From contig NZ_JAUHPX010000001.1 of assembly GCF_030418305.1 (NCBI RefSeq), forward strand, positions 310,001 to 374,000: DNA of 64,000 bases, written 5' to 3'. The translations under genes were made by a program, and so were the position numbers. Every line of letters begins with the position of its first letter. Position 1 is the stretch's first letter. Shown here piece after piece: positions 1-64,000 of this stretch. The notes beneath the pieces are model-generated. The model saw nothing but the letters and a program-made list of their open reading frames with translations. It was not told where the DNA came from and ran no database searches. This DNA comes from Demequina lignilytica (GTDB lineage Bacteria > Actinomycetota > Actinomycetes > Actinomycetales > Demequinaceae).

Positions 1-1
1 C

Positions 2-595
2 CTGCCCGGCCTGTTCTTCGGCTTCCTCGCGCTGTACCCGTGGATCGAGGCCTGGGCCACGGGCGACCGCGGCGAGAAGCACGTGCTCGACCGGCCGCGC
101 AACGCGCCGGTGCGCACGGGCCTCGGCGTGGCGCTGATCACGTTCTACGTGATCCTCGTGATGGAGGGGTCGAACGACATCATCGCGAACCTCTTCCACC
201 TGTCGCTCAACGACCTGACCTACTTCTTCCGGATCGGCATCTTCGTGATCCCGGTGCTCGCCTTCTGGATCACCCGGCGCATCGCGTTCGGGCTCCAGCG
301 CAAGGACCGCGAGCTGGTGCTCCACGGAAACGAGACCGGTCGGATCGTCCGCCACGAGCACGGCGAGTACATCGAGGTCCACGAGCCGCTCGACGAGCAG
401 GAGCGCTGGCTCCGCGTGGGCTACGAGGACATCGCGCCGCTGGAGATCGAGCCCGAGTTCAACGACCGGGGCGTGCGCCGCAAGGGCTACCGCTGGGATC
501 GCTTCAAGCAGCGGCTGTCGCGCTTCTACTTCGAGCAGCGCATCTCCCCCGTCACGCCGGAGGAGCTCGAGGAGGCGCAGCACGCGCACCACTGA
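2..595 (+). CDS. qcrB: Cytochrome bc1 complex cytochrome b subunit, C-terminal part
   Basis: This is the 3' end of a gene that begins before the window; the frame is open from base 2. The visible ~197 residues hold the last membrane segments and a hydrophilic tail. The FFGFLALYPWIEAW segment and the following GDRGEKHVLDRPRNAPVRTG stretch are typical of the actinobacterial QcrB C-terminal extension. QcrB oxidises menaquinol in the cytoplasmic membrane and passes electrons through QcrC to the aa3 oxidase. The oxidase subunits ctaC, ctaD and ctaF lie 2 kb away on the other strand, which fits the bc1-aa3 supercomplex of this phylum. The identification is firm for the family; the N-terminal half with the heme ligands cannot be seen. 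Confidence 0.88.
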   Translation: MPGLFFGFLALYPWIEAWATGDRGEKHVLDRPRNAPVRTGLGVALITFYVILVMEGSNDIIANLFHLSLNDLTYFFRIGIFVIPVLAFWITRRIAFGLQRKDRELVLHGNETGRIVRHEHGEYIEVHEPLDEQERWLRVGYEDIAPLEIEPEFNDRGVRRKGYRWDRFKQRLSRFYFEQRISPVTPEELEEAQHAHH

Positions 596-609
596 CACGC
601 ATCGTCACC

Positions 610-646
610 CGCAGGGGCGTCCCGGAGCATCCGGGACGCCCCTGCG
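610..646 (+). terminator. Hairpin terminator after qcrB
   Basis: A 16-bp perfect inverted repeat (610-625 with 631-646) around a 5-nt loop lies 15 bases after the qcrB stop. There is no clear T-run after it, as is common in high-GC actinobacteria. Confidence 0.8.
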
Positions 647-841
647 GCGTTCCCGGCACCGTTGCCCGCCGATGCCGCGTTCCGAGCGAATCCCCAGCAT
701 CGTCCCGGAATGCCCGCGCCGACACGGGAGTTGTCACAGGAGAACCATCCTCGCCCCGTCGCCCTGCCATGAGTAGGCTCGGGACGTTCCCGGAAAACCG
801 GCCGTGACGCGTGTGCGCCGCGGCCCGACCTTGGAGGAGAT

Positions 842-1462
842 ATGGCCGACTACACGCTGCCGGACCTCTCGTACGACTACGGCGCCCTCGACCCGCACAT
901 CGCGGGTCAGATCATGGAGCTGCACCACAGCAAGCACCACGCCGCGTACGTCGCCGGCGCGAACACCGCTCTGGAGAAGATGGCGGAGGCGCGCGACACC
1001 GACAACTTCGGCGCGATCGCCGGCCTCGAGAAGGCGCTCGCCTTCAACCTCGGCGGTCACACCAACCACTCGATCTTCTGGACCAACATGTCCCCGGAGG
1101 GTGGCGACAAGCCCACCGGCGAGCTGTCCGCGGCGCTCGACGAGCACTTCGGCTCGTTCGAGAAGTTCCAGGCGCACTTCACGAACAACGCGATGACCAT
1201 CATGGGGTCGGGCTGGTCGATCCTCGCCTGGGACACCATCGGCAAGAAGCTCGTGATCGTGCAGCTCTACGACCAGCAGGGCAACGTGCCGGTCGGTCTG
1301 ATCCCCCTGCTCATGCTCGACATGTGGGAGCACGCCTTCTACCTCCAGTACAAGAACGTCAAGGCGGACTACGTCAAGGCGTGGTGGAACGTCGTGGACT
1401 GGGCCAACGTCCAGCAGCGCTTCATCACCGCGACCGCGACTCAGGGCCTCATCGTCATGTGA
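842..1462 (+). CDS. sodA: Superoxide dismutase (Mn/Fe family)
   Basis: The 206-residue protein has the standard length of the Mn/Fe superoxide dismutase family and dismutates superoxide to oxygen and hydrogen peroxide in the cytoplasm. Metal ligands appear in the expected contexts: first His in MELHHSKHH (H28), His in [10 protein letters not shown], and Asp and His in [20 protein letters not shown] and the QQG of LYDQQGN are more typical of Mn-dependent enzymes, but metal choice cannot be proved from sequence. The start is supported by a GGAGGAG ribosome binding site 6 nt upstream. A TAGGCT -10-like box at 774-779 may give a ~55-nt leader. Single-gene unit bounded by strong hairpins. Confidence 0.95.
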
Positions 1463-1479
1463 CGGACGTCCTCGTACCC

Positions 1480-1517
1480 GACAGGGGCCGCCTTCCATCC
1501 GGGAGGCGGCCCCTGTC
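1480..1517 (+). terminator. Hairpin terminator after sodA
   Basis: A 14-bp perfect stem (1480-1493 with 1504-1517) begins 18 bases after the sodA stop codon. Confidence 0.85.
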
Positions 1518-1566
1518 GCGTCTCCTGGGTCCCCATCTCCCCCGGCCTGCCCGCTAGGTTGGGAGC

Positions 1567-2304
1567 ATGCCGGGAGAGGCCCTGAGAGCCCGCGGGCGCG
1601 CCACGAGCGCCGCGGATCGACGCTCCGCGCTCTGGCTGCTCGTGGGGAGCCTCGCGGTGCTCCAGTTCGCGTACCCCGCGACCCTCGACGGACGGCTGTG
1701 GACCCTCCTCTACCTGTCCGTCTACATCGGGCTCGTCGTCGTCGCCGTGCGCATCGGCGCCGCCGACCCGCGACGCTTCTGGCCCCTCGTGGCGGCCGCC
1801 GCCGCCCTGGTCGCCGGCGCGACCTGGTTCGCGGTGCAGCAGGACGACCTCGCCGCGACGCGCGCGATGCTCGCGGGTTCGTTCCTGCTCCAGCTCGCGC
1901 TCATGGTGGCGCTCCTCGACGCGCTGGTCCATCCTCCCGCGCACGCGACGGTCACCGACCTCATCCTGGTGGCCGTGGCGATCTATCTGCTGTTCGGCGG
2001 CGTGTGCGGCCTCCTCTCCGCCCAGCTCGAGCTCGCCGCCCCGGGGAGCTTCGTCGACCAGACGGCGTCGGGAGAGCCGCTGGCCTGGCAGGGCCTCATC
2101 TACGGCAGCTACGTGACGCTGACCACGCTCGGCTTCGGCGACATCGTGCCGCTGGCCCCGTGGGCACGTGCCCTATGGTCGTTCGAGGCCGTGGTCGGGA
2201 CCCTCTACCTCGCGATCGTCATCGCGCGCCTGGTGGGCCTCGGCGGGAGCCATACGTGGCTCCGCGGCAGGGACACCCGAGCGCCCGGTCCTGACGAGCC
2301 CTGA
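1567..2304 (+). CDS. Two-pore-domain-type potassium channel family protein
   Basis: A 245-residue membrane protein with about six hydrophobic segments. Near the C-terminus is a pore loop, YVTLTTLGFGDIVPLAP, with the TLGFGD selectivity filter, followed by a last transmembrane helix. This is the Ion_trans_2 pore architecture, so a role as a K+-selective (or monovalent cation) channel in the cytoplasmic membrane is likely. No cytoplasmic RCK or cyclic-nucleotide domain follows, so gating is unknown. The ATG is exactly 6 nt after a TAGGTT -10 box (1555-1560), so the transcript is probably leaderless and this start is favoured. Confidence 0.8.
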   Translation: MPGEALRARGRATSAADRRSALWLLVGSLAVLQFAYPATLDGRLWTLLYLSVYIGLVVVAVRIGAADPRRFWPLVAAAAALVAGATWFAVQQDDLAATRAMLAGSFLLQLALMVALLDALVHPPAHATVTDLILVAVAIYLLFGGVCGLLSAQLELAAPGSFVDQTASGEPLAWQGLIYGSYVTLTTLGFGDIVPLAPWARALWSFEAVVGTLYLAIVIARLVGLGGSHTWLRGRDTRAPGPDEP

Positions 2305-2325
2305 GCCGCGCCACGGGGAACGAGG

Positions 2326-2357
2326 ACGGCCCGGTCCCCGCGCGGGGACCGGGCCGT
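2326..2357. terminator. Bidirectional terminator between channel gene and ctaF
   Basis: A perfect 15-bp stem (2326-2340 with 2343-2357) with a 2-nt gap lies between two convergent genes and can serve both strands. Confidence 0.85.
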
Positions 2358-2377
2358 GAACCGTTCGCGGCTGACGC

Positions 2378-2779
2378 TCAGTGGGCGTGCTGACCGCGCG
2401 AGAACTCGAAGACCCAGCCCCACAGGCCGATGGTGCCGAGCACAGCCGCCGGGACCATGATCCACCAGTCGACGGCCAGCGCCACGAAGGACAGCGCGGC
2501 GCCGGCGGCCAGCACCAGCGGCCACCAGCTCCACGGCGCGAACACGCCCTGCTCCCCCGCGTGGTCGGCGATCTCGCCGTCCTCCGCGTCCTCGGGTCGC
2601 TTGCCGTGGCGACGCTCGAGCATCTTGAAGTAGAAGCCGACCATGCCGAACATGCCGGCGGTCAGGTAGATCGCGAGGAACCCGACCCACTCGCTCCAGT
2701 GGGTGAAGATGCCGTACGCCGTGCCAGCCAGGATGAAGAAGGCCGTCGGGATGTTGAAGACATTCGCCTCGATGCGCAT
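2378..2779 (-). CDS. ctaF: Cytochrome c oxidase subunit IV (actinobacterial CtaF)
   Basis: The 133-residue protein has four predicted membrane helices (about residues 9-25, 31-51, 84-105 and 107-125) separated by a charged cytoplasmic loop. Its length and the WSWWPLVLAAGAALSF segment match the small actinobacterial subunit IV of the aa3 oxidase, which has no counterpart in proteobacteria. It structurally supports subunit I. The gene is last in the ctaC-ctaD-ctaF unit, 12 nt behind ctaD, with an AGGAGGAG ribosome binding site before the ATG. Confidence 0.92.
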   Translation of the reverse strand: MRIEANVFNIPTAFFILAGTAYGIFTHWSEWVGFLAIYLTAGMFGMVGFYFKMLERRHGKRPEDAEDGEIADHAGEQGVFAPWSWWPLVLAAGAALSFVALAVDWWIMVPAAVLGTIGLWGWVFEFSRGQHAH

Positions 2780-2791
2780 GCGGCTCTCCTC

Positions 2792-4507
2792 CTAGCCGAC
2801 CGGGGCGTGGTCGGTGTTGTCGCGCTCGGCCTGATAGTGGTCGATCGCCGCCGCACCCGGGTGATGCAGGTCGAACGCCGGACGCTCCGAGCGGATGCGC
2901 GGGATGGACGTGAAGTTGTGGCGCGGCGGCGGGCAGGACGTCGCCCACTCGAGCGAGTTGCCGAAGCCCCACGGGTCGTCCACCGTCACCTTGGGCGCCC
3001 GCTTCGAGGTGATGTACACGTTCCACAGGAACGGCAGCGTCGAGAGCGCAAGCACCACGGCGCCGATGGTCGACAGCTGGTTCATCCAGGTGAAGCCGTC
3101 CTCGGGCAGGTAGTCGACGTAGCGTCGCGGCATGCCCATCGCGCCCAGCCAGTGCTGGACCAGGAAGGTGGTGTGGAAGCCGAAGAACAGCAGCCAGAAG
3201 TGCACCTTGCCCAGGCGCTCGTTGAGCATCTTGCCCGTGAACTTGGGCCACCAGAAGTAGAAGCCCGCGAACATCGCGAACACGACCGTGCCGAACACCA
3301 CGTAGTGGAAGTGCGCGACCACGAAGTAGGAGTCGGACAGCGGGAAGTCGAGCACCGGCGAGCTCAGGATGATGCCGGTGAGGCCGCCGAAGAGGAAGGT
3401 GACCAGGAAGCCGATCGACCACAGCATCGGTGTGTCGAAGGTGAGCTTCCCTCGCCACATGGTGCCGATCCAGTTGAAGAACTTCACTCCGGTCGGCACC
3501 GCGATGAGCATGGTCATGAAGCCGAAGAACGGCAGCAGGACCGCGCCGGTGACGTACATGTGGTGCGCCCACACCGTGACCGACAGCGCCGCGATCGCGA
3601 TGGTGGCGTACACCAGGCCGTGGTAGCCGAACAGCGGCTTGCGGCTGAACACCGGGAAGATCTCCGAGACGATGCCGAAGAACGGCAGCGCGATGATGTA
3701 CACCTCGGGGTGGCCGAAGAACCAGAAGAGGTGCTGCCAGAGGATGGCGCCGCCGTTGTCAGGGTTGAACACCTGGGAGTGGAGCACGCGGTCCGAGCCG
3801 AGCGCGAAGAGCGCCGAGGCCAGCGGCGGGAACGCCAGCAGCACCAGCATCGACGTCACCAGGATGTTCCAGGTGAAGATCGGCATCCGGAACATGGTCA
3901 TGCCCGGCGCGCGCATCGTCACGATCGTGGTGATGAAGTTCACCGCACCGAGGATGGTGCCGAAGCCACCGAGCGCGAGTCCGAAGACCCACAGGTCGCC
4001 GCCGACGCCCGGCGAGTAGACCGAGTTCGACAGCGGCGCGTACGCGAACCAGCCGAAGGATGCGGCGCCCTGCGGGGTGAAGAACCCCGCCATGGCGATC
4101 ACGCCGCCGAACGCGTACAGCCAGTACGCGAGCATGTTGAGGCGCGGGAACGCCACATCGGGCGCGCCGATCTGGAGCGGCATGATGAAGTTCGCGAAGC
4201 CCGCGAACAGCGGGGTGGCGAACAGCAGCAGCATGATCGTGCCGTGCATGGTGAACAGCTGGTTGTACTGCTCGGCGGACTGGACCACCTGCATGCCCGG
4301 CTCGAACAGCTCCGCGCGGATCAGCAGCGCGAGCAGGCCGCCGACCACGAAGAAGAAGAACGACGTGATCAGGTACATGTACCCGATGGTCTTGTGGTCC
4401 GTGGTGGTCAACCACTTGATGACGATCGAGCCGCGCTTGGTGGGCGCGACCGGGACGGACACCTGGCGGGCGGCGTCGCCGCCGGCCTCGTACGAAACCG
4501 TGGCCAT
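2792..4507 (-). CDS. ctaD: Cytochrome c oxidase subunit I
   Basis: A 571-residue heme-copper oxidase catalytic subunit with twelve membrane helices. It reduces O2 to water at the heme a3-CuB centre and pumps protons. Visible key residues: low-spin heme ligand H88 in FTMHGT, and the CuB/proton-channel signature HPEVY (H266, E268, Y270), which marks an A1-type oxidase; the later HFHYV pair supplies heme ligands. The start codon overlaps the ctaC stop by one base (TGATG), implying translational coupling. The soluble C-terminal tail is of usual length. Confidence 0.97.
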
Positions 4508-5382
4508 CAGGAATCAGCCTCCTCGTGCTCCTCGGTGAGCTGGACGACCTGATCGCGCGAGTACTCCTCGACGCCGATCTGCCCGGTGTAGCCCTCGTTG
4601 CGCAGCTCCTCCATGTGAGCGTCGTACTCGTCGCGGGAGACGACAGCCACGTTGAACAGCATCGACGCGTGGTACTCGCCGCACAGCTCGGCGCACTTGC
4701 CCTGGTACATCCCCTCCTGGGTGGGGATGATCTGGAACGTGTTGGTCCGGCCCGGGATGACGTCCTCCTTGTAGAGGAACGCGGGCACCCAGAACGAGTG
4801 GATGACGTCGCGCGAGTCGAGCGTGAACTCGACGCGCTCGCCCACGGGGAGGTACAGCGTCGGGAGCGTCTCCTCGACGCCCTCCTCGCCCGTCAGGCTC
4901 GCCTGGACACCGGGGTCGTACACGTCGTCGTCGACGTAGTTGAAGTCCCAGCTCCACTGCTTGCCGACCACGTTGATGTGGATGTCCGGGGTCTCGGACG
5001 TGTCCTTGATCGCGGAGATGTCCTCGACCGTGTACTTGAACAGCACGCCGATCATCAGCAGCGGGACGATGGTGTACATCAGCTCGAGCGGAACGTTCGC
5101 CCTGGTCTGCAGCGGGAGCTTGGTGTCTCCCTTGCGCTTGCGGTACACGATGACCGCCCAGAGGATCAGGCCCCAGGTGATGACGCCGACGGTGAGCGCG
5201 GCGATCCAGGAGCCGTTCCAGAGCGTGATGATCCGCCCGGTCTGGTTGGTGATCTCAGGGGTGCTGGGAAGGGCGCCGTTCTCAATCCCGGTGGAGCAGC
5301 CGGCGACCAGGGACGTCAGTCCCAGGGCGAGGGCTCCTGCCAGGGCTTTTCCGAGCGCGCGGGGACGCGAAATCGAGGACAC
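4507..5382 (-). CDS. ctaC: Cytochrome c oxidase subunit II (lipoprotein, CuA site)
   Basis: The 291-residue protein begins with a lipoprotein signal ending in LVAGC (C29), then two membrane helices and an extracytoplasmic cupredoxin domain. The CuA ligands are seen in [12 protein letters not shown] (C230, C234, H238). It accepts electrons from the cytochrome c domain of the bc1 complex and passes them to CtaD. The GTG start is supported by a TACACT -10 box (5389-5394) exactly 6 nt upstream on this strand, so the ctaCDF mRNA is probably leaderless. The promoter is back to back with that of the next gene on the plus strand. Confidence 0.95.
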
Positions 5383-5388
5383 ACGGGC

Positions 5389-5408
5389 AGTGTAGCGCGC
5401 GATACGGT
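5389..5408. promoter_or_regulatory. Divergent -10 boxes for ctaC and the 5415 gene
   Basis: TACACT (minus strand, 5389-5394) lies 6 nt from the ctaC GTG, and TACGGT (plus strand, 5403-5408) lies 6 nt from the ATG at 5415. The two -10 elements are only 8 bases apart, so the two promoters overlap and may exclude each other. Confidence 0.55.
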
Positions 5409-5414
5409 GAGGGC

Positions 5415-6548
5415 ATGCAGGCCGCCCGCATGTTCCTCGACGCCAGTGGTTCCTCCCCTATGACGAATCGGGCGCTGGAAGCGTTCCAGGCGGGCCTCGC
5501 CGACGGCTGGGCGGACCCGACGCGGCTCCACTCGGAGTCGCGGCGCGCGCGCCAGCTTCTCGACGGTTCCCGCGAGGCGATCGCGGACGCCCTCGATGCG
5601 CGTCCCGAGCAGGTGCACCTCACCGCCTCCCCGCACCTGGGGCTCGAGCGCGTCATCGCCGGGGTGTTCGCGGCCCGGCGAGGCCGCGGCCGGATCGTCG
5701 CCTCCGCCGTGGAGCGCGACGCCACGCTCCACGCCGCCGACTACGTCAGCGGCGGGCGCCTCGCGACCGTTCCGGTCGATCGCGACGGGCACGTCGACAT
5801 CGAGGCGCTCGGCGCCGAGCTGGCCGACCCGGACGTCGCGCTCGCCGCGGTCCAGCACGGCAATCACGAGATCGGGACGCTGCAGCGGCTCGACCGTGTG
5901 CACGCCGCGACGTCCGCGGCAGCCGTGCCTCTCATCGTGGACGCCACCGCGAGCATCGGCCACGTCCCCGCCCCCGAGCGATGGGACGCGTTGGTCGCGA
6001 ACCCGGCGGACTGGGGCGGCCCCCAGGGCATCGGCGTGGTCGCGCTACGCCCCTCGACCCGGTGGCTGCCCGTGTGGCCCGAGGGCGACGACTGGGCGCC
6101 CGGCGGCGTCAGCGTCCCGGCCGCCCTGGCGGCGGCCGTGGCGCTGCAGGAGCGGCTCGAGCAGCTGGACGCCGTGGGCGCGCGGCTCGGGGCGCTGATC
6201 GACCACGTCCGCGCGCGGGCGACCGACTGGCCCGGCGTCGACGTCGTCGGCGATCCCGCGGAGCGGCTCCCGCACGTGGTGACGTTCTCCTGTCTGTACG
6301 TCGACGGGGAGGCGCTCCTGACGCGCCTCGACCGCGAGGGCATCGCGGTCGGCTCCGGCTCCGCCTGCACGACCAGCACGCTCGAGCCGTCGCGCGTGCT
6401 CGCCTCGATCGGTGCGCTCAGCCATGGGAACGTCCGGCTCGGTCTGCACCCGGGCGTCGGCGAGGCGGACATCGAGCGCTTCCTGGCGCTGATGCCGCGC
6501 ATCCTCGGCGACCTGCGCGACGAGGCCGGGGCACCGGACCTTGGCTGA
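5415..6548 (+). CDS. Cysteine-desulfurase-like (class V aminotransferase fold) protein without a PLP lysine
   Basis: A 377-residue NifS/IscS-fold protein. The family transfers sulfur from cysteine to a catalytic Cys, using PLP bound to a lysine. Here the sulfur-carrying Cys motif SGSACTTS (C318) and the PLP-stacking region (HGNHEIGT, VDATASIG) are present. The Schiff-base lysine, normally in SAHKxxGPKG, is replaced: the aligned stretch NPADWGGPQG has D199 at that place. The whole translated protein contains no lysine at all. The gene overlaps a TusA-like sulfur carrier by 8 nt, suggesting a sulfur-transfer or regulatory pair. A TACGGT -10 box 6 nt upstream supports the start. Family assignment is good; normal desulfurase activity is doubtful. 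Confidence 0.75.
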   Translation: MQAARMFLDASGSSPMTNRALEAFQAGLADGWADPTRLHSESRRARQLLDGSREAIADALDARPEQVHLTASPHLGLERVIAGVFAARRGRGRIVASAVERDATLHAADYVSGGRLATVPVDRDGHVDIEALGAELADPDVALAAVQHGNHEIGTLQRLDRVHAATSAAAVPLIVDATASIGHVPAPERWDALVANPADWGGPQGIGVVALRPSTRWLPVWPEGDDWAPGGVSVPAALAAAVALQERLEQLDAVGARLGALIDHVRARATDWPGVDVVGDPAERLPHVVTFSCLYVDGEALLTRLDREGIAVGSGSACTTSTLEPSRVLASIGALSHGNVRLGLHPGVGEADIERFLALMPRILGDLRDEAGAPDLG

Positions 6549-6816
6549 GGATCGCGCCTCCGGCGGGGACGATGCGTCGCCGTCCGGCGCGGCCGACGTC
6601 ACCATCGACGCGACGGGGCTGCTGTGCCCTCTGCCGATCATCGAGCTGGGCCGGGCGGCGCGCGGGAGGGCGCCCGGCACCACGATCACGGTGGTCTGCA
6701 CCGACGTGGCGGCGCGTCTCGACGTCCCCGCATGGGCCCGGATGACGGGCCACGAGTTCGTCGGGGAGACGAAGACGGACGGCGGGGCCGTGGCCCTCAC
6801 CGTCCGTCTCCTCTAG
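6541..6816 (+). CDS. TusA-family sulfur carrier protein
   Basis: The core of this 91-residue protein, from about residue 19, matches the SirA/TusA fold: VTIDATGLLCPLPIIEL with the CPxP motif (C29 the persulfide-carrying cysteine). The family passes sulfur from a cysteine desulfurase to acceptors such as tRNA thiolation or molybdenum cofactor enzymes. The first 18 residues are an acidic, poorly conserved leader. The start is a TTG overlapping the upstream desulfurase-like gene by 8 nt; a later start cannot be excluded. The physical coupling suggests it is the partner of that protein. Confidence 0.8.
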   Translation: MAEDRASGGDDASPSGAADVTIDATGLLCPLPIIELGRAARGRAPGTTITVVCTDVAARLDVPAWARMTGHEFVGETKTDGGAVALTVRLL

Positions 6817-6858
6817 GTGTTCTGATTCAGTTCGCGCGATCGGGTCGCCCCGCGCGGC

Positions 6859-7212
6859 TCAGCTGAACGAGTCTCCGCATGCGCACGAGCTCGACGCGTT
6901 CGGGTTGTCGATCGTGAAGCCCTGCTTCTCGATCGTGTCCGCGAAGTCGATCGTGGCGCCGTCCAGGTACGGGACGGACATCTTGTCCACGACCACTCCG
7001 ACGCCGTCGAAGTCGCGGATCGCGTCCCCGTCGAGGGTGCGCTCGTCGAAGTACAGCTGATAGATGAGGCCGGAGCAGCCTCCCGGCTGCACCGCGAGGC
7101 GCAGGCGGAGGTCGTCACGACCCTCCTGCTCCAGCAGGCTCTTCACCTTGGCCGCTGCGGCATCGGTGATCACGACGCCGTGGGACTTGGTCTCGGTCGC
7201 AGTCTCGGTCAC
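6859..7212 (-). CDS. erpA: Iron-sulfur cluster insertion protein (A-type carrier)
   Basis: A 117-residue A-type Fe-S carrier that delivers clusters to apo-proteins. The three conserved cysteines are present: C46 in GGCSG, and C110 and C112 in SSCACG close to the C-terminus. The frame is open for another 31 residues upstream, but the GTG at 7212 is preferred because a GAGGAGG site lies 5 nt before it and the upstream extension looks non-homologous. In actinobacteria this gene commonly lies near the cytochrome oxidase genes, as here. Confidence 0.92.
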   Translation of the reverse strand: MTETATETKSHGVVITDAAAAKVKSLLEQEGRDDLRLRLAVQPGGCSGLIYQLYFDERTLDGDAIRDFDGVGVVVDKMSVPYLDGATIDFADTIEKQGFTIDNPNASSSCACGDSFS

Positions 7213-7323
7213 TGGCGCCTCCTCTCTCTCGGTTACGGGACCAGCGTACGCCGCGGCGCGGACATTCCCCACCCCCGGCGCGCGATTCGTTGATGGATCA
7301 TCCACCGGCGAACAGGAACCGGC

Positions 7324-8304
7324 TCAGCGCCGCGGGGTCCATGTCTGGGCGACCCGGCGGATCTGGTCGGCCAGCCCCGCCTCCCCCGGCAGCCCCTCGT
7401 GCGCTCCCGCGATCCCCGCCGCCATCAGGTCGCGCCGGCCCAGCGCCAGGTGCGCGGTGACGGCGACGGCCGGCACCCCCGTGGCGCCGGCGACCCGGGC
7501 CGCGGAGGCCGCCACGCCGTGGTCGAGCCCGCGGGCGTCGAGGCGTCCCGTCACGCACGCGACCACGTCCGCGTCGGCGGCGGCACGGTCGAGACCGGCG
7601 AGCTCCGCGACGGCGGGCGCCGCCGGCACGATCCGCGCGCCGAGCGCCGCGAGCGCGTAGGCCAGTCCGCCCGCGGCGCCGCTGCCCGGCTGATCGGACA
7701 GGCGACCCGGCCCCAGCAGGGTGCGCCGGGCGGCGACCGGGTCGGCCTCGCGGGCGATCGCGGACCAGCGCTCCTCCTGTGCCTGCGCCGCGAGGGCGAG
7801 CGCGGCATCGTGCTCCCGTCCGTCGCGCACCGAGGCGCTCATGCCCGTGAAGCCGAGCAGCGGCCGGTCGGAGCCCGCGAGCGCCATGATGGCGAGCCCG
7901 CTCAGGCCCGCGCGCGCCGCCTCGAGCCCACCGCCCCACAGGTCTGTCGCATCCCCCGCCGGGGGCTCGTCGCCCACCGGCACCACGACGGTGCCGCTCT
8001 CCCCCGCCGCTGCCAGCCCGAGCAGCGCCGCCGCCAGCGCGGCGGGCTCCCAACGCGCCCCCGTCACGGGCGCGAGCACGAGCGCGTCCCCCCGTCGACG
8101 GGCCGTCGCCCCGCCGACGGTCAGCGCCTCTCCGTCGAGGGCATCGGCCGTGCGAGGCCCGCCGTCAGGCACGGGCACGGCGGCCACGTCGACGTGCGGC
8201 GCCGCCGCTCCCCAGGCCTCCGCCGCCGCCGAGGCGACCGCCGCGGGCGGGAGATCGGGAGCGTCGGGGCGGGGCCAGCTCTGGGCGGCGATCACGGCAC
8301 GCAT
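7324..8304 (-). CDS. Glycerate kinase family protein, divergent
   Basis: A 326-residue protein of the glycerate kinase (GckA/GarK, PF02595) family, which phosphorylates D-glycerate with ATP. The family C-terminal signature is clear: GSGAAGGLAYALAALGARIVP and then a TGRLDARGLDHG-like stretch where members have TGEGxxDxQT. The N-terminal PVPDGG motif is kept. The usual PDSFKGS substrate loop at the start is replaced by AQSWPRPDAP, and the protein is about 40 residues shorter than typical members. The longer open frame to 8520 overlaps nadA and was not used. Its substrate may therefore differ. Confidence 0.6.
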   Translation of the reverse strand: MRAVIAAQSWPRPDAPDLPPAAVASAAAEAWGAAAPHVDVAAVPVPDGGPRTADALDGEALTVGGATARRRGDALVLAPVTGARWEPAALAAALLGLAAAGESGTVVVPVGDEPPAGDATDLWGGGLEAARAGLSGLAIMALAGSDRPLLGFTGMSASVRDGREHDAALALAAQAQEERWSAIAREADPVAARRTLLGPGRLSDQPGSGAAGGLAYALAALGARIVPAAPAVAELAGLDRAAADADVVACVTGRLDARGLDHGVAASAARVAGATGVPAVAVTAHLALGRRDLMAAGIAGAHEGLPGEAGLADQIRRVAQTWTPRR

Positions 8305-8344
8305 GGCCACCAGTGTGCCGTGTCCGTCATGCGACAATGTGCGA

Positions 8345-9547
8345 ATGACCCAGACCTTCCATGAGCCCTCGCCGTCCGCGTTGATGCTCCTGGGCGAGCG
8401 TCGCGATCCGCTGTCGGAGCGCGGCGTCGACTGCCCGGGCGACCTGCCGGCGGCCTCGGACCCCGACCTGGTCGAGCGCGCGCGTGCCGCCAAGGAGGCG
8501 CTGGGCGACCGCGTCTTCATCCTCGGCCACCACTACCAGCGCGACGAGGTCATCCAGTTCGCCGACGTCACCGGCGACTCCTTCAAGCTGGCGCGCGACG
8601 CGGCCGCCCGCCCGGAGGCCGAGTTCATCGTGTTCTGCGGCGTCCACTTCATGGCGGAGTCCGCGGACATCCTCACCGGCGACGACCAGGCCGTGGTCCT
8701 GCCCGACATGGCCGCCGGCTGCTCGATGGCCGACATGGCGAACATCAACCAGGTGGACGATGCGTGGGCCCAGCTGGAGGAGGCCGGCGTCGCCTCCCGC
8801 ACGGTCCCCGTCACCTACATGAACTCGACCGCGGCCATCAAGGCGTTCTGCGGCGCCCACGGCGGCGTGGTCTGCACCTCGTCGAACGCCGAGGTCGCGC
8901 TGCGCTGGGCCTTCGACCAGGTGGGCGGCGTCGACGGCGACGGCAAGGTCCTGTTCCTGCCCGACCAGCACCTGGGCCGCAACACCGCGGTGCTGCAGCT
9001 CGGCATGGAGCTGGACGACTGCATCGTCTGGGACCCCCGCAAGCCGCTCGGCGGCAACACCCCCGAGGCCGTCGAGGCGGCCCGCATGATCCTGTGGAAG
9101 GGCCACTGCTCGGTGCACGGCCGCTTCCGCCGCGCCCACGTCGACCGCTTCCGCGCGGAGGTGCCGGGCATCAACGTGCTCGTCCACCCCGAGTGCGCTC
9201 ACGAGGTGGTCACAGCCGCCGACTTCGTGGGCTCGACCGAGTACATCATCAAGACGCTCGACGCGGCCGAGCCCGGCTCGAGCTGGGTCATCGGCACCGA
9301 GCTGAACCTGGTCCGGCGCCTCGCGAACGCGCACCCCGACAAGGAGATCCACTTCCTCGAGGACACGGTGTGCTTCTGCTCCACCATGAACCGCATCGAC
9401 CTGCCCCACCTCGTGTGGGCGCTCGAGTCGCTGGCCGCGGGAGAGGTCCCCAACCGCATCGTCGTCGATGCGGAGACCCAGCGCCTCGCCAAGGTGGCGC
9501 TCGACCAGATGCTCGCGCTCCCCGCCCTCAACCCCGCCAAGGACTGA
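8345..9547 (+). CDS. nadA: Quinolinate synthase
   Basis: A 400-residue quinolinate synthase A that condenses iminoaspartate with dihydroxyacetone phosphate in de novo NAD synthesis, using a 4Fe-4S cluster. Visible motifs: GHHYQRDEVIQFAD near residue 61, CGVHFMAE (C98), AGCSMADM (C126), HPECAHEV and CFCSTMN. No nadB or nadC is next to it in this window. The start at 8345 is chosen because a GACAAT -10 box ends 6 nt before it (leaderless); the frame is open far upstream but overlaps the antisense glycerate-kinase-like gene. Confidence 0.96.
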   Translation: MTQTFHEPSPSALMLLGERRDPLSERGVDCPGDLPAASDPDLVERARAAKEALGDRVFILGHHYQRDEVIQFADVTGDSFKLARDAAARPEAEFIVFCGVHFMAESADILTGDDQAVVLPDMAAGCSMADMANINQVDDAWAQLEEAGVASRTVPVTYMNSTAAIKAFCGAHGGVVCTSSNAEVALRWAFDQVGGVDGDGKVLFLPDQHLGRNTAVLQLGMELDDCIVWDPRKPLGGNTPEAVEAARMILWKGHCSVHGRFRRAHVDRFRAEVPGINVLVHPECAHEVVTAADFVGSTEYIIKTLDAAEPGSSWVIGTELNLVRRLANAHPDKEIHFLEDTVCFCSTMNRIDLPHLVWALESLAAGEVPNRIVVDAETQRLAKVALDQMLALPALNPAKD

Positions 9548-9579
9548 CCCGAAGGACTGCCAGGGGCGGCCGCCCCGAC

Positions 9580-10167
9580 ATGATCATGAGCGACCAGAAC
9601 ACCAACGAGACCCCCGCGACCGAGATCCCCGGCATCGAGGTGCCGGGCGACAGGAAGGGGCGCCCCACCCCCAAGCGCAAGGACCAGGAGGCCGCGCGCC
9701 GCCGCCCGATCGTCCCCGACGGCAAGCAGGCGAAGAAGGAGCAGCGCGAGAAGATGCGCGCGCAGCGCGAGAAGGAGTACCAGGCGATGCGCGAGGGCGA
9801 CGAGCGGCATATGCCGCTCGAGCACCGCGGCCCCGAGCGCCGGTTCCTTCGCGACTACGTCGACGCGCGCACCACCCTCGGCGAGTTCCTGCTGCCCGTC
9901 TCGATCGTCTTCGTGGTCGCGTCCCTGCTGGTCCCGTCGCAGACCTGGGCGGGCCTGGGCCTGATCGTCTTCTTCTACCTGCTGGTGATCATCGTCGCCG
10001 TCGACACGTTCCTGATGACGCGCCGGCTCAAGAAGCGCTTCGTGGAGAAGTTCGGCTGGAAGAAGCTGCCGCGCGGCTGGACCTTCTACGTGATCGCCCG
10101 CCAGCTCAACATCCGCCGCTTCCGTGCGCCGAAGCCCGCCGTTAACCGGGGCGAGTTCCCGAGCTGA
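9580..10167 (+). CDS. DUF3043 membrane protein
   Basis: A 195-residue protein conserved in actinobacteria (DUF3043). The first ~85 residues are very hydrophilic and rich in Lys/Arg/Glu (KRKDQEAARRR, KKEQREKMRAQREKEYQ) and probably helical. Two membrane helices follow (about residues 103-120 and 124-143), then the conserved RLKKRFVEKFG segment and a basic tail. Function is unknown. It follows nadA by 32 nt and may be cotranscribed. A 14-nt perfect palindrome (9563-9576) sits in the gap over the expected ribosome binding site. A second in-frame ATG at 9586 is an alternative start. Confidence 0.8.
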   Translation: MIMSDQNTNETPATEIPGIEVPGDRKGRPTPKRKDQEAARRRPIVPDGKQAKKEQREKMRAQREKEYQAMREGDERHMPLEHRGPERRFLRDYVDARTTLGEFLLPVSIVFVVASLLVPSQTWAGLGLIVFFYLLVIIVAVDTFLMTRRLKKRFVEKFGWKKLPRGWTFYVIARQLNIRRFRAPKPAVNRGEFPS

Positions 10168-10185
10168 CGCGACCCGCGCATCGTC

Positions 10186-10221
10186 CGAAGGCGCCCCGGC
10201 CCCGTGCCGCGGGCGCCTTCG
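10186..10221 (+). terminator. Hairpin terminator after the DUF3043 gene
   Basis: An 11-bp perfect stem (10186-10196 with 10211-10221) lies 18 bases after the stop codon. Confidence 0.75.
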
Positions 10222-10273
10222 CCGTTCCCGGCCGGGTTCGGCTCCGGTCGCGTCCCTCGCCTAGGGTCGGACC

Positions 10274-11281
10274 ATGGTCAACTACAGATACCTGGGCCGT
10301 TCCGGCCTCAAGATCACCGAGCTCACCTACGGCAACTGGATCACCCACGCCTCGCAGGTCGAGAACGACCAGGCGAAGGCGTGCGTGCGCGCGGCGCTCG
10401 ACGTGGGCATCAGCTCGTTCGACACCGCCGACGTCTACGCCAACACCGCGGCGGAGACCGTGCTGGGCGAGGCGCTGAAGGGCGAGCGCCGCGAGAGCCT
10501 CGAGATCTTCACCAAGGTGTTCTGGCCCACCGGGCCGGGCGGGGCGAACGACATGGGGCTGTCGCGCAAGCACATCATGGAGTCGATCGACGGGTCGCTG
10601 CGCCGCCTGCAGACCGACTACGTGGACCTGTATCAGGCGCACCGCTACGACCACGACACGCCGCTCGAGGAGACGATGAGCGCGTTCGCAGACATCGTGC
10701 ACGCGGGCAAGGCGCACTACATCGGCGTGAGCGAGTGGACCGCGGATCAGATCCGCGCGGGCGCGGCGCTCGCCAAGGAGCTGCGCATCCCGTTCGTGAG
10801 CTCGCAGCCGCAGTACTCGATGCTGTGGCGCGTGATCGAGGACGAGGTGGTGCCCGCCTCGAAGGAGGTCGGCGTCGGGCAGATCGTGTGGTCCCCCGTC
10901 GCGCAGGGCATCCTCACCGGCAAGTACGCCCCGGGGCAGCCGCCGCCCGCGGGCTCCCGCGCCACCGACGAGAAGTCCGGCGCGCGCTTCATCGAGCGCT
11001 TCATGCGCGACGACATCCTCACGCGCGTACAGAACCTGCGGCCCGTCGCGGACGAGCTCGGCCTCACGCTCGCGCAGCTCGCGATCGCCTGGGTGCTGCA
11101 GAACGACAACGTCTCGGCGGCGATCATCGGCGCGTCGCGGCCCGAGCAGATCGTGGACAACGCGAAGGCGTCCGGCGTGGAGATCCCCGCGGAGCTCATG
11201 ACGCGGATCGACGACGTGCTCGGCGACGTGGTCGAGCGCGACCCCGGCCGCACCGCGGAGGCCGGTCCGGCCTCGCGCTGA
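10274..11281 (+). CDS. Aldo/keto reductase, Kv-beta/YghZ-like subfamily
   Basis: A 335-residue NADPH-dependent aldo/keto reductase of the TIM-barrel superfamily. The subfamily start MVNYRYLGRSGLKI, the catalytic Asp/Tyr in SFDTADVYANT, the catalytic Lys in EIFTKVFWP, the DLYQAHRYD segment with catalytic His, and the C-terminal IIGASRPEQI cofactor motif are all visible. This resembles K+-channel beta-subunit-like reductases; the physiological aldehyde is unknown. It stands alone, with a TAGGGT -10 box (10262-10267) 6 nt before the ATG, so it is probably leaderless, and a strong terminator follows. Confidence 0.9.
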   Translation: MVNYRYLGRSGLKITELTYGNWITHASQVENDQAKACVRAALDVGISSFDTADVYANTAAETVLGEALKGERRESLEIFTKVFWPTGPGGANDMGLSRKHIMESIDGSLRRLQTDYVDLYQAHRYDHDTPLEETMSAFADIVHAGKAHYIGVSEWTADQIRAGAALAKELRIPFVSSQPQYSMLWRVIEDEVVPASKEVGVGQIVWSPVAQGILTGKYAPGQPPPAGSRATDEKSGARFIERFMRDDILTRVQNLRPVADELGLTLAQLAIAWVLQNDNVSAAIIGASRPEQIVDNAKASGVEIPAELMTRIDDVLGDVVERDPGRTAEAGPASR

Positions 11282-11293
11282 GCGCGGACATGC

Positions 11294-11327
11294 GAGGACC
11301 CCGGAGCCTGATGGCTCCGGGGTCCTC
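11294..11327 (+). terminator. Hairpin terminator after aldo/keto reductase
   Basis: A perfect 15-bp stem (11294-11308 with 11313-11327) around a 4-nt loop, 12 bases after the stop. Confidence 0.85.
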
Positions 11328-11643
11328 GTTGCATCAAAGGAGAAAACAATGCATGCACGGCTGGCAGGTCCGTACATGCATGACAACGTGCTGGTCCCGC
11401 TCAGTGTTCCCGGGGGCTGGTTCCTGGTCGTCGGCATCGCCCCGGTGCCGCCCGCCTCCCGCTCCCACCGCCCGCCGCCCGTCCCACCGCCCGCTCCCAT
11501 CCCGCGAGATGGACGCTGGGTGCCCGAAACCGCGCCGTTCCGCGCACCGATCCGCCATTTCGGGGCCGGTGGCGGGGCTGGCCGGTGGCGGGGCTGGCCG
11601 GTGGCGGGGCTGGCCGGTGTCCGGTCGATGCTCCCGCTCGCGG
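11328..11643. other. Intergenic stretch with an AT-rich start-like site, an inverted repeat and tandem repeats
   Basis: No convincing gene was found here. It holds an unusually AT-rich patch with AAGGAG (11337-11342) six bases before an ATG at 11349, an 11-bp inverted repeat with one mismatch (11350-11360 and 11370-11380), pyrimidine-rich C/T tracts, and a 16-bp tandem repeat. The frame opened by the ATG stays open but becomes proline- and glycine-rich low-complexity sequence that runs antisense into the LysR gene. Confidence 0.5.
11564..11618. repeat. 16-bp tandem repeat, about 3.4 copies
   Basis: The unit GGCCGGTGGCGGGGCT is repeated three times without change, plus a partial fourth copy, immediately before the 3' end of the LysR gene. 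It codes for nothing recognisable. Such a G-rich array may be slippage-prone or form structure in RNA. Confidence 0.85.
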
Positions 11644-12543
11644 TCAGCCCGCAGCGGCGATCTCCAGGATCCGGGCGGCGGCCGGGGCCAGTCGCCTGCG
11701 GGGATCCCACACCGCGGCGAGGGGGCGCACCAGCGCCGGCCCGTCGACGCGGACCCGGACCAGGCGTCCGGCGGCGACGTCGTCGCGCACCGCGCGCTCG
11801 CTCAGCGCCGCCACGCCCCCACCGGCGAGCACCGTGGCGCGGATCGCCGCGGTGGTCGACAGCTCGGCCGCGGGAGCGGCGACGGAACCCGGACCCAGCA
11901 TCGCGGCGAGCGCGCTCTCGAGGGTGAGCCGCGTGCCGGAGCCGGGCTCGCGGTTCAGGAGCGGCGTGCGCGCCACCTCCGCGGCGGAGACGGAGGTCCG
12001 GCGCGCCCACGGATGCCCGGGCGCGACCACCACGACCACCTCGTCACGCGCGACCACGAGCGCGGCGAGCCCGTCGGGCGGATCGGGGGTCTCGACGAAG
12101 CCGAGGTCGTCCAGCCCTGCGCGGACTCGTTCCTCGACGACCGCGCTGTTGATGGCGGTCAGCTCCACCTGCGCCGCGTCGGGATCGCGGCCGTAGGCCA
12201 CGAGCCATCCGGGAAGCAGGTGCTCGGCCACCGTCAGGGACGCCGCGATCCGCACGTGTGCGGTGGCATCGGCCCGCAGCGCGGCGACCGACGACTCGAG
12301 GCCGTCCGCCTGCGCGAGGACGGCCGCCGCCCATCCCGCGATCAGCGCACCGTGGTCGGTGAGCCCGGTGCCTCGCGCGGAGCGGGCGAAGAGCGGGAGC
12401 CCCCACCGGCGCTCGAGCGCCCGCATGCGCTGCGACACCGCCTGCTGGCTGACGCCGAGCTCCTGCGCCGCGCCGGTGAGGCTGCCGTGCTGCTCCACGG
12501 CGACCAGCATCCGCAGCTCCTCGAGCGAGGTCCGCATGCCCAC
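11644..12543 (-). CDS. LysR-family transcriptional regulator
   Basis: A 299-residue LysR-type regulator: an N-terminal winged HTH (about residues 8-66, with TGAAQELGVSQQAVSQRMRALE) followed by a periplasmic-binding-fold effector domain. It is divergent from the TDT-family transporter next to it, with only ~80 bp between the start codons, so it most likely controls that gene. The effector is unknown. An AGAGGAG ribosome binding site precedes the ATG. A CTACAAGCGTAG inverted repeat in the gap is a candidate binding site. Confidence 0.9.
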   Translation of the reverse strand: MGMRTSLEELRMLVAVEQHGSLTGAAQELGVSQQAVSQRMRALERRWGLPLFARSARGTGLTDHGALIAGWAAAVLAQADGLESSVAALRADATAHVRIAASLTVAEHLLPGWLVAYGRDPDAAQVELTAINSAVVEERVRAGLDDLGFVETPDPPDGLAALVVARDEVVVVVAPGHPWARRTSVSAAEVARTPLLNREPGSGTRLTLESALAAMLGPGSVAAPAAELSTTAAIRATVLAGGGVAALSERAVRDDVAAGRLVRVRVDGPALVRPLAAVWDPRRRLAPAAARILEIAAAG

Positions 12544-12552
12544 TCCTCTTTC

Positions 12553-12564
12553 TACAAGCGTAGG
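12553..12564. promoter_or_regulatory. Candidate LysR operator
   Basis: CTAC-AAGC-GTAG is a short dyad in the ~80-bp divergent region between the LysR gene and the transporter gene. Its position suits a LysR site, but the match is short and the call is tentative. Confidence 0.3.
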
Positions 12565-12624
12565 TTGTGGATCACCGGCATTCTGCCACTACCGGACCTC
12601 ATGACGGCTTGGAACGCTGGACGC

Positions 12625-13737
12625 ATGACACGCCGCACCGTCCGCCCCGTCCCGCCGAACTGGTTCGCGGTGGTGATGGGCACCTCGATCGTCGCGACCT
12701 CCGCCCACTCGCTTCCCTGGCAGCTGCCCGGGCTGGGCGCTCTCGCCTGGACCGCCTGGGCTGCGGCGGGGCTCGCGCTCGCAGTTGCGGTCATCGCGAC
12801 CGTGCGCCACGTGCTCTCCGACCGCGGCGCCGTGCGCGCGTATCTTCTCGACGGCGCGGTCGCCCCGTTCTACGGCGCGCTCTCGATGGGTCTGCTCGCG
12901 TACGGCGCCGCCACCCTGCTGGTCGCCGGTCCCGCGCTCGGGGCGTCGGCGATCGCGATCGACTCCGTGCTGTGGACGGTTGGCACCATGGTCGGGCTCG
13001 CCACCGCTGTCGGGGTGCCCGTGCTGCACTTCACCCGGCATGAGACGGCGGCGGACTCGGCGTCAGGCGCATGGCTGATGCCGGTGGTGCCCCCGATGGT
13101 CTCGGCCGCGACCGGCGCGCTGCTGCTCCCATCCCTCCACGGCGCGGCCGCTCAGACCCTCGCGCTCGCGTGCTACGCGATGGTGGGCGCTGCAGGCCTC
13201 GCCTCGCTCGCCCTCCTGCCGCAGATCTGGTCGCGCCTGGCACACCACAAGCTCGGCGCCGCGGCCGCTGTGCCCACCCTCTGGATCGTGCTCGGCCCGC
13301 TCGGTCAGTCCGTCACCGCGATCGGGCTGCTGGCCGACCACGCGGGCCCGGCGCTCGGAGTCGAACCGGAGGTGCTGAGGGTCGGCGCCGTGCTCGTCAG
13401 CGTGCCCGTGCTCGGGTTCGCTCTGCTCTGGCTCGCCATCGCCGGGGTGCTGACGGCGCGCACGGCACGCACCGGGCTGCCGTTCTCGTTGGCATGGTGG
13501 GCGTTCACGTTCCCCGTGGGCACCTGCGTCACCGGGGCCTCGTCGCTCGCCGCACACACGGATTCGTCGGCGCTGGCCGCGATAGCCGTCGGCCTCTTCG
13601 CCCTCCTGCTGGGCGGATGGCTCGTCGCCGCTCGCGGGACCGTCCGGGACCTGGTGGCGCGGCGGGCTCAGCCCGCGGTGAGCGCGCGGTTGAGCCGCGC
13701 GACCCAGCCGGGACCGCGGTACACGAACGCCGTGTAG
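12625..13737 (+). CDS. TDT-family (TehA/C4-dicarboxylate type) transporter
   Basis: A 370-residue membrane protein with about ten hydrophobic helices. The start PNWFAVVMGTSIVA and the central PPMVSAATGALL and LGPLGQSVTAIGLL segments fit the tellurite-resistance/dicarboxylate transporter (TDT, SLAC1-fold) family, whose members move small anions such as malate, sulfite or chloride. The substrate is unknown; the neighbouring LysR gene is its likely regulator. Its last ~70 bases overlap the end of the convergent pyrD gene. An in-frame ATG at 12601 is an alternative start. Confidence 0.8.
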   Translation: MTRRTVRPVPPNWFAVVMGTSIVATSAHSLPWQLPGLGALAWTAWAAAGLALAVAVIATVRHVLSDRGAVRAYLLDGAVAPFYGALSMGLLAYGAATLLVAGPALGASAIAIDSVLWTVGTMVGLATAVGVPVLHFTRHETAADSASGAWLMPVVPPMVSAATGALLLPSLHGAAAQTLALACYAMVGAAGLASLALLPQIWSRLAHHKLGAAAAVPTLWIVLGPLGQSVTAIGLLADHAGPALGVEPEVLRVGAVLVSVPVLGFALLWLAIAGVLTARTARTGLPFSLAWWAFTFPVGTCVTGASSLAAHTDSSALAAIAVGLFALLLGGWLVAARGTVRDLVARRAQPAVSARLSRATQPGPRYTNAV

Positions 13738-14684
13738 ACCTGCACGAGCGTCGCGCCTGCGGCGAGCATGCGCCGCGCATCCTCCTCCGAGCTGATCCCG
13801 CCCACGCCGATCAGGCACATCTCGTCGCCCACCCGGGCGCGCAGCCGCCCGATGATCTCGACGGCGCGCGGCAGCAGCGGCGGGCCGGACAGGCCGCCGG
13901 GGCCGCGGTCGTGGGCGATGGTGGTGTTGGCCGCAACGATCCCGTCGAGCCCGAGCTCGAGCGCCAGGTCCGCGACCGCATCGACGTCCTCGTCCGCGAG
14001 ATCCGGCGCGATCTTCACCAGCAGCGGGACGTGACGGTCCGTGACGGCGTCGTCCGCGGCCGCGCGGGTCGCCGCCAGGATGGGTCGCAGCGTCTCGACC
14101 GACTGGAGGTCGCGCAGCCCGGGCGTGTTCGGCGAGCTGACGTTCACCACCAGGTAGTCGGCGTGGCGGGCGAGCAGCGCGGCGGACGTGGCGTAGTCCT
14201 CGGGCGCCTGCTCCGCGGGCGTGACCTTGTTCTTGCCGAGGTTCACCCCGAGGACGATGCGCCGCCCGCGCCGGGTGGCACGGAGCCTCGCGAGACGCTC
14301 CGCCATCTCCTCGGCTCCCCCGTTGTTGAAGCCCATCCGGTTCCGCAGGCCCTGGATGTCCTTCTCCCGCCACGACCGCGGACGCTCGTTCCCTGGCTGC
14401 CCCAGCGGGGTCACCGTGCCGACCTCGACGAATCCGAAGCCGGCCGCCGCGAGCCCCTCGACCGCCTCGGCGTCCTTATCCATGCCCGCGGCCAGCCCGA
14501 CGGGCGCCGGGAACGTCAGCCCGAGCGCCTGGACCGCGCCGGTGGGAACGGGACGGGGCACGAGGCCCAGCGCACGGCCCATCCGGAACGCCGGAGCGCC
14601 CATCCTGAAGGCCGCGATCCCGAACCGATGGGCGCGCTCGGCGTCGATGTGGCTGAGAAGGTGCCGGTAGAAGGATTGGTACAC
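13668..14684 (-). CDS. pyrD: Dihydroorotate dehydrogenase (quinone), class 2
   Basis: A 338-residue class 2 enzyme that oxidises dihydroorotate to orotate in pyrimidine synthesis, binds FMN, and passes electrons to the membrane quinone pool. Visible features: N-terminal membrane-associating helices (YQSFYRHLLSHIDAERAH), GLAAGMDKDAEA, NRMGFNNGG, the conserved VVNVSSPNTPGLRDLQ active-site segment (class 2 uses Ser as base), and IGVGGISSEEDA. The GTG at 14684 is chosen over the ATG at 14726, which would overlap the divergent pepA start; a TACTTT box lies 7 nt upstream. The 3' end overlaps the convergent transporter gene. Confidence 0.95.
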   Translation of the reverse strand: MYQSFYRHLLSHIDAERAHRFGIAAFRMGAPAFRMGRALGLVPRPVPTGAVQALGLTFPAPVGLAAGMDKDAEAVEGLAAAGFGFVEVGTVTPLGQPGNERPRSWREKDIQGLRNRMGFNNGGAEEMAERLARLRATRRGRRIVLGVNLGKNKVTPAEQAPEDYATSAALLARHADYLVVNVSSPNTPGLRDLQSVETLRPILAATRAAADDAVTDRHVPLLVKIAPDLADEDVDAVADLALELGLDGIVAANTTIAHDRGPGGLSGPPLLPRAVEIIGRLRARVGDEMCLIGVGGISSEEDARRMLAAGATLVQVYTAFVYRGPGWVARLNRALTAG

Positions 14685-14691
14685 GAGTCCC

Positions 14692-14710
14692 AAAGTACCC
14701 GGGCTAGGCT
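14692..14710. promoter_or_regulatory. Divergent -10 boxes for pyrD and pepA
   Basis: TACTTT on the minus strand (14692-14697) lies 7 nt before the pyrD GTG and TAGGCT on the plus strand (14705-14710) lies 6 nt before the pepA ATG. Both transcripts are predicted to be leaderless, and the two promoters are packed face away within about 30 bp. Confidence 0.5.
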
Positions 14711-14716
14711 CGTCGC

Positions 14717-16159
14717 ATGACGTCACTCACCACCGCTCAGGAATCCGTCGCGTCGATCGACGCCGATGCGCTCATCGTGGGATGGGCCGCCGACGGCTCG
14801 GTCGCCGCCCACCCGCTGCTCTCGGACGAGGCTCGCGAGGCGATCGCCGCGGGCGCCGCCGCGCTCGACGCCTCGTCGAAGGCGGGCAAGGTCACGGTGC
14901 TGCCGGGCGTCGGCGTGGCCGCGCGCCGCGTCGTCGTGGTCGGCGTCGGCGACGCCACGACCGAGGACCTGCGCACCGCCGCGGGCGAGGCCTCGCGCGC
15001 GGTCGGCAAGAAGCCGGCGGCCGTGGTGGTCGCGCTGCCCGTGGAGTCGGACGAGGCGGCGGTCGCCGTCGCCCAGGGCGCGCTGCTCGGCGCCTACGCC
15101 TTCACCGACTACAAGTCGGACGAGGACGCCGCCACCGACACCGCGTGGACCGTGGCGGGTGCCTCGGACGCCGCGATCGCCCGCGCCCAGATCCTGATCG
15201 CGGCCGCCGCCGGCATCCGCGACCTGGTCAACACGCCCCCGCTGGACCTCTTCCCCGGCTCCTTCGCCGAGATCGCCCAGCAGCTGGGCGCCGCCGCAGG
15301 CGTCGAGGTCAAGGTGTGGGAGGCGCAGGATCTCGCGAACGAGGGCTTCGGCGGGATCCTGGGCGTCGGCATGGGATCGTCGCGCCTGCCCCGCCTGGTG
15401 CGCGTGGGCTACGCGCCCGAGGGTGCGACCCAGACCGTCGCGCTCGTCGGCAAGGGCATCACCTTCGACACCGGCGGCATCTCGCTGAAGCCGTCGAAGT
15501 CCATGGAGACCATGAAGTCGGACATGACGGGCGCCGCCACGGTGCTGCACGCCGTCATCGCCGCCGCCCGCGCCGAGCTGCCCGTCGCCGTGACCGCGTG
15601 GCTGTGCCTCGCCGAGAACATGCCCTCGGCCACCGCGCAGCGCCCGTCCGACGTGATCCGCATCTACGGCGGGAAGACCGTCGAGGTGCTCAACACCGAC
15701 GCCGAGGGACGCCTGGTGATGGCCGACGGCCTGGTCAAGGCGTGCGAGGAGGACCCCGACGTGGTGCTCGACGTCGCGACGCTGACCGGCGCGCAGGGTG
15801 CCGCGCTCGGCACCCGCACCTCGGGCGTCATGGGCACCGAGGCGATCCGCGACGAGGTGGTGGCCGCCGCAGGCGAGGCGGACGAGCTCATGTGGCCGAT
15901 GCCGCTCCCCGAGCACCTCCGGGCCGGGATCGACTCGAAGGTCGCGGACCTGCAGAACATGGGCGACCCGCAGGGCGGCGGCATGCTCACCGCCGGGATC
16001 TTCCTGCGCGAGTTCGTGGGCGACACCCCGTGGGGCCACCTCGACATCGCCCGTCCCGCCTACAACGAGGGCAAGCCGTGGGCCGAGAACGTCGCCGGCG
16101 CGACCGGCCACTCCCTGCGCACGCTGTTCCGCTTCCTGGAGAACCGCGCGCAGGCGTGA
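14717..16159 (+). CDS. pepA: Leucyl (cytosol) aminopeptidase, M17 family
   Basis: A 480-residue M17 metallo-aminopeptidase that removes N-terminal residues from peptides in the cytoplasm. The catalytic domain shows VGKGITFDTGGISLKPSKSM (metal and catalytic Lys region), KSDMTGAATVL, and the family signature NTDAEGRL with the metal-binding Asp and Glu. The N-terminal ~160 residues form the variable regulatory domain. The start is supported by a -10 box 6 nt upstream. A strong terminator follows. Confidence 0.96.
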   Translation: MTSLTTAQESVASIDADALIVGWAADGSVAAHPLLSDEAREAIAAGAAALDASSKAGKVTVLPGVGVAARRVVVVGVGDATTEDLRTAAGEASRAVGKKPAAVVVALPVESDEAAVAVAQGALLGAYAFTDYKSDEDAATDTAWTVAGASDAAIARAQILIAAAAGIRDLVNTPPLDLFPGSFAEIAQQLGAAAGVEVKVWEAQDLANEGFGGILGVGMGSSRLPRLVRVGYAPEGATQTVALVGKGITFDTGGISLKPSKSMETMKSDMTGAATVLHAVIAAARAELPVAVTAWLCLAENMPSATAQRPSDVIRIYGGKTVEVLNTDAEGRLVMADGLVKACEEDPDVVLDVATLTGAQGAALGTRTSGVMGTEAIRDEVVAAAGEADELMWPMPLPEHLRAGIDSKVADLQNMGDPQGGGMLTAGIFLREFVGDTPWGHLDIARPAYNEGKPWAENVAGATGHSLRTLFRFLENRAQA

Positions 16160-16176
16160 CCTCCCGCTGACGCGAG

Positions 16177-16210
16177 ACGGCCCGGCACCCCCGCGGGGGT
16201 GCCGGGCCGT
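16177..16210. terminator. Hairpin terminator after pepA
   Basis: A nearly continuous 16-bp stem (ACGGCCCGGCACCCCC with its complement) lies 18 bases after the pepA stop, between convergent genes. Confidence 0.85.
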
Positions 16211-16243
16211 CGTCGTCAGGAGGCGCCGGGACGATGCGCGGGC

Positions 16244-16576
16244 TCAGCCCAGCGACTTGCGGTGCTTCTCGTTCCACTCGCGCATGCGCGACGGGTAGCC
16301 GGACAGGTTGACGTCGAACGCGGGGATCGCGAACTGCTTCGCGAGCTTGCGCGCCGTCGCCTCGTCGGGCACCCGTCGCCGGGTCCACTCGCCCGACCCC
16401 GCCACGATCACCATGGTCGTCTGCGTGACGCGCGTCGGAGGCTCGATGTACGCCTCGCACTCGCCATGGCCGGCGACGAACTCGCGGAAGTGCTGGATGG
16501 TCTCCGCCTTCGCGTCCTTCGCCGCGGGCGCGGCCGGAGCGGACTTCGAGCGTGACCTGCGTGAGAACAGACCCAT
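16244..16576 (-). CDS. Small conserved hypothetical protein
   Basis: A 110-residue protein that I do not recognise. The first ~25 residues are basic and Ala-rich (MGLFSRRSRSKSAPAAPAAK); the rest is compact, with VTQTTMVIVAGSGEWTRRRVP in the middle and a NLSGYPSRMREWNEKHRKSLG end. There is no signal peptide or membrane helix. Coding is supported by its position after a terminator and an AGCGTA/TACGCT -10 box 7 nt before the ATG. It may resemble short actinobacterial proteins often labelled oxidoreductase, but there is no cofactor motif. Confidence 0.65.
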   Translation of the reverse strand: MGLFSRRSRSKSAPAAPAAKDAKAETIQHFREFVAGHGECEAYIEPPTRVTQTTMVIVAGSGEWTRRRVPDEATARKLAKQFAIPAFDVNLSGYPSRMREWNEKHRKSLG

Positions 16577-16702
16577 GCGCTCCAGCGTAGCCTCACCCGC
16601 CTGGTTCCCGGACGGCGCGCCACGGCCGGGCCCTTGGTCCTCCCACGTTCCCCGTTGGTGGCAAGATGGGCCGTACAGTCATCCCTACAAGGAGATTTCA
16701 TA

Positions 16703-18088
16703 GTGTCCGAGTCCACCCCACGCTCGTTTGATGTCCTGATCCTCGGTGGCGGTTCCGGCGGTTACGCCGCGGCGCTGCGGGCCTCCCAGCTCGGCCTCAC
16801 GGTCGGCCTGGTCGAGGAGTCGAAGGTGGGGGGTACGTGCCTCCACAACGGATGCATCCCGACCAAGGCGCTGCTGCACGCCGCGGAGCTCGCCGACAAC
16901 GCGCGCGAGGGCCACAAGTACGGCGTCAACTCCTCGCTCGAGGGCATCGACATGCCGCAGGTCAACGCCTACAAGCAGGGCGTGATCGACCGCCTCTACC
17001 GCGGCCTCACCGGACTGGTGAAGTCGCGCAAGGTCACCGTCATCGAGGGCCACGGCACGCTGGTCGGCACCGACACGGTCGAGGTGAACGGCGAGCGGTA
17101 CACGGGCGCGAACATCGTCCTCGCCTCCGGCTCCTACGCCCGCTCGCTGCCCGGCCTCGAGATCGGCGGCCGCGTCATCACGTCGGACCAGGCGCTCCAG
17201 ATGGAGTGGGTGCCCCAGACCGCGATCGTCCTCGGCGGCGGCGTCATCGGCGTCGAGTTCGCCTCCGTGTGGACGTCGTTCGGCTCGAAGGTGACGATCG
17301 TCGAGGCGCTCCCCCACCTCGCCCCCAACGAGGACGAGTCGCTGTCCAAGGGGCTCGAGCGCGCGTTCCGCAAGCGTGGCATCGACTTCAAGGTCGGGGT
17401 CCGGTTCCAGGGCGTCGAGCAGTCGGACCAGGGCGTCAAGGTCACGCTCGAGGACGGCACGGTGCTCGAGGCCGACATCCTGCTCGTCGCGGTCGGCCGC
17501 GGCCCGCGCACCGCGGACCTGGGCTACGAGGCGCAGGGGGTCCCGATGGACCGAGGCTTCGTGCTCACCAACGAGCGCCTCCACACCGGCGTCGGCAACA
17601 TCTACGCGGTCGGCGACATCGTCCCCGGCCTCCAGCTCGCGCATCGCGGCTTCCAGCAGGGCATCTTCGTCGCCGAGGAGATCGCAGGCCTCGCGCCCCA
17701 GGCGATCGTCGAGTCGAACATCCCCCGCGTCACCTACTGCGAGCCGGAGCTCGGCTCGGTGGGCCTGACGGAGAAGCAGGCCGTCGAGAAGTACGGCGCC
17801 GACAAGGTGAAGTCGCTGGAGTACAACCTGGGAGGCAACGGCAAGAGCCAGATCCTGGGCACCACGGGCTTCATCAAGCTGGTCCGCGTGGTCGACGGAC
17901 CGGTGGTCGGCATCCACATGCTCGGCGCACGCGTCGGCGAGCAGATCGGCGAGGCTCAGCTGATCGTCAGCTGGGACGCCCACCCCGAGGACGTGGCACC
18001 CCTGATCCACGCCCACCCCACCCAGAACGAGGCCCTGGGCGAGGCGCACCTCGCCCTCGCCGGCAAGCCGCTCCACGCGCACGACTGA
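16703..18088 (+). CDS. lpdA: Dihydrolipoyl dehydrogenase (E3)
   Basis: A 461-residue FAD-dependent disulfide oxidoreductase that reoxidises dihydrolipoyl groups of 2-oxoacid dehydrogenase complexes with NAD+. It has the N-terminal FAD motif [14 protein letters not shown], the redox disulfide in GGTCLHNGC (C46, C51), a second nucleotide-binding fold at [12 protein letters not shown], and the C-terminal catalytic [13 protein letters not shown]. The GTG at 16703 has a perfect AAGGAGA site upstream; the longer frame from 16634 was rejected. It heads an operon with sucB, 25 nt downstream. TACAGT at 16674-16679 may be the -10 box. Confidence 0.96.
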
Positions 18089-18113
18089 ATCCGAACGAGG
18101 GAGTTCCACACCC

Positions 18114-19889
<1,776 letters not shown>

Positions 19890-19906
19890 ATACGAGACAC
19901 CAGAAG

Positions 19907-20794
19907 ATGCGCGTCGTCATCGCGGGCTCCTCGGGGCTCATCGGAACGGCGCTCACGCACTCGCTTCACGAGGGCGGCCACGACGTGGTCGCCCTCGTGC
20001 GGCGTCCGGCGCGCGACGATCACGAGTCGCAGTGGGATCCCCGCGCCGGAACCCTCGACGCCGACCTGCTGCTCTCCGCCGACGCGGTGGTCAACCTCGC
20101 GGGCGCCTCGATCGGCGACAAGCGCCTCACCGACGCGTACGCGGCGGTGGTGCGCTCCTCGCGCGTGGAGTCGACCGCGACGCTCGCGTCCGCGCTCACC
20201 CGCGGCTTCGAGGGCGTGCTGATCCAGGGCTCCGCGATGGGCTACTACGGCGACCGGGGCGACGAGGTCCTGAGCGAGCGCTCCGGGCCCGGGTCGACGC
20301 TGCTTGCGAGCATCGTCCAGGACTGGGAGGCCGCGGCCCAGCCGGTCCGCGACGCGGGGATCCGCACGGTGACCGTGCGGACAGGGCTGGTGCTCGCCCC
20401 GCACGGGGGGTTCGCGGAGCGGCTGCTTCCGCTGGTGACCCGCGGTCTGCTGAGGTCGCTGGGGCCCGGCGACGCGTGGCACTCGTGGATCACGCTCGAG
20501 GACCACATCCGCGCCCTGCGCTTCCTCATCGACAGCGAGCATGCGGGCGCGGTCAACGCGATCGCGCCGGCGGCGGCCCGTGACGCGGCGTTGATCCGCG
20601 CCCTCAGCGAGGCGGCGGGCAGGCGCCCCGGATTCAGCGTCCCCGCGTTCGTGCTCGAGGCCGCCATCGGACCCGCCGTCGAGGATCTGCTGTCCTCTCA
20701 GCACGCCCAGCCCGGCGTGCTGACCAGGCTCGGCTTCGAGTGGCACCACCCCACGATCGAGGACGCCGCGCGCTGGGTCATGGCGCGGCGCTGA
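19907..20794 (+). CDS. TIGR01777-type NAD-dependent epimerase/dehydratase-like protein
   Basis: A 295-residue short-chain-dehydrogenase-fold protein of the YfcH/SulA-like TIGR01777 family. The N-terminal GSSGLIGTAL nucleotide motif, VNLAGASIGDKR, SAMGYYGDRGDEV (the catalytic Tyr region) and a C-terminal DUF1731-like segment (PGVLTRLGFEWHHP) are visible. The reaction is unknown in the whole family. The ATG lies 17 nt after the sucB stop, so it is likely cotranscribed with lpdA-sucB. Its 3' end overlaps the convergent kinase-like gene by 17 nt. Confidence 0.85.
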   Translation: MRVVIAGSSGLIGTALTHSLHEGGHDVVALVRRPARDDHESQWDPRAGTLDADLLLSADAVVNLAGASIGDKRLTDAYAAVVRSSRVESTATLASALTRGFEGVLIQGSAMGYYGDRGDEVLSERSGPGSTLLASIVQDWEAAAQPVRDAGIRTVTVRTGLVLAPHGGFAERLLPLVTRGLLRSLGPGDAWHSWITLEDHIRALRFLIDSEHAGAVNAIAPAAARDAALIRALSEAAGRRPGFSVPAFVLEAAIGPAVEDLLSSQHAQPGVLTRLGFEWHHPTIEDAARWVMARR

Positions 20795-22007
20795 CGTCGC
20801 TCACGCGCCACCGCTCCCCCGACCACACGAGCTCGAGCACCGCGGTCTCGACCGCCGCCTCGATCTCGCGCCTCTCACCCTCCGCGGTGACCCACGTGTG
20901 CGCACCGATACGCGTGGTCACCTCGACCGTCGCCGCCTCACCGTCGACCATCACCGTCGAGGCCTCGATCTCCGGGTCGCCGAGCCCCTCCACCGCGGCA
21001 CCGTCGGCCAGCAGCGCGGCCTGATGCTCGAGCTGCGCCCACGCGGCCGACCCCGGGACCGCCAGCCCGGCCAGCGCATCGCCATCGCCCGACTCGAGCG
21101 CGGCGAAACGTGCCCGCGTCAGCTCGCGGGCGGCGTCGGTGGGCTCCACCCCGACCGGCGGCTGCGCCGCGGCCTCCACCAGGACCGTCGTGGCGCCCGC
21201 CGCGCCCTCCGGCACCGACGGCGGGAGGGCGCTCCACAGGAAGCCAGCCGTGAGCGCGAGGACCACCGTCCCCGCGACGAGCGGGACGCGTCGCCGCAGC
21301 CGCCATGCCCACGCGCGGGGATCACGCGCGGTCGCCGCAGTCGAGGCGGCGGACCGGAGCGACGGCGCGACGTCGACTGCCTCGGGCCGCCACCGGGCGG
21401 TCTCGGCGCAGCTCGTCAAACCGGCAGCGATCGACTCGGCGGGTGGGCGCGCGGCCGGATCCTCGGCCAGCAGGGGTGCCGTCCAGGCATCCGCCTGGAC
21501 GGCGATCGTGGGAGCCGCCATGTGGCGGCCCAGCCTCCCGAGCGCGTAGACGTCTCCGGCAGGGCTGGGTCCGCCCGCCGCCTCGGGCGCGGCGAAGCCG
21601 GGCGTCCCGTGCTCGCGACCGAGCGCGGGTCCGATGAGGTCGATCAGCAGCGGACGCTCGGCCACGAGCACGTTGCCCGGAGAGACGTCGCCGTGAGCCA
21701 GGCCGTGGCGGTGCAGCGCGGCGAGGGCGTCGGCGAGGCCCGACATCAGCCACACCCACTGCTCGAGCGACGTGATGCCCGCGTGCGGGCCGGTTCCGCG
21801 CGCGGTGCCCAGGTCGGGCGCGGACACCCGCGGGGTGCAGACCTGCACGGTGGACCCGTCGCGCCGCACGTCGAGGGGCGGCACCAGGCCGGGGTGGTCC
21901 ACCGCCGCCAACGCCGCCATCCGTGCGCGGGCGGCGCGCTCGACGGCGTCGCCCTCCCCCACGTCGCGCACGACGCGACGCAGGGAGAGCGGTCGAGGGC
22001 TGGTCAC
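20778..22007 (-). CDS. Serine/threonine-protein-kinase-like membrane protein, probable pseudokinase
   Basis: A 409-residue protein with an N-terminal kinase-like domain, one membrane helix (about residues 241-260) and an extracytoplasmic C-terminal domain of ~150 residues. The catalytic loop HGDVSPGN (D107, N112) replaces the usual HRDLKPxN, and IDLIG (D123) stands for DFG. No glycine-rich loop or VAIK-type lysine is evident before it: the region reads [19 protein letters not shown]. It may therefore be a pseudokinase that senses outside the cell. The GTG at 22007 is chosen; the frame continues upstream but would overlap the next gene. Its target is unknown. Confidence 0.65.
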
Positions 22008-22074
22008 CCCCTCACGGTGCCACCGGCCCCACGAGGGGCGGGCGTTCTCCACAGGGGCGAACGCCCGCCCGGCG

Positions 22075-24267
22075 TCAGTCCCCGATGCGGCGGGCCGGCC
22101 ACCACGCGCGCCGGCCGATGTCGCCGATGAGCCCGGGCACCAGGAGCGAGCGCACCACGAACGTGTCGATGAGCACGCCCGCGGCCACGATGAACGCGAT
22201 CTGCGCAAGGAAGATCAGCGGGATCACCCCGAGCGCGGCGAAGGTCGCGGCCAGCACGATGCCCGCGGAGGTGATGACGCCTCCCGTCACCGCGAGGGCC
22301 CGGCGGACGCCCTGACGCGCGCCGTGCTCCAACGACTCCTCGCGGGCCCTCGACATGAGGAAGATCGAGTAGTCGACGCCGAGCGCGACCAGGAACACGA
22401 AGCCCAGCAGCGGCACCGACGGATCCGTGCCGGGGAACCCGAGCACGTGGTTGAACACGATCGCGGACAGGCCCATGGTCGCGGCGAAGCTCAGCACGTT
22501 CGCGAGGATGATCAGCACGGGCGCCAGGATCGAGCGCAGCAGCAGCATGAGCACGATCAGGATCACCACGAGGATCGTGGGCAGGATGATGACCAGGTCC
22601 CGCTCGCTGGTGAGCCGGGTGTCGAGCGACTCGGCGGCCTGGCCACCGACCAGCGCGTCCGCGTCGACGGCATGCGCCGCCTCGCGGACGTCGGCGACGA
22701 TCTCGAGGGCCTCCGCCGACGACGCGGACACCTGGGTGACCGCGTTCACCTCGACACGGCCGTCGATGACGATCGGGTCCTCAGGGACGGCGCCCGCGGG
22801 GGCGCCCGCCGCCACGGCCGGGGTGAGCAGGTAGGCCGCGCTGACGCCGTCGACGGCGGCGACGGCGGACAGCACGTCCTCCGCCGAGTCCTCCGGGGTG
22901 ATCACCCGGATCGGCGACGTCGCGCCGGCGTCGAAGTGCTGCTCGAGGAACTCGAAGCCCGAGACAGACTCGGTCTCCGCGGTGAAGATGTCGCGCTCGC
23001 CCAGCCCGCCGGACTTGAAGGTCGGCACGAACGCGGCGAGCACCACCAGACCCAGCGCGGCGGACGCCCACACGACGCGCGGGCGGGCGTCGACGAACCG
23101 CGACACGCGGCCCCAGACCCCGGCGCGCGCCTCGACGGCCTCGATGGTCTCCTCCGCCTCGTGGTTGTCATCGCCGCGGTAGCGCGGCATCGCCGGCCAG
23201 AACACGCCCCTCGCATGCTTGCCTCCGATCAGCAGCAGCGCAGGCAGCAGCGTGAGCGCGGCGAGGAACGATGCGGCGATGCCGATCGCGCCCGCCGGAC
23301 CGAGCGCGGCGTTCGACTTGAGGTCGCTCAGCAGCAGCACGAGCAGGCCAAGGACCACCGTGCCGGCCGAGGCCGCGATGGGCTCGAGCGAGCGCCTCCA
23401 GGCGCGGCCCAGGGCGGCGTACGGCGAGCGCACGCGCAGCAGTTCTTCGCGGTAGCGCGCCACCAGCAGCAGCGCGTAGTCGGTGGTGGCGCCCACCACC
23501 AGGATGAACATGATGCCCTGGCTCTGGCCGTTGAGCGTGATCACGTCGGCCGACGCCATCGCGTAGACCGCGATGATGGCGCCCGTGAGCGCGAGCATCG
23601 ACGTCGCGAGCACCAGGAACGGCAGCACGGGGCTCCGGTAGACGATGAGCAGGATGATGAGGACCACGCCGAGCGCGACCAGGAGCAGGATGCCGTCGAT
23701 CCCGCCGAAGGCCTCCACCAGGTCGGCCACCAGCCCCGCCGGACCGGTGACGTAGCCGGTGAGGCCTGTGTCGGCCTCCTCCCAGGCCGCGCGCAAGGTG
23801 TCCACGTACCGCTGTCCGATGGTCTCCTCGCCCGCCGCCTCGTCGAACACCTCGGCGTCGACCGCGAGCGAGGCGAGGATGGCCTCGCCGTCCTCCGACG
23901 GCACCGCGGTCGGACCCTGGCCCTGCGGGCCGGTCAGGGTGACGTCGCCGACGGTGCGACCGTCGGGGTCGCCCTCGAGCGGGACCGCCAGGGCGGAGTC
24001 GAGGAAGGCCTGGACGGTCGCGAGGTCCTCGGGACCGCCCTCGACCACCAGGAGCGCGGGGACGGACTCCGTCGGCGCGAACTCCGCGTGCGCGGCCGCC
24101 GCCTCCGTCGACTCGGCGCTCGAGGGCAGGAACGCGGCGGAGTCGTTCTCCTGCACCTCCGACAGCACTCCGAAGGTCTGTCCGCCGGCTCCGCCGATGG
24201 CGAGCCAGGCGACGATGGTCAGGACGACGGCGATGGGACGGAGCCAGGGACGCTTCAGCACGTTCAT
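22075..24267 (-). CDS. MMPL-family RND transporter
   Basis: A 730-residue membrane protein with the internal duplication of the MMPL/RND family: helix 1 ([19 protein letters not shown]), a large extracytoplasmic loop, a five-helix block, then the same order again. The second block shows [18 protein letters not shown], with the GxDY-type proton-relay motif; the first block has [20 protein letters not shown]. Actinobacterial relatives export lipids, lipopeptides or drugs. The substrate is unknown, and the neighbours (a kinase-like sensor and lipB) do not point to one. The ATG at 24267 begins just before the first helix; the longer open frame to 25035 overlaps lipB. Confidence 0.9.
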
Positions 24268-24333
24268 AGTGAACGGCTCAACCGCGCGCGCGGAGCGATA
24301 TTCCCGCGCGCGCAGAGAAGTTACCCTTCTGTG

Positions 24334-25026
24334 ATGCGGATCGTCCCCCTCGACCTCGGCACACGCCTGATCCCGTACCAGGAGGCGTGGGATCTTCAGC
24401 GCCGGATCCATGCCCAGGTGGTGGCCGGCGAGGAGCCGGACACCGTGCTGCTCGTGGAGCACGAGCCCGTCTACACCGCGGGCAAGCGGACCGCCGCGTG
24501 GGACAGGCCCGTCGACGGCACCCCGGTCGTCGACGTGGACCGCGGCGGTCGCATCACGTTCCACGGCCCCGGCCAGCTGGTCGGCTATCCGATCGTGCGC
24601 CTCGCGGAGCCCGTGGACGTGGTGCGCTACGTGCGGACGCTCGAGCAGGCGGTCATGGACACCTGCGCACACTTCGGGATCGAGACGATGCGCGTCGAGG
24701 ACCGCTCGGGCGTGTGGCTCCCGGCGGCGGACGGCCGCCGCGAGCGGAAGATCTGCGCGATCGGCGTGCGCGTCGCCAAGGGCGTCACCATGCACGGCTT
24801 CGCGCTCAACTGCACCACCGACCTGGCCTGGTACGACCGCATCGTCCCGTGCGGCATCTCCGACGCCGACGTGACCTCGCTGAGCGCCGAGCTGGGCCGC
24901 GAGGTGACGCTGGACGAGGCGCGCGAGCCGCTGCTCGGATTCCTCGAAGCCGCCCTCGCCGACGTAAGGTGGGCGCAGGCGAGCACCCCCGCCGACTCCC
25001 CGCTCCCCACGAAGGAGACCGTGTGA
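24334..25026 (+). CDS. lipB: Octanoyltransferase
   Basis: A 230-residue LipB that transfers octanoyl groups from acyl-carrier protein to lipoyl domains such as those of the nearby SucB. Family motifs: [34 protein letters not shown], the catalytic Lys in ERKICAIG (K139) and the catalytic Cys in VPCGI (C173). A TACCCT -10 box lies 6 nt before the ATG, so translation is probably leaderless. The stop codon overlaps the lipA start. Confidence 0.96.
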
Positions 25027-26042
25027 CCATCGCACCCGAGGGCCGCAAGATGCTGCGCGTCGAGGCCCGGAACGCCGCCGTTCCGATCGAGCGCAAGCCC
25101 GAGTGGATCCGCACCAAGGCGACCATGGGCCCCGAGTACAAGGACCTCAAGGGTCTGGTGAAGTCCGGCGGCCTGCACACCGTGTGCGAGGAGGCGGGCT
25201 GCCCCAACATCTTCGAGTGCTGGGAGGATCGCGAGGCGACCTTCCTCATCGGCGGGGACCAGTGCACGCGGCGCTGCGACTTCTGCCAGATCGACACCGG
25301 CAAGCCCGCGGACTTCGACGCGGACGAGCCGCGCCGCGTCGCCGAGTCCGTCCAGCAGATGGGCCTCAAGTACTCCACCGTCACCGGCGTCGCGCGCGAC
25401 GACCTGGCCGATGGCGGCGCCTGGCTCTACGCCGAGACGGTGCGGCAGATCCACGCGCTCAACCCCGGCGTGGGCGTCGAGCTGCTGATCCCCGACTTCA
25501 ACGCCGAGCCCGACCAGCTGGCCGAGGTCTTCTCCTCGCGCCCCGAGGTGCTCGCGCACAACCTCGAGACCGTGCCGCGGGTGTTCAAGCGCATCCGCCC
25601 GGGCTTCCGCTACGAGCGCTCCCTGTCCGTGCTGACGGCGGCGCAGGAGGACGGCCTGGTCACCAAGTCGAACCTCATCCTCGGCATGGGCGAGACGTTC
25701 GACGAGGCCGTCGAGGCGCTGCGTGACCTCCACGCCGCCGGGTGCGACCTCATCACCATCACCCAGTACCTGCGCCCGAGCCCCCGCCACCACCCCGTGG
25801 ACCGCTGGGTCAAGCCGCAGGAGTTCGTCGACCTGTCCGACATCGCGACCGAGATCGGCTTCCTGGGCGTCATGTCCGGCCCGCTGGTGCGCTCGTCGTA
25901 CCGTGCCGGCCGGCTGTGGGGCCAGGCGATGCGGCGCAAGGGTCGGGAGATCCCGGCGCCGCTCGCGCACCTCGGCGAGGAGACGGAGTCCCGCCAGGAG
26001 GCCTCCGCGCTGCTGCGGGCGAATCCGACGCTCGCCGGCTGA
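25023..26042 (+). CDS. lipA: Lipoyl synthase
   Basis: A 339-residue radical SAM enzyme that inserts two sulfurs into octanoyl groups to form lipoate. Both 4Fe-4S clusters are visible: the auxiliary site C55, C60, C66 ([13 protein letters not shown]) and the radical SAM site C81, C85, C88 (CTRRCDFC). The C-terminal RSSYRAG motif with the Ser ligand is present. The GTG start overlaps the lipB stop by 4 nt (GTGTGA), implying coupled translation. Confidence 0.97.
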
Positions 26043-26090
26043 CCCGGAGGGTCCGGCTCCCGCACGTCACGCACTAGACTGTCCCGCATC

Positions 26091-26792
26091 ATGGCTAAGG
26101 ACACCTCGCCTCAGAAGAAGCAGCGCTGGTACTCGCTGGTCGCCCAGGCCTACAAGGTCACGGCGCCGCACGACAAGTGGCTGCTGCCCGGCATCATCGG
26201 CATCATCGTGGGCGGCATCGCCGTCTTCGTGGTGATCGGTCTGATCATCGGCGGCACCGCCGCGATCATCTACACCTCGATCTTCGGCGTTCTCACCGCG
26301 CTGCTGGGCGCGATGTACTTCCTCACGCGCCGCTTCGAGAGCAACGCCTACGCCCGCATGGCGGGCCAGCCCGGCGCGGCCCTCGCGGTCGCTCAGGCCA
26401 TCCGCTCCGGCTGGGAGTTCCAGGACGAGCCGGTCAACATGGATCCCCGCAGCCAGGCGATCGTGTTCCAGGGCGTCGGCAAGGGCGGGATCGTGCTGCT
26501 GGCCGAGGGCGGCAACGCCGCGCGCAAGACGGTGCAGACCACGACCAAGCGCATCGAGAAGCTGGTCCCCGGCGTCCCCGTCACCTCCTACTACGTGGGC
26601 TCGGGCGAGGGCGAGGTGTCGCTCGCGAAGCTGCAGCGCACCATCCGCAAGACCCCGAAGGCGCTCAACAAGAACGCGCAGGCGACCGTGAAGGCGCGCC
26701 TCAAGGCGATCGGTGGCAGCAAGCCCCCGCTGCCGAAGGGCATCGACCCGGTCCGCGCGCGCCCGGACCGCAAGGGCATGCGCGGCCGCTGA
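26091..26792 (+). CDS. DUF4191 membrane protein
   Basis: A 233-residue protein of the actinobacterial DUF4191 family, commonly found after lipA. After a basic N-terminus come two adjacent membrane helices (about residues 42-65 and 69-85), then a soluble cytoplasmic domain with IVFQGVGKGGIVLLAEGG and a very basic C-terminal tail (ARPDRKGMRGR). Function is unknown. A TAGACT box (26075-26080) lies 10 nt before the ATG, giving a leader of only a few bases. Confidence 0.85.
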   Translation: MAKDTSPQKKQRWYSLVAQAYKVTAPHDKWLLPGIIGIIVGGIAVFVVIGLIIGGTAAIIYTSIFGVLTALLGAMYFLTRRFESNAYARMAGQPGAALAVAQAIRSGWEFQDEPVNMDPRSQAIVFQGVGKGGIVLLAEGGNAARKTVQTTTKRIEKLVPGVPVTSYYVGSGEGEVSLAKLQRTIRKTPKALNKNAQATVKARLKAIGGSKPPLPKGIDPVRARPDRKGMRGR

Positions 26793-26805
26793 GCCCGACG
26801 ACGAC

Positions 26806-26845
26806 CCGCCCGTGAGCCCCCGAGGGGGAGCTCACGGGCGGTTTC
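26806..26845 (+). terminator. Hairpin terminator after the DUF4191 gene
   Basis: A 12-bp perfect stem (26806-26817 with 26830-26841) is followed by TTTCC. It lies between convergent genes. Confidence 0.8.
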
Positions 26846-26873
26846 CTCGTCGTGGGCGACTTCTGCGGGGCGC

Positions 26874-27527
26874 TCAGCGTGGCGCGCCGAGCGTGACGCG
26901 CACCCCGAGCGGCCCCGCCCCGAAGGAGACCTCGCGCATGTCGGCGACGCGCGGCAGACCCTCCGTGGCGGGCGTCGACAGCCCTCCGACGACCACCACC
27001 GTCGCCCCGGCCTCGAGCGCGGACCGCACCCCCGCATCGGCGTCCTCGAACACGACGCACTCCCCCGCGGTGGTGCCGAGCAGCCCGGCGCCCCTGCGGT
27101 AGGGCTCCGGGTCGGGCTTGCCGCGCTCGACGTCCTCGGCCGCGACCATGCGGGTCACCTCGGGGAAGCCGAGCCGTTCCATGCGTCGCAGGGCTGCCGT
27201 CCGGACGGCGGAGGTCACGACGGCCCACCGCGCCGGAGGGATCGCCCGCACCGCCGCGACGGCGCCCGGCACCTCGACCTCGGCGTCGAAGCGCTCGTTC
27301 TCCCAGGCGCTGATGCGCGCGAACCAGGGCTCGATGTCCGCGTCGTCCCCCAGGAACCGCCGCAGCGTGGCCCGGGCCGGGACGCCGTGGACGTGCGCGA
27401 GCACCACCGCCGGGTCGAGGCCCACCTCGCGCGCGAAGTCGCCCCACACCTGGTCCACCATGCCGGTGGAGTCCACGAGCGTGCCGTCCATGTCGAGCAG
27501 GACGCCGGCGACGTCGAGCACCGTCAT
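26874..27527 (-). CDS. HAD-family phosphatase (sugar phosphatase-like)
   Basis: A 217-residue HAD hydrolase of the beta-phosphoglucomutase/sugar phosphatase group. All catalytic motifs are intact: LLDMDGTLVDST (nucleophile and acid/base Asp), VVTSAVRT, GKPDPEPY (Lys) and VFEDADAGVRSA. It probably removes phosphate from a small sugar phosphate. It begins inside the RDD gene stop region with a 4-nt overlap (ATGA), so the two are cotranscribed. It contrasts with the HAD gene at 36170, whose motifs are destroyed. Confidence 0.88.
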   Translation of the reverse strand: MTVLDVAGVLLDMDGTLVDSTGMVDQVWGDFAREVGLDPAVVLAHVHGVPARATLRRFLGDDADIEPWFARISAWENERFDAEVEVPGAVAAVRAIPPARWAVVTSAVRTAALRRMERLGFPEVTRMVAAEDVERGKPDPEPYRRGAGLLGTTAGECVVFEDADAGVRSALEAGATVVVVGGLSTPATEGLPRVADMREVSFGAGPLGVRVTLGAPR

Positions 27528-27952
27528 GCGGCGGCTCCCGTACGGACGATGCGGGTGCCGGCCAGGCGGTCGTGCAGCCCTCGCCCGTCCGGTCCCCACA
27601 CGACGGCGGGGATGACGAGCGCGAGGAGCGCCGTGCGGATGAGCGCCTTGACGGGGCCCACGAACGACGCACCGTCCTCCCGAATCACCCGGAGCCCCAT
27701 GACGCGATGCCCGATGGTGGTGCCCAGGGTCGCGACCAGCAGCAGATGCTGCGCCGCCCAGACGCCGAGAGTCGCGAACGGCGCTCCGGCGAGCAGCACC
27801 CGCTCGGGCAGCGTGGCGACGCCGGGATCGAGGGCCGGGTCGGCGAAGAACGCGCTCGATACGAGCAGGCTGAGGATCCAGTCGATGCCGATGCCGAGCA
27901 GCCGTCTCATGGTGGGCGCGACGGGGGTCGCGGCCGTCTCGTCGGGAGTCAC
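27524..27952 (-). CDS. RDD-family membrane protein
   Basis: A 142-residue protein with three predicted membrane segments. The family signature is TMRRLLGIGIDWILS near the N-terminus (R and D retained) and GTTIGHRVMGLRVIREDG in the middle. RDD proteins are poorly understood; some act as ion transport factors. The GTG start is supported by a TAGGCT -10 box (27959-27964 on this strand) exactly 6 nt upstream. It is the first gene of a two-gene unit with the HAD phosphatase. Confidence 0.85.
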   Translation of the reverse strand: MTPDETAATPVAPTMRRLLGIGIDWILSLLVSSAFFADPALDPGVATLPERVLLAGAPFATLGVWAAQHLLLVATLGTTIGHRVMGLRVIREDGASFVGPVKALIRTALLALVIPAVVWGPDGRGLHDRLAGTRIVRTGAAA

Positions 27953-28020
27953 GGCGTCAGCCTAGCCGCGGTCGCCGCGGGGCCGATCCGTGCGGGCGAT
28001 GGCCGGTTTCGGGGCCACAT

Positions 28021-28036
28021 GTAACAGTTCTGAAAC
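28021..28036 (+). promoter_or_regulatory. GlnR box upstream of glnA
   Basis: GTAAC-AGTTCT-GAAAC matches the actinobacterial GlnR consensus (gTnAc, six bases, GaAAc) with no mismatch. It lies 97 bp before the glnA start and about 33 bp upstream of a TAGGGT -10-like element (28069-28074), a spacing suitable for activation. It predicts nitrogen control of glnA by a GlnR protein encoded elsewhere. Confidence 0.7.
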
Positions 28037-28117
28037 ATCGCCTGTATCCGGAGGCAACAGTACGGCCCTAGGGTGGTCATGCCAGAGAAGGCCTTCCACC
28101 TCATCTAGGAGTACCGG

Positions 28118-29551
28118 ATGTTCAAAGACGCCAATGAGGCGATCGAGTATGTGAAGAACGAGGGTGTCGAGTTCGTCGACATCCGCTTCTGCGACCTCCC
28201 CGGTCAGATGCAGCACTTCAACATCCCCGCGTCGCAGTTCACCGAGGACGTGTTCACCGAGGGCGCGATGTTCGACGGTTCGTCGATCCGCGGCTTCCAG
28301 GCGATCAACGAGTCCGACATGAAGCTGCTGCCGGATGTCGCCACCGCGTTCATCGACCCGTTCCGCAAGGCCAAGACCCTGGTCATCAACTTCTCGATCG
28401 TGGACCCGTTCACGAACGAGCCCTACTCGCGCGACCCCCGCAACATCGCGGCGAAGGCCGTCGAGTACCTGAACTCCACCGGCATCGGCGACACCGCGTT
28501 CTTCGCGCCCGAGGCCGAGTTCTTCATCTTCGACTCGGTGCGGTTCGACACGAACCAGCACGAGGGCTACTACCACATCGACTCGTCCGAGGCCTGGTGG
28601 AACACCGGCACCGAGTACGAGGAGGACGGCACCCCGAACCGCGGCTACAAGACGCGCTACAAGGGCGGCTACTTCCCCGTCTCCCCCGGCGACCAGTTCG
28701 CGGACCTCCGCGACGAGATGTGCAAGGTCCTCGAGGAGGTCGGCCTGCACCTCGAGCGCGCGCACCACGAGGTGGGCACCGCCGGTCAGCAGGAGATCAA
28801 CTACCGGTTCAACACCCTGCTCCACGCCGGTGACGACATCCAGAAGTTCAAGTACGTCATCAAGAACGTGGCCTGGAAGCACGGCAAGACCGTCACCTTC
28901 ATGCCGAAGCCGCTGTTCGGCGACAACGGCTCGGGCATGCACGTGCACCAGTCGATCTGGAAGAACGGCGAGCCGCTGTTCTACGACGAGGCCGGCTACG
29001 GTGGCCTGTCGGACATCGCCCGCTGGTACATCGGCGGCATCCTGAAGCACGCGCCCTCGCTGCTCGCCTTCACCAACCCGACCGTGAACTCGTACCACCG
29101 CCTCGTGCCGGGCTACGAGGCCCCGGTCAACCTGGTGTACTCGGCTCGCAACCGCTCCGCCGCGGTCCGCATCCCGATCACCGGCTCGAACCCGAAGGCC
29201 AAGCGCATCGAGTTCCGCGCGCCCGACCCGTCGTCGAACCCCTACCTCGCGTTCGCGGCGCTCCTGATGGCCGGCATCGACGGCATCAAGAACCGCATCG
29301 AGCCGCCGGCCCCGGTCGACAAGGACCTCTACGAGCTTCCCCCGGAGGAGCACGCCCTCATCCCGCAGGTGCCGGACTCGCTCCCGAAGGTGCTCGACTC
29401 GCTCGAGGCCGACCACGCGTTCCTCACCGAGGGCGGCGTGTTCACCGAGGACCTCATCGAGATGTGGATCGACCTCAAGCGCACGCAGGAGATCGACCCG
29501 CTGCGCTTCCGTCCGCACCCGCACGAGTTCGAGCTCTACTACGACTGCTGA
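28118..29551 (+). CDS. glnA: Glutamine synthetase type I
   Basis: A 477-residue GSI that makes glutamine from glutamate, ammonia and ATP. The beta-grasp start ([16 protein letters not shown]), [10 protein letters not shown], the metal-binding PEAEFFIFD, the [12 protein letters not shown] loop, [16 protein letters not shown], and NRSAAVRIP are present. The adenylylation loop DLYELPPEE keeps the tyrosine, so control by adenylyltransferase is likely (GSI-beta). Regulation by GlnR is predicted from the upstream box. It is monocistronic with a strong terminator. Confidence 0.98.
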
Positions 29552-29571
29552 GCAGCCCGCGTAGCGTTCAC

Positions 29572-29609
29572 CCGAAGGCCCGTCCCGCATGCGCGGGGCG
29601 GGCCTTCGG
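29572..29609 (+). terminator. Hairpin terminator after glnA
   Basis: An inverted repeat of about 17 bp with one mismatch (CCGAAGGCCCG... paired with ...CGGGCCTTCGG) begins 20 bases after the glnA stop. Confidence 0.85.
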
Positions 29610-29711
29610 CGTCGCAGGCCGGCCGCGGCACCCGTCCGAGCGCTTGCACCGTGCACGCCGGTCGGGAATCCTTGGGTCAGTTGCCTGCCACCGGAGGGGG
29701 ATGCGGGGAGC

Positions 29712-30470
29712 ATGAGCGTGACGGCGAGGAGCACGGCGCGCGGGGACCGTCCGGCGCCCCGCACCCTGCTCGGCGTGCTCGCGCGCAGCGCCTGGTTCCT
29801 CGAGGACGAGGTGAGCGCGATCGCCGAGCTCGTGCCGCCCGGCGGCGTCTGCGTCGACGTCGGCGCCGGGTACGGCCTGTACACCGCCGCGATGATCACC
29901 GCCGTCGGCACGGGCGGCACCGTGCACGCGATCGAGCCTCAGCCGTCCTCGCGTCGCGTGCTCGACGCCGTGGTGCGGCTCTACCGCGCCGACGACCGCG
30001 TGGTGCGCCACGCGTGCGCCATCGGCTCGGCTCCGGGCCGCTCGGAGCTGAGCGTGCCGGTGCGCCGCGGCCGCGCGGTCTCCGGCCGGGCCTTCGTGAC
30101 CAGGCACGCCACCGGCGCGGGACCCAATGCCGCGGACTTCGCCGGCGAGCGCCGCTATCCCGTCGAGGTGTCGACCCTGGACGACCTGGCCGCCCTCCAT
30201 GGGCTCACCCGGCTCGACATGATCAAGGCCGATGTCGAGGGCGGGGAGCTCCACGTGCTGACCGGAGGAGCGCGCACCATCGCCCGGCACCGGCCGATCG
30301 TCCAGCTCGAGATCGAGGAGCGTCACCTCGACAAGTACGGGATCTCCGTGGCGCAGGTGACGGGCTTCCTCCTCGACCAGGGCTACACGATGCACGGGTG
30401 GACGCGGCGGGGGTGGCGCCCGGCGGCGCGCGTCACGGACGAGCGCCGCAACTACCTGTTCACTCCCTGA
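29712..30470 (+). CDS. FkbM-family methyltransferase
   Basis: A 252-residue SAM-dependent methyltransferase. The SAM motif VDVGAGYGLYTAAM (about residue 55), the acidic loop HAIEPQPSSRR, and the FkbM-type STLDDLAALHGLTRLDMIKADVEGGE motif are visible. Members O-methylate sugars, lipids or polyketides; the substrate is unknown and no glycan or polyketide genes are adjacent. A GGGGAG ribosome binding site precedes the ATG. Confidence 0.85.
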   Translation: MSVTARSTARGDRPAPRTLLGVLARSAWFLEDEVSAIAELVPPGGVCVDVGAGYGLYTAAMITAVGTGGTVHAIEPQPSSRRVLDAVVRLYRADDRVVRHACAIGSAPGRSELSVPVRRGRAVSGRAFVTRHATGAGPNAADFAGERRYPVEVSTLDDLAALHGLTRLDMIKADVEGGELHVLTGGARTIARHRPIVQLEIEERHLDKYGISVAQVTGFLLDQGYTMHGWTRRGWRPAARVTDERRNYLFTP

Positions 30471-30558
30471 TCGCGCGGCCGGGAGCGCCCGGCCATCCCG
30501 GGACAGCGCGGCGCGACTCGCCTACGATGACAGGAGCCGCCCGCTTCGGAGGTGAGGC

Positions 30559-30933
30559 ATGAACGCCCGGTCCGCGCTGCTGTCCCTGCCCGTCGCGCTC
30601 GCGCTCGCGCTCACCGGGTGCAGCCAGATCCAGGAGTTCCGCGGCCAGATCGACGACATCCGCTGGTGCTCCGACGTGGTGCGGCTGGCGGCCGCTGTCG
30701 ACAGCGCGAACGCCGAGGCCGCGCGCAACCTGGTCGATGCGCTCGACCGCTCCGGTCCCGAGGACCTGGCCGACGACGTCGGCGTGGTCCGGTCGGTGGT
30801 CGAGGACATCGAGGCGGGCATCGCGGAGGCGACGGCGCTCACCGAGGACGAGGTCACGTCCGCCGTCGGCCGTCTGGTGGACCAGGTCGAGGAGCGCTGC
30901 GAGGGCGAGCTGCAGGACTTCGGCTCCGAGTAG
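30559..30933 (+). CDS. Small hypothetical lipoprotein
   Basis: A 124-residue protein with a lipoprotein signal peptide ending in LALTGC (C21). The mature part is acidic, mostly helical, with two further cysteines (WCSD and ERCEG) that could form a disulfide. There is no recognised domain. A GGAGGTGAGG stretch provides the ribosome binding site, and TACGAT at 30521-30526 is a possible -10 box. Confidence 0.75.
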   Translation: MNARSALLSLPVALALALTGCSQIQEFRGQIDDIRWCSDVVRLAAAVDSANAEAARNLVDALDRSGPEDLADDVGVVRSVVEDIEAGIAEATALTEDEVTSAVGRLVDQVEERCEGELQDFGSE

Positions 30934-31206
30934 CTCCCGCGCGCGGCGCGCACGCGCCTCCGGGACGTTGGACCCGAAGAATCCGAAGGAAACGCGCCCG
31001 CGACCCGCCTGGCTCATTCTCTTCATCTGAGCGCTCCACTTGCGGCGCACATCGATATGCAGGCGGACGCGCGCGGCGCCTCCCTGCTCCGGTAGCCCCC
31101 GCAACGCATCCCCGGAAATGCCGTACGGATGCTCGTTGAAGCGCGTCGAAACCTCTACGTAACTTTGCCTCGAAAGTTCAACGGCGAAACAGAGAGGCAG
31201 CGCAGA
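30934..31206. promoter_or_regulatory. Promoter region of the sugar ABC operon
   Basis: A gene-free 273-bp stretch. Near the operon it becomes AT-richer and contains three CGAAA copies (31147, 31171, 31185) and an inverted pair GTTGAA (31135-31140) / TTCAAC (31177-31182). These are plausible operator elements for the AraC-type regulator encoded at the end of the operon; this is inference only. Confidence 0.35.
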
Positions 31207-32706
31207 GTGACGAACGACGTCGTACTCACGGTGACCGGCATGTCGAAGAGCTTCGGCGTGGTCCGCGCGCTGAAGAACGTCGACTTCGAGCTCCGCGACG
31301 GTGAGCTCCACGGCCTGATCGGCGAGAACGGCTCGGGCAAGTCGACGCTCACCTCGATCGTCGCGGGCAGCCAGCCGGCCGACACCGGGACCATGATCTT
31401 CCGCGGCGGGCCGTGGTCCCCCGCGACGGTCAACGAGTCGCTCGCGAACGGCATCGGCATGGTCGTGCAGGAGAGCGGCACCGTGCCGGGCATCACCATC
31501 GCCGAGAACCTGTTCCTGGGCGAGACGGGCCAGTTCTCCACCCTGGGCCTCGTCAACCGCCGCGAGATGAACGCGCGCGCTACCGCGGCGCTCGAGGCGA
31601 TCGGCGTCACCGACGTCAACCCCGCCACCCCCGCGGGCGCCTGCGACTTCCAGACCCGCAAGCTCGTCGAGCTCGCGCGCGTGATGATGTACGACCCCGC
31701 GGTGGTCGTGATCGACGAGACCACCACCGCGCTCGGCCAGGACGGTCGTGACCTGCTCTACAAGGCGATGGACGACCACAAGACCCGCGGCGCCGTCATC
31801 TTCATCTCGCACGACCTCGACGAGATCATGTCCGTCTGCGACCGCCTCACCGTGCTGCGCGACGGCGACATCATCTGCACCTTCGACAAGGACGAGTTCG
31901 ACGAGGGCGCGATCCGCGCCGCGATGATCGGCCGCTCGATGGAGGGTCACTACTACCGCGAGGACAACAAGGCCACGGCGAACGACGAGGTGATGCTGTC
32001 GGCGACCGGGCTGAACCTCGGCGACAAGCTCCGCGACGTCACCATCGACGTCCGCAGCGGCGAGATCGTCGGCGTCGGCGGGCTGAGCCACTGCGGCATG
32101 CACGAGCTGGGCAAGGCGCTCTTCGGCGCAGTGGTGCTCGACTCGGGCGCGGTCGAGTCACGCGGCGTGAGGATCTCGAACGAGCGCCGCGCCGTCCGCA
32201 ACGCGCTCGGCTACGTCTCGAAGGACCGCGACACCGAGTCACTCAGCCTGAGCGCCTCGATCCGCGACAACATCGCCAGCGCCGGGCTCCGGCTGATCGG
32301 CAAGGGACGCGCGGGGCTCATCACCTCCGGCGCCGAGAACGCCTACGTGAAGACCCCCATGGACCAGCTGGAGATCAAGGCGCCCGGCGCCGGCACCATC
32401 GTCTCCACGCTCTCCGGCGGCAACAAGCAGAAGGTCGTGTTCGGCAAGTGGATCGCGTGCGGCACCGAGGTCCTGATCCTCGACTGCCCGACCCGCGGCG
32501 TCGACGTCGGCGTCAAGCAGGCGATGTACCGCCTGATGACCCAGCTGAAGGACGAGGGCAAGGCGATCGTCCTCATCTCCGAGGAGATGACCGAGCTCAT
32601 GGGCATGAGCGACCGCCTGCTGATCATGAAGGACGGTCGCGTGGTGCGCGAGTTCGAGCGCAGCGCCGACCTCAACGAGATGGAGATCATCGAATGCATG
32701 ATCTGA
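31207..32706 (+). CDS. Sugar ABC transporter ATP-binding protein (two ATPase domains)
   Basis: A 499-residue RbsA/MglA-type protein with two nucleotide-binding domains that powers carbohydrate import. Domain 1 has Walker A GENGSGKST (residues 39-47) and Walker B VVVIDET, but its signature is ACDFQTRKLVELAR rather than LSxGQ. Domain 2 has LSGGNKQKVVFGKW and LILDCPTRGVDVG but a degenerate Walker A (GGLSHCGMHELG). Thus only one composite ATP site appears canonical. The GTG at 31207 is used; the frame is open to 31129 but without a site. It starts a six-gene operon. Confidence 0.9.
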   Translation: MTNDVVLTVTGMSKSFGVVRALKNVDFELRDGELHGLIGENGSGKSTLTSIVAGSQPADTGTMIFRGGPWSPATVNESLANGIGMVVQESGTVPGITIAENLFLGETGQFSTLGLVNRREMNARATAALEAIGVTDVNPATPAGACDFQTRKLVELARVMMYDPAVVVIDETTTALGQDGRDLLYKAMDDHKTRGAVIFISHDLDEIMSVCDRLTVLRDGDIICTFDKDEFDEGAIRAAMIGRSMEGHYYREDNKATANDEVMLSATGLNLGDKLRDVTIDVRSGEIVGVGGLSHCGMHELGKALFGAVVLDSGAVESRGVRISNERRAVRNALGYVSKDRDTESLSLSASIRDNIASAGLRLIGKGRAGLITSGAENAYVKTPMDQLEIKAPGAGTIVSTLSGGNKQKVVFGKWIACGTEVLILDCPTRGVDVGVKQAMYRLMTQLKDEGKAIVLISEEMTELMGMSDRLLIMKDGRVVREFERSADLNEMEIIECMI

Positions 32707-33764
32707 ACGGCACCACCGTGGCCCAGGACGATGCGGTGGCGGGCACGCCCGCCACGCCCACCAAGGCCGCCATCGCCAAGGAGGACGCCGCCGCGGCCGC
32801 CAAGGCTCGACGCGGCAAGCTCTTCGCCGACCTCGCGCCGCTGATCGGTCTCGCGGTCCTCGCGGTCGCGTTCGTGCTGGCGGGCACGTCGGCGGGCACC
32901 AACATGGGCTACGCGGTCGAGACCCTGGTCAACCAGTCCGTGATCGTCATCATCATCGCGACCGGCGCCATCTTCATCTTCGCGATGGGCTCCTTCGACA
33001 TCAGCCTCGGTGCCTCGACGCTGGTCGCCGCCATGGTCGCGGGCCTGGTGCACAACGCGACCGGGAACCTCTGGCTGATGCTTGGGGCCAGCGTCCTCGC
33101 GGCCGTCACCGCCTCCCTCATCAGCGCGACGCTCGCCGCCGTGTTCAACCTGCCGGTCTTCGTGACGACCGTCGCCATGCTGTCGGTGCTGGGTGCCGTC
33201 GCCGCCGCGCTCGTCCAGACCACGGGAGGCGCCCAGATCCGGATCGACCGGTCGTTCGCCCGCGAGTACGACACGCTCACGGTGAAGATCATCGTCGCCG
33301 TCGCGTTCCTCGCGCTCTGCGTGTTCCTGTTCAACTACACACGCCTGGGCCGCGTGGAGAAGCTCATGGGCGGCAACCCGGTCACCGCGAGGCTCACCGG
33401 CGTCTCGATGAAGCTGACCGCCATCGCGGCGTTCGCGATCGCCGGCCTCGGCGTGGGCCTCGGCGCGTTCCTGACCGCGCTCCGCACGCCCACCCTCACG
33501 GTGACCAGCGCCTCCGACATCGGGATGAACATCCTGGTCGCGATGGTCTTCGGCGGCATGGTGATCTCCGGCGGGCCCCGCAGCCGGATCTACGCCGCGA
33601 TCATCGGCGGCATCTCCATGGCGCTGCTCAACCAGACCATGTCGATCATGCTCCAGGGCATGGCCGGCGGCGCCGGGATCGCCCAGATGGTCCGCGCCGT
33701 CCTGTTCCTCGCCGTCGTCTGGCTCGCGGCCTCGGGCTTCCGCACCAAGGTCCTGCCCCGCTGA
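32694..33764 (+). CDS. Sugar ABC transporter permease 1
   Basis: A 356-residue permease of the RbsC-like BPD_transp_2 family. A ~45-residue charged N-terminal extension precedes eight or more membrane helices. The family core is seen at MGSFDISLGAS and, near the end, NILVAMVFGGMVISGGPRSRI. The start overlaps the ATPase gene by 13 nt, with GGAG upstream. It probably pairs with the second permease at 35080 as a heterodimer. Confidence 0.9.
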   Translation: MHDLNGTTVAQDDAVAGTPATPTKAAIAKEDAAAAAKARRGKLFADLAPLIGLAVLAVAFVLAGTSAGTNMGYAVETLVNQSVIVIIIATGAIFIFAMGSFDISLGASTLVAAMVAGLVHNATGNLWLMLGASVLAAVTASLISATLAAVFNLPVFVTTVAMLSVLGAVAAALVQTTGGAQIRIDRSFAREYDTLTVKIIVAVAFLALCVFLFNYTRLGRVEKLMGGNPVTARLTGVSMKLTAIAAFAIAGLGVGLGAFLTALRTPTLTVTSASDIGMNILVAMVFGGMVISGGPRSRIYAAIIGGISMALLNQTMSIMLQGMAGGAGIAQMVRAVLFLAVVWLAASGFRTKVLPR

Positions 33765-33818
33765 CCACCCTCCCCTGCTCCACCAGATCGCAGTACCCCA
33801 CCCAATGAAGGGAACATC

Positions 33819-35045
33819 ATGAAGATCACTCGCAAGATGGCGTTCGGCACCGCTGCTGGTGTCGCCGCCGCGCTGTCGCTGGCCGCCTGCTCGAGCAGCG
33901 CGGGCACCACCGACGGCTCGAGCGCGGGCGCGACGGACGCCGCCGCGGCCGACCCGGTGAAGATGTGCGTGCTCGTCGCCGACGTGACGTCGTCGGAGGC
34001 GCTGAGCTTCCGCGACTACTACACCGACTACATCGCCGGGAACTTCCCGGTGGAGTTCGTGTACTCCGACGAGCTGGCGGACGCCGAGGCGGAGAAGACC
34101 GCGATGGAGGGCTTCATCGCGAACAACTGCGAGGCCGTCATCTCCTTCGCGTCGGCGGACCGCCCGACGCAGCTCGACATGGCCGAGGACGCGGGCATCT
34201 ACTACGCCGTCGCGACCGGCGCCCTGTCCGAGGAGGAGTACGAGACCTTCAAGGACTACGAGTACTACGTCGGCGCCATCGGCCCCGACGCGATGACCGA
34301 GTACCAGGCCGGCTACGACATGGTGAAGCACTTCACCGCCGAGGGCGACACCGAGTTCGGCATCTTCGGCGGCGGCGTGCCCTACTACCTCGAGATGCAC
34401 ATCTACCGCGCCGCCGGCATGCTCGCCGCGCTCGCGGAGGACCCGACCACCTCGTACGGCGGCGCCACGGAGATGGGCGACATCCTGGGCAAGATCTACC
34501 AGGACGGCACCATCAAGATCGCGGACTTCGAGTCGGACGTCTACACCCTCTCGGGCTACCTCGAGACCTGGGACTTCGACGCCGCGTGGCAGGCCAGCAT
34601 GGCCGACATGATCGCCGCGGGCCCCGACGCGATCCTCGCGGTCGGCACCGGCAACGCGATCCTGGGCGCCGCCGTGGACGGCACCGGCATCCAGATCGGT
34701 GACATCGACGCCTACACCGAGGACAACCTCGTGGCGATGGAGAACGGCACCCTCGGCTTCCTCGCGGGCAAGTTCACCTCGATCAACGGCCCGATCTTCG
34801 CGGCGACCCTCTCCGCGGTCCAGGGCGAGCCCTACCGCACCGCCGAGGGCTCGGCCTTCGCGCTGAGCCAGGGCTACTGGGAGGCCACCACGGCCGAGGA
34901 GTTCCAGGAGATCGTCGACGCCGACAACGTCGACGCCCCCGTCTACGACGTCGACGCCCTGTCGCCGTTCGTGGCCTCCGGCGCGAGCTACGACGAGTTC
35001 GCCGACTTCGTGAGCAAGTACACGTTCGCCGACCTGGTCGGCTGA
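33819..35045 (+). CDS. Sugar ABC transporter substrate-binding lipoprotein
   Basis: A 408-residue periplasmic-binding-protein-like lipoprotein. The signal ends in LSLAAC (C24), followed by a Ser/Gly/Ala/Asp-rich tether and a Peripla_BP_4-type two-lobe domain. The mature protein is strongly acidic with many Tyr residues (YYTDYIAGNF, FKDYEYYVG), suitable for sugar stacking. It captures the substrate outside the membrane for the two permeases around it. A GAAGGGAAC site precedes the ATG. Substrate unknown; the GH39 partner suggests a xylose- or uronate-type oligosaccharide. Confidence 0.85.
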   Translation: MKITRKMAFGTAAGVAAALSLAACSSSAGTTDGSSAGATDAAAADPVKMCVLVADVTSSEALSFRDYYTDYIAGNFPVEFVYSDELADAEAEKTAMEGFIANNCEAVISFASADRPTQLDMAEDAGIYYAVATGALSEEEYETFKDYEYYVGAIGPDAMTEYQAGYDMVKHFTAEGDTEFGIFGGGVPYYLEMHIYRAAGMLAALAEDPTTSYGGATEMGDILGKIYQDGTIKIADFESDVYTLSGYLETWDFDAAWQASMADMIAAGPDAILAVGTGNAILGAAVDGTGIQIGDIDAYTEDNLVAMENGTLGFLAGKFTSINGPIFAATLSAVQGEPYRTAEGSAFALSQGYWEATTAEEFQEIVDADNVDAPVYDVDALSPFVASGASYDEFADFVSKYTFADLVG

Positions 35046-35079
35046 CACACCCCTAGGAAAGGACAGGGAGGCACCAGAG

Positions 35080-36117
35080 ATGGGCAGCTTCATGCGACGG
35101 GCAACGGGAACCCTGATCATCCCGGTCGGAGTGTTCGCGGTCGTCTGGGCGCTGGCCGCCATCGACGGTGCCTCCCTGTTCAGCTCCAGCGACAGCCTGA
35201 TGATCCTGGCGCGCACCACCGCGGTGACGATGCTGACGACCATGGCTCTCGCGATCAACCTCAACAGCGGGCGCTTCGACTTCTCGCTGGGTGCCATGGC
35301 GCTCGCGTCGAGCACCATCGGCGCCACCATCGCGATCAACGTCGGCGGCGGCTTCCCCGCGATGGCGGCCGTGACGCTGGCGGCCGGCGCGCTCCTGGGC
35401 GCCTTCTCCGGCCTCCTCTACGTGACGCTCCGCATCTCCCCGCTGGTGAGCTCCCTGGGCGTGACGCTGCTCTTCGAGGGCCTGGCGTTCACCATCACCG
35501 GCGGCGGCAACATCAGCTTCACGCAGTACCCCGAGCTCGTCGCCTTCGGCAAGAACCTCACCGCGCTCGTGATCGTGATCGTGCTCGCGCTGGTCGGCGT
35601 CTACACCGTCTTCGACCGCTCGCGGTTCGGCTCGGACTACCGTGCCCTCATCACCGGTCAGCACGCCGCCGTGTCGGCCGGCGTGAAGGAGAAGGGCAAC
35701 GCGATCGCCACCTACGCGGTGTCGGGCGGCCTGATGGGCGTGGTGGGCCTGATCCAGGCGTCGGGCAAGGGCCTCATCGAGGCCGGCAGCATCAATTTCT
35801 CGACCATCGGCATCATGTTCACCGCGTTCCTTCCGATGTTCGTCGGCGGCTACATCGGCCGCTACTCCAACGACAAGCTCGGCTACCTGCTCGGCGCGCT
35901 GAGCATGTCGGTGATCGGGCTCGGCTACTCGGCGCTGCGGCTCACGTCCGCACAGCAGTCGCTCATCACGGCGTTCCTGCTGGTGGCCTTCCTCATCTTC
36001 CTGAGCAACGAGGAGCGGGCGAAGCACTGGTGGCGTCGGGCCCGGCTCGGCAACCGGCCGCCGTCGGGACCCGCCGCGCCCCCGCGCGAGACCGCCGGCG
36101 TCGGGGCCTCGGCGTGA
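35080..36117 (+). CDS. Sugar ABC transporter permease 2
   Basis: A 345-residue permease of the same family as the one at 32694 but clearly different in sequence, so the transporter probably uses two distinct membrane subunits. Membrane helices start at residue ~8; the family segment NLNSGRFDFSLGAMALAS and the C-terminal GIMFTAFLPMFVGGYIGRY are visible. The tail is Pro/Ala-rich. An AGGAAAGGACAGGGAGG region precedes the ATG. The order permease-binding protein-permease is less usual than adjacent permeases. Confidence 0.9.
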   Translation: MGSFMRRATGTLIIPVGVFAVVWALAAIDGASLFSSSDSLMILARTTAVTMLTTMALAINLNSGRFDFSLGAMALASSTIGATIAINVGGGFPAMAAVTLAAGALLGAFSGLLYVTLRISPLVSSLGVTLLFEGLAFTITGGGNISFTQYPELVAFGKNLTALVIVIVLALVGVYTVFDRSRFGSDYRALITGQHAAVSAGVKEKGNAIATYAVSGGLMGVVGLIQASGKGLIEAGSINFSTIGIMFTAFLPMFVGGYIGRYSNDKLGYLLGALSMSVIGLGYSALRLTSAQQSLITAFLLVAFLIFLSNEERAKHWWRRARLGNRPPSGPAAPPRETAGVGASA

Positions 36118-36169
36118 CGGCCGCGACGGCCACGGGCCCGCGTCCACGGCGGCGATCCGCCGACCGGTC

Positions 36170-36817
36170 GTGACCGGGACCCGGGGCATCGTCTTCGCCC
36201 TCGACGGCGTGCTGGTCGACACCGACGAGACGAGCTTCCGGGCGTGGGCGACCGTCGCCTCCCGCCTGGGCATCGCGTTCGGCCGCGACGACCACGCCCG
36301 GCTGCGGGGCCTGTCCCGCTCCGAGACGCTCGACGCGATCCTCGCGCTCGGCGACGCCGAGGTGTCGCGGACCGAGAAGGAGCTTCTCGCGGACGAGCGC
36401 ACGGCCATCCACCGCGAGCTCGTGCGCGGGCTGTCCCCGCGCGACATCGACCCCGCGGTGCCCACGCTGCTCGCGGACCTTCGCGCCCGCGGGCTGCGGC
36501 TCGCCGTCGCGTCCGCGAGCCGCAGCTCCCGCATGATCCTCGAGCGCACGGGGCTCCGGGACCGGTTCGACGCCGTGTCGGACGGCGCGAACATGTCGCG
36601 CCGGGAGCCCGATCCGGAGGGCCTCCTCCGCGCCGCCGACCTTCTCGCGCTGCCCGCGTACCAGTGCGCGGCGGTCGTGAGCACCCGCGAGGGCGCCGGC
36701 ACGGCGCACGCCGGCGGCTTCGGAGAGGTGCTCGGCCTGGGGGACGCCGCAGCACACCCCGATGTCACCCGGGCCCTCGCGAGCGTGGCGGGCATCGCCG
36801 CCCTCGTGAGCGTCTGA
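36170..36817 (+). CDS. Beta-phosphoglucomutase-like HAD protein with degenerate active site
   Basis: A 215-residue HAD-fold protein aligned over its full length with the beta-phosphoglucomutase group (VFALDGVLVDTDE, SRSETLDAIL, LRLAVASASRSS, GGFGEVLGLGD). The nucleophile Asp is Ala (A10 in FALDGV), the motif III Lys is Arg/Glu (REPDPE at 145-150), and the motif IV acidic pair is Ser-Thr (S171, T172). Only the second Asp (D12) and the motif II Ser remain. It cannot work as a normal HAD enzyme and may be a sugar-phosphate sensor or scaffold. GTG start with no obvious ribosome site; 52 nt after the permease. Confidence 0.75.
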   Translation: MTGTRGIVFALDGVLVDTDETSFRAWATVASRLGIAFGRDDHARLRGLSRSETLDAILALGDAEVSRTEKELLADERTAIHRELVRGLSPRDIDPAVPTLLADLRARGLRLAVASASRSSRMILERTGLRDRFDAVSDGANMSRREPDPEGLLRAADLLALPAYQCAAVVSTREGAGTAHAGGFGEVLGLGDAAAHPDVTRALASVAGIAALVSV

Positions 36818-36853
36818 TCAGCCCTCGCCACCGGGACGCGAGACAATACCGCC

Positions 36854-39367
36854 GTGTACTCCGAGAGCGAGCTGGTCGTCCTGCCGCGCGCGCTGCCCGC
36901 GCGCGTGATGTTCGTCGAGTCCGACGGCATGGTCCCGCCGAGCCGTCGTGACGAGTCCCAACTGATCTTCGTGGTCCACGGCCGCCCGACGGTGGTCGAC
37001 GACGAGGACGAGGTCACCCTCGAGCCCGACGACGTCTATCTCGCGAACGCGCGGCGGCTCGTCGCCCTCGAGTCCGACGACCCCTTCCAGGTGATCGTCC
37101 TCCGACTCGACGTGCGGCGCCTCGACGAGTCGCTCGACGAGGTCGAGTTCCGCGTCAACTCGGCGGCGGCCTCCCACCGCCGCGCGTTCCGTCCGCTGCT
37201 CCACCTGCTCGCCCTGGTCGTCAAGGCCAACGCGACCGAGGACGAGCAGAACCGCTTCAAGACCCTCGCGCTGCTCTACGCGCTGCTCGACGAGCTGACC
37301 CGAGGCTTCATCGCCGACCCCGCCGGCGGCACGACCGCGTCCGACAAGCATCGCAGCCGCATGCGCCGGCTCCTCCGCTACATCGACGAGCACTACGCGG
37401 AGGCGCTGACCCTCAACCAGGTCGCGGCGCACGAGCACCTGTCCGCGCCCTACCTCTCCGCGTTCTTCAAGGAGAACGTCGGGATGACGTTCTCCGCGTA
37501 CTACAACGCGCTGCGGCTCGACCGGGCGGTCGACGACCTGGTGACCACCGACGAGAGCGTCGAGACGGTGGCCCGCCGCAACGGCTTCAGGGATCCCCGC
37601 GCCTTCGTCAAGGTGTTCAAAGAACGCTTCGGGGTGCTGCCGAGCCAGTACCGCCGCGACGAGCTGCAGAAGAAGGAAGGCCGCGACGGCCCGTCACGCC
37701 GATCGACCACGGCGCGACCCGCGCCGGACTCCCCGCTGGCCCTGCTCGCGAAGTACCTGCCCGAGGAGAGCGACGGTCACGTCACGGCCGCCTTCGACGC
37801 GGATCCGCTCGCGAAGGTGGTCGCGGTGGACGCGATCGACGTGACCGCGGACGGGCGCGCGCTCCACCACGCGTACCGCAAGGTGACGACCGTCGGCCGC
37901 GCCAAGGAGCTGCTGTACCAGGAGGTCCGCGACATGCTCGCCGAGTGGCAGGCGGACGTGGGCTTCGAGTACATCAAGTTCCACGGCTTGTTCGCGGACG
38001 ACATGCACGTGTACCGCGAGGACAGGGACGGCCGGCCGGTCTACAGCTTCGTCCTGCTCGACAAGGTCCTCGACTTCCTGCTGTCGATCGGGCTCCGGCC
38101 GTTCGTCGAACTCTCCTTCACGCCGCAGGAGATGGCCTCGATCGCGGACCGGACGGTCTTCTCCGCGCCGTTCAACGTCAGCCCGCCGGCGAGCCTCGAG
38201 GGCTGGACCGCGCTGGTCGAGGCGTTCGTGAGGCACGCGATCGACCGCTACGGGCACGCCGAGGTGTCCCGCTGGCTCTTCAGCCCCTGGAACGAGCCCG
38301 ACACCGGGTCCACGCTCTTCGGCTTCGACGACGACGCGCTGTTCTACGACTTCTACGACGCGACGTACGACGCGGTGAAGCGGTCCGGCACCGACCTGGC
38401 GTTCGGCAGCCCCGCGATGCTCGTGAGCTACGCCCAGGACAAGGACTGGCTGCTCGCCTTCCTCGACCACGCCGAGGCCGCCGGGCGCGCCCCGGACTTC
38501 CTCACGGTGCACTTCTACGACAACGACTTCTCGCGCGCCCGGCTCGACGAGCACTCCCCCGGAGAGCCGGCCGGGCTGCGCCTCAACAAGGACCAGGACA
38601 CGTTCCACAAGACCGTCCGCCAGCTCCGCATGCTGCTCCAGGAGCGGGGGATGGCCACCCCCGTGTACATGACCGAGTGGAACCTCACGGTGTCCCACCG
38701 CGACCTCCTGAACGACACGACGTTCAAGAGCTGCTACCTCGCGAAGAACCTGCTCGAGAACTACGACGACCTGGACTCGTTCGGCTACTGGATGCTCACG
38801 GACCTGGTCGAGGAGCTGCAGCCGTCCGACGACATGTTCCACGGCGGCCTGGGGCTCTACACCTACAACGGGGTCAAGAAGCCCCACTACTACGTGCTCG
38901 CCGCCCTGCGTCGCGCCGGCGACCGCCTGCTCGCCTCAGGCGAGGGCCACTTCGTGACGGCCAGCGATCACGCCGTGCAGATCTACCTGTACAACTACGA
39001 GCACTTCAGCCACCTGTTCGCCTCGGGCGAGCGCTACGACATGACCTACCTCGAGCGCTACGCCCCGTTCTCCGAGGTCGGGCGCATGGACGTCTCGCTG
39101 GAGCTCACCGGGCTCGCGCCGGGCACGTACCGCCAGCGCGAGGAGGTCATCAACGCCGACCACGGCTCGGCCTTCGACACCTGGCTGCGGATGGGCGCGC
39201 CGTCGATCGATCCCCCGGAGGTCGACTACATCCGGCAGGTCTCCGTCCCGCAGATGATCGTGAACGACGTGGAGGCGGGCGTCGACGGCACGCTCACGGT
39301 CTCCGCCGTGCTGGAGCCGCTCGAGGTCCGGGTGATCGAGCTCGTGCCGCGCCGTCGCGCATCCTGA
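36854..39367 (+). CDS. AraC-type regulator fused to a GH39 glycoside hydrolase
   Basis: An 837-residue fusion. Residues 1-~110 form a cupin-like sensor domain; ~165-273 an AraC HTH pair (LTLNQVAAHEHLSAPYLSAFFKENVG and SVETVARRNGFRDPRAFVKVFKERFG); ~300-780 a GH39 (beta-xylosidase/alpha-iduronidase type) TIM barrel. The barrel keeps the acid/base Glu in PWNEPD (E481) and the nucleophile Glu in MTEWN (E608), so hydrolysis is chemically possible. No signal peptide, so it acts in the cytoplasm on imported sugars or uses the barrel as a ligand sensor. A GACAAT box 6 nt before the GTG suggests its own leaderless promoter. Confidence 0.85.
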   Translation: MYSESELVVLPRALPARVMFVESDGMVPPSRRDESQLIFVVHGRPTVVDDEDEVTLEPDDVYLANARRLVALESDDPFQVIVLRLDVRRLDESLDEVEFRVNSAAASHRRAFRPLLHLLALVVKANATEDEQNRFKTLALLYALLDELTRGFIADPAGGTTASDKHRSRMRRLLRYIDEHYAEALTLNQVAAHEHLSAPYLSAFFKENVGMTFSAYYNALRLDRAVDDLVTTDESVETVARRNGFRDPRAFVKVFKERFGVLPSQYRRDELQKKEGRDGPSRRSTTARPAPDSPLALLAKYLPEESDGHVTAAFDADPLAKVVAVDAIDVTADGRALHHAYRKVTTVGRAKELLYQEVRDMLAEWQADVGFEYIKFHGLFADDMHVYREDRDGRPVYSFVLLDKVLDFLLSIGLRPFVELSFTPQEMASIADRTVFSAPFNVSPPASLEGWTALVEAFVRHAIDRYGHAEVSRWLFSPWNEPDTGSTLFGFDDDALFYDFYDATYDAVKRSGTDLAFGSPAMLVSYAQDKDWLLAFLDHAEAAGRAPDFLTVHFYDNDFSRARLDEHSPGEPAGLRLNKDQDTFHKTVRQLRMLLQERGMATPVYMTEWNLTVSHRDLLNDTTFKSCYLAKNLLENYDDLDSFGYWMLTDLVEELQPSDDMFHGGLGLYTYNGVKKPHYYVLAALRRAGDRLLASGEGHFVTASDHAVQIYLYNYEHFSHLFASGERYDMTYLERYAPFSEVGRMDVSLELTGLAPGTYRQREEVINADHGSAFDTWLRMGAPSIDPPEVDYIRQVSVPQMIVNDVEAGVDGTLTVSAVLEPLEVRVIELVPRRRAS

Positions 39368-39380
39368 CGAGGGACGGCGC

Positions 39381-39416
39381 GGCGCCCCCGGGTCTCTCTC
39401 GAGAGCCGAGGGCGCC
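39381..39416. terminator. Hairpin between convergent GH39 fusion and exporter genes
   Basis: An 11-bp stem with one mismatch (39381-39391 with 39406-39416) lies just after the fusion gene stop and can serve both converging genes. Confidence 0.65.
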
Positions 39417-39432
39417 GGGACGGGACGATGCG

Positions 39433-40998
39433 TCAGCCGCGCGATCCCCCCGGGTGCGGCTCGCCGTCGGCGAAGGCGGGCGCGGCGGCGAGATCGCCGC
39501 CCGAGATCGCCTCGCCGGAGCTCGCGATCGCGGCCTCCCGCTCGGCCGCCTCGGACGCGACGTGGGCGTCGCCGCCCGCTGCCGGGCGCATCGTCACCAG
39601 CAGGCCCGCCGCGAGCGAGGCCAGCAGGACGGCTCCGACGGACACCCACATGGCGGTGGTGAAGCCGTGCACGGCCGCCTGCGCCATCTCGGCAGGGGCG
39701 GACGCGCCGGTGTCGACGATCCAGTTCGCGGTCGCCGTCGCGGCGATCGTGTTGAGCAGCGCGATGCCGACGGAGCCGCCCACCTGCTGGGTGGTGTTGA
39801 GGGTCGCCGAGACCACGCCCGCATCGGTCCCGCGCACTCCCCCGGTGACGGTCGCCATCGACGGCATGAACGTCATGCCCATGCCGAGGCCGAGCACCAC
39901 CAGACCGGGCAGCACGTGCAACCAGTACGACGAGCCGACCTCGATCTGCGTGAGGAACGCGAGGGCGCCCGCGCCGAGCAGCGTGCCCGGGACCATGAGG
40001 CGGCGAGGCCCGACCCGCGGGAGCAGGCGGGCGGAGATGCCGACCGCGCCCGTCATCATGCCCAGCACCATGGGGAGGAACGCGACGCCGGTCCTCAGCG
40101 GCGAGTAGCCCTGCACGCCCTGGAGGTAGTAGGTGAGGAACAGGAACACGCCGAACATGCCGATCTGCGTCAGGCCGACGGCGAGCAGCGCGCCCACCCG
40201 GTTACGCTCGCGCAGCAGGTGCAGCGGCAGCAGCGCGTGCGGGGTACGGCGCTCGACCAGGACGAACGCGACCATCAGGATCGCGCCGAGCCCCAGCATC
40301 CCGAGGACGAGGCCGGAGGACCATCCGTGCTGCTCCGCCTCGCTGAGGGCGAAGACGATCGCGAGCAGGCCGCTCGAGGCCAGCACCGCGCCCGGGATGT
40401 CGAGCCGGGTGCGGATGCCCGGCGTGCGGCGGTCGTGGAGGAACAGCGCGGTGCCGATGACCGCGACCACCGCGATCGGGACGTTGACCATGAGCGTCCA
40501 GCGCCAGTCGACGTACTGCGTCAGCGCGCCGCCCAGGATGAGACCGATCGCGGCGCCGCCGCCGGCGATGGCGCCGTAGACGCCGAGCGCGCGAGCGCGC
40601 TCCTTCGGCTCGGTGAAGGTGATGTTCAACATCGACAGCGCCGCGGGGGCGAGGAGCGCGGCGAACACTCCCTGGAGGGCGCGGGCGACCAGCAGCATCG
40701 TGAGCGACTGCGAGAAGCCGCCGAACGCCGAGGCGAGGGCGAAGCCGCTCAGGCCGATGATCATCGTGTTCTTGCGGCCGAACACGTCGCCGAGGCGACC
40801 GCCGAGCAGCAGCAGCCCGCCGAACGCGAGCGTGTAGGCGGTGATGACCCACTGGCGGTCGGCATCCGAGATGCCCAGGTCCGCCTGTGCGGTGGGCAGC
40901 GCGATGTTGACGATCGTCATGTCGAGCACGACCATCAGCTGCGCGAGGCCGATCGCGGCGAGCCCCCACCAGCGGCGGGGATCGGGGGTGGTGTCCAT
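39433..40998 (-). CDS. MFS drug exporter, DHA2 (EmrB/QacA) family
   Basis: A 521-residue major facilitator with about 14 membrane helices. The DHA2 signatures are clear: WITAYTLAFGGLLLLGGRLGDVFGRK (motif A), RALQGVFAALLAPAALSM (motif B) and GGALTQYVDWRWTLMVNVPIA (motif C). It exports drugs or toxic organic compounds by proton antiport. The divergent TetR gene with an operator overlapping this gene's promoter makes inducible export very likely. The C-terminus is an Ala/Glu-rich tail. Confidence 0.92.
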   Translation of the reverse strand: MDTTPDPRRWWGLAAIGLAQLMVVLDMTIVNIALPTAQADLGISDADRQWVITAYTLAFGGLLLLGGRLGDVFGRKNTMIIGLSGFALASAFGGFSQSLTMLLVARALQGVFAALLAPAALSMLNITFTEPKERARALGVYGAIAGGGAAIGLILGGALTQYVDWRWTLMVNVPIAVVAVIGTALFLHDRRTPGIRTRLDIPGAVLASSGLLAIVFALSEAEQHGWSSGLVLGMLGLGAILMVAFVLVERRTPHALLPLHLLRERNRVGALLAVGLTQIGMFGVFLFLTYYLQGVQGYSPLRTGVAFLPMVLGMMTGAVGISARLLPRVGPRRLMVPGTLLGAGALAFLTQIEVGSSYWLHVLPGLVVLGLGMGMTFMPSMATVTGGVRGTDAGVVSATLNTTQQVGGSVGIALLNTIAATATANWIVDTGASAPAEMAQAAVHGFTTAMWVSVGAVLLASLAAGLLVTMRPAAGGDAHVASEAAEREAAIASSGEAISGGDLAAAPAFADGEPHPGGSRG

Positions 40999-41140
40999 GG
41001 GGAGCCTTTCGTGTGCAGGGGCCGCGACGGCAGGGACGTTCGTCGAGCGCGACCATGCGGGGAGCCCGTGAGGGCGGTGCCGGCGAGGCGCCGGCGACGG
41101 TCCGGGCGGCGGCGGGACGATGCCCGGGGAACTTCCTAGC

Positions 41141-41192
41141 CGACCGGTAAGTTCTCTCGGTGATAGTATTCACACAACTAACCGGTCGTCAA
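41141..41192. promoter_or_regulatory. TetR operator overlapping the exporter promoter
   Basis: A 13-bp inverted repeat with one mismatch (CGACCGGTAAGTT at 41141-41153, AACTAACCGGTCG at 41176-41188) sits in the divergent region. On the minus strand it overlaps a promoter for the exporter: -35 TTGACG (41187-41192), 18-bp spacer, -10 TACTAT (41163-41168). Repressor binding here would block the exporter and probably the regulator itself. Confidence 0.7.
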
Positions 41193-41253
41193 GTCAATTC
41201 CCGGGACGTGTCGGACCGCCGCATCGTCCCCCGCGAGAGGTAGGAAGGAAGCC

Positions 41254-41817
41254 ATGACCGACACCGCCACGCGCCGCCGGGGCGACACCCGTGCGCGCAT
41301 CCAGGACGTCGCGCTCGAGCGCTTCACCTCGCAGGGCTACGACCAGACCTCGCTGCGCGAGATCGCCGAGGACCTGGGCGTCACCAAGGCCGCGCTCTAC
41401 TACCACTTCAAGTCCAAGGAGGAGATCCTCGACTCCTTGATCGCGCAGGTCCTCGACGAGGTCGACGCGCTGGTGACGTGGATGAACGACGGCCCGGCGA
41501 CGCGCGAGCGGCGCCTGGAGATGATCGCGCGGCTGGTCGACGTCACCCGCGGCACCCCCGGCGAGGTGATGCGGTGCGTGCAGCAGAACGAGGTCGCGCT
41601 GCAGAACCTCGCCTCCACCACCGGGCTGGTCCACCAGCTCAAGCAGAAGCTGTGGGACTCGTCGCTGCCGGCGGACGCCCCGCTCGAGGACCGGCTGCGG
41701 ATGCGCATGGCAGTGATGACCGTGCTGATCGCCAACAAGCTCGAGAGCGACCTCGGAGGCACGGTCGAGGAGCGCGGTCAGGCGGCGCTCAGGGTCGCAG
41801 CGGACCTGGTGCCGTAG
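41254..41817 (+). CDS. TetR-family transcriptional repressor
   Basis: A 187-residue TetR regulator. The N-terminal HTH reads TSLREIAEDLGVTKAALYYHFKSKEEIL (about residues 30-57), and the helical C-terminal ligand domain is divergent. It is transcribed away from the MFS exporter; the intervening inverted repeat is its likely operator. The ATG has a GGTAGGAAGGAAG site upstream. The inducer is unknown but is probably a substrate of the exporter. Confidence 0.92.
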   Translation: MTDTATRRRGDTRARIQDVALERFTSQGYDQTSLREIAEDLGVTKAALYYHFKSKEEILDSLIAQVLDEVDALVTWMNDGPATRERRLEMIARLVDVTRGTPGEVMRCVQQNEVALQNLASTTGLVHQLKQKLWDSSLPADAPLEDRLRMRMAVMTVLIANKLESDLGGTVEERGQAALRVAADLVP

Positions 41818-41855
41818 CGCCGCGGAGCCGACACCCTCCGATCTCCCTCGCCCGG

Positions 41856-41903
41856 CCGGACATGGCTGCCTGATCTCCCCCTGTCTCCGGCACCGATGTC
41901 CGG
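41856..41903. repeat. Inverted CCGGACAT / ATGTCCGG pair before the DUF559 gene
   Basis: CCGGACAT (41856-41863) and ATGTCCGG (41896-41903) face each other over 32 bases. The same core recurs as a much longer hairpin after the following gene. Confidence 0.6.
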
Positions 41904-41982
41904 CGCCGATCCTGGACGGCCCGCTCTCCCCTGCGAGGAGCCGGTCGGAGTCCCCTATCACCAGGTGCGCGAGCCTCGACCC

Positions 41983-42912
41983 ATGGCCCGCGCCGCACGC
42001 TCCGACGGTCGCCTGACCGCTCTGATATCGCGGCTCGACGGCCCGCGAGACCCGGTGCTCCCGCGCCGGCAGGTGCTCGACGCGATCGGACGGGCCGGAC
42101 TGGACCGCGCCGTCGCCGACGGAACGCTGACCAGGGTGCTGCCCGGCTGGTACGGCCTCGCCGCGCACGCGGATGACCATCAGGTGCGGTGCGCGGCCGT
42201 CGTGCGCTGGTCGCGGGGCGCTTTGGCGATCACGGGCCGCTCCGCACTCCACCTGCTCGACAGCCGGTTCCCCGCACCTCAGCGGGTTGAGGCTCGCAGC
42301 GAGCGGCACGGCCACGTCCGCGCGCCAGCGTGGCTGCGCGTCAGGTACGGCGAATCGGTTCGGTGGCGGATCACGGTCGGGGGCGTCACGTGCCTGGTGA
42401 GCGACGACGCGGTGCTCGACGCATGGTGCATCGCAGCGCCGGCCGACCGGGAGACCGTGTTCTACACCGCCCTCTGGCTTCGGGCGGTGTCGCCCCGTCA
42501 GCTACGTCGGGCGGCCGACCGGCGCGCGAAAGTCGCCGATCGCCGCTCGCTGGTCCGGCTGCTGGACGAGTTCGACGACGGGGCGACATCGCCCACGGAG
42601 GTCCTGGCGCGACGGCGGGTGTTCGTCGGTCACGAGTTCGCCGAGCTCGAGGCGCAGGTCTCGATCCGTGCCGCGGGACGGACCCGGATCGCGGACCTCC
42701 TGCATCGGCGTGCGCGCCTGGTGATCGAGCTCGACGGCTCGGCGTATCACGATGGTCCTGAGCAGGTGGCGCGGGACCGCGCCCGCGATGCCGAGCTGCT
42801 GGCGGCGGGGTACGCGACCGTGCGGTTCGGATTCCGCGAGCTCATGAGGGACCCCGACCGATGCCGAACGCTCCTGCGCGCGGCCATCAGTTCGCGCCTG
42901 GGCCGGACATGA
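41983..42912 (+). CDS. AbiEi-like/DUF559 endonuclease-fold protein
   Basis: A ~309-residue protein of a type common in actinobacteria. The N-terminal part resembles the AbiEi antitoxin-like winged helix (LPRRQVLDAIG, TRVLPGWYGLAAH). The C-terminal ~100 residues match DUF559, a Vsr-like PD-(D/E)XK fold: ADLLHRRARLVIELDGSAYHD, then RDRARDAELLAAGYATVRFGFREL. Catalytic-type residues Glu/Asp (E-L-D) and His are present, so a nuclease role is possible but unproven. No partner toxin gene is adjacent. The frame is open from 41896; ATG 41983 is chosen by fit to the family. Flanking inverted repeats suggest gain by transfer. Confidence 0.65.
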   Translation: MARAARSDGRLTALISRLDGPRDPVLPRRQVLDAIGRAGLDRAVADGTLTRVLPGWYGLAAHADDHQVRCAAVVRWSRGALAITGRSALHLLDSRFPAPQRVEARSERHGHVRAPAWLRVRYGESVRWRITVGGVTCLVSDDAVLDAWCIAAPADRETVFYTALWLRAVSPRQLRRAADRRAKVADRRSLVRLLDEFDDGATSPTEVLARRRVFVGHEFAELEAQVSIRAAGRTRIADLLHRRARLVIELDGSAYHDGPEQVARDRARDAELLAAGYATVRFGFRELMRDPDRCRTLLRAAISSRLGRT

Positions 42913-42952
42913 GTGCGGCGATGCGGCAACGATCGCGCACTCATGTCCGGCC
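42901..42952. repeat. Long perfect hairpin after the DUF559 gene
   Basis: A 17-bp perfect inverted repeat (42901-42917 with 42936-42952) whose left arm includes the last codons of the gene. It shares the GGCCGGACAT core with the repeat upstream. It could act as a terminator or be a REP-like element. Confidence 0.8.
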
Positions 42953-43025
42953 GGAGCGCGCTGGCGTGGGATGGGGTGGGGTGGTGGCGAGGCGAGGCGA
43001 GGGCAGGCCTGAGCGCCGAGCCCCG

Positions 43026-44207
43026 CTACCCCGCGAGCTCCTCCTGACGCGTCGCGGCGGCGATCGCACGCTCGTCCGCCACGTAGCCCTCGATGTGCCG
43101 CTCCGCCGGGCCGTTGTACGCACTGAGGGGCCGGATCAGGGCGTTCGAGGCCAGCTGCTCCTGGATGTGCGCGGTCCAGCCCGCGACGCGGGACGCCACG
43201 AAGATCGGCGTGAAGATCGCGGTGTCGAACCCGATCAGGTGATACGCCGGCCCCGAGGGGTAGTCGAGGTTCGGGTAGATCCCCTTGCGCGCGACGAACT
43301 CCGCCTCCAGCCGGTCGTACAGGTCGGCGATGTCCGGCCGTCCGTAGTGCGCGATGAGCGTGTCGAGCGCCGCGTGCATGGTCGGCACGCGCGAGTCCCC
43401 GCGCTTGTAGACCCGGTGGCCGAATCCCATGATCTTGCGCTTCGCTCCCAGCGCCTCGTCGAGCCACCCGGTCACGCGTGAGGCGTCGCCGATCTCCTCG
43501 AACGTGCGCATCACCGCCTCGTTCGCGCCGCCGTGCAGCGGGCCCTTGAGCGCGCCGATCGCCGCGACCACCGCGCTGTAGTAGTCCGACAGCGTCGAGG
43601 TCACCACGCGCGCGGTGAAGGTGGAGGCGTTGAACGAGTGCTCCGCGTAGAGCGTCATCGACACGTCGAAGGCCTCGCGCGCCACCGGGTGCGGCTCCTC
43701 ACCGAAGGTCATCCACAGGAAGTTCGCCGCGTAGCCGAGGTCGTCACGCGGCGCGATCGCGCCCAGCCCTCGCTCGCAGCGCTGGATGTACGCGACGATC
43801 CCGGGCAGCTGGGCGAACAGCGCGAGGGCCTTGTCGAGGATCGCGTGGGGCTCGCTGTCCCAGGCGGTGGGGTCGCTCGCGCCCAGCATGCTCACCGCGG
43901 TGCGCACGATGTCCATGGGATGAGCGGTCCCCACCAGCTGGTCGATCACCCGCGCGATGGCCGGATCGAGCGTCCGGTGCGAGCGCTCGATGCGCTGGAA
44001 CTGCGCGAGCTGCTCGGCCGTCGGCAGCTCCCCGTACCAGAGCAGGTAGACCACCTCCTCGAACGACCGCATGGCCGCGAGCTCCTGGACCGGGTACCCG
44101 CGGTACAGCAGCGAGTTGGTGTCGACGTTGACCTTCGACACGGCCGTGTGGTCAACGGTGACGCCGGCGAGGCCCTTCTTGATCTCGGGGGTGTCGCTCA
44201 TGATCAC
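43026..44207 (-). CDS. prpC: 2-methylcitrate synthase
   Basis: A 393-residue citrate-synthase-family enzyme. It condenses propionyl-CoA (and acetyl-CoA) with oxaloacetate. The catalytic residues appear in GPLHGGANEAVM and GFGHRVYKRGDSRVPTM. The start KGLAGVTVDHTAVSKV and the short length are typical of PrpC rather than housekeeping citrate synthase, and the operon with prpB and prpD confirms the role. It is the last gene of the GntR-prpD-prpB-prpC unit, 49 nt after prpB. Confidence 0.93.
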   Translation of the reverse strand: MIMSDTPEIKKGLAGVTVDHTAVSKVNVDTNSLLYRGYPVQELAAMRSFEEVVYLLWYGELPTAEQLAQFQRIERSHRTLDPAIARVIDQLVGTAHPMDIVRTAVSMLGASDPTAWDSEPHAILDKALALFAQLPGIVAYIQRCERGLGAIAPRDDLGYAANFLWMTFGEEPHPVAREAFDVSMTLYAEHSFNASTFTARVVTSTLSDYYSAVVAAIGALKGPLHGGANEAVMRTFEEIGDASRVTGWLDEALGAKRKIMGFGHRVYKRGDSRVPTMHAALDTLIAHYGRPDIADLYDRLEAEFVARKGIYPNLDYPSGPAYHLIGFDTAIFTPIFVASRVAGWTAHIQEQLASNALIRPLSAYNGPAERHIEGYVADERAIAAATRQEELAG

Positions 44208-44256
44208 TCCTTTGTGATGTGGGGACGGGCACCGTGCGGTGCGAGGAGGGGTCGAT

Positions 44257-45159
44257 TCAGTCCTTGGTGACGGTGAAGGTGAACACGTTCGAGTCGAAGC
44301 GGCCGTAGGACTCGTAGTCGAGCAGGTCGTACAGGTCCGCGCGGTGCTGCATCTGCCCGAGCAGCCCGGTGAGGTGGCCCGCGGACTGGAGCTCGTCGAG
44401 CCCGCGCACCGCGGATCCCATCGCGAGCCGCAGCAGCGAGACGGGCCAGATGACGATGCTCACGCCGACGTCCCGGAGGCTGTCCACGGAGAACAGCTCG
44501 GACTTCCCGAACTCGGTCATGTTCGCGAGGATCGGCACGTCCACCGCCGCGCGCATGGCCTCGAACTCGGCGAGGGTGGCCATCGCCTCGGGGAAGATCG
44601 CGTCCGCGCCCGCGTCGACCAGGGCCCTGGCCCGGTCCGTGGCCGCGTCGAGGCCCTCGACGCCACGCACGTCGGTGCGCGCCATGATGAGCAGGTTCGG
44701 GTCGCGGCGACCGTCGACCGCGGCGCGGATGCGGCGTACGGCGAGGTCGAGCCCCACCACCTCCTTGCCGTCGAGGTGGCCGCAGCGCTTGGGGTTGACC
44801 TGGTCCTCGATGTGCAGGCCCGCGACGCCGGCATCCTCCATCTCCTGGACGCTCCTGGCGACGTTCATGGGCTCCCCGAAGCCGGTGTCGGCGTCGACGA
44901 GCGCCGGCAGGTCGGTGACCCTGGCGATCTGGCGCGACCGCCCCGCGACCTCGGTGAGCGTCGTGAGGCCGATGTCCGGCAGCCCCAGGTCGGCGGAGAG
45001 CACCGCACCGGAGATGTAGACGCCCTCGAAGCCGCGCTGCTCGATGAGCCGCGCCGACAGCGGGTTGAAGGCCCCGGGGAAGCGCAGGAGCTCGCCGGAG
45101 GCCAGCCGGGCTCGGAACGCGGCCCGCTTGTCGGCCGCCGAGGTGGTCGCGTAGAGCAT
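44257..45159 (-). CDS. prpB: 2-methylisocitrate lyase
   Basis: A 300-residue isocitrate-lyase-superfamily enzyme that splits 2-methylisocitrate into pyruvate and succinate. The active-site motif NPKRCGHLDGK with the catalytic Cys, DADTGFGEPMNVARSVQEME and MARTDVRGVEGLDAA are present. The ATG at 45159 has GGGGAGGGGAC directly upstream and lies 11 nt after the prpD stop. Confidence 0.95.
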   Translation of the reverse strand: MLYATTSAADKRAAFRARLASGELLRFPGAFNPLSARLIEQRGFEGVYISGAVLSADLGLPDIGLTTLTEVAGRSRQIARVTDLPALVDADTGFGEPMNVARSVQEMEDAGVAGLHIEDQVNPKRCGHLDGKEVVGLDLAVRRIRAAVDGRRDPNLLIMARTDVRGVEGLDAATDRARALVDAGADAIFPEAMATLAEFEAMRAAVDVPILANMTEFGKSELFSVDSLRDVGVSIVIWPVSLLRLAMGSAVRGLDELQSAGHLTGLLGQMQHRADLYDLLDYESYGRFDSNVFTFTVTKD

Positions 45160-45170
45160 CGTCCCCTCCC

Positions 45171-46703
45171 CTACAGCAGCCCGGACGGCGCGGGCGCGGC
45201 CGCGCGCACCTGGTCGGACACGGTGAACGTCAGCCCGCCGAGCTCGTCGGGGCCGAGCTCCGGCAGCCGCTGCGCGACGGTGAGGAACCGCTCGATCTCG
45301 GCGGGCGGGACGATGCCGTCGGCGAGCGTGCGGAACTTGCCGACGTAGTCGTCGCGCGCGAACGGCTTGGCGCCCAGCGGGTGGGCGTCGGCGACCGCGA
45401 TCGACTCCTCGTGCACCGAGCCGTCGGTGAAGGTCACCCGGATGGTGCCGCCGAAGGCCTTCTCCGCCGGGTCGTTCGAGTGGTAGCGGCGCGTCCACTC
45501 GGGGTCCTCGGTGGTGGTGATCCGCTGCCACAGCGCGACCGTGTCGGGCCGCGCGGCCCGCGCCGGCAGGTACGAGGTCTCGTGATCGAACGCGCCGTCC
45601 TGCAGGGCGACGGTGAAGATGTACGGCAGGGAGTGGTCGAGCGTCTCGCGCGACGCGGTCGGCGAGTACTTCTCGGGGTCGCCCGAGCCGGACCCGATGA
45701 CGTAGTGCGTGTGGTGCGACGTGGCGAGCACGATGCTGGCGACCCGCTCCGGATCGCCGATCTCGGGACGCGCGCGGTGCAGGCGCCGCGCGAGGTCGAT
45801 CCACGCCTGCGACTGGTACTCCGCCGAGTGCTGCTTCGTGTACGTGTCGAGGATCGCCCGCTTGGCCTCCCCGGCCTCGGGCAGCGGGACCTCGTAGCGG
45901 GCGTCGAAGCCGCCGAGCATCCAGGCGATCACCCCGTCCTCGCCCTCGTAGATCGGCGTCGGGGACGTCTGCCCCCGCATCGCGCGGTCGACCGCCTCCA
46001 CGGCGAGCTTGCCCGCCAGGGCCGGGGCGTGCGCCTTCCACGACGAGATCTCGCCCTTTCGGGACTGCCGGGTCGCGGTGGTGGTGTGCAGGGCCTGACC
46101 CACCGCCTGGAAGATGGTCTCGGCGTCGAGGCCGAGCATGGCGCCGATGCCCGCGGCGGCGCTGGGACCCAGGTGCGCGACGTGGTCGATCTTGTGCCGG
46201 TGCAGGCTGATGCCCTTGACCAGGTCGACCTGGATCTCGTATCCGGCGACGATCCCGCGGAGCAGGTCGGCCCCGGTGAGCCCGCGCGCGCCGGCGTGCT
46301 GCGCCACCGCCACGATCGGCGGGATGTTGTCGCCGGGGTGCGAGTACTCCTCCGCGAGGAAGGTGTCGTGGTAGTCGAGCTCCCGCACGGCCACGCCGTT
46401 CGCCCAGGCCGCCCACTCCGCGCTCACGCGGGTGGCGCCGGGCTCGCCGAACACGGTCGCGCCCGCGCCTCCGGCGGAGGGACGATGCGCGAGGGCCTGC
46501 GCGCGGGCCGCCGCGGGCGCCTCGCGCGAGTAGGAGGCGGCCGCCACCGAGGCGTTGTCGATCACACGGTTGATCACCATCTCCGCGACGTCGTCGGCGA
46601 TCGGCACGGGGTCGGCGGCGACCTGCGCGATCGACCACGCGAGCTGGCCCTCGCGGGGCAGCGCCTCGGCGGACGTGTGGGCTCGGACGGCGTGCATCTT
46701 CAC
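45171..46703 (-). CDS. prpD: 2-methylcitrate dehydratase
   Basis: A 510-residue MmgE/PrpD-family enzyme that dehydrates 2-methylcitrate to 2-methylaconitate (or isomerises it toward methylisocitrate). [40 protein letters not shown] and [17 protein letters not shown] are characteristic. It starts inside the stop of the GntR gene with a 4-nt overlap. With prpB and prpC it completes the methylcitrate cycle, which turns propionyl-CoA into pyruvate. Confidence 0.95.
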
Positions 46704-47413
46704 TGGTGACGCTCCTCAGCGGTCGGGGGCAGGGTGGGGTCCTGGCGCATGGTCGCGAGGATGTTCGCGAGGCTGCGGTGCAGGTGGAGCTCGGTCGCGT
46801 ACGCGGCCATGGTCTCGGAGCCCTCGATGATCGCGTCGAGGATCATGAGGTGCTCCTGGGTGGCGCTGCGGAGCCGGGCCGAGTCGTCGCTCGACAGGCG
46901 CCGGATCCTGGCGACGTGCACGCGCACGCCGCGCAGCGCGGACAGCAGGTAGGGGTTGGCGGCGGCCCCGTCGATGGCGGCGTCCATGCGCGCGGTCTGC
47001 GCGTAGAAGTCGTCGCGGGACGCCTCGGTGGCGAGCCGCTCCCCCGCCTCCCGGACCTCCTCGCGCAGCACCTCGAAGACCCCGCGGTCGCGGCGGAGCG
47101 CGGCGAGCCTGGCCGCCTTCACCTCGAGCGCCTCGCGGATCTCGAACAGCTCGCGCACGTCGTCGAGCGTCAGGCCGGCGACCTCGAGGCCGCGCGCGCC
47201 GCGGGCCGCGACCAGTCCGTCGCCCTGCAGGCGGGACAGCGCCTCGCGCAGGGGCGTGCGGGAGACCCCGAGCCGCGCCGACTGCTCGATCTCTGCGAGG
47301 GGCGCGCCGGGCGCGAGGGTGCCATCGAGGATCTCGTCCCGTAGCGCTCGGTAGACGCGGTCGCTGGTCCTCAGCGCTCCCGGCGGATCTTCTGTATACA
47401 ACAACGTCTCCAT
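46700..47413 (-). CDS. GntR/FCD-family regulator of the prp operon
   Basis: A 237-residue FadR-type GntR regulator: N-terminal winged HTH ([33 protein letters not shown]..., about residues 16-75) and a C-terminal FCD helical domain whose metal/ligand histidines are visible ([18 protein letters not shown]). It is first in the methylcitrate operon, so it probably senses an acid of the cycle. The start is uncertain: the ATG at 47413 has a TAGTTT box 7 nt upstream (leaderless), while an ATG at 47470 overlaps the upstream cytochrome gene by 4 nt and would add 19 residues. Confidence 0.88.
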
Positions 47414-47452
47414 GGTCGCGAAACTAGCACTCTCGGAGGTCTTGTGCATACA
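47392..47452. promoter_or_regulatory. prp operon promoter and candidate GntR sites
   Basis: Two related sequences, TTGTATACAG (minus strand, 47392-47401) and TTGTGCATACA (plus strand, 47442-47452), resemble FCD-type GntR operators. They flank a minus-strand -10 box TAGTTT (47421-47426). This would allow the prp genes to be transcribed separately from the upstream etf operon and to be self-regulated. Confidence 0.45.
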
Positions 47453-47466
47453 TTCGATCGTGGCGG

Positions 47467-48762
47467 TCATCGTCCGCTCACCGTCCCGAAGCGCCGCGCG
47501 ACGGGCGCGATCAGCAGCGGCCGGACTGCGAGCACGGCTCCGACCACGACCGCCAGGGCCGCGGTCGCCACGATCGCGCCCGTCCAGCCCTCGCCCTGGG
47601 TGCCGGCGAACATGTGATTGAGGTTGCGGCGCGCCCCGGTCGCGAGCACCAGCGCGACGTGGCTCACCACGAACAGCACGAAGTAGAGCATCACCGGGAA
47701 GTGGATCCGCCGCGCCACCGCCACGGGGTACAGCCGGTCGAGGCGGCCGCCCGCGCGCCAGAAGATGCTCATGCGCACCCCGGTCGCGATCGCGAGCGGC
47801 GCCGCGATGAAGACGGTGACGACGTAGCTGAGCTGCTGCAGCGAGTTGTAGTACGCCCAGCCGTCCTCGACGGGCCAGTCCAGGGACAGGTACTGCAGCG
47901 CGGTCGACACGGCGTTCGGCACGACCTCCCACGACAGCGGCACGATCCGCATCCACTGCCCCGTCGCGAACAGCAGCACCACGTAGGTGACGCCGTTGAC
48001 CACCCACAGCACGTCGAGCGCCTGGTGGGTCCACGCAAGCAGGCTGATCCGCGTCCGCGGGTCGGAGCGGCGCGCCCAGTAGGCCTCCGGCCGCGCCTGG
48101 CGTCGTACCTCGAGCCCGGTGCGCACGATCATCGCCAGCAGGAACACGTTGAAGAAGTGCGTCCACGAGAGCCACGTCGGGATGCCGACCGGCGCGCCCT
48201 CGGGCGGCGGCACCGCCCCCGGGTAGCGGGCGACGAACGCCTGGACGCCGTCGAGGCCCATGATCAGGCGGGCGCCGAGCACCGCGGCGATCCCGAGAAC
48301 GGCGATCACGGCCACCATCCCGAGGGAGCGGCGCGCGCGGGGCGAGAGCCCGCCGGGATCGCTCTCCGTGGTCGGGGATGCGTCGGCGGTCCCGGGCGCC
48401 TCGTCCGCGGCGACCGCCGCGGGCTCCGGCGCCGGCTCCTGGGGAGGCGGATCGTGAGCCTCGACGGCCGGCGCCCACCCGGCGGGCGGCCACGGCTCCC
48501 CGCCGGGCACTCGGGGAAGCCCCCGCCGCAGCGCGATGTCTCCACGCGGACGCCCGGCGCCCGGCGCGGGGTCGCCCGGGACGGACGATGCGGTGGCGAC
48601 GGCGGTCGTCGAGGTCGCCGCGGGCGCCCCGGCGGTGAGCGTCACGGCGGCGGGCGCGGCTCCCGTCAGGGCCCCCGCATCGTCCCCCGTCGCGGCGGGC
48701 GCGGGCGGCCACGGCTCCCCGCCGGGCACGCGCGGCAGACCGCGACGGAGGGTGGCCGTCAT
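47467..48762 (-). CDS. Membrane cytochrome b561-like protein with a duplicated N-terminal motif
   Basis: A 431-residue protein. The first ~145 residues are disordered and Ala/Pro-rich and contain the motif [15 protein letters not shown] twice without change (residues 6-20 and 79-93). The rest has about five or six membrane helices with paired histidines (SWTHFFN, WTHQALD, and [15 protein letters not shown]), as in di-heme cytochrome b561/hydrogenase or formate dehydrogenase gamma subunits. It overlaps etfA by 4 nt, so it may carry electrons from the electron transfer flavoprotein to menaquinone. No ETF:quinone oxidoreductase gene is seen here. Heme binding is inferred. Confidence 0.75.
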
Positions 48763-49739
48763 GCGCCCTTCCTCGACTCGAGGGCGCTGATCAGCTGCGG
48801 GACCACGGTGAAGACGTCGCCCACCACCCCGAAGTCGGCGATCGCGAACAGCGGCGCGTCGGCGTCCTTGTTGACCACCACGATGGTCTTCGCCGTCTGC
48901 ATCCCCGCCCGGTGCTGGATCGCCCCCGAGATGCCGAGCGCCACGTAGAGCTGCGGCGACACCGAGACCCCGGTCTGCCCCACCTGATGCGCTGCGGGGA
49001 TGTAGCCCGCGTCGACCGCGGCACGGGAGGCGCCGACGGCGGCGCCGAGCGTGTCCGCGAGCTGCTCGACCAGCGCGAACTGCTCGGCGGACCCGAGCCC
49101 GCGACCGCCGGAGACCACCTTCGCGGCGCCGCGCAGGTCCGGGCGGGAGGATGTCGCCTCGACGGGCTCGACCTCGACGACGGTCGCGGCGGGCAGGCCG
49201 GACGGCGCCACCTCCAGCGCCTCCACCACCGGCAGCTCGACCGGCACGCCCCGCGCGTCGACCGCTCCCTGGCGGACCGTGATGACGGGCGCCCCGAACG
49301 TCGCGGCGGAGTCGACAAGGTAGGCGCCACCGTAGGCGCTGTGGTGGGCGACGATCCCCTCGGCGTCGCGGGACACGCCCACCGCGTCGACCGCCAGGGC
49401 CGCACCCGTCCGAACGGCGAGCCGGGCCGCGGCCTCACGCGCCTCGACGGAGTGCGACACCAGGATCGCCGCGGGCGTCGATGCCTCCACGGCCGCCGCG
49501 AGCGCGTCGACGACGGGCACCGTCACCGCGTCCTCGGCCGCATCGGCGACCAGCACCCGGGTCGCTCCGAGCGCACCTGCGGCCGCCGCGACCTCGCGTG
49601 CCCCGTCGCCGACGACGAGGGCGACGGGGAGGCCGACCTCCGCCGCGGCGCCCAGCAGCCCGGCCGCGGACGGGGCGAGGGCGCCGGACGGCAGCCGGTC
49701 GAGCAGCACCAGCACGGGCGCGTCGCTGTGGTCGGTCAT
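48759..49739 (-). CDS. etfA: Electron transfer flavoprotein alpha subunit
   Basis: A 326-residue EtfA, the FAD-carrying subunit that accepts electrons from acyl-CoA dehydrogenases. The conserved C-terminal FAD domain is clear: [47 protein letters not shown] and [11 protein letters not shown]. The ATG at 49739 is preferred over one five codons upstream because GGGGGAGGG lies directly before it. It is 11 nt after etfB, and its stop overlaps the cytochrome b gene. Confidence 0.95.
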
Positions 49740-49750
49740 GTCCCTCCCCC

Positions 49751-50527
49751 TCACACCAGCCGGCTCGAGACCAGGAACGCGGCGAGCTGCTCGCCCGCGT
49801 CACCCGAGTCGGTGATCTTGATGCCGGCCTCGCGGGCCGGTCGCTGACGCGCGGCGATCATGATCGACCGCGCCACGTCGGGAGCCTCGGCGTCGACCCC
49901 GAGGTCGTCCAGGGAGAGGGTCTCGACGGTCTTCTTCTTGGCGGCCATGATCCCCTTGAAGCTCGCGAGCCTCGCGTCGGGCAGCGCCTCGGTGATCGAG
50001 ACGATCGCGGGCAGGGGCGCGGTGACGCGCACGGTGGCGGCGTCGGAGGCGCGCGTGCCGGTCACCGCGTCCTCACCGATCTCGATCGCGGCGAGCGCGG
50101 TCGCGCACGGCACGGCGAGGTGCTCGGCCATGGCCGCGGGCACCGCACCTCCGCCGCCGTCGGTCGAGGCGTTGCCCGCGACGATCAGGTCGAAGCCGAT
50201 GCGTCGTGCCGCGGCGGCGAGCACCTCGGCGGTCAGCATCAGGTCCGCGCCGAGCAGCCGCTCGTCGATCACCTGAACCGCCGACGAGGCTCCCATCGCG
50301 AGCGCCTTGCGCAGCGCGCTCTGCGCGGGCTCGGCGGCCATCGCGAGCACCACCACCTCGGTTCCCGGGTGCGCATCGGCCTGCGCGAGCGCGACCTCGA
50401 GCGCGCGCTCGTTGATCTCGTCGATCACGGCGTCCTCCGGGGCCCGCTCCGCGAGCCCCGTCTCCAGCGACAGCGTCCGGTCCCCGTACGTGTCGGGCAC
50501 CACCTTCATCAGCACGACGATCCTCAC
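49751..50527 (-). CDS. etfB: Electron transfer flavoprotein beta subunit
   Basis: A 258-residue EtfB, which binds AMP or a second cofactor and contacts acyl-CoA dehydrogenases. [10 protein letters not shown] at the start, [38 protein letters not shown] and the [15 protein letters not shown] recognition segment are typical. The GTG at 50527 overlaps the phosphotransferase stop by 4 nt with GGAGGGGGAG upstream. Confidence 0.95.
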
Positions 50528-51606
50528 CGCTCCCCCTCCTCCAGCCTGTCGAGCGCCTCCGCGGCGGCGCGGGCGAGCGCGGGCACACCCTCCGCCAGCG
50601 TGGGCGCGAACGCGTCCCCGGGTCGCTCGCCGTCCAGCCAGCGCGTGTGCATCGCCTCGCAGAAGATGGCCGACTTCCACAGCGCCAGCGCCTCGTACCA
50701 GGGCAGCATCGACACGTCCGCGCCGGTCTCCTCGGCGTACCGGGCGACGAGCGCGGCCCGCGTCGGGAAGCCCGGCAGCGCGGTCACCCGGGTCAGGTCC
50801 ATCGGGGTGGTCGGCCTGCCGGTCTCCGTGTAGGTCGCCACCAGGTAGCCGAGGTCGGCGAGCGGATCGCCCAGCGCCGCCATCTCCCAGTCCAGCACCG
50901 CGGCGATCAGGCCCGGTGCCGCGAACATCAGGTTGCCGAGGCGGAAGTCGCCGTGGACGATGCTCGCGCCGGGCTCGGACGGCACGGCGGCGGCGAGGCG
51001 CTCGCCGACCTGGTCGACGAGCGGCACCTCGCGCCGGGTGTTGAGGGGCCAGATCTGGGAGAACCGCCGCAGCTGGCGCTCGAGGTAGCCCGCGGGACGG
51101 CCCAGTGCTGCCACGTCGCCCTCGAGCGGGACCTGGTGCAGGCGGGCGAGGGTGTCCACGGCCTCGTTCACCGTCGCCGCACGGTCGCGGGGATCGGCGT
51201 AGCCGCGCGGCAGCGCGTCGGTGAGCACGTGCCCCTCGACGAGCTCCATCAGGTAGAACGGCACCCCGATGACGTCCGGGTCCTCGCACACCGCCACCAC
51301 GCGCGGAGCGGGCACGCCGGCGGCACCGACCGTCGCGACGACGCGCGCCTCGCGCACCATGTCGTGCGCCGAGGGCGGGAACGGCGGCCGCGGGCCGCGG
51401 CGCAGCACCAGCCGGTCGCGCCCCCGCCGCAGCTCGTAGGTGATGTTCGCCTGGCCGTCGCCGATCCGGTGCCACGCGAGGGTGCCGCGCGCCATCCCGA
51501 CGGAGTCGAGGTACGCGTCCAGCGGCTCGATGACCAGCAGCGGCGGGCTCGCGAGGGCGGCGGCATCGGCGGCGTCCGCCACGACGTCCCGCGTCTCGAC
51601 GCTCAT
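50524..51606 (-). CDS. APH-family phosphotransferase (ACAD-associated kinase)
   Basis: A 360-residue aminoglycoside-phosphotransferase-fold kinase. The catalytic loop IVHGDFRLGNLMF and metal-binding LDWEMAALGDPLADLGYL are intact. This subfamily accompanies acyl-CoA dehydrogenases and is fused to one in the human ACAD10/11 proteins; in the levulinate (lva) pathway of Pseudomonas putida the LvaA kinase phosphorylates 4-hydroxyvaleryl-CoA. Here it is translationally coupled to an ACAD gene upstream and to etfB downstream, so a role in acyl-CoA chemistry is much likelier than drug resistance. The exact substrate is inferred. Confidence 0.85.
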   Translation of the reverse strand: MSVETRDVVADAADAAALASPPLLVIEPLDAYLDSVGMARGTLAWHRIGDGQANITYELRRGRDRLVLRRGPRPPFPPSAHDMVREARVVATVGAAGVPAPRVVAVCEDPDVIGVPFYLMELVEGHVLTDALPRGYADPRDRAATVNEAVDTLARLHQVPLEGDVAALGRPAGYLERQLRRFSQIWPLNTRREVPLVDQVGERLAAAVPSEPGASIVHGDFRLGNLMFAAPGLIAAVLDWEMAALGDPLADLGYLVATYTETGRPTTPMDLTRVTALPGFPTRAALVARYAEETGADVSMLPWYEALALWKSAIFCEAMHTRWLDGERPGDAFAPTLAEGVPALARAAAEALDRLEEGER

Positions 51607-52826
51607 CGCGCCCCCTCCGGGGTGTCGAGCACCCGCTCACCCGCCTCGACCTCACGCCGCCGCCGCGCCACGGCGCGGCGGGCGATCGCCCACCGGTGCG
51701 TCTCCGACGAGCCGTCGTACACACGGAACGGGCGCACCTCGTTGAGGAACGCCAGGAGGGGCAGCTCGAGCGTCACGCCGTCGCCCCCGCACAGCTGCAC
51801 CGCGCGGTCGATCACGCGGCCGACGGCCTCCGAGACGTGCACCTTGGCGATGGACGATGCGGTGGCGCCCGCGCGCGGGTCCTCCACCAGCAGCCTGGCG
51901 GCCCGGTCGATCAGCGCGTCGCAGGTGGCGAGGTCGATCTCGGAGTCGGCGAGCATCGCCTGGGCGATCCCGAGCTCCGCCAGGGGCGCGCCGAACACCT
52001 CGCGCGTCCGCACGCGGTCGAGGGCCGTGTCCTGCGCGCGTCGGGCGAGACCGAGCCACCGCATGCAGTGGGTGAGCCTGGCCGGGCCGAGCCGGACCTG
52101 CGCGTACGCGAAGCCCTCGCCCGCCGCGCCGAGCACCGCATCGTCGCCCACGCGCACGTCGGCGAAGGTCACGTGCGGGTGGCCGCCCGTGATCGCCGTC
52201 TCCATGGTGCGGACGGGGTGGCCGACCGTCACGCCGGGCGTGTCCATCGGGACCAGCAGCATGGTCGCGGCCCCGTCGCCGAGCTCGGGCGTGCGTGCCA
52301 TGACGATCGCGTAGGCCGCCTCGTCCGCGCCGGAGATGAACCGCTTCTCCCCGTCGAGGACCCAGCCGCCGTCGACGCGGCGCGCGACCGTCGCGAGCGC
52401 GGCGGGATCCGATCCGGCGCCGGGGTGGGGCTCGGTCATGGCGAAGCACGACCGTGCCTCGCCCGCGGCCACCGGGGCGAGGAACGCCTGCTGCTGCGCC
52501 GGCGAGGCGACGCGCTCCAGCAGGTACATGTTGCCCTCGTCGGGGGCCATGCAGTTGAGGACCGCCGGGCCGATCGGCGAGTAGCCCGCCTCCTGGAAGA
52601 CAGGCGACCACTCGGGGAGGGTCAGGCCCAGGCCGCCCAGCGCGGTCGGCACCTGAGGCGCGAAGACGCCCGCCGCGCGCGCCTCCTCCTGGAGAGCGCG
52701 CCTGCGCTCCGGCCCCAGCTCCATGCCGGCGGGCGGCTCGGACGGCACCACCACGTCGCGGATGAAGCGCCGGGTGCGCACGGCGAGCTCGCCCACGGTG
52801 GCCCGCGTGGCCTCCGCGGCGGTCAT
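51603..52826 (-). CDS. Acyl-CoA dehydrogenase, ACAD10/11- or LvaC-like context
   Basis: A 407-residue flavoprotein with the acyl-CoA dehydrogenase fold: CFAMTEPHPGAGSD (FAD/substrate loop), WVLDGEKRFISG, RLTHCMRWLGLA and QLCGGDGVTLELPL. Where medium-chain enzymes have YEGT with the catalytic Glu, this protein has YDGSSETH (D371), like the DGPDEVH of ACAD11-type proteins. Together with the coupled phosphotransferase and SDR genes this suggests it converts 4-phospho-acyl-CoA rather than, or as well as, doing a simple dehydrogenation. Four-nt overlaps on both sides. Confidence 0.85.
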   Translation of the reverse strand: MTAAEATRATVGELAVRTRRFIRDVVVPSEPPAGMELGPERRRALQEEARAAGVFAPQVPTALGGLGLTLPEWSPVFQEAGYSPIGPAVLNCMAPDEGNMYLLERVASPAQQQAFLAPVAAGEARSCFAMTEPHPGAGSDPAALATVARRVDGGWVLDGEKRFISGADEAAYAIVMARTPELGDGAATMLLVPMDTPGVTVGHPVRTMETAITGGHPHVTFADVRVGDDAVLGAAGEGFAYAQVRLGPARLTHCMRWLGLARRAQDTALDRVRTREVFGAPLAELGIAQAMLADSEIDLATCDALIDRAARLLVEDPRAGATASSIAKVHVSEAVGRVIDRAVQLCGGDGVTLELPLLAFLNEVRPFRVYDGSSETHRWAIARRAVARRRREVEAGERVLDTPEGAR

Positions 52827-53626
52827 GCGACCCCTCCCGCCGCCAGCAGTCCCCCGTCGAGGTCGAGCACCTGGCCCGAGATCCAGCCCGCCTCGGGCGA
52901 GCAGAGGAAGGCCGCAGCGGCCGCGACGTCCTCCGGGACGCCGAGCCGGCCCATCGGGTACTGCGCGGCGACCTCGGCCTCCCGACCCTCGTACAGCGCG
53001 CGCGCGAACTGCGTGCGCACCACGGCCGGCGCGAGCGCGTTGACACGGACGCGGGGCCCGAGCTCCGCCGCGAGCGTACGGGTGAGGTGGGAGACGGCCG
53101 CCTTGCTCACGCCGTACCAGCCGATGCCGGGAGACGGCACCGTGCCCGTCACGGAGGAGAGGTTGAGGATCGCGGCGCCGTCGTGCGCGCCGAGCCCGGC
53201 CGCGCACGCCTCCTGCACCCAGCCGAGCGTCCCGAGGAGGTTGACGTCGAGCACCTTGCGCGCGGCCTCGTGGTCGAGGCCGAGCAGCGGCCCGTACACG
53301 GGGTTGATGCCGGCGTTGTTCACGAGCACGTCCAGGCGCCCGAAGGCGGCGATCGCGGCCGCGATCGCGTCGCGACGGTGGTCGGGATCCTGCGCGCGGC
53401 CGGCGATCGTCCGCACCCGCCCCCCGGGCAGCTCGGCGGCGGCCGCGGCCAGCTCGTCCTCCTTGCGCGCGGTGATCACCACTGACGCCCCCTCGGCCGC
53501 GAGACGCGCCGCGATGGCGCGGCCGATCCCGCGGCTCGCTCCTGTGACGACCGCGACCTTCCCCGCGAAGCGGTCCGCGACCACGAGGCCCGGTGCCTCG
53601 AGCACTCGACCATCCACATCCTGCAT
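52823..53626 (-). CDS. Short-chain dehydrogenase/reductase
   Basis: A 267-residue classical SDR: nucleotide motif TGASRGIG (residues 28-35), VNNAGINPVYGPL, and active-site S...YxxxK in LNLSSVTGTVPSPGIGWYGVSKAAV. The C-terminal SGQVLDLDGGL is typical. The likely substrate is a hydroxy- or keto-acyl-CoA (or the free acid) in the pathway of this operon, of which it is the first gene. An AAAGGAG ribosome site precedes the ATG. Confidence 0.9.
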   Translation of the reverse strand: MQDVDGRVLEAPGLVVADRFAGKVAVVTGASRGIGRAIAARLAAEGASVVITARKEDELAAAAAELPGGRVRTIAGRAQDPDHRRDAIAAAIAAFGRLDVLVNNAGINPVYGPLLGLDHEAARKVLDVNLLGTLGWVQEACAAGLGAHDGAAILNLSSVTGTVPSPGIGWYGVSKAAVSHLTRTLAAELGPRVRVNALAPAVVRTQFARALYEGREAEVAAQYPMGRLGVPEDVAAAAAFLCSPEAGWISGQVLDLDGGLLAAGGVA

Positions 53627-53649
53627 GCCACGCTCCTTTGCGCGATTGC

Positions 53650-53663
53650 TTAATCCAGATTAA
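53650..53663. promoter_or_regulatory. Palindromic operator between divergent catabolic operons
   Basis: TTAATC-CA-GATTAA is a perfect 6-bp dyad in an AT-rich patch between the SDR-led operon (minus) and the ACAD-led operon (plus). It lies 24 bp from the SDR start and overlaps a possible minus-strand -10 (TTTAAT). It looks like the binding site of a repressor controlling one or both operons; the regulator is not obvious in the window. Confidence 0.5.
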
Positions 53664-53732
53664 ACAGCAAGGGAGGAGGCGCGCAAGCGACACGCAGAAT
53701 CCGGCCCCTGGCCATCGTGGTTTCTAATGTGC

Positions 53733-53738
53733 TATAAA
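53733..53738 (+). promoter_or_regulatory. -10 box of the ACAD-thiolase-FadB operon
   Basis: TATAAA stands out in the high-GC background 34 bp before the ATG at 53772 and leaves a short leader containing AAGGAGG. Confidence 0.45.
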
Positions 53739-53771
53739 AACCGTGAGGTTGAGATCAAGGAGGATCCACTC

Positions 53772-54968
53772 ATGACCGCTGTCACCGGCACGTCGCCCAA
53801 GGCCGCGAGCGCGAGCGTCGTCGGCCCCCGTCGCGTCTACGACGAGGAGCACGAGCAGTTCCGCGAGATGGTGCGGGACTTCGTCGAGCTGCACGCGCGC
53901 CCCCACGCCGATCGGTGGGAGCAGGAGGGACGAGTCGACCGCGACCTGTTCGTGCGTGCCGCGGAGGCCGGGATCCTGGGGTTCGGCATCCCCGAGGAGT
54001 ACGGCGGCGGCGGCTCCGACGACTTCCGCTTCAACGCGGTCATGGGCGAGGAGCTCGCCCGCCACCCCGTCACCTCGGGGATGGCCGGGGTGGCGCTGTC
54101 GAACGACATCGTCATCCCCTACTTCACGGACCTCACGAACGACGAGCAGAAGGCGCGCTGGCTGCCGGACATCGCCGCCGGGCGCAGCATCGTCGCCGTC
54201 GCCATGACGGAGCCGGGAACCGGCTCGGACCTCGCGGGCATCCGCACCAGCGCCGTCCGAGACGGCGACCACTACGTGGTGACCGGCTCGAAGATCTTCA
54301 TCTCGAACGGCCAGAACGCCGACCTGATCGTGACGGCGGTGCGCACCGGGCCGGACCCGCACCGCGGCATGAGCCTCCTGGTGATCCCGGCGGACTCCCC
54401 CGGCTTCTCCCGGGGCCGCCGCCTCGAGAAGATCGGCCTGCACGCGCAGGACACCAGCGAGATCTTCTTCCAGGACGTCCGCGTCCCCGTGGCAAACCTC
54501 CTCGGCGAGGAGGGCACCGGGTTCTTCGGGCTGGTGCGCAACCTCCCGCAGGAGCGCTTCTCGATCGCCGCGGCGGCGGTGGCGTCGAGCGAGGGGGTCC
54601 TCGAGCGCACGCTCGCGTACGTCAAGGAGCGCCACGCCTTCGGCCGGCCGATCGGCTCCTTCCAGAACACCCGCTTCGAGCTCGCGGACATGGTCACCGC
54701 CGTGCGCGCGTCCCGTGCCTACGTCGACGACTGCATGGTCCGGCTCACCGAGGGCACCCTGAGCGCGGAGGAGGCCGCGGGGGCGAAGTTCCTCGCGACC
54801 GAGCAGTACGTGAACGTCGTCAACCGCTGCCTGCAGCTGCATGGCGGCTACGGCTACATGCGCGAGTACCGGATCGCCAAGGACTACGAGGACGCGCGCA
54901 TCACCACCATCTACGGCGGCACCACCGAGATCATGAAGGAGATCGTCGGGCGGGGCCTGGGACTGTGA
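53772..54968 (+). CDS. Acyl-CoA dehydrogenase, long-chain (LCAD) type
   Basis: A 398-residue acyl-CoA dehydrogenase that makes 2-enoyl-CoA and feeds electrons to [21 protein letters not shown] and [15 protein letters not shown] are the FAD-binding signatures. The C-terminal [15 protein letters not shown] is the long-chain/isovaleryl type, in which the catalytic Glu comes from an earlier helix. A start at 53772 is supported by AAGGAGG eight nt upstream; the first ~18 residues are a short extra leader. First of four genes in an operon. Confidence 0.93.
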
Positions 54969-54994
54969 CCGGACAGGGACTGGGAGAGGACAAC

Positions 54995-56203
54995 ATGCCT
55001 GACGCATTCATCTACGACGCCGTGCGCACCCCGCGCGGACGCAACCGGGGCGGCTCGCTCCACGGCACCAAGCCCGTCGACCTGGTGGTCGGCCTGATCC
55101 ACGCGCTCGAGGAGCGCAACCCGACGCTCGACACGAACCTGATCGACGACATCGTCCTGGGTGTGGTCTCCCCGGTGGGCGAGCAGGGCGGCGACATCGC
55201 CCGCACAGCGGCGCTGGTCGCCGGCCTGCCCGAGACCGTCGCCGGCGTCCAGCTCAACCGCTTCTGCGCCTCGGGCCTCGAGGCCGTCAACACCGCGGCG
55301 CAGAAGGTCGCGAGCGGCTTCGAGTCGCTGGTGCTCGCCGGCGGGGTCGAGTCGATGTCGCGCGTCCCGATCGGCTCCGACGGCGGCGCGTACGTCCAGG
55401 ACCCGACCACCAACTACGACCTCTACTTCGTCCCCCAGGGCGTCAGCGCCGACCTCATCGCGACGGTCGAGGGCTTCACCCGCGAGGATGTCGACGCCTT
55501 CGCGGTGGAGTCCCAGCGACGTGCCGACGTGGCGTGGAGCGAGGGCCGCTTCGCGCGCTCGGTGGTGCCGGTGAAGGACATGAACGGCGTCACGCTGCTC
55601 GACCACGACGAGCACCGTCGCCCCGGCGGCACCGTCGAGTCGCTCGGCGCCCTCACGCCCGCGTTCGCCGCGATGGGCGCCGAGGCCGGCTACGACGCCG
55701 TCGCGATGCAGAAGTACCACGCCGTGGAGCGGATCGACCACGTCCACACGGCCGCGAACTCGTCCGGGATCGTCGACGGAGCGGCGCTCATGGTGATCGG
55801 CTCCGCCGAGGTCGGCGAGCGCCTCGGGCTCACGCCGCGCGCCCGCATCGTCGCCGCGGCGGTGTCGGGATCCGAGCCCACCATCATGCTCACAGGCCCC
55901 GCGCCGGCCACCCGCAAGGCGCTCGCGAAGGCGGGCCTCGAGGTGGACGACATCGACCTGTTCGAGCTCAACGAGGCGTTCGCCTCGGTGGTCATGCGGT
56001 GGGAGCGGGAGATGGGCATCCCGCACGAGAAGGTCAACGTCAACGGCGGCGCGATCGCCATGGGCCACCCGCTGGGGGCCACCGGGGCGATGATCCTGGG
56101 CACGCTGCTCGACGAGCTCGAGCGTCGCGACCTCACGCGTGGCCTGGCCACGCTCTGCGTGGGCGCCGGCATGGGCGTCGCGACCATCATCGAGCGGGTC
56201 TGA
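54995..56203 (+). CDS. Acetyl-CoA C-acyltransferase (thiolase)
   Basis: A 402-residue thiolase that cleaves 3-ketoacyl-CoA with CoA. Catalytic residues are all present: C91 in [12 protein letters not shown]358 in [10 protein letters not shown] and C388 in LCVGAGMG. With the neighbouring dehydrogenase/hydratase it forms the FadA-like part of a beta-oxidation module. It starts 26 nt after the ACAD gene with GGGAGAGGA upstream. Confidence 0.95.
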
Positions 56204-56229
56204 GCGAGCGGGAACGGGAGGGACAGCGC

Positions 56230-58419
56230 ATGAGCGTCATCGAGGAGCGGACCGACGTGGTCCACGTGTACGACTGGCAGCAGGGCGCCGACGGGATCGT
56301 CACCATCACCATGGACGACCCGGACAGCGGCGCCAACACCATGAACGCGCACTTCGTCGCCGCGCTGGAGGCGACGGTCGAGCGGCTGGAGGCGGAGCGC
56401 GAGCAGCTCACCGGCGTGATCCTGGCCTCGGCGAAGAAGAGCTGGTTCGCGGGCGGCGACCTCAAGCTGCTGCGGGCGGCCGACCCGTCCCGGGCGGCCG
56501 AGGAGACCGCCCACATCGAGCACGTCAAGGCGCTGCTGCGACGCGTCGAGAAGCTCGGCCGCCCCGTGGTCGCGGCGCTCACCGGCACCGCGCTCGGCGG
56601 CGGGCTCGAGGTCGCGCTGGCGACCCATCACCGGATCGCGGCGTCGGACGCGACGGGCGCACGCTTCGGCCTGCCCGAGGTGTCCCTCGGCCTTCTCCCC
56701 GGGGGCGGCGGCGTCACGCGCACGGTGCGGATGCTCGGCCTGCAGAAGGCGCTCGCGGACGTGATCCTGCCCGCCACGAAGTTCACCGCCGAGGGAGCGC
56801 TCGCGGCCGGCCTCGTGGACGAGGTGGCACCCACCGCCGAGATCGTCGACCGCGCGAAGGCCTGGATCGCGGCGAACCCCGAGCCGGTCAAGCCGTGGGA
56901 CGTGAAGGGCTTCCGCCTGCCGGGCGGTGCACCCCTGTCCCCCGGAAACGCCGGGATGCTGGGCGCGATGCCGGCGCTGCTGCGCAAGCAGACCAAGGGC
57001 GCCCCCCTTCCCGCGCCGCGGGCCGCGATGGCCGCGGCCGTCGAGGGCGCCTACGTCGACTTCGACACCGCCTCCACCATCGAAAGCCGCTACCTGGTCC
57101 AGCTCACCCATTCGCAGGTCGCGAAGAACATGATCAAGGCCTTCTTCTTCGACCTGCAGAGCATCAGCTCGGGCGCGAGCCGGCCCATCGGCTACCCGAC
57201 GTACCAGGCCAAGCGCCTGGGGGTGGTGGGTGCAGGCATGATGGGCGCCGCCATCGCCTACGTCGCCGCCAAGGTGGGCATCGAGGTGGTGCTCAAGGAC
57301 GTCTCGAAAGAGTCCGCGGAGAAGGGCAAGGACTACTCGCGGATGCTCGAGCAGAAGGCGCTGACGCGAGGCCAGACCACACCCGAGCGCAGCGAGGAGC
57401 TGCTCGCCCGGATCACCACCACGGGCGACCCGGCGGACTTCGCCGGCGTCGACTTCGTCATCGAGGCCGTGTTCGAGTCCGTGCCGGTCAAGCAGGCCGT
57501 GTTCCAGGAGATCCAGGACATGGTGCTGCCGGACGCGGTGCTGGGCTCCAACACCTCGACCCTGCCCATCACGCTGCTCGCGGAAGGCGTGGACCGCACC
57601 GACGACTTCATCGGCATCCACTTCTTCTCCCCCGTCGACAAGATGCCCCTGGTCGAGATCGTGCGCGGCGCGCGCACGTCGGACGAGGTGCTGGCGAAGG
57701 TCTTCGACTTCGTCCTCCAGATCCGCAAGACCCCGATCGTGGTGAACGATGCGCGCGGCTTCTTCACGTCGCGCGTGATCGGAAAGTTCATCGACGAGGC
57801 GGTGGCCGCCGTTGGCGAGGGCGTCGAGCCGGCGTCCATCGAGCAGGCGGCGCTGCAGGCCGGCTACCCCGCCGGCCCGCTGCAGCTGGTCGACGAGCTC
57901 TCGATCGCCCTCACGCAGAAGATCCGCGACGAGACCCGAGCGGCCCAGGAGGCCGAGGGCATCCCGTGGGTGGCCCACCCCGCCGAATCGATCGCGGACT
58001 GGATGGTCGACGAGGCGGGACGCCCGGGCCGCAAGGCCGGCCAGGGCTTCTACGACTACGACGAGAACGGCCGGCGCGCGGGGATCTGGCCCGGCGTGCG
58101 GGAGCGCTACGCCTCCGGGAGCGTCGAGGTGCCGCTCAAGGACCTGCAGGAGCGGATGCTGTTCGCCGAGGCGATCGACACCATCGACTGCCTCGACGAC
58201 AACGTGCTCACCTCCGTCGCCGACGCGAACATCGGCTCGATCTACGGCATCGGCTTCCCCGCCTGGACCGGCGGGGTGCTGCAGTACGTCAACCAGTACG
58301 AGGGCGGCCTCGACGGCTTCATCGAGCGGGCGAACGAGCTGGCCGACCGCTACGGCGAGCGCTTCCGCCCGCCTGCCTCGCTGATCGCCCGCGCGGCCAC
58401 CGGCGAGATCTACGAGTAG
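56230..58419 (+). CDS. Bifunctional enoyl-CoA hydratase/3-hydroxyacyl-CoA dehydrogenase
   Basis: A 729-residue FadB/FadJ-type fusion. The N-terminal crotonase domain has ANTMNAHFVAALE, KKSWFAGGDLKLL and GTALGGGLEVALATH (oxyanion hole), and PEVSLGLLPGGGG with the catalytic Glu. The dehydrogenase domain starts near residue 331 with VVGAGMMGAAIAYVAA (NAD site) and has IGIHFFSPVDKMPLVEIV with the catalytic His. It hydrates enoyl-CoA and oxidises the 3-hydroxy product. It lies between thiolase and a nitronate-monooxygenase-like gene in the same operon. Confidence 0.95.
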   Translation: MSVIEERTDVVHVYDWQQGADGIVTITMDDPDSGANTMNAHFVAALEATVERLEAEREQLTGVILASAKKSWFAGGDLKLLRAADPSRAAEETAHIEHVKALLRRVEKLGRPVVAALTGTALGGGLEVALATHHRIAASDATGARFGLPEVSLGLLPGGGGVTRTVRMLGLQKALADVILPATKFTAEGALAAGLVDEVAPTAEIVDRAKAWIAANPEPVKPWDVKGFRLPGGAPLSPGNAGMLGAMPALLRKQTKGAPLPAPRAAMAAAVEGAYVDFDTASTIESRYLVQLTHSQVAKNMIKAFFFDLQSISSGASRPIGYPTYQAKRLGVVGAGMMGAAIAYVAAKVGIEVVLKDVSKESAEKGKDYSRMLEQKALTRGQTTPERSEELLARITTTGDPADFAGVDFVIEAVFESVPVKQAVFQEIQDMVLPDAVLGSNTSTLPITLLAEGVDRTDDFIGIHFFSPVDKMPLVEIVRGARTSDEVLAKVFDFVLQIRKTPIVVNDARGFFTSRVIGKFIDEAVAAVGEGVEPASIEQAALQAGYPAGPLQLVDELSIALTQKIRDETRAAQEAEGIPWVAHPAESIADWMVDEAGRPGRKAGQGFYDYDENGRRAGIWPGVRERYASGSVEVPLKDLQERMLFAEAIDTIDCLDDNVLTSVADANIGSIYGIGFPAWTGGVLQYVNQYEGGLDGFIERANELADRYGERFRPPASLIARAATGEIYE

Positions 58420-59415
<996 letters not shown>

Positions 59416-59427
59416 ACCGAGCGGACG

Positions 59428-59469
59428 CACCGAGGGTCCCGGCGGCGAGAGCCACCGGGGCCCTCGGTG
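59428..59469 (+). terminator. Hairpin terminator after the beta-oxidation operon
   Basis: CACCGAGGG plus CCGG pairs with CCGG plus CCCTCGGTG (59428-59469, small internal bulge) 12 bases after the stop codon. Confidence 0.75.
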
Positions 59470-59821
59470 CGTGTGGACGCTGCATCGACGTGATCTTCGA
59501 TTCACTTCGTCATTCCCGACCCGCCGACTCGCGCGAGGCGTCAGGCGAGCGAGTCCGTGCCACCTCGCGAACGTTGTCACGGAACGGTCACGGATCCCCT
59601 GCCGACGACGCGTGGGCCTTGCGCCCGCCCTTTCCTCCGTTTAGCATGTGAGTCACCATTTACTTATCTGCTCAATGGAGAGTAGGAGACCGGCGATGGC
59701 GCCTGACGTCCGCGTACGCGACGGCCGCGGGTCCGACCACGCTCACCGCGCCCCGTGCGGCGCATCCCCCGCCTCGACGCGCGAACGTCGCGTCGGGCAT
59801 CCGCGCATCTGAGGAGGAACC
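59470..59821 (+). promoter_or_regulatory. Leader region of the branched-chain-type ABC operon
   Basis: No established gene. It contains a direct repeat GTCACGGA (59576-59583 and 59587-59594), an AT-rich patch TTTACTTATCTG around 59659-59671 that may hold the promoter, and a short open frame of 38 codons (59696-59812) with its own TAGGAG site that ends 9 nt before the binding-protein start. Confidence 0.45.
59696..59812 (+). CDS. Possible 38-residue upstream ORF
   Basis: ATG to TGA, 38 codons, with GTAGGAG upstream of the start. The peptide is basic, rich in Arg, His and Ser, and begins MAPDVRVRDGRG. Its stop codon overlaps the ribosome binding site of the binding-protein gene. It could be a leader peptide, or chance. 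No homology is recognised. Confidence 0.25.
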   Translation: MAPDVRVRDGRGSDHAHRAPCGASPASTRERRVGHPRI

Positions 59822-61135
59822 ATGTCCATCGCCCACCGCACGGGTCGCCGCCGCGCCCTGCCTCTCACGGTCGCGGGTCTCGCGGTCTCCACCCTGGCCC
59901 TGGCCGGTTGCTCGGGCCGCGATGCCGCGGGCGCCGACCCCGAGGCGTCCGCCACCGCCGGCACGGGCGCGGCCACGGAGGCGATGGCCGAATCGTGCAG
60001 CCCCGGCTTCACCGACACGGAGATCAGGATCGGCAACTCGGTCCCCCTGTCCGGACCCGCGGCCGCGTACGGGGCGATCGGCCAGACCCTCAAGCTCTAC
60101 TTCGACGACATCAACGCCGCGGGCGGCCTCGAGCTGGCCGACGGCACCACCCGACAGGTGAACGTGACGGTCGTCGACGACGCCTACGACCCGGCCAAGG
60201 CGGCCACGAACGTCCGCCAGCTCGTCGAGCAGGACGAGGTCTTCGCGCTCGCCGGCGTGCTGGGCACGGGGGCCGCGATCTCGGTCGCTCCGTACATCTC
60301 CGAGACCGGCGTGCCGAACCTGTTCGTCGGCACCGGTTCCGATGCGATCATGAGCCTCCACGCGGACGGCACCCAGTGGACCATCGGCTTCATGCCCCAG
60401 TACGGCTTCGAGGTCTCGGCGCTCGCGCAGTACCTGATCGAGAACCACCCCGGCGAGACGGCGGCCATCCTCTACCAGAACGACGACTTCGGCGAGAGCA
60501 TCAAGGCAGGCTTCGAGGCCGCGTTCGAGGGCAGCGGCATCGAGATCGTGGCGGCCGAGCCCTACGAGGTCGCGAGCGCGACCGTCGACAGCCAGGTGAC
60601 CACGCTCGCCGCGTCCGACGCCGACATCTTCCTCAACTGGGCGGTCGGCGCCTTCGCGACGCAGTCGCTCAAGAAGAAGCTCGAGCTCGGCTGGGACGCC
60701 ACCACCGTGATCAACGCTCCCGCGGCGGATGCGACGTTCTTCCTCAAGCCCGCGGGCGAGGGTGCCGCGGACGGCGTGGTCTCGGTCGCCTACACGAAGG
60801 ACATCACCGATCCGTCGCTCGCAGGCGACGCCGGCTTCGACGCCTGGGCGGCCTTCGCCGCGGCTCACCCCGACGAGGTCAACGCGATGTTCGCGCCCGC
60901 CGCCGCGGGCTACCAGACCGCCCAGCTCCTCGAGGCGGCGCTGGCGCAGATGGAGGGCTGCACCCGCGAGGCGCTGCTCGATGCCGCGACCTCGTTCGAC
61001 GGGCTCGAGCTCGATCTGGCACCCGTGACGGTGAGCACGTCCCCCGAGTACCCCTACGTCTTCAGCGAGGTGAAGATCCAGGTCTTCAACGGGACCACGT
61101 GGGACGTCGCCGAGGGCACCTACACCGTCGGCTGA
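59822..61135 (+). CDS. Branched-chain-amino-acid-type ABC substrate-binding lipoprotein
   Basis: A 437-residue LivJ/HAAT-family binding protein. The lipoprotein signal ends in LALAGC (C30). The mature domain has IRIGNSVPLSGPAAAYGAIGQTLKLYFDDINAAGG and VTVVDDAYDPAKAATNVRQLVEQDEVFALAG, the family hallmarks. Members bind branched-chain amino acids, amides, or aromatic and other organic acids. Given the neighbouring acyl-CoA operons, an organic acid or branched-chain amino acid is likely. GGAGGAACC precedes the ATG. Confidence 0.9.
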   Translation: MSIAHRTGRRRALPLTVAGLAVSTLALAGCSGRDAAGADPEASATAGTGAATEAMAESCSPGFTDTEIRIGNSVPLSGPAAAYGAIGQTLKLYFDDINAAGGLELADGTTRQVNVTVVDDAYDPAKAATNVRQLVEQDEVFALAGVLGTGAAISVAPYISETGVPNLFVGTGSDAIMSLHADGTQWTIGFMPQYGFEVSALAQYLIENHPGETAAILYQNDDFGESIKAGFEAAFEGSGIEIVAAEPYEVASATVDSQVTTLAASDADIFLNWAVGAFATQSLKKKLELGWDATTVINAPAADATFFLKPAGEGAADGVVSVAYTKDITDPSLAGDAGFDAWAAFAAAHPDEVNAMFAPAAAGYQTAQLLEAALAQMEGCTREALLDAATSFDGLELDLAPVTVSTSPEYPYVFSEVKIQVFNGTTWDVAEGTYTVG

Positions 61136-61141
61136 GCCCGC

Positions 61142-61176
61142 CTCCCCCGGGGCCACGTGCCCCGGCCCCGGGGGAG
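61142..61176 (+). terminator. Intra-operon hairpin between binding protein and ATPase genes
   Basis: A 13-bp perfect stem (61142-61154 with 61164-61176) lies in the 73-nt gap. A partial terminator or mRNA-stabilising hairpin here would raise the binding protein above the membrane subunits. Confidence 0.65.
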
Positions 61177-61208
61177 CGACGGCCTCGCACCCAGGAAGGA
61201 GGACCCGC

Positions 61209-61976
61209 ATGGACGCGTTGCTCGCGGTGAGCGAGGTGCGCCTCTCGTTCGGGGGGCTGCAGGCGCTCGACGGCCCCAGCCTGCAGGTGCGCGACGGCGA
61301 GGTCGTCGGGCTGATCGGACCCAACGGCGCCGGCAAGACCAGCCTGTTCAACTGCATCGGCGGGCTCTACCGCCCGCAGTCGGGCAGCATCCGCATCGCC
61401 GGCCGGGAGGTCGCGGGCCTGCCGCGGCACCGGATCGCGGCGCTCGGCGTCGGCCGCACCTTCCAGAACATCGGCCTGCTCGCGAGCCAGACCGTGCTGG
61501 CGAACGTGCTCGCGGGCGCCCATCACGTCGCCGCCGGCGGCTGGTGGGCCACGGCGCTCGGCCTGCCCTCGGTGGCCCGGTCCGAGCGCGACCACCGCGA
61601 GCGCGCAATGGCCCTGCTCGCCGAGCTCGACCTCGCGGACGTGGCCGGACGGATGGTCGGGACCCTGCCCTTCGGCACGCTGAAGCGGGTCGAGCTCGCC
61701 CGCGCGCTCATGGGCGAGCCCCGCCTCCTGCTGGTCGACGAACCCGCGAACGGCCTGGTGCACGGGGAGGTGCTCGAGCTCGGCGCGACGCTGCGCCGCC
61801 TCGCTACCGAGCGCGGCGCCGCGATCCTGCTGGTCGAGCATCACATGGGCCTGGTGACCTCCGTGTGCGACCGCGTGGTCGTGCTCGACTTCGGCCGCGT
61901 GATCGCCGAGGGCGAGCCGCACGAGGTCGCCCGGGACCCGCGGGTGGTCGCCGCCTACCTCGGGACGGCCGCATGA
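61209..61976 (+). CDS. livG: Branched-chain-type ABC transporter ATP-binding protein LivG
   Basis: A 255-residue ATPase. Walker A is GPNGAGKTS (about residues 37-45), the signature is LPFGTLKRVELARAL and Walker B LLLVDEPANGL, followed by the switch His in LLVEHHMGLV. The GVGRTFQNIGLL segment and BCA_ABC_TP-type C-terminus fit LivG. It ends in a 4-nt overlap with livF. Confidence 0.93.
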   Translation: MDALLAVSEVRLSFGGLQALDGPSLQVRDGEVVGLIGPNGAGKTSLFNCIGGLYRPQSGSIRIAGREVAGLPRHRIAALGVGRTFQNIGLLASQTVLANVLAGAHHVAAGGWWATALGLPSVARSERDHRERAMALLAELDLADVAGRMVGTLPFGTLKRVELARALMGEPRLLLVDEPANGLVHGEVLELGATLRRLATERGAAILLVEHHMGLVTSVCDRVVVLDFGRVIAEGEPHEVARDPRVVAAYLGTAA

Positions 61977-62680
61977 GCCTCCTGACGGCGGAGATCGCGA
62001 GCGCGGGCTACGGCCGCGCCACGGTCCTGCACGACGTCGACCTCGAGGTCCCCGCCGAAGGGCGCCTGGCGGTCCTCGGCGCCAACGGCGCGGGCAAGAC
62101 CACCGTGCTCCGGACGCTCTCGGGCCTCACGCGGGTCGAGGGGTCGATCAGGCTCGACGGCCGCGAGCTCGTGGGCCTCAGCCCCTACCGCATCGCCGCC
62201 GCCGGCATCGCTCACGTCCCGCAGGGTCGCGGGACGTTCGGCGACCTCACCGTGCGCGAGAACCTGCTGGTCGGCGGCGCGACCCGGCCCAGCCGCGCCG
62301 CCCGCGCCGAGGCCGACCGCTGGATGGAGAGGTTCCCGCGGCTCGGGGAGCGCGCCGCACGGCCGGCCTCGGGGCTCAGCGGCGGCGAGCAGCAGCTGCT
62401 CGCGATCGCGCGGGCCCTCATGTCAGCCCCGCGCCTGCTGCTGCTCGACGAGCCGTCGCTGGGGCTCGCCCCCAAGATCACCGCCGAGCTGTTCGCCACG
62501 CTCGACGTGCTCTGCCGCGAGACCGGCACCGCCATGCTGCTGGTCGAGCAGAACGCGCAGGCGGCCCTCGGGATCGCCGAGCAGGCCGTCGTGATCGAGA
62601 GCGGCCAGATCACCCTGCGCGGCCCCGCGGCCGAGCTGAGGGACGACGACGAGGTGCGACGCGCCTACCTGGGCGTGTGA
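61973..62680 (+). CDS. livF: Branched-chain-type ABC transporter ATP-binding protein LivF
   Basis: A 235-residue ATPase: Walker A GANGAGKTT, the LivF-type HVPQGRGTFGDLTVRENLLVG, signature LSGGEQQLLAIARAL and Walker B LLLLDEPSLGLAPK. It pairs with LivG to power the importer and begins inside the livG stop (ATGA). Confidence 0.93.
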   Translation: MSLLTAEIASAGYGRATVLHDVDLEVPAEGRLAVLGANGAGKTTVLRTLSGLTRVEGSIRLDGRELVGLSPYRIAAAGIAHVPQGRGTFGDLTVRENLLVGGATRPSRAARAEADRWMERFPRLGERAARPASGLSGGEQQLLAIARALMSAPRLLLLDEPSLGLAPKITAELFATLDVLCRETGTAMLLVEQNAQAALGIAEQAVVIESGQITLRGPAAELRDDDEVRRAYLGV

Positions 62681-62693
62681 GAGAGGAACGCGG

Positions 62694-63569
62694 ATGCTCC
62701 TGCAGCAGCTGGCCGACGGCATCGCGACCGGTGCGATCTACAGCGCGCTCGCGCTCGCGATCGTGCTCGTCTTCCGGGCGTCGCGGACGCTCAACTTCGC
62801 CCAGGGCGAGTTCGCCCTGCTGGGCGCCTACGTGTCCTGGCAGCTCGTCGTCTGGGGGCTGCCGGTCTGGGCGGCGCTGCCGGTCTCCATGGCCCTGCTC
62901 GCGGTGCTCTCGGCCGCGAGCGAGAGGGCGCTGATCCGGCCCCTCGCGCGCCGCCACCAGGCCCTCCCGCTGATCATCGTCACGCTGGGCCTCATGATCG
63001 CGATCAACGCGGTGATCGGGTGGGCGTGGACCTATCAGACCAAGGAGGTGCCCGCGCTGTTCGGCGGAGGCGCCGTCGACCTGGGCGGGGTGGCGGTGTC
63101 GCGGCAGGACATCGGGATCGTCCTCACCGTGCTGGTCGTCGCCGTGGTGCTCGGCGTCCTCTTCGAGTTCACCCGCTGGGGCCTGCGGATGCGGGCCGCG
63201 GTGTCGGCGCCCGAGTCCGCGGAGCTGTCGGGGATCTCGACGGGCCGGACCATGACCATGGGGTGGGCGATCGCCGGCGCGGTCGGCGCTCTCGCCGGCA
63301 CGCTGATCGCGCCCGAGCTGTTCCTTCACCCGGGCATGATGGCGCCCGTCCTGATCTACGCCTTCGCGGCGGCGACGCTCGGTGGCCTGGACTCCCCCGT
63401 CGGCGCGCTGATCGGCGGCCTCGCCGTCGGGGTGGTGGAGAACCTCGCGGGCAGCTACCTCCCGCACGGCTCCGACTTCAAGCAGGTGGTCGCGCTCGTG
63501 ATCATCGTGGTGGTGCTGCTGGTGAGACCCCAAGGGATCCTCGGGCGGCGGGAGGTGGTCCGGGTATGA
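62694..63569 (+). CDS. livH: Branched-chain-type ABC transporter permease LivH
   Basis: A 291-residue inner membrane permease with about eight helices. LADGIATGAIYSALALAIVLVFR and TLNFAQGEFALLGAYV at the start, and APVLIYAFAAATLGGLDSPVGALIGGLAVGVVEN near the end, are typical of LivH. It begins 13 nt after livF and its stop overlaps the livM start. Confidence 0.93.
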   Translation: MLLQQLADGIATGAIYSALALAIVLVFRASRTLNFAQGEFALLGAYVSWQLVVWGLPVWAALPVSMALLAVLSAASERALIRPLARRHQALPLIIVTLGLMIAINAVIGWAWTYQTKEVPALFGGGAVDLGGVAVSRQDIGIVLTVLVVAVVLGVLFEFTRWGLRMRAAVSAPESAELSGISTGRTMTMGWAIAGAVGALAGTLIAPELFLHPGMMAPVLIYAFAAATLGGLDSPVGALIGGLAVGVVENLAGSYLPHGSDFKQVVALVIIVVVLLVRPQGILGRREVVRV

Positions 63570-64000
63570 CCGCGACATCGACACGGCGCAGGACGGGGAG
63601 CCCGCGGCCGTCGCGCGGCTCCGCCGTCGAGTGGCTGCGGCGCCCCCGTCCCCCGCTCGCTCCCCCGCGCTGGCTCACCATCGCCGGTATCGCCGTCGGC
63701 GCCGCGGCGCTCGCGGTGGTGCCGCTGGTCAACCCGAGCTACATCAACCTCACCGTGACGCTCGTGATGATCTGGACGCTCGTCGGCCTCGGTCTCAACC
63801 TGCTCGTCGGGTTCGGCGGCCAGGTCTCCCTCGGCCACTCGGCCTTCTTCGCGATCGGCGCGTACGCCGTGGCGGTGGGCGGCGAGGCGGGCATCCCGCA
63901 TCCGGCGACCCTCGCGATCGCCGCGGCGCTGCCCTTCCTCGTGGGATACGTGCTGGGGCTGCCGGCGCTGAGGCTGCACGGGCTCCAGCTCGGCCTGGTC
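63566..64000 (+). CDS. livM: Branched-chain-type ABC transporter permease LivM, partial
   Basis: The first 145 codons of a LivM-type permease, cut by the window end. After a basic Arg/Pro/Ser-rich N-terminus come membrane helices and the family segment GFGGQVSLGHSAFFAIGAYAV. The ATG overlaps the livH stop by 4 nt (ATGA). It is the partner of LivH in the importer channel. Confidence 0.92.
   Translation, partial: MTATSTRRRTGSPRPSRGSAVEWLRRPRPPLAPPRWLTIAGIAVGAAALAVVPLVNPSYINLTVTLVMIWTLVGLGLNLLVGFGGQVSLGHSAFFAIGAYAVAVGGEAGIPHPATLAIAAALPFLVGYVLGLPALRLHGLQLGLV

Follow-up and report, generated by a model that had tools for sequence, protein, structure and literature searches.

Sulfur enters Fe-S clusters and thio-cofactors through cysteine desulfurases, whose relatives are annotated by fold. 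According to PMC7585200, IscS of A. fulgidus is inactive as a desulfurase and provides a Cys ligand for the cluster of IscU, and the essential lysine is absent from M. acetivorans IscS1. Rv3778c of M. tuberculosis is described in PMC12910592 as a lysine-less and only distant relative of cysteine desulfurases that is likely noncatalytic, perhaps functional. In the IscS-TusA complex of E. coli, as described in PMC2854127, the Cys of TusA and that of the IscS loop come together in trans, across the dimer. The passages of PMC8300815 consulted hold nothing on lysine-less forms, and a literature search on lysine-less desulfurases and on an actinobacterial desulfurase-TusA pair, with papers outside subscription as its scope, showed no report of the family treated below among the papers listed.

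Here we present a lysine-less NifS-like gene of Demequina lignilytica, a member of a genus placed by NCBI in the family Demequinaceae (f1) of the order Micrococcales. The gene lies in the window, that is, the whole stretch of 64,000 nucleotides that was analysed (G000:C1:310001-374000). The original prediction held that the internal aldimine is used by all class V aminotransferases; A. fulgidus IscS, M. acetivorans IscS1 and Rv3778c are reported exceptions.

The NifS-like protein of the window

The gene (5415..6548, forward strand) encodes a NifS/IscS-fold protein of 377 residues, which matches Aminotran_5 (PF00266) with 103.2 bits against a gathering cut-off of 21.5. The AlphaFold2 model, built from 68 sequences, has a mean pLDDT of 94.5 and a pTM of 0.92; the tip of the Cys loop (residues 319-321) is the sole run of three or more residues with a pLDDT under 50. 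A Foldseek search returned IscS/NifS structures, with M. tuberculosis IscS (4isy, TM 0.91) at the top and A. fulgidus IscS at ranks 9, 12, 13, 19 and 21. The NCBIfam equivalog cut-offs (NifS, IscS, DndA and others) were not reached, the best match being NifS TIGR03402 with 180 against 530.75 bits.

Regarding the residues that mark an active cysteine desulfurase (IscS/NifS, EC 2.8.1.7), the sulfur-carrying Cys of the mobile loop is present as Cys318 (codon TGC, 6366..6368, forward strand) in SGSACTTS. The position of the PLP lysine is occupied by Asp199 (codon GAC, 6009..6011, forward strand) in NPADWGGPQG, whose counterparts in the alignment are Asp in 4eb5 and Lys in 4r5f. Comparison with orthologues places Arg101 (5715..5717, forward strand) at the site of a His that we take to be the one stacking on PLP. 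Fold, length, Asp199, Cys318 and the absence of any lysine had all been stated in the original prediction and were confirmed; its statement that an internal aldimine cannot form is supported, with Asp199 at the site and no lysine elsewhere. An artefact or frameshift is ruled out by the open frame of 377 residues and by the same residue in the named relatives, which are Demequina records at 64-80% identity to the window protein. The protein is thus very probably not an ordinary PLP desulfurase.

The total absence of lysine was considered as a remarkable feature in itself and dropped, because the family is Lys-poor and zero is only mildly unusual. From the composition of nine neighbouring proteins, 8.1 lysines are expected in 377 residues and the probability of none is about 3e-4, an estimate that ignores family composition; two of the nine neighbours counted are also Lys-free. 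Within the columns up to residue 370, lysine is wholly absent from 51 of 93 Lys-less orthologues, and the catalytic Lys is the sole one in 12 of 35 Lys-bearing orthologues. The Lys-free proteins nearby, named by eye, are ion-channel-like (window 1567-2304) and a LysR-type regulator (11644-12543). The meaningful event is the loss of the catalytic lysine, which is common to all 75 orthologous places found in the order.

Distribution, phylogeny and selection

These places were obtained by a profile search (A1) of 297 genomes of the order, in which 74 genomes yielded 75 places scoring at least 321 bits; after a gap, the scores resume at 276 bits. The site was read in all 75 places and holds Lys in none; the alignment with orthologues that had been proposed as a check thus returned a conserved loss, and the search for hidden Lys-bearing orthologues in the order with profile A1 found none among the 75 places at or above 321 bits. 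Within the genus the orthologue is present in 44/44 genomes (the copy of G012 is cut by the contig end), with Asp at site 199 in every one. No match of at least 321 bits was found in 223 of the 297 genomes of the order, so that the distribution outside the genus is patchy.

The Lys-less carriers span seven families of the order. Over all Lys-less rows, those of other orders included, the variants found at position 199 are D, S, A, T, G, E and M. Within the order, families f9 and f12 have Asp or Glu, f1 has Asp or Ser, f15 has Ser or Ala, and f5, f17 and f18 have Ser, Gly, Thr or Ala. Three genomes from two other genera of the family f1 contribute four more copies, with Asp (L052, L055) or Ser (L053, L054). 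Two Lys-less copies, L055 (G046, Asp) and L148 (G271, Glu), are very long-branched and have kept the Cys; the G271 match has one in-frame TAG. One in-frame stop was flagged by the searches in five places of the order (G031, G027, G007, G001 and G271), where the open reading frames read are 366-374 residues long, which puts the stops at the C-terminal end.

Fifteen loci of the lower-scoring group, below the gap, were read as candidate orthologues and rejected: HK is present in all and an adjacent CtaC match in none, which identifies them as paralogues. L223, L226, L227, L228 and L232, which belong to other families of the order, each have a Lys-bearing NifS paralogue close to a NadA match (NadS-like), again without CtaC. 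Matches were found in 193 genomes of other orders of the class, and 38 orthologues were read, most of them chosen for the highest scores and the rest as one or two representatives of other families; the lysine is present in 35 of the 38 and absent from three (L155, Ala; L156, Met; L157, Ser).

In a tree of 107 rows, from which the trait columns had been left out, the order is represented by 65 rows, which form one Lys-less clade (SH-aLRT 91, not starred). The minimum number of changes in lysine state is four, including A. fulgidus, and is also four in a tree of 47 rows; both trees are quick ones. L155, L156 and L157 are set apart from the Lys-less rows of the order in the free tree, and a single clade of all Lys-less actinobacterial rows was not rejected (p-AU 0.214; 47 rows, simpler model). 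Adding A. fulgidus to that clade was rejected (p-AU 0.021; 47 rows, simple model), and the Lys-bearing actinobacterial orthologues sit between A. fulgidus and the Lys-less actinobacterial rows. Judged from these trees, the lysine loss is separate from that of A. fulgidus IscS.

The Lys-less gene is under purifying selection. Values of dN/dS (Nei-Gojobori) are 0.047-0.256 in 14 Lys-less pairs, ratios being rough where the synonymous distance exceeds 1; for comparison, two Lys-bearing pairs gave 0.106 and 0.122, and CtaC and ErpA (five pairs each) 0.016-0.214. Three TusA pairs are higher, at 0.24-0.37. A decaying relic without function would agree with the missing catalytic lysine, the drift of other PLP residues and the absence of the gene, above threshold, from 223/297 genomes of the order; set against this ratio range, the retention in 44/44 genomes of the genus, the invariant Cys318 and the conserved synteny, it is an extremely improbable explanation. 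A pseudogene is likewise contradicted by dN/dS and by retention across the genus. The original prediction would have been countered by a lysine in close relatives together with decay of this copy; the loss proved to be conserved, and no sign of decay was seen.

Genomic neighbourhood and cofactor site

The NifS-like gene is followed on the forward strand by a TusA-like sulfur carrier (6541..6816, TTG start), whose Cys29 (6625-6627), in CPLP, is the Cys of the CPxP motif. Its match to PF01206 has 61.5 against 28.6 bits; the NCBIfam TusA equivalog cut-off was not reached (37.6 against 78). The two reading frames overlap by 8 nt, provided that the TTG start is right. On the reverse strand, the divergent neighbour at a distance of 32 nt is CtaC, cytochrome c oxidase subunit II (4507..5382, named by eye from its translation), and the convergent neighbour is an ErpA/HesB-type Fe-S carrier (6859..7305, named by eye; the true start is probably inside the open reading frame).

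The Lys-less places of the order are mostly at one locus, ctaDC / nifS-like-tusA / erpA. In a context set of 65 loci of at least 6 kb, with some genomes represented twice, 61 have a CtaC match next to the gene, the four others being L052, L054, L158 and the outgroup L119. Downstream, 58 of the 65 show an ErpA match; those without one are L054, L158 and L119 together with L130, L133, L149 and L154, the last four having about 2 kb or less of downstream sequence. The CtaC/ErpA neighbourhood is common to the Lys-bearing orthologues and therefore supports orthology, and by itself gives no pointer to function. Genes between TusA and ErpA in six loci look, by eye, like Aat and a PfkB-type kinase, which we take to be no specific partner.

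A TusA with its Cys stands beside the gene, or is fused to it, in all 35 Lys-bearing orthologues and in 58 of the 93 Lys-less ones. Regarding the other Lys-less rows, no TusA was found in 31 within the 0.7-1.2 kb read downstream, two have a TusA-like frame lacking the Cys, and two end at a contig edge. In L053 (G045) and L054 (G044, second copy), which have Ser199, the loop is altered (GVGCSC and GCGCTC) and the TusA-like neighbour is without Cys, a further step in the same direction. Within the genus, a TusA-domain match was found in 36/44 genomes and was undetected in the other 8, one of which is only 50% complete; all 8 carry the Lys-less protein with GSGSAC, so that a relay to TusA is not its sole or essential role. 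The tree (103 rows, 17 of them lacking TusA) requires at least 10 changes in the presence of TusA.

The coupling to TusA that had been proposed from the window thus stands as a frequent and probably ancestral pairing, and fails as a general rule at the 31 rows and 8 genomes without a TusA. The first reading, in which the protein is dedicated to docking or relay with the adjacent TusA, would be in line with the 8-nt overlap, with the Cys-bearing TusA at so many of these loci and with the IscS-TusA complex known in E. coli (PMC2854127); it is nevertheless unlikely, given these missing or Cys-less partners and the repeated changes on the tree. The pattern fits repeated loss of TusA after the donor had lost its lysine, the NifS-like protein presumably being kept for another use.

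Other sulfur sources are present in the genome of the window, namely SufS with SGHK, a SufU-type gene beside SufS, and an IscS-like enzyme with SAHK. The single NifU_N-type match of the genome adjoins SufS on another contig, away from the window locus. A second NifS-type match (E <= 1e-20) was found in 42/44 genomes of the genus, with HK in the three that were read (L002, L057, L058). Serine palmitoyltransferase, in which LCB1 pairs with LCB2, is a precedent for a heterodimer, and the window protein, which has the fold of the dimeric IscS, could in principle be a subunit whose active Lys is supplied by such a Lys-bearing IscS-type paralogue. The two proteins of the window's genome are only about 31% identical and lie on different contigs, and we consider this arrangement decidedly improbable. 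A second TusA domain of the genome (L177, G000:C12:118740-118937) lies in a long frame that by eye is a FAD oxidoreductase-rhodanese-TusA-DsrE-type fusion and might relay sulfane sulfur through several domains. Of the 44 genomes of the genus, 33 have a TusA match in an unlinked open frame of 490-950 residues, the architecture having been read in G000 alone.

Regarding the cofactor site, Cys318 is Cys in 99/99 readable Lys-less orthologues. Asp176 and Glu152 are found in 93/93 Lys-less rows, Asn150 in 92/93 and Arg341 in 91/91. There are 104 columns in which the 35 Lys-bearing orthologues are at least 95% conserved; in 44 of these, at least 95% of the 90 Lys-less rows from the order share that residue. 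The kept columns include Ser314-Gly-Ser-x-Cys318, Pro325-Ser326, Gly338-Asn339-x-Arg341, Asp176, Glu152 and Pro286-His287, and the lost ones Gly73-Thr74, His101, Ser196, Ala197 and Lys199. By IscS numbering, we take the lost set to be the PLP phosphate loop and the stacking His, and the retained set to be the ring-nitrogen Asp, the Asn and the carboxylate Arg.

Across f1, f9 and f12, Thr74 remains in 16/68 rows and Ser196 in 2/68, and His101, Gln179 and His198 in none of the 68; His101 is still present in 22/29 rows of the other Lys-less families. As read from these alignments, the dismantling of the PLP site differs by lineage. Lys199 is paired with His101 in 35/35 Lys-bearing orthologues, and an acidic residue 199 with Arg101 in 70/70 rows, related rows not being independent. 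In f1, the two copies with Ser199 carry Ala or Ser at 101, and Arg101 occurs in five rows from other families in which residue 199 is not acidic. The pairing of Asp199 with Arg101 suggests a charge pair in the emptied cup.

Lysine-less PMP dehydratases work without an internal aldimine. An enzyme of this kind would hold PLP or PMP non-covalently through Asp176, Asn150 and Arg341, residues that presumably contact the PLP ring or the substrate in IscS, and would use Asp199 or Arg101 as acid/base. The near-complete retention of these three contacts and the strict pairing of Asp/Glu199 with Arg101 speak for it; Thr74, Ser196, His198 and Gln179 are lost or variable, as is His101 in f1, f9 and f12, and position 199 varies between families, unlike a catalytic residue. 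On balance we regard a PMP-type enzyme as quite unlikely.

Proposed role and comparison with known systems

The loss of the PLP lysine, with the Cys kept, in carriers of seven families points to what is probably a sulfur or Fe-S partner protein and not an enzyme. Our preferred reading, to which we give an even chance, is that of a PLP-free Cys-loop protein for docking or relay, derived from a cysteine desulfurase. That Cys318 still serves sulfur or iron-sulfur, as relay or as ligand, is an equally balanced proposition. An actinobacterial orthologue of the cysteine desulfurases would have lost the PLP lysine in the ancestor of the carriers of the order, and most of the PLP-phosphate cup would have been lost later. 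Covalent PLP and a desulfurase activity of its own would be absent, the IscS-type fold and probably the dimer would be kept, and Cys318 on the mobile loop would be presented to partner proteins. In one version, the protein would take a persulfide from another desulfurase of the cell and hand it to TusA where present; SufS and the IscS-like enzyme, both with Lys and in the same genome, are the candidate donors. In the other, Fe-S handling would employ Cys318 as a ligand, a role reported for the Cys of A. fulgidus IscS. In the lineage of the window, the emptied cup is probably closed by an ion pair of Asp199 and Arg101.

Several observations count against the PLP-free docking or relay protein. 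Asp176, Asn150 and Arg341 are fully or nearly fully kept, although a purely structural protein would have no use for them, and the stacking His persists in most rows of the other Lys-less families. The gene is missing, at the threshold of 321 bits, from about three quarters of the genomes of the order. With TusA dispensable, and ErpA and CtaC also found beside Lys-bearing orthologues, no conserved partner explains its persistence.

A wider and more tentative proposal, to which we give somewhat less than an even chance, is an ancient conversion of a PLP enzyme to a cofactor-free protein, with the cup dismantled, sealed by Asp and Arg in one lineage, and the Cys invariant. Such proteins would form a self-standing class for thiol or Fe-S handling, able to outlive TusA, that may serve ErpA or oxidase maturation. 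Proteins of seven families score to desulfurase models although the normal chemistry is impossible for them, so that fold-based annotation can overstate desulfurase content. The series of Lys, Asp, Ser and Ala at a single syntenic locus amounts to a natural experiment that can show what the desulfurase fold still requires after the loss of catalysis, and the question of what the invariant Cys does makes the non-enzymatic role proposed for A. fulgidus IscS testable in actinobacteria.

Among known proteins, A. fulgidus IscS (4eb5, 4eb7 and 4hvk; D199K variant, 4r5f) is the top PDB match by sequence, with 137.7 bits versus 136.6 bits for the cysteine desulfurase 9wep. It shares with the window protein the NifS/IscS fold, the Asp at the exact position of the PLP lysine and the loop Cys, so that the window protein shows the A. 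fulgidus-type combination of a Lys-to-Asp exchange with a retained Cys. However, A. fulgidus IscS has kept the TSGAT phosphate motif and the stacking His, both of which the window protein lacks, and it is archaeal and acts with IscU, whereas the neighbours in the window are TusA, CtaC and ErpA. M. acetivorans IscS1, archaeal as well and one of several IscSU pairs, and Rv3778c are likened to the window protein by description; Rv3778c is presumably at a different locus. E. coli IscS with TusA (3lvj) has the same fold but is an active PLP enzyme with Lys206. The Lys-bearing actinobacterial orthologues share the ctaC locus and the Cys, at about 44-51% identity to the window protein, but have the PLP Lys (mostly in HKWGGP), His101 and a TusA in every case, fused in some. 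Compared with the known Lys-less cases, the family described here is of separate origin, old, common to all carriers found in the order and ancestrally paired with TusA, and its PLP site is, by residue comparison, further dismantled in the lineage of the window.
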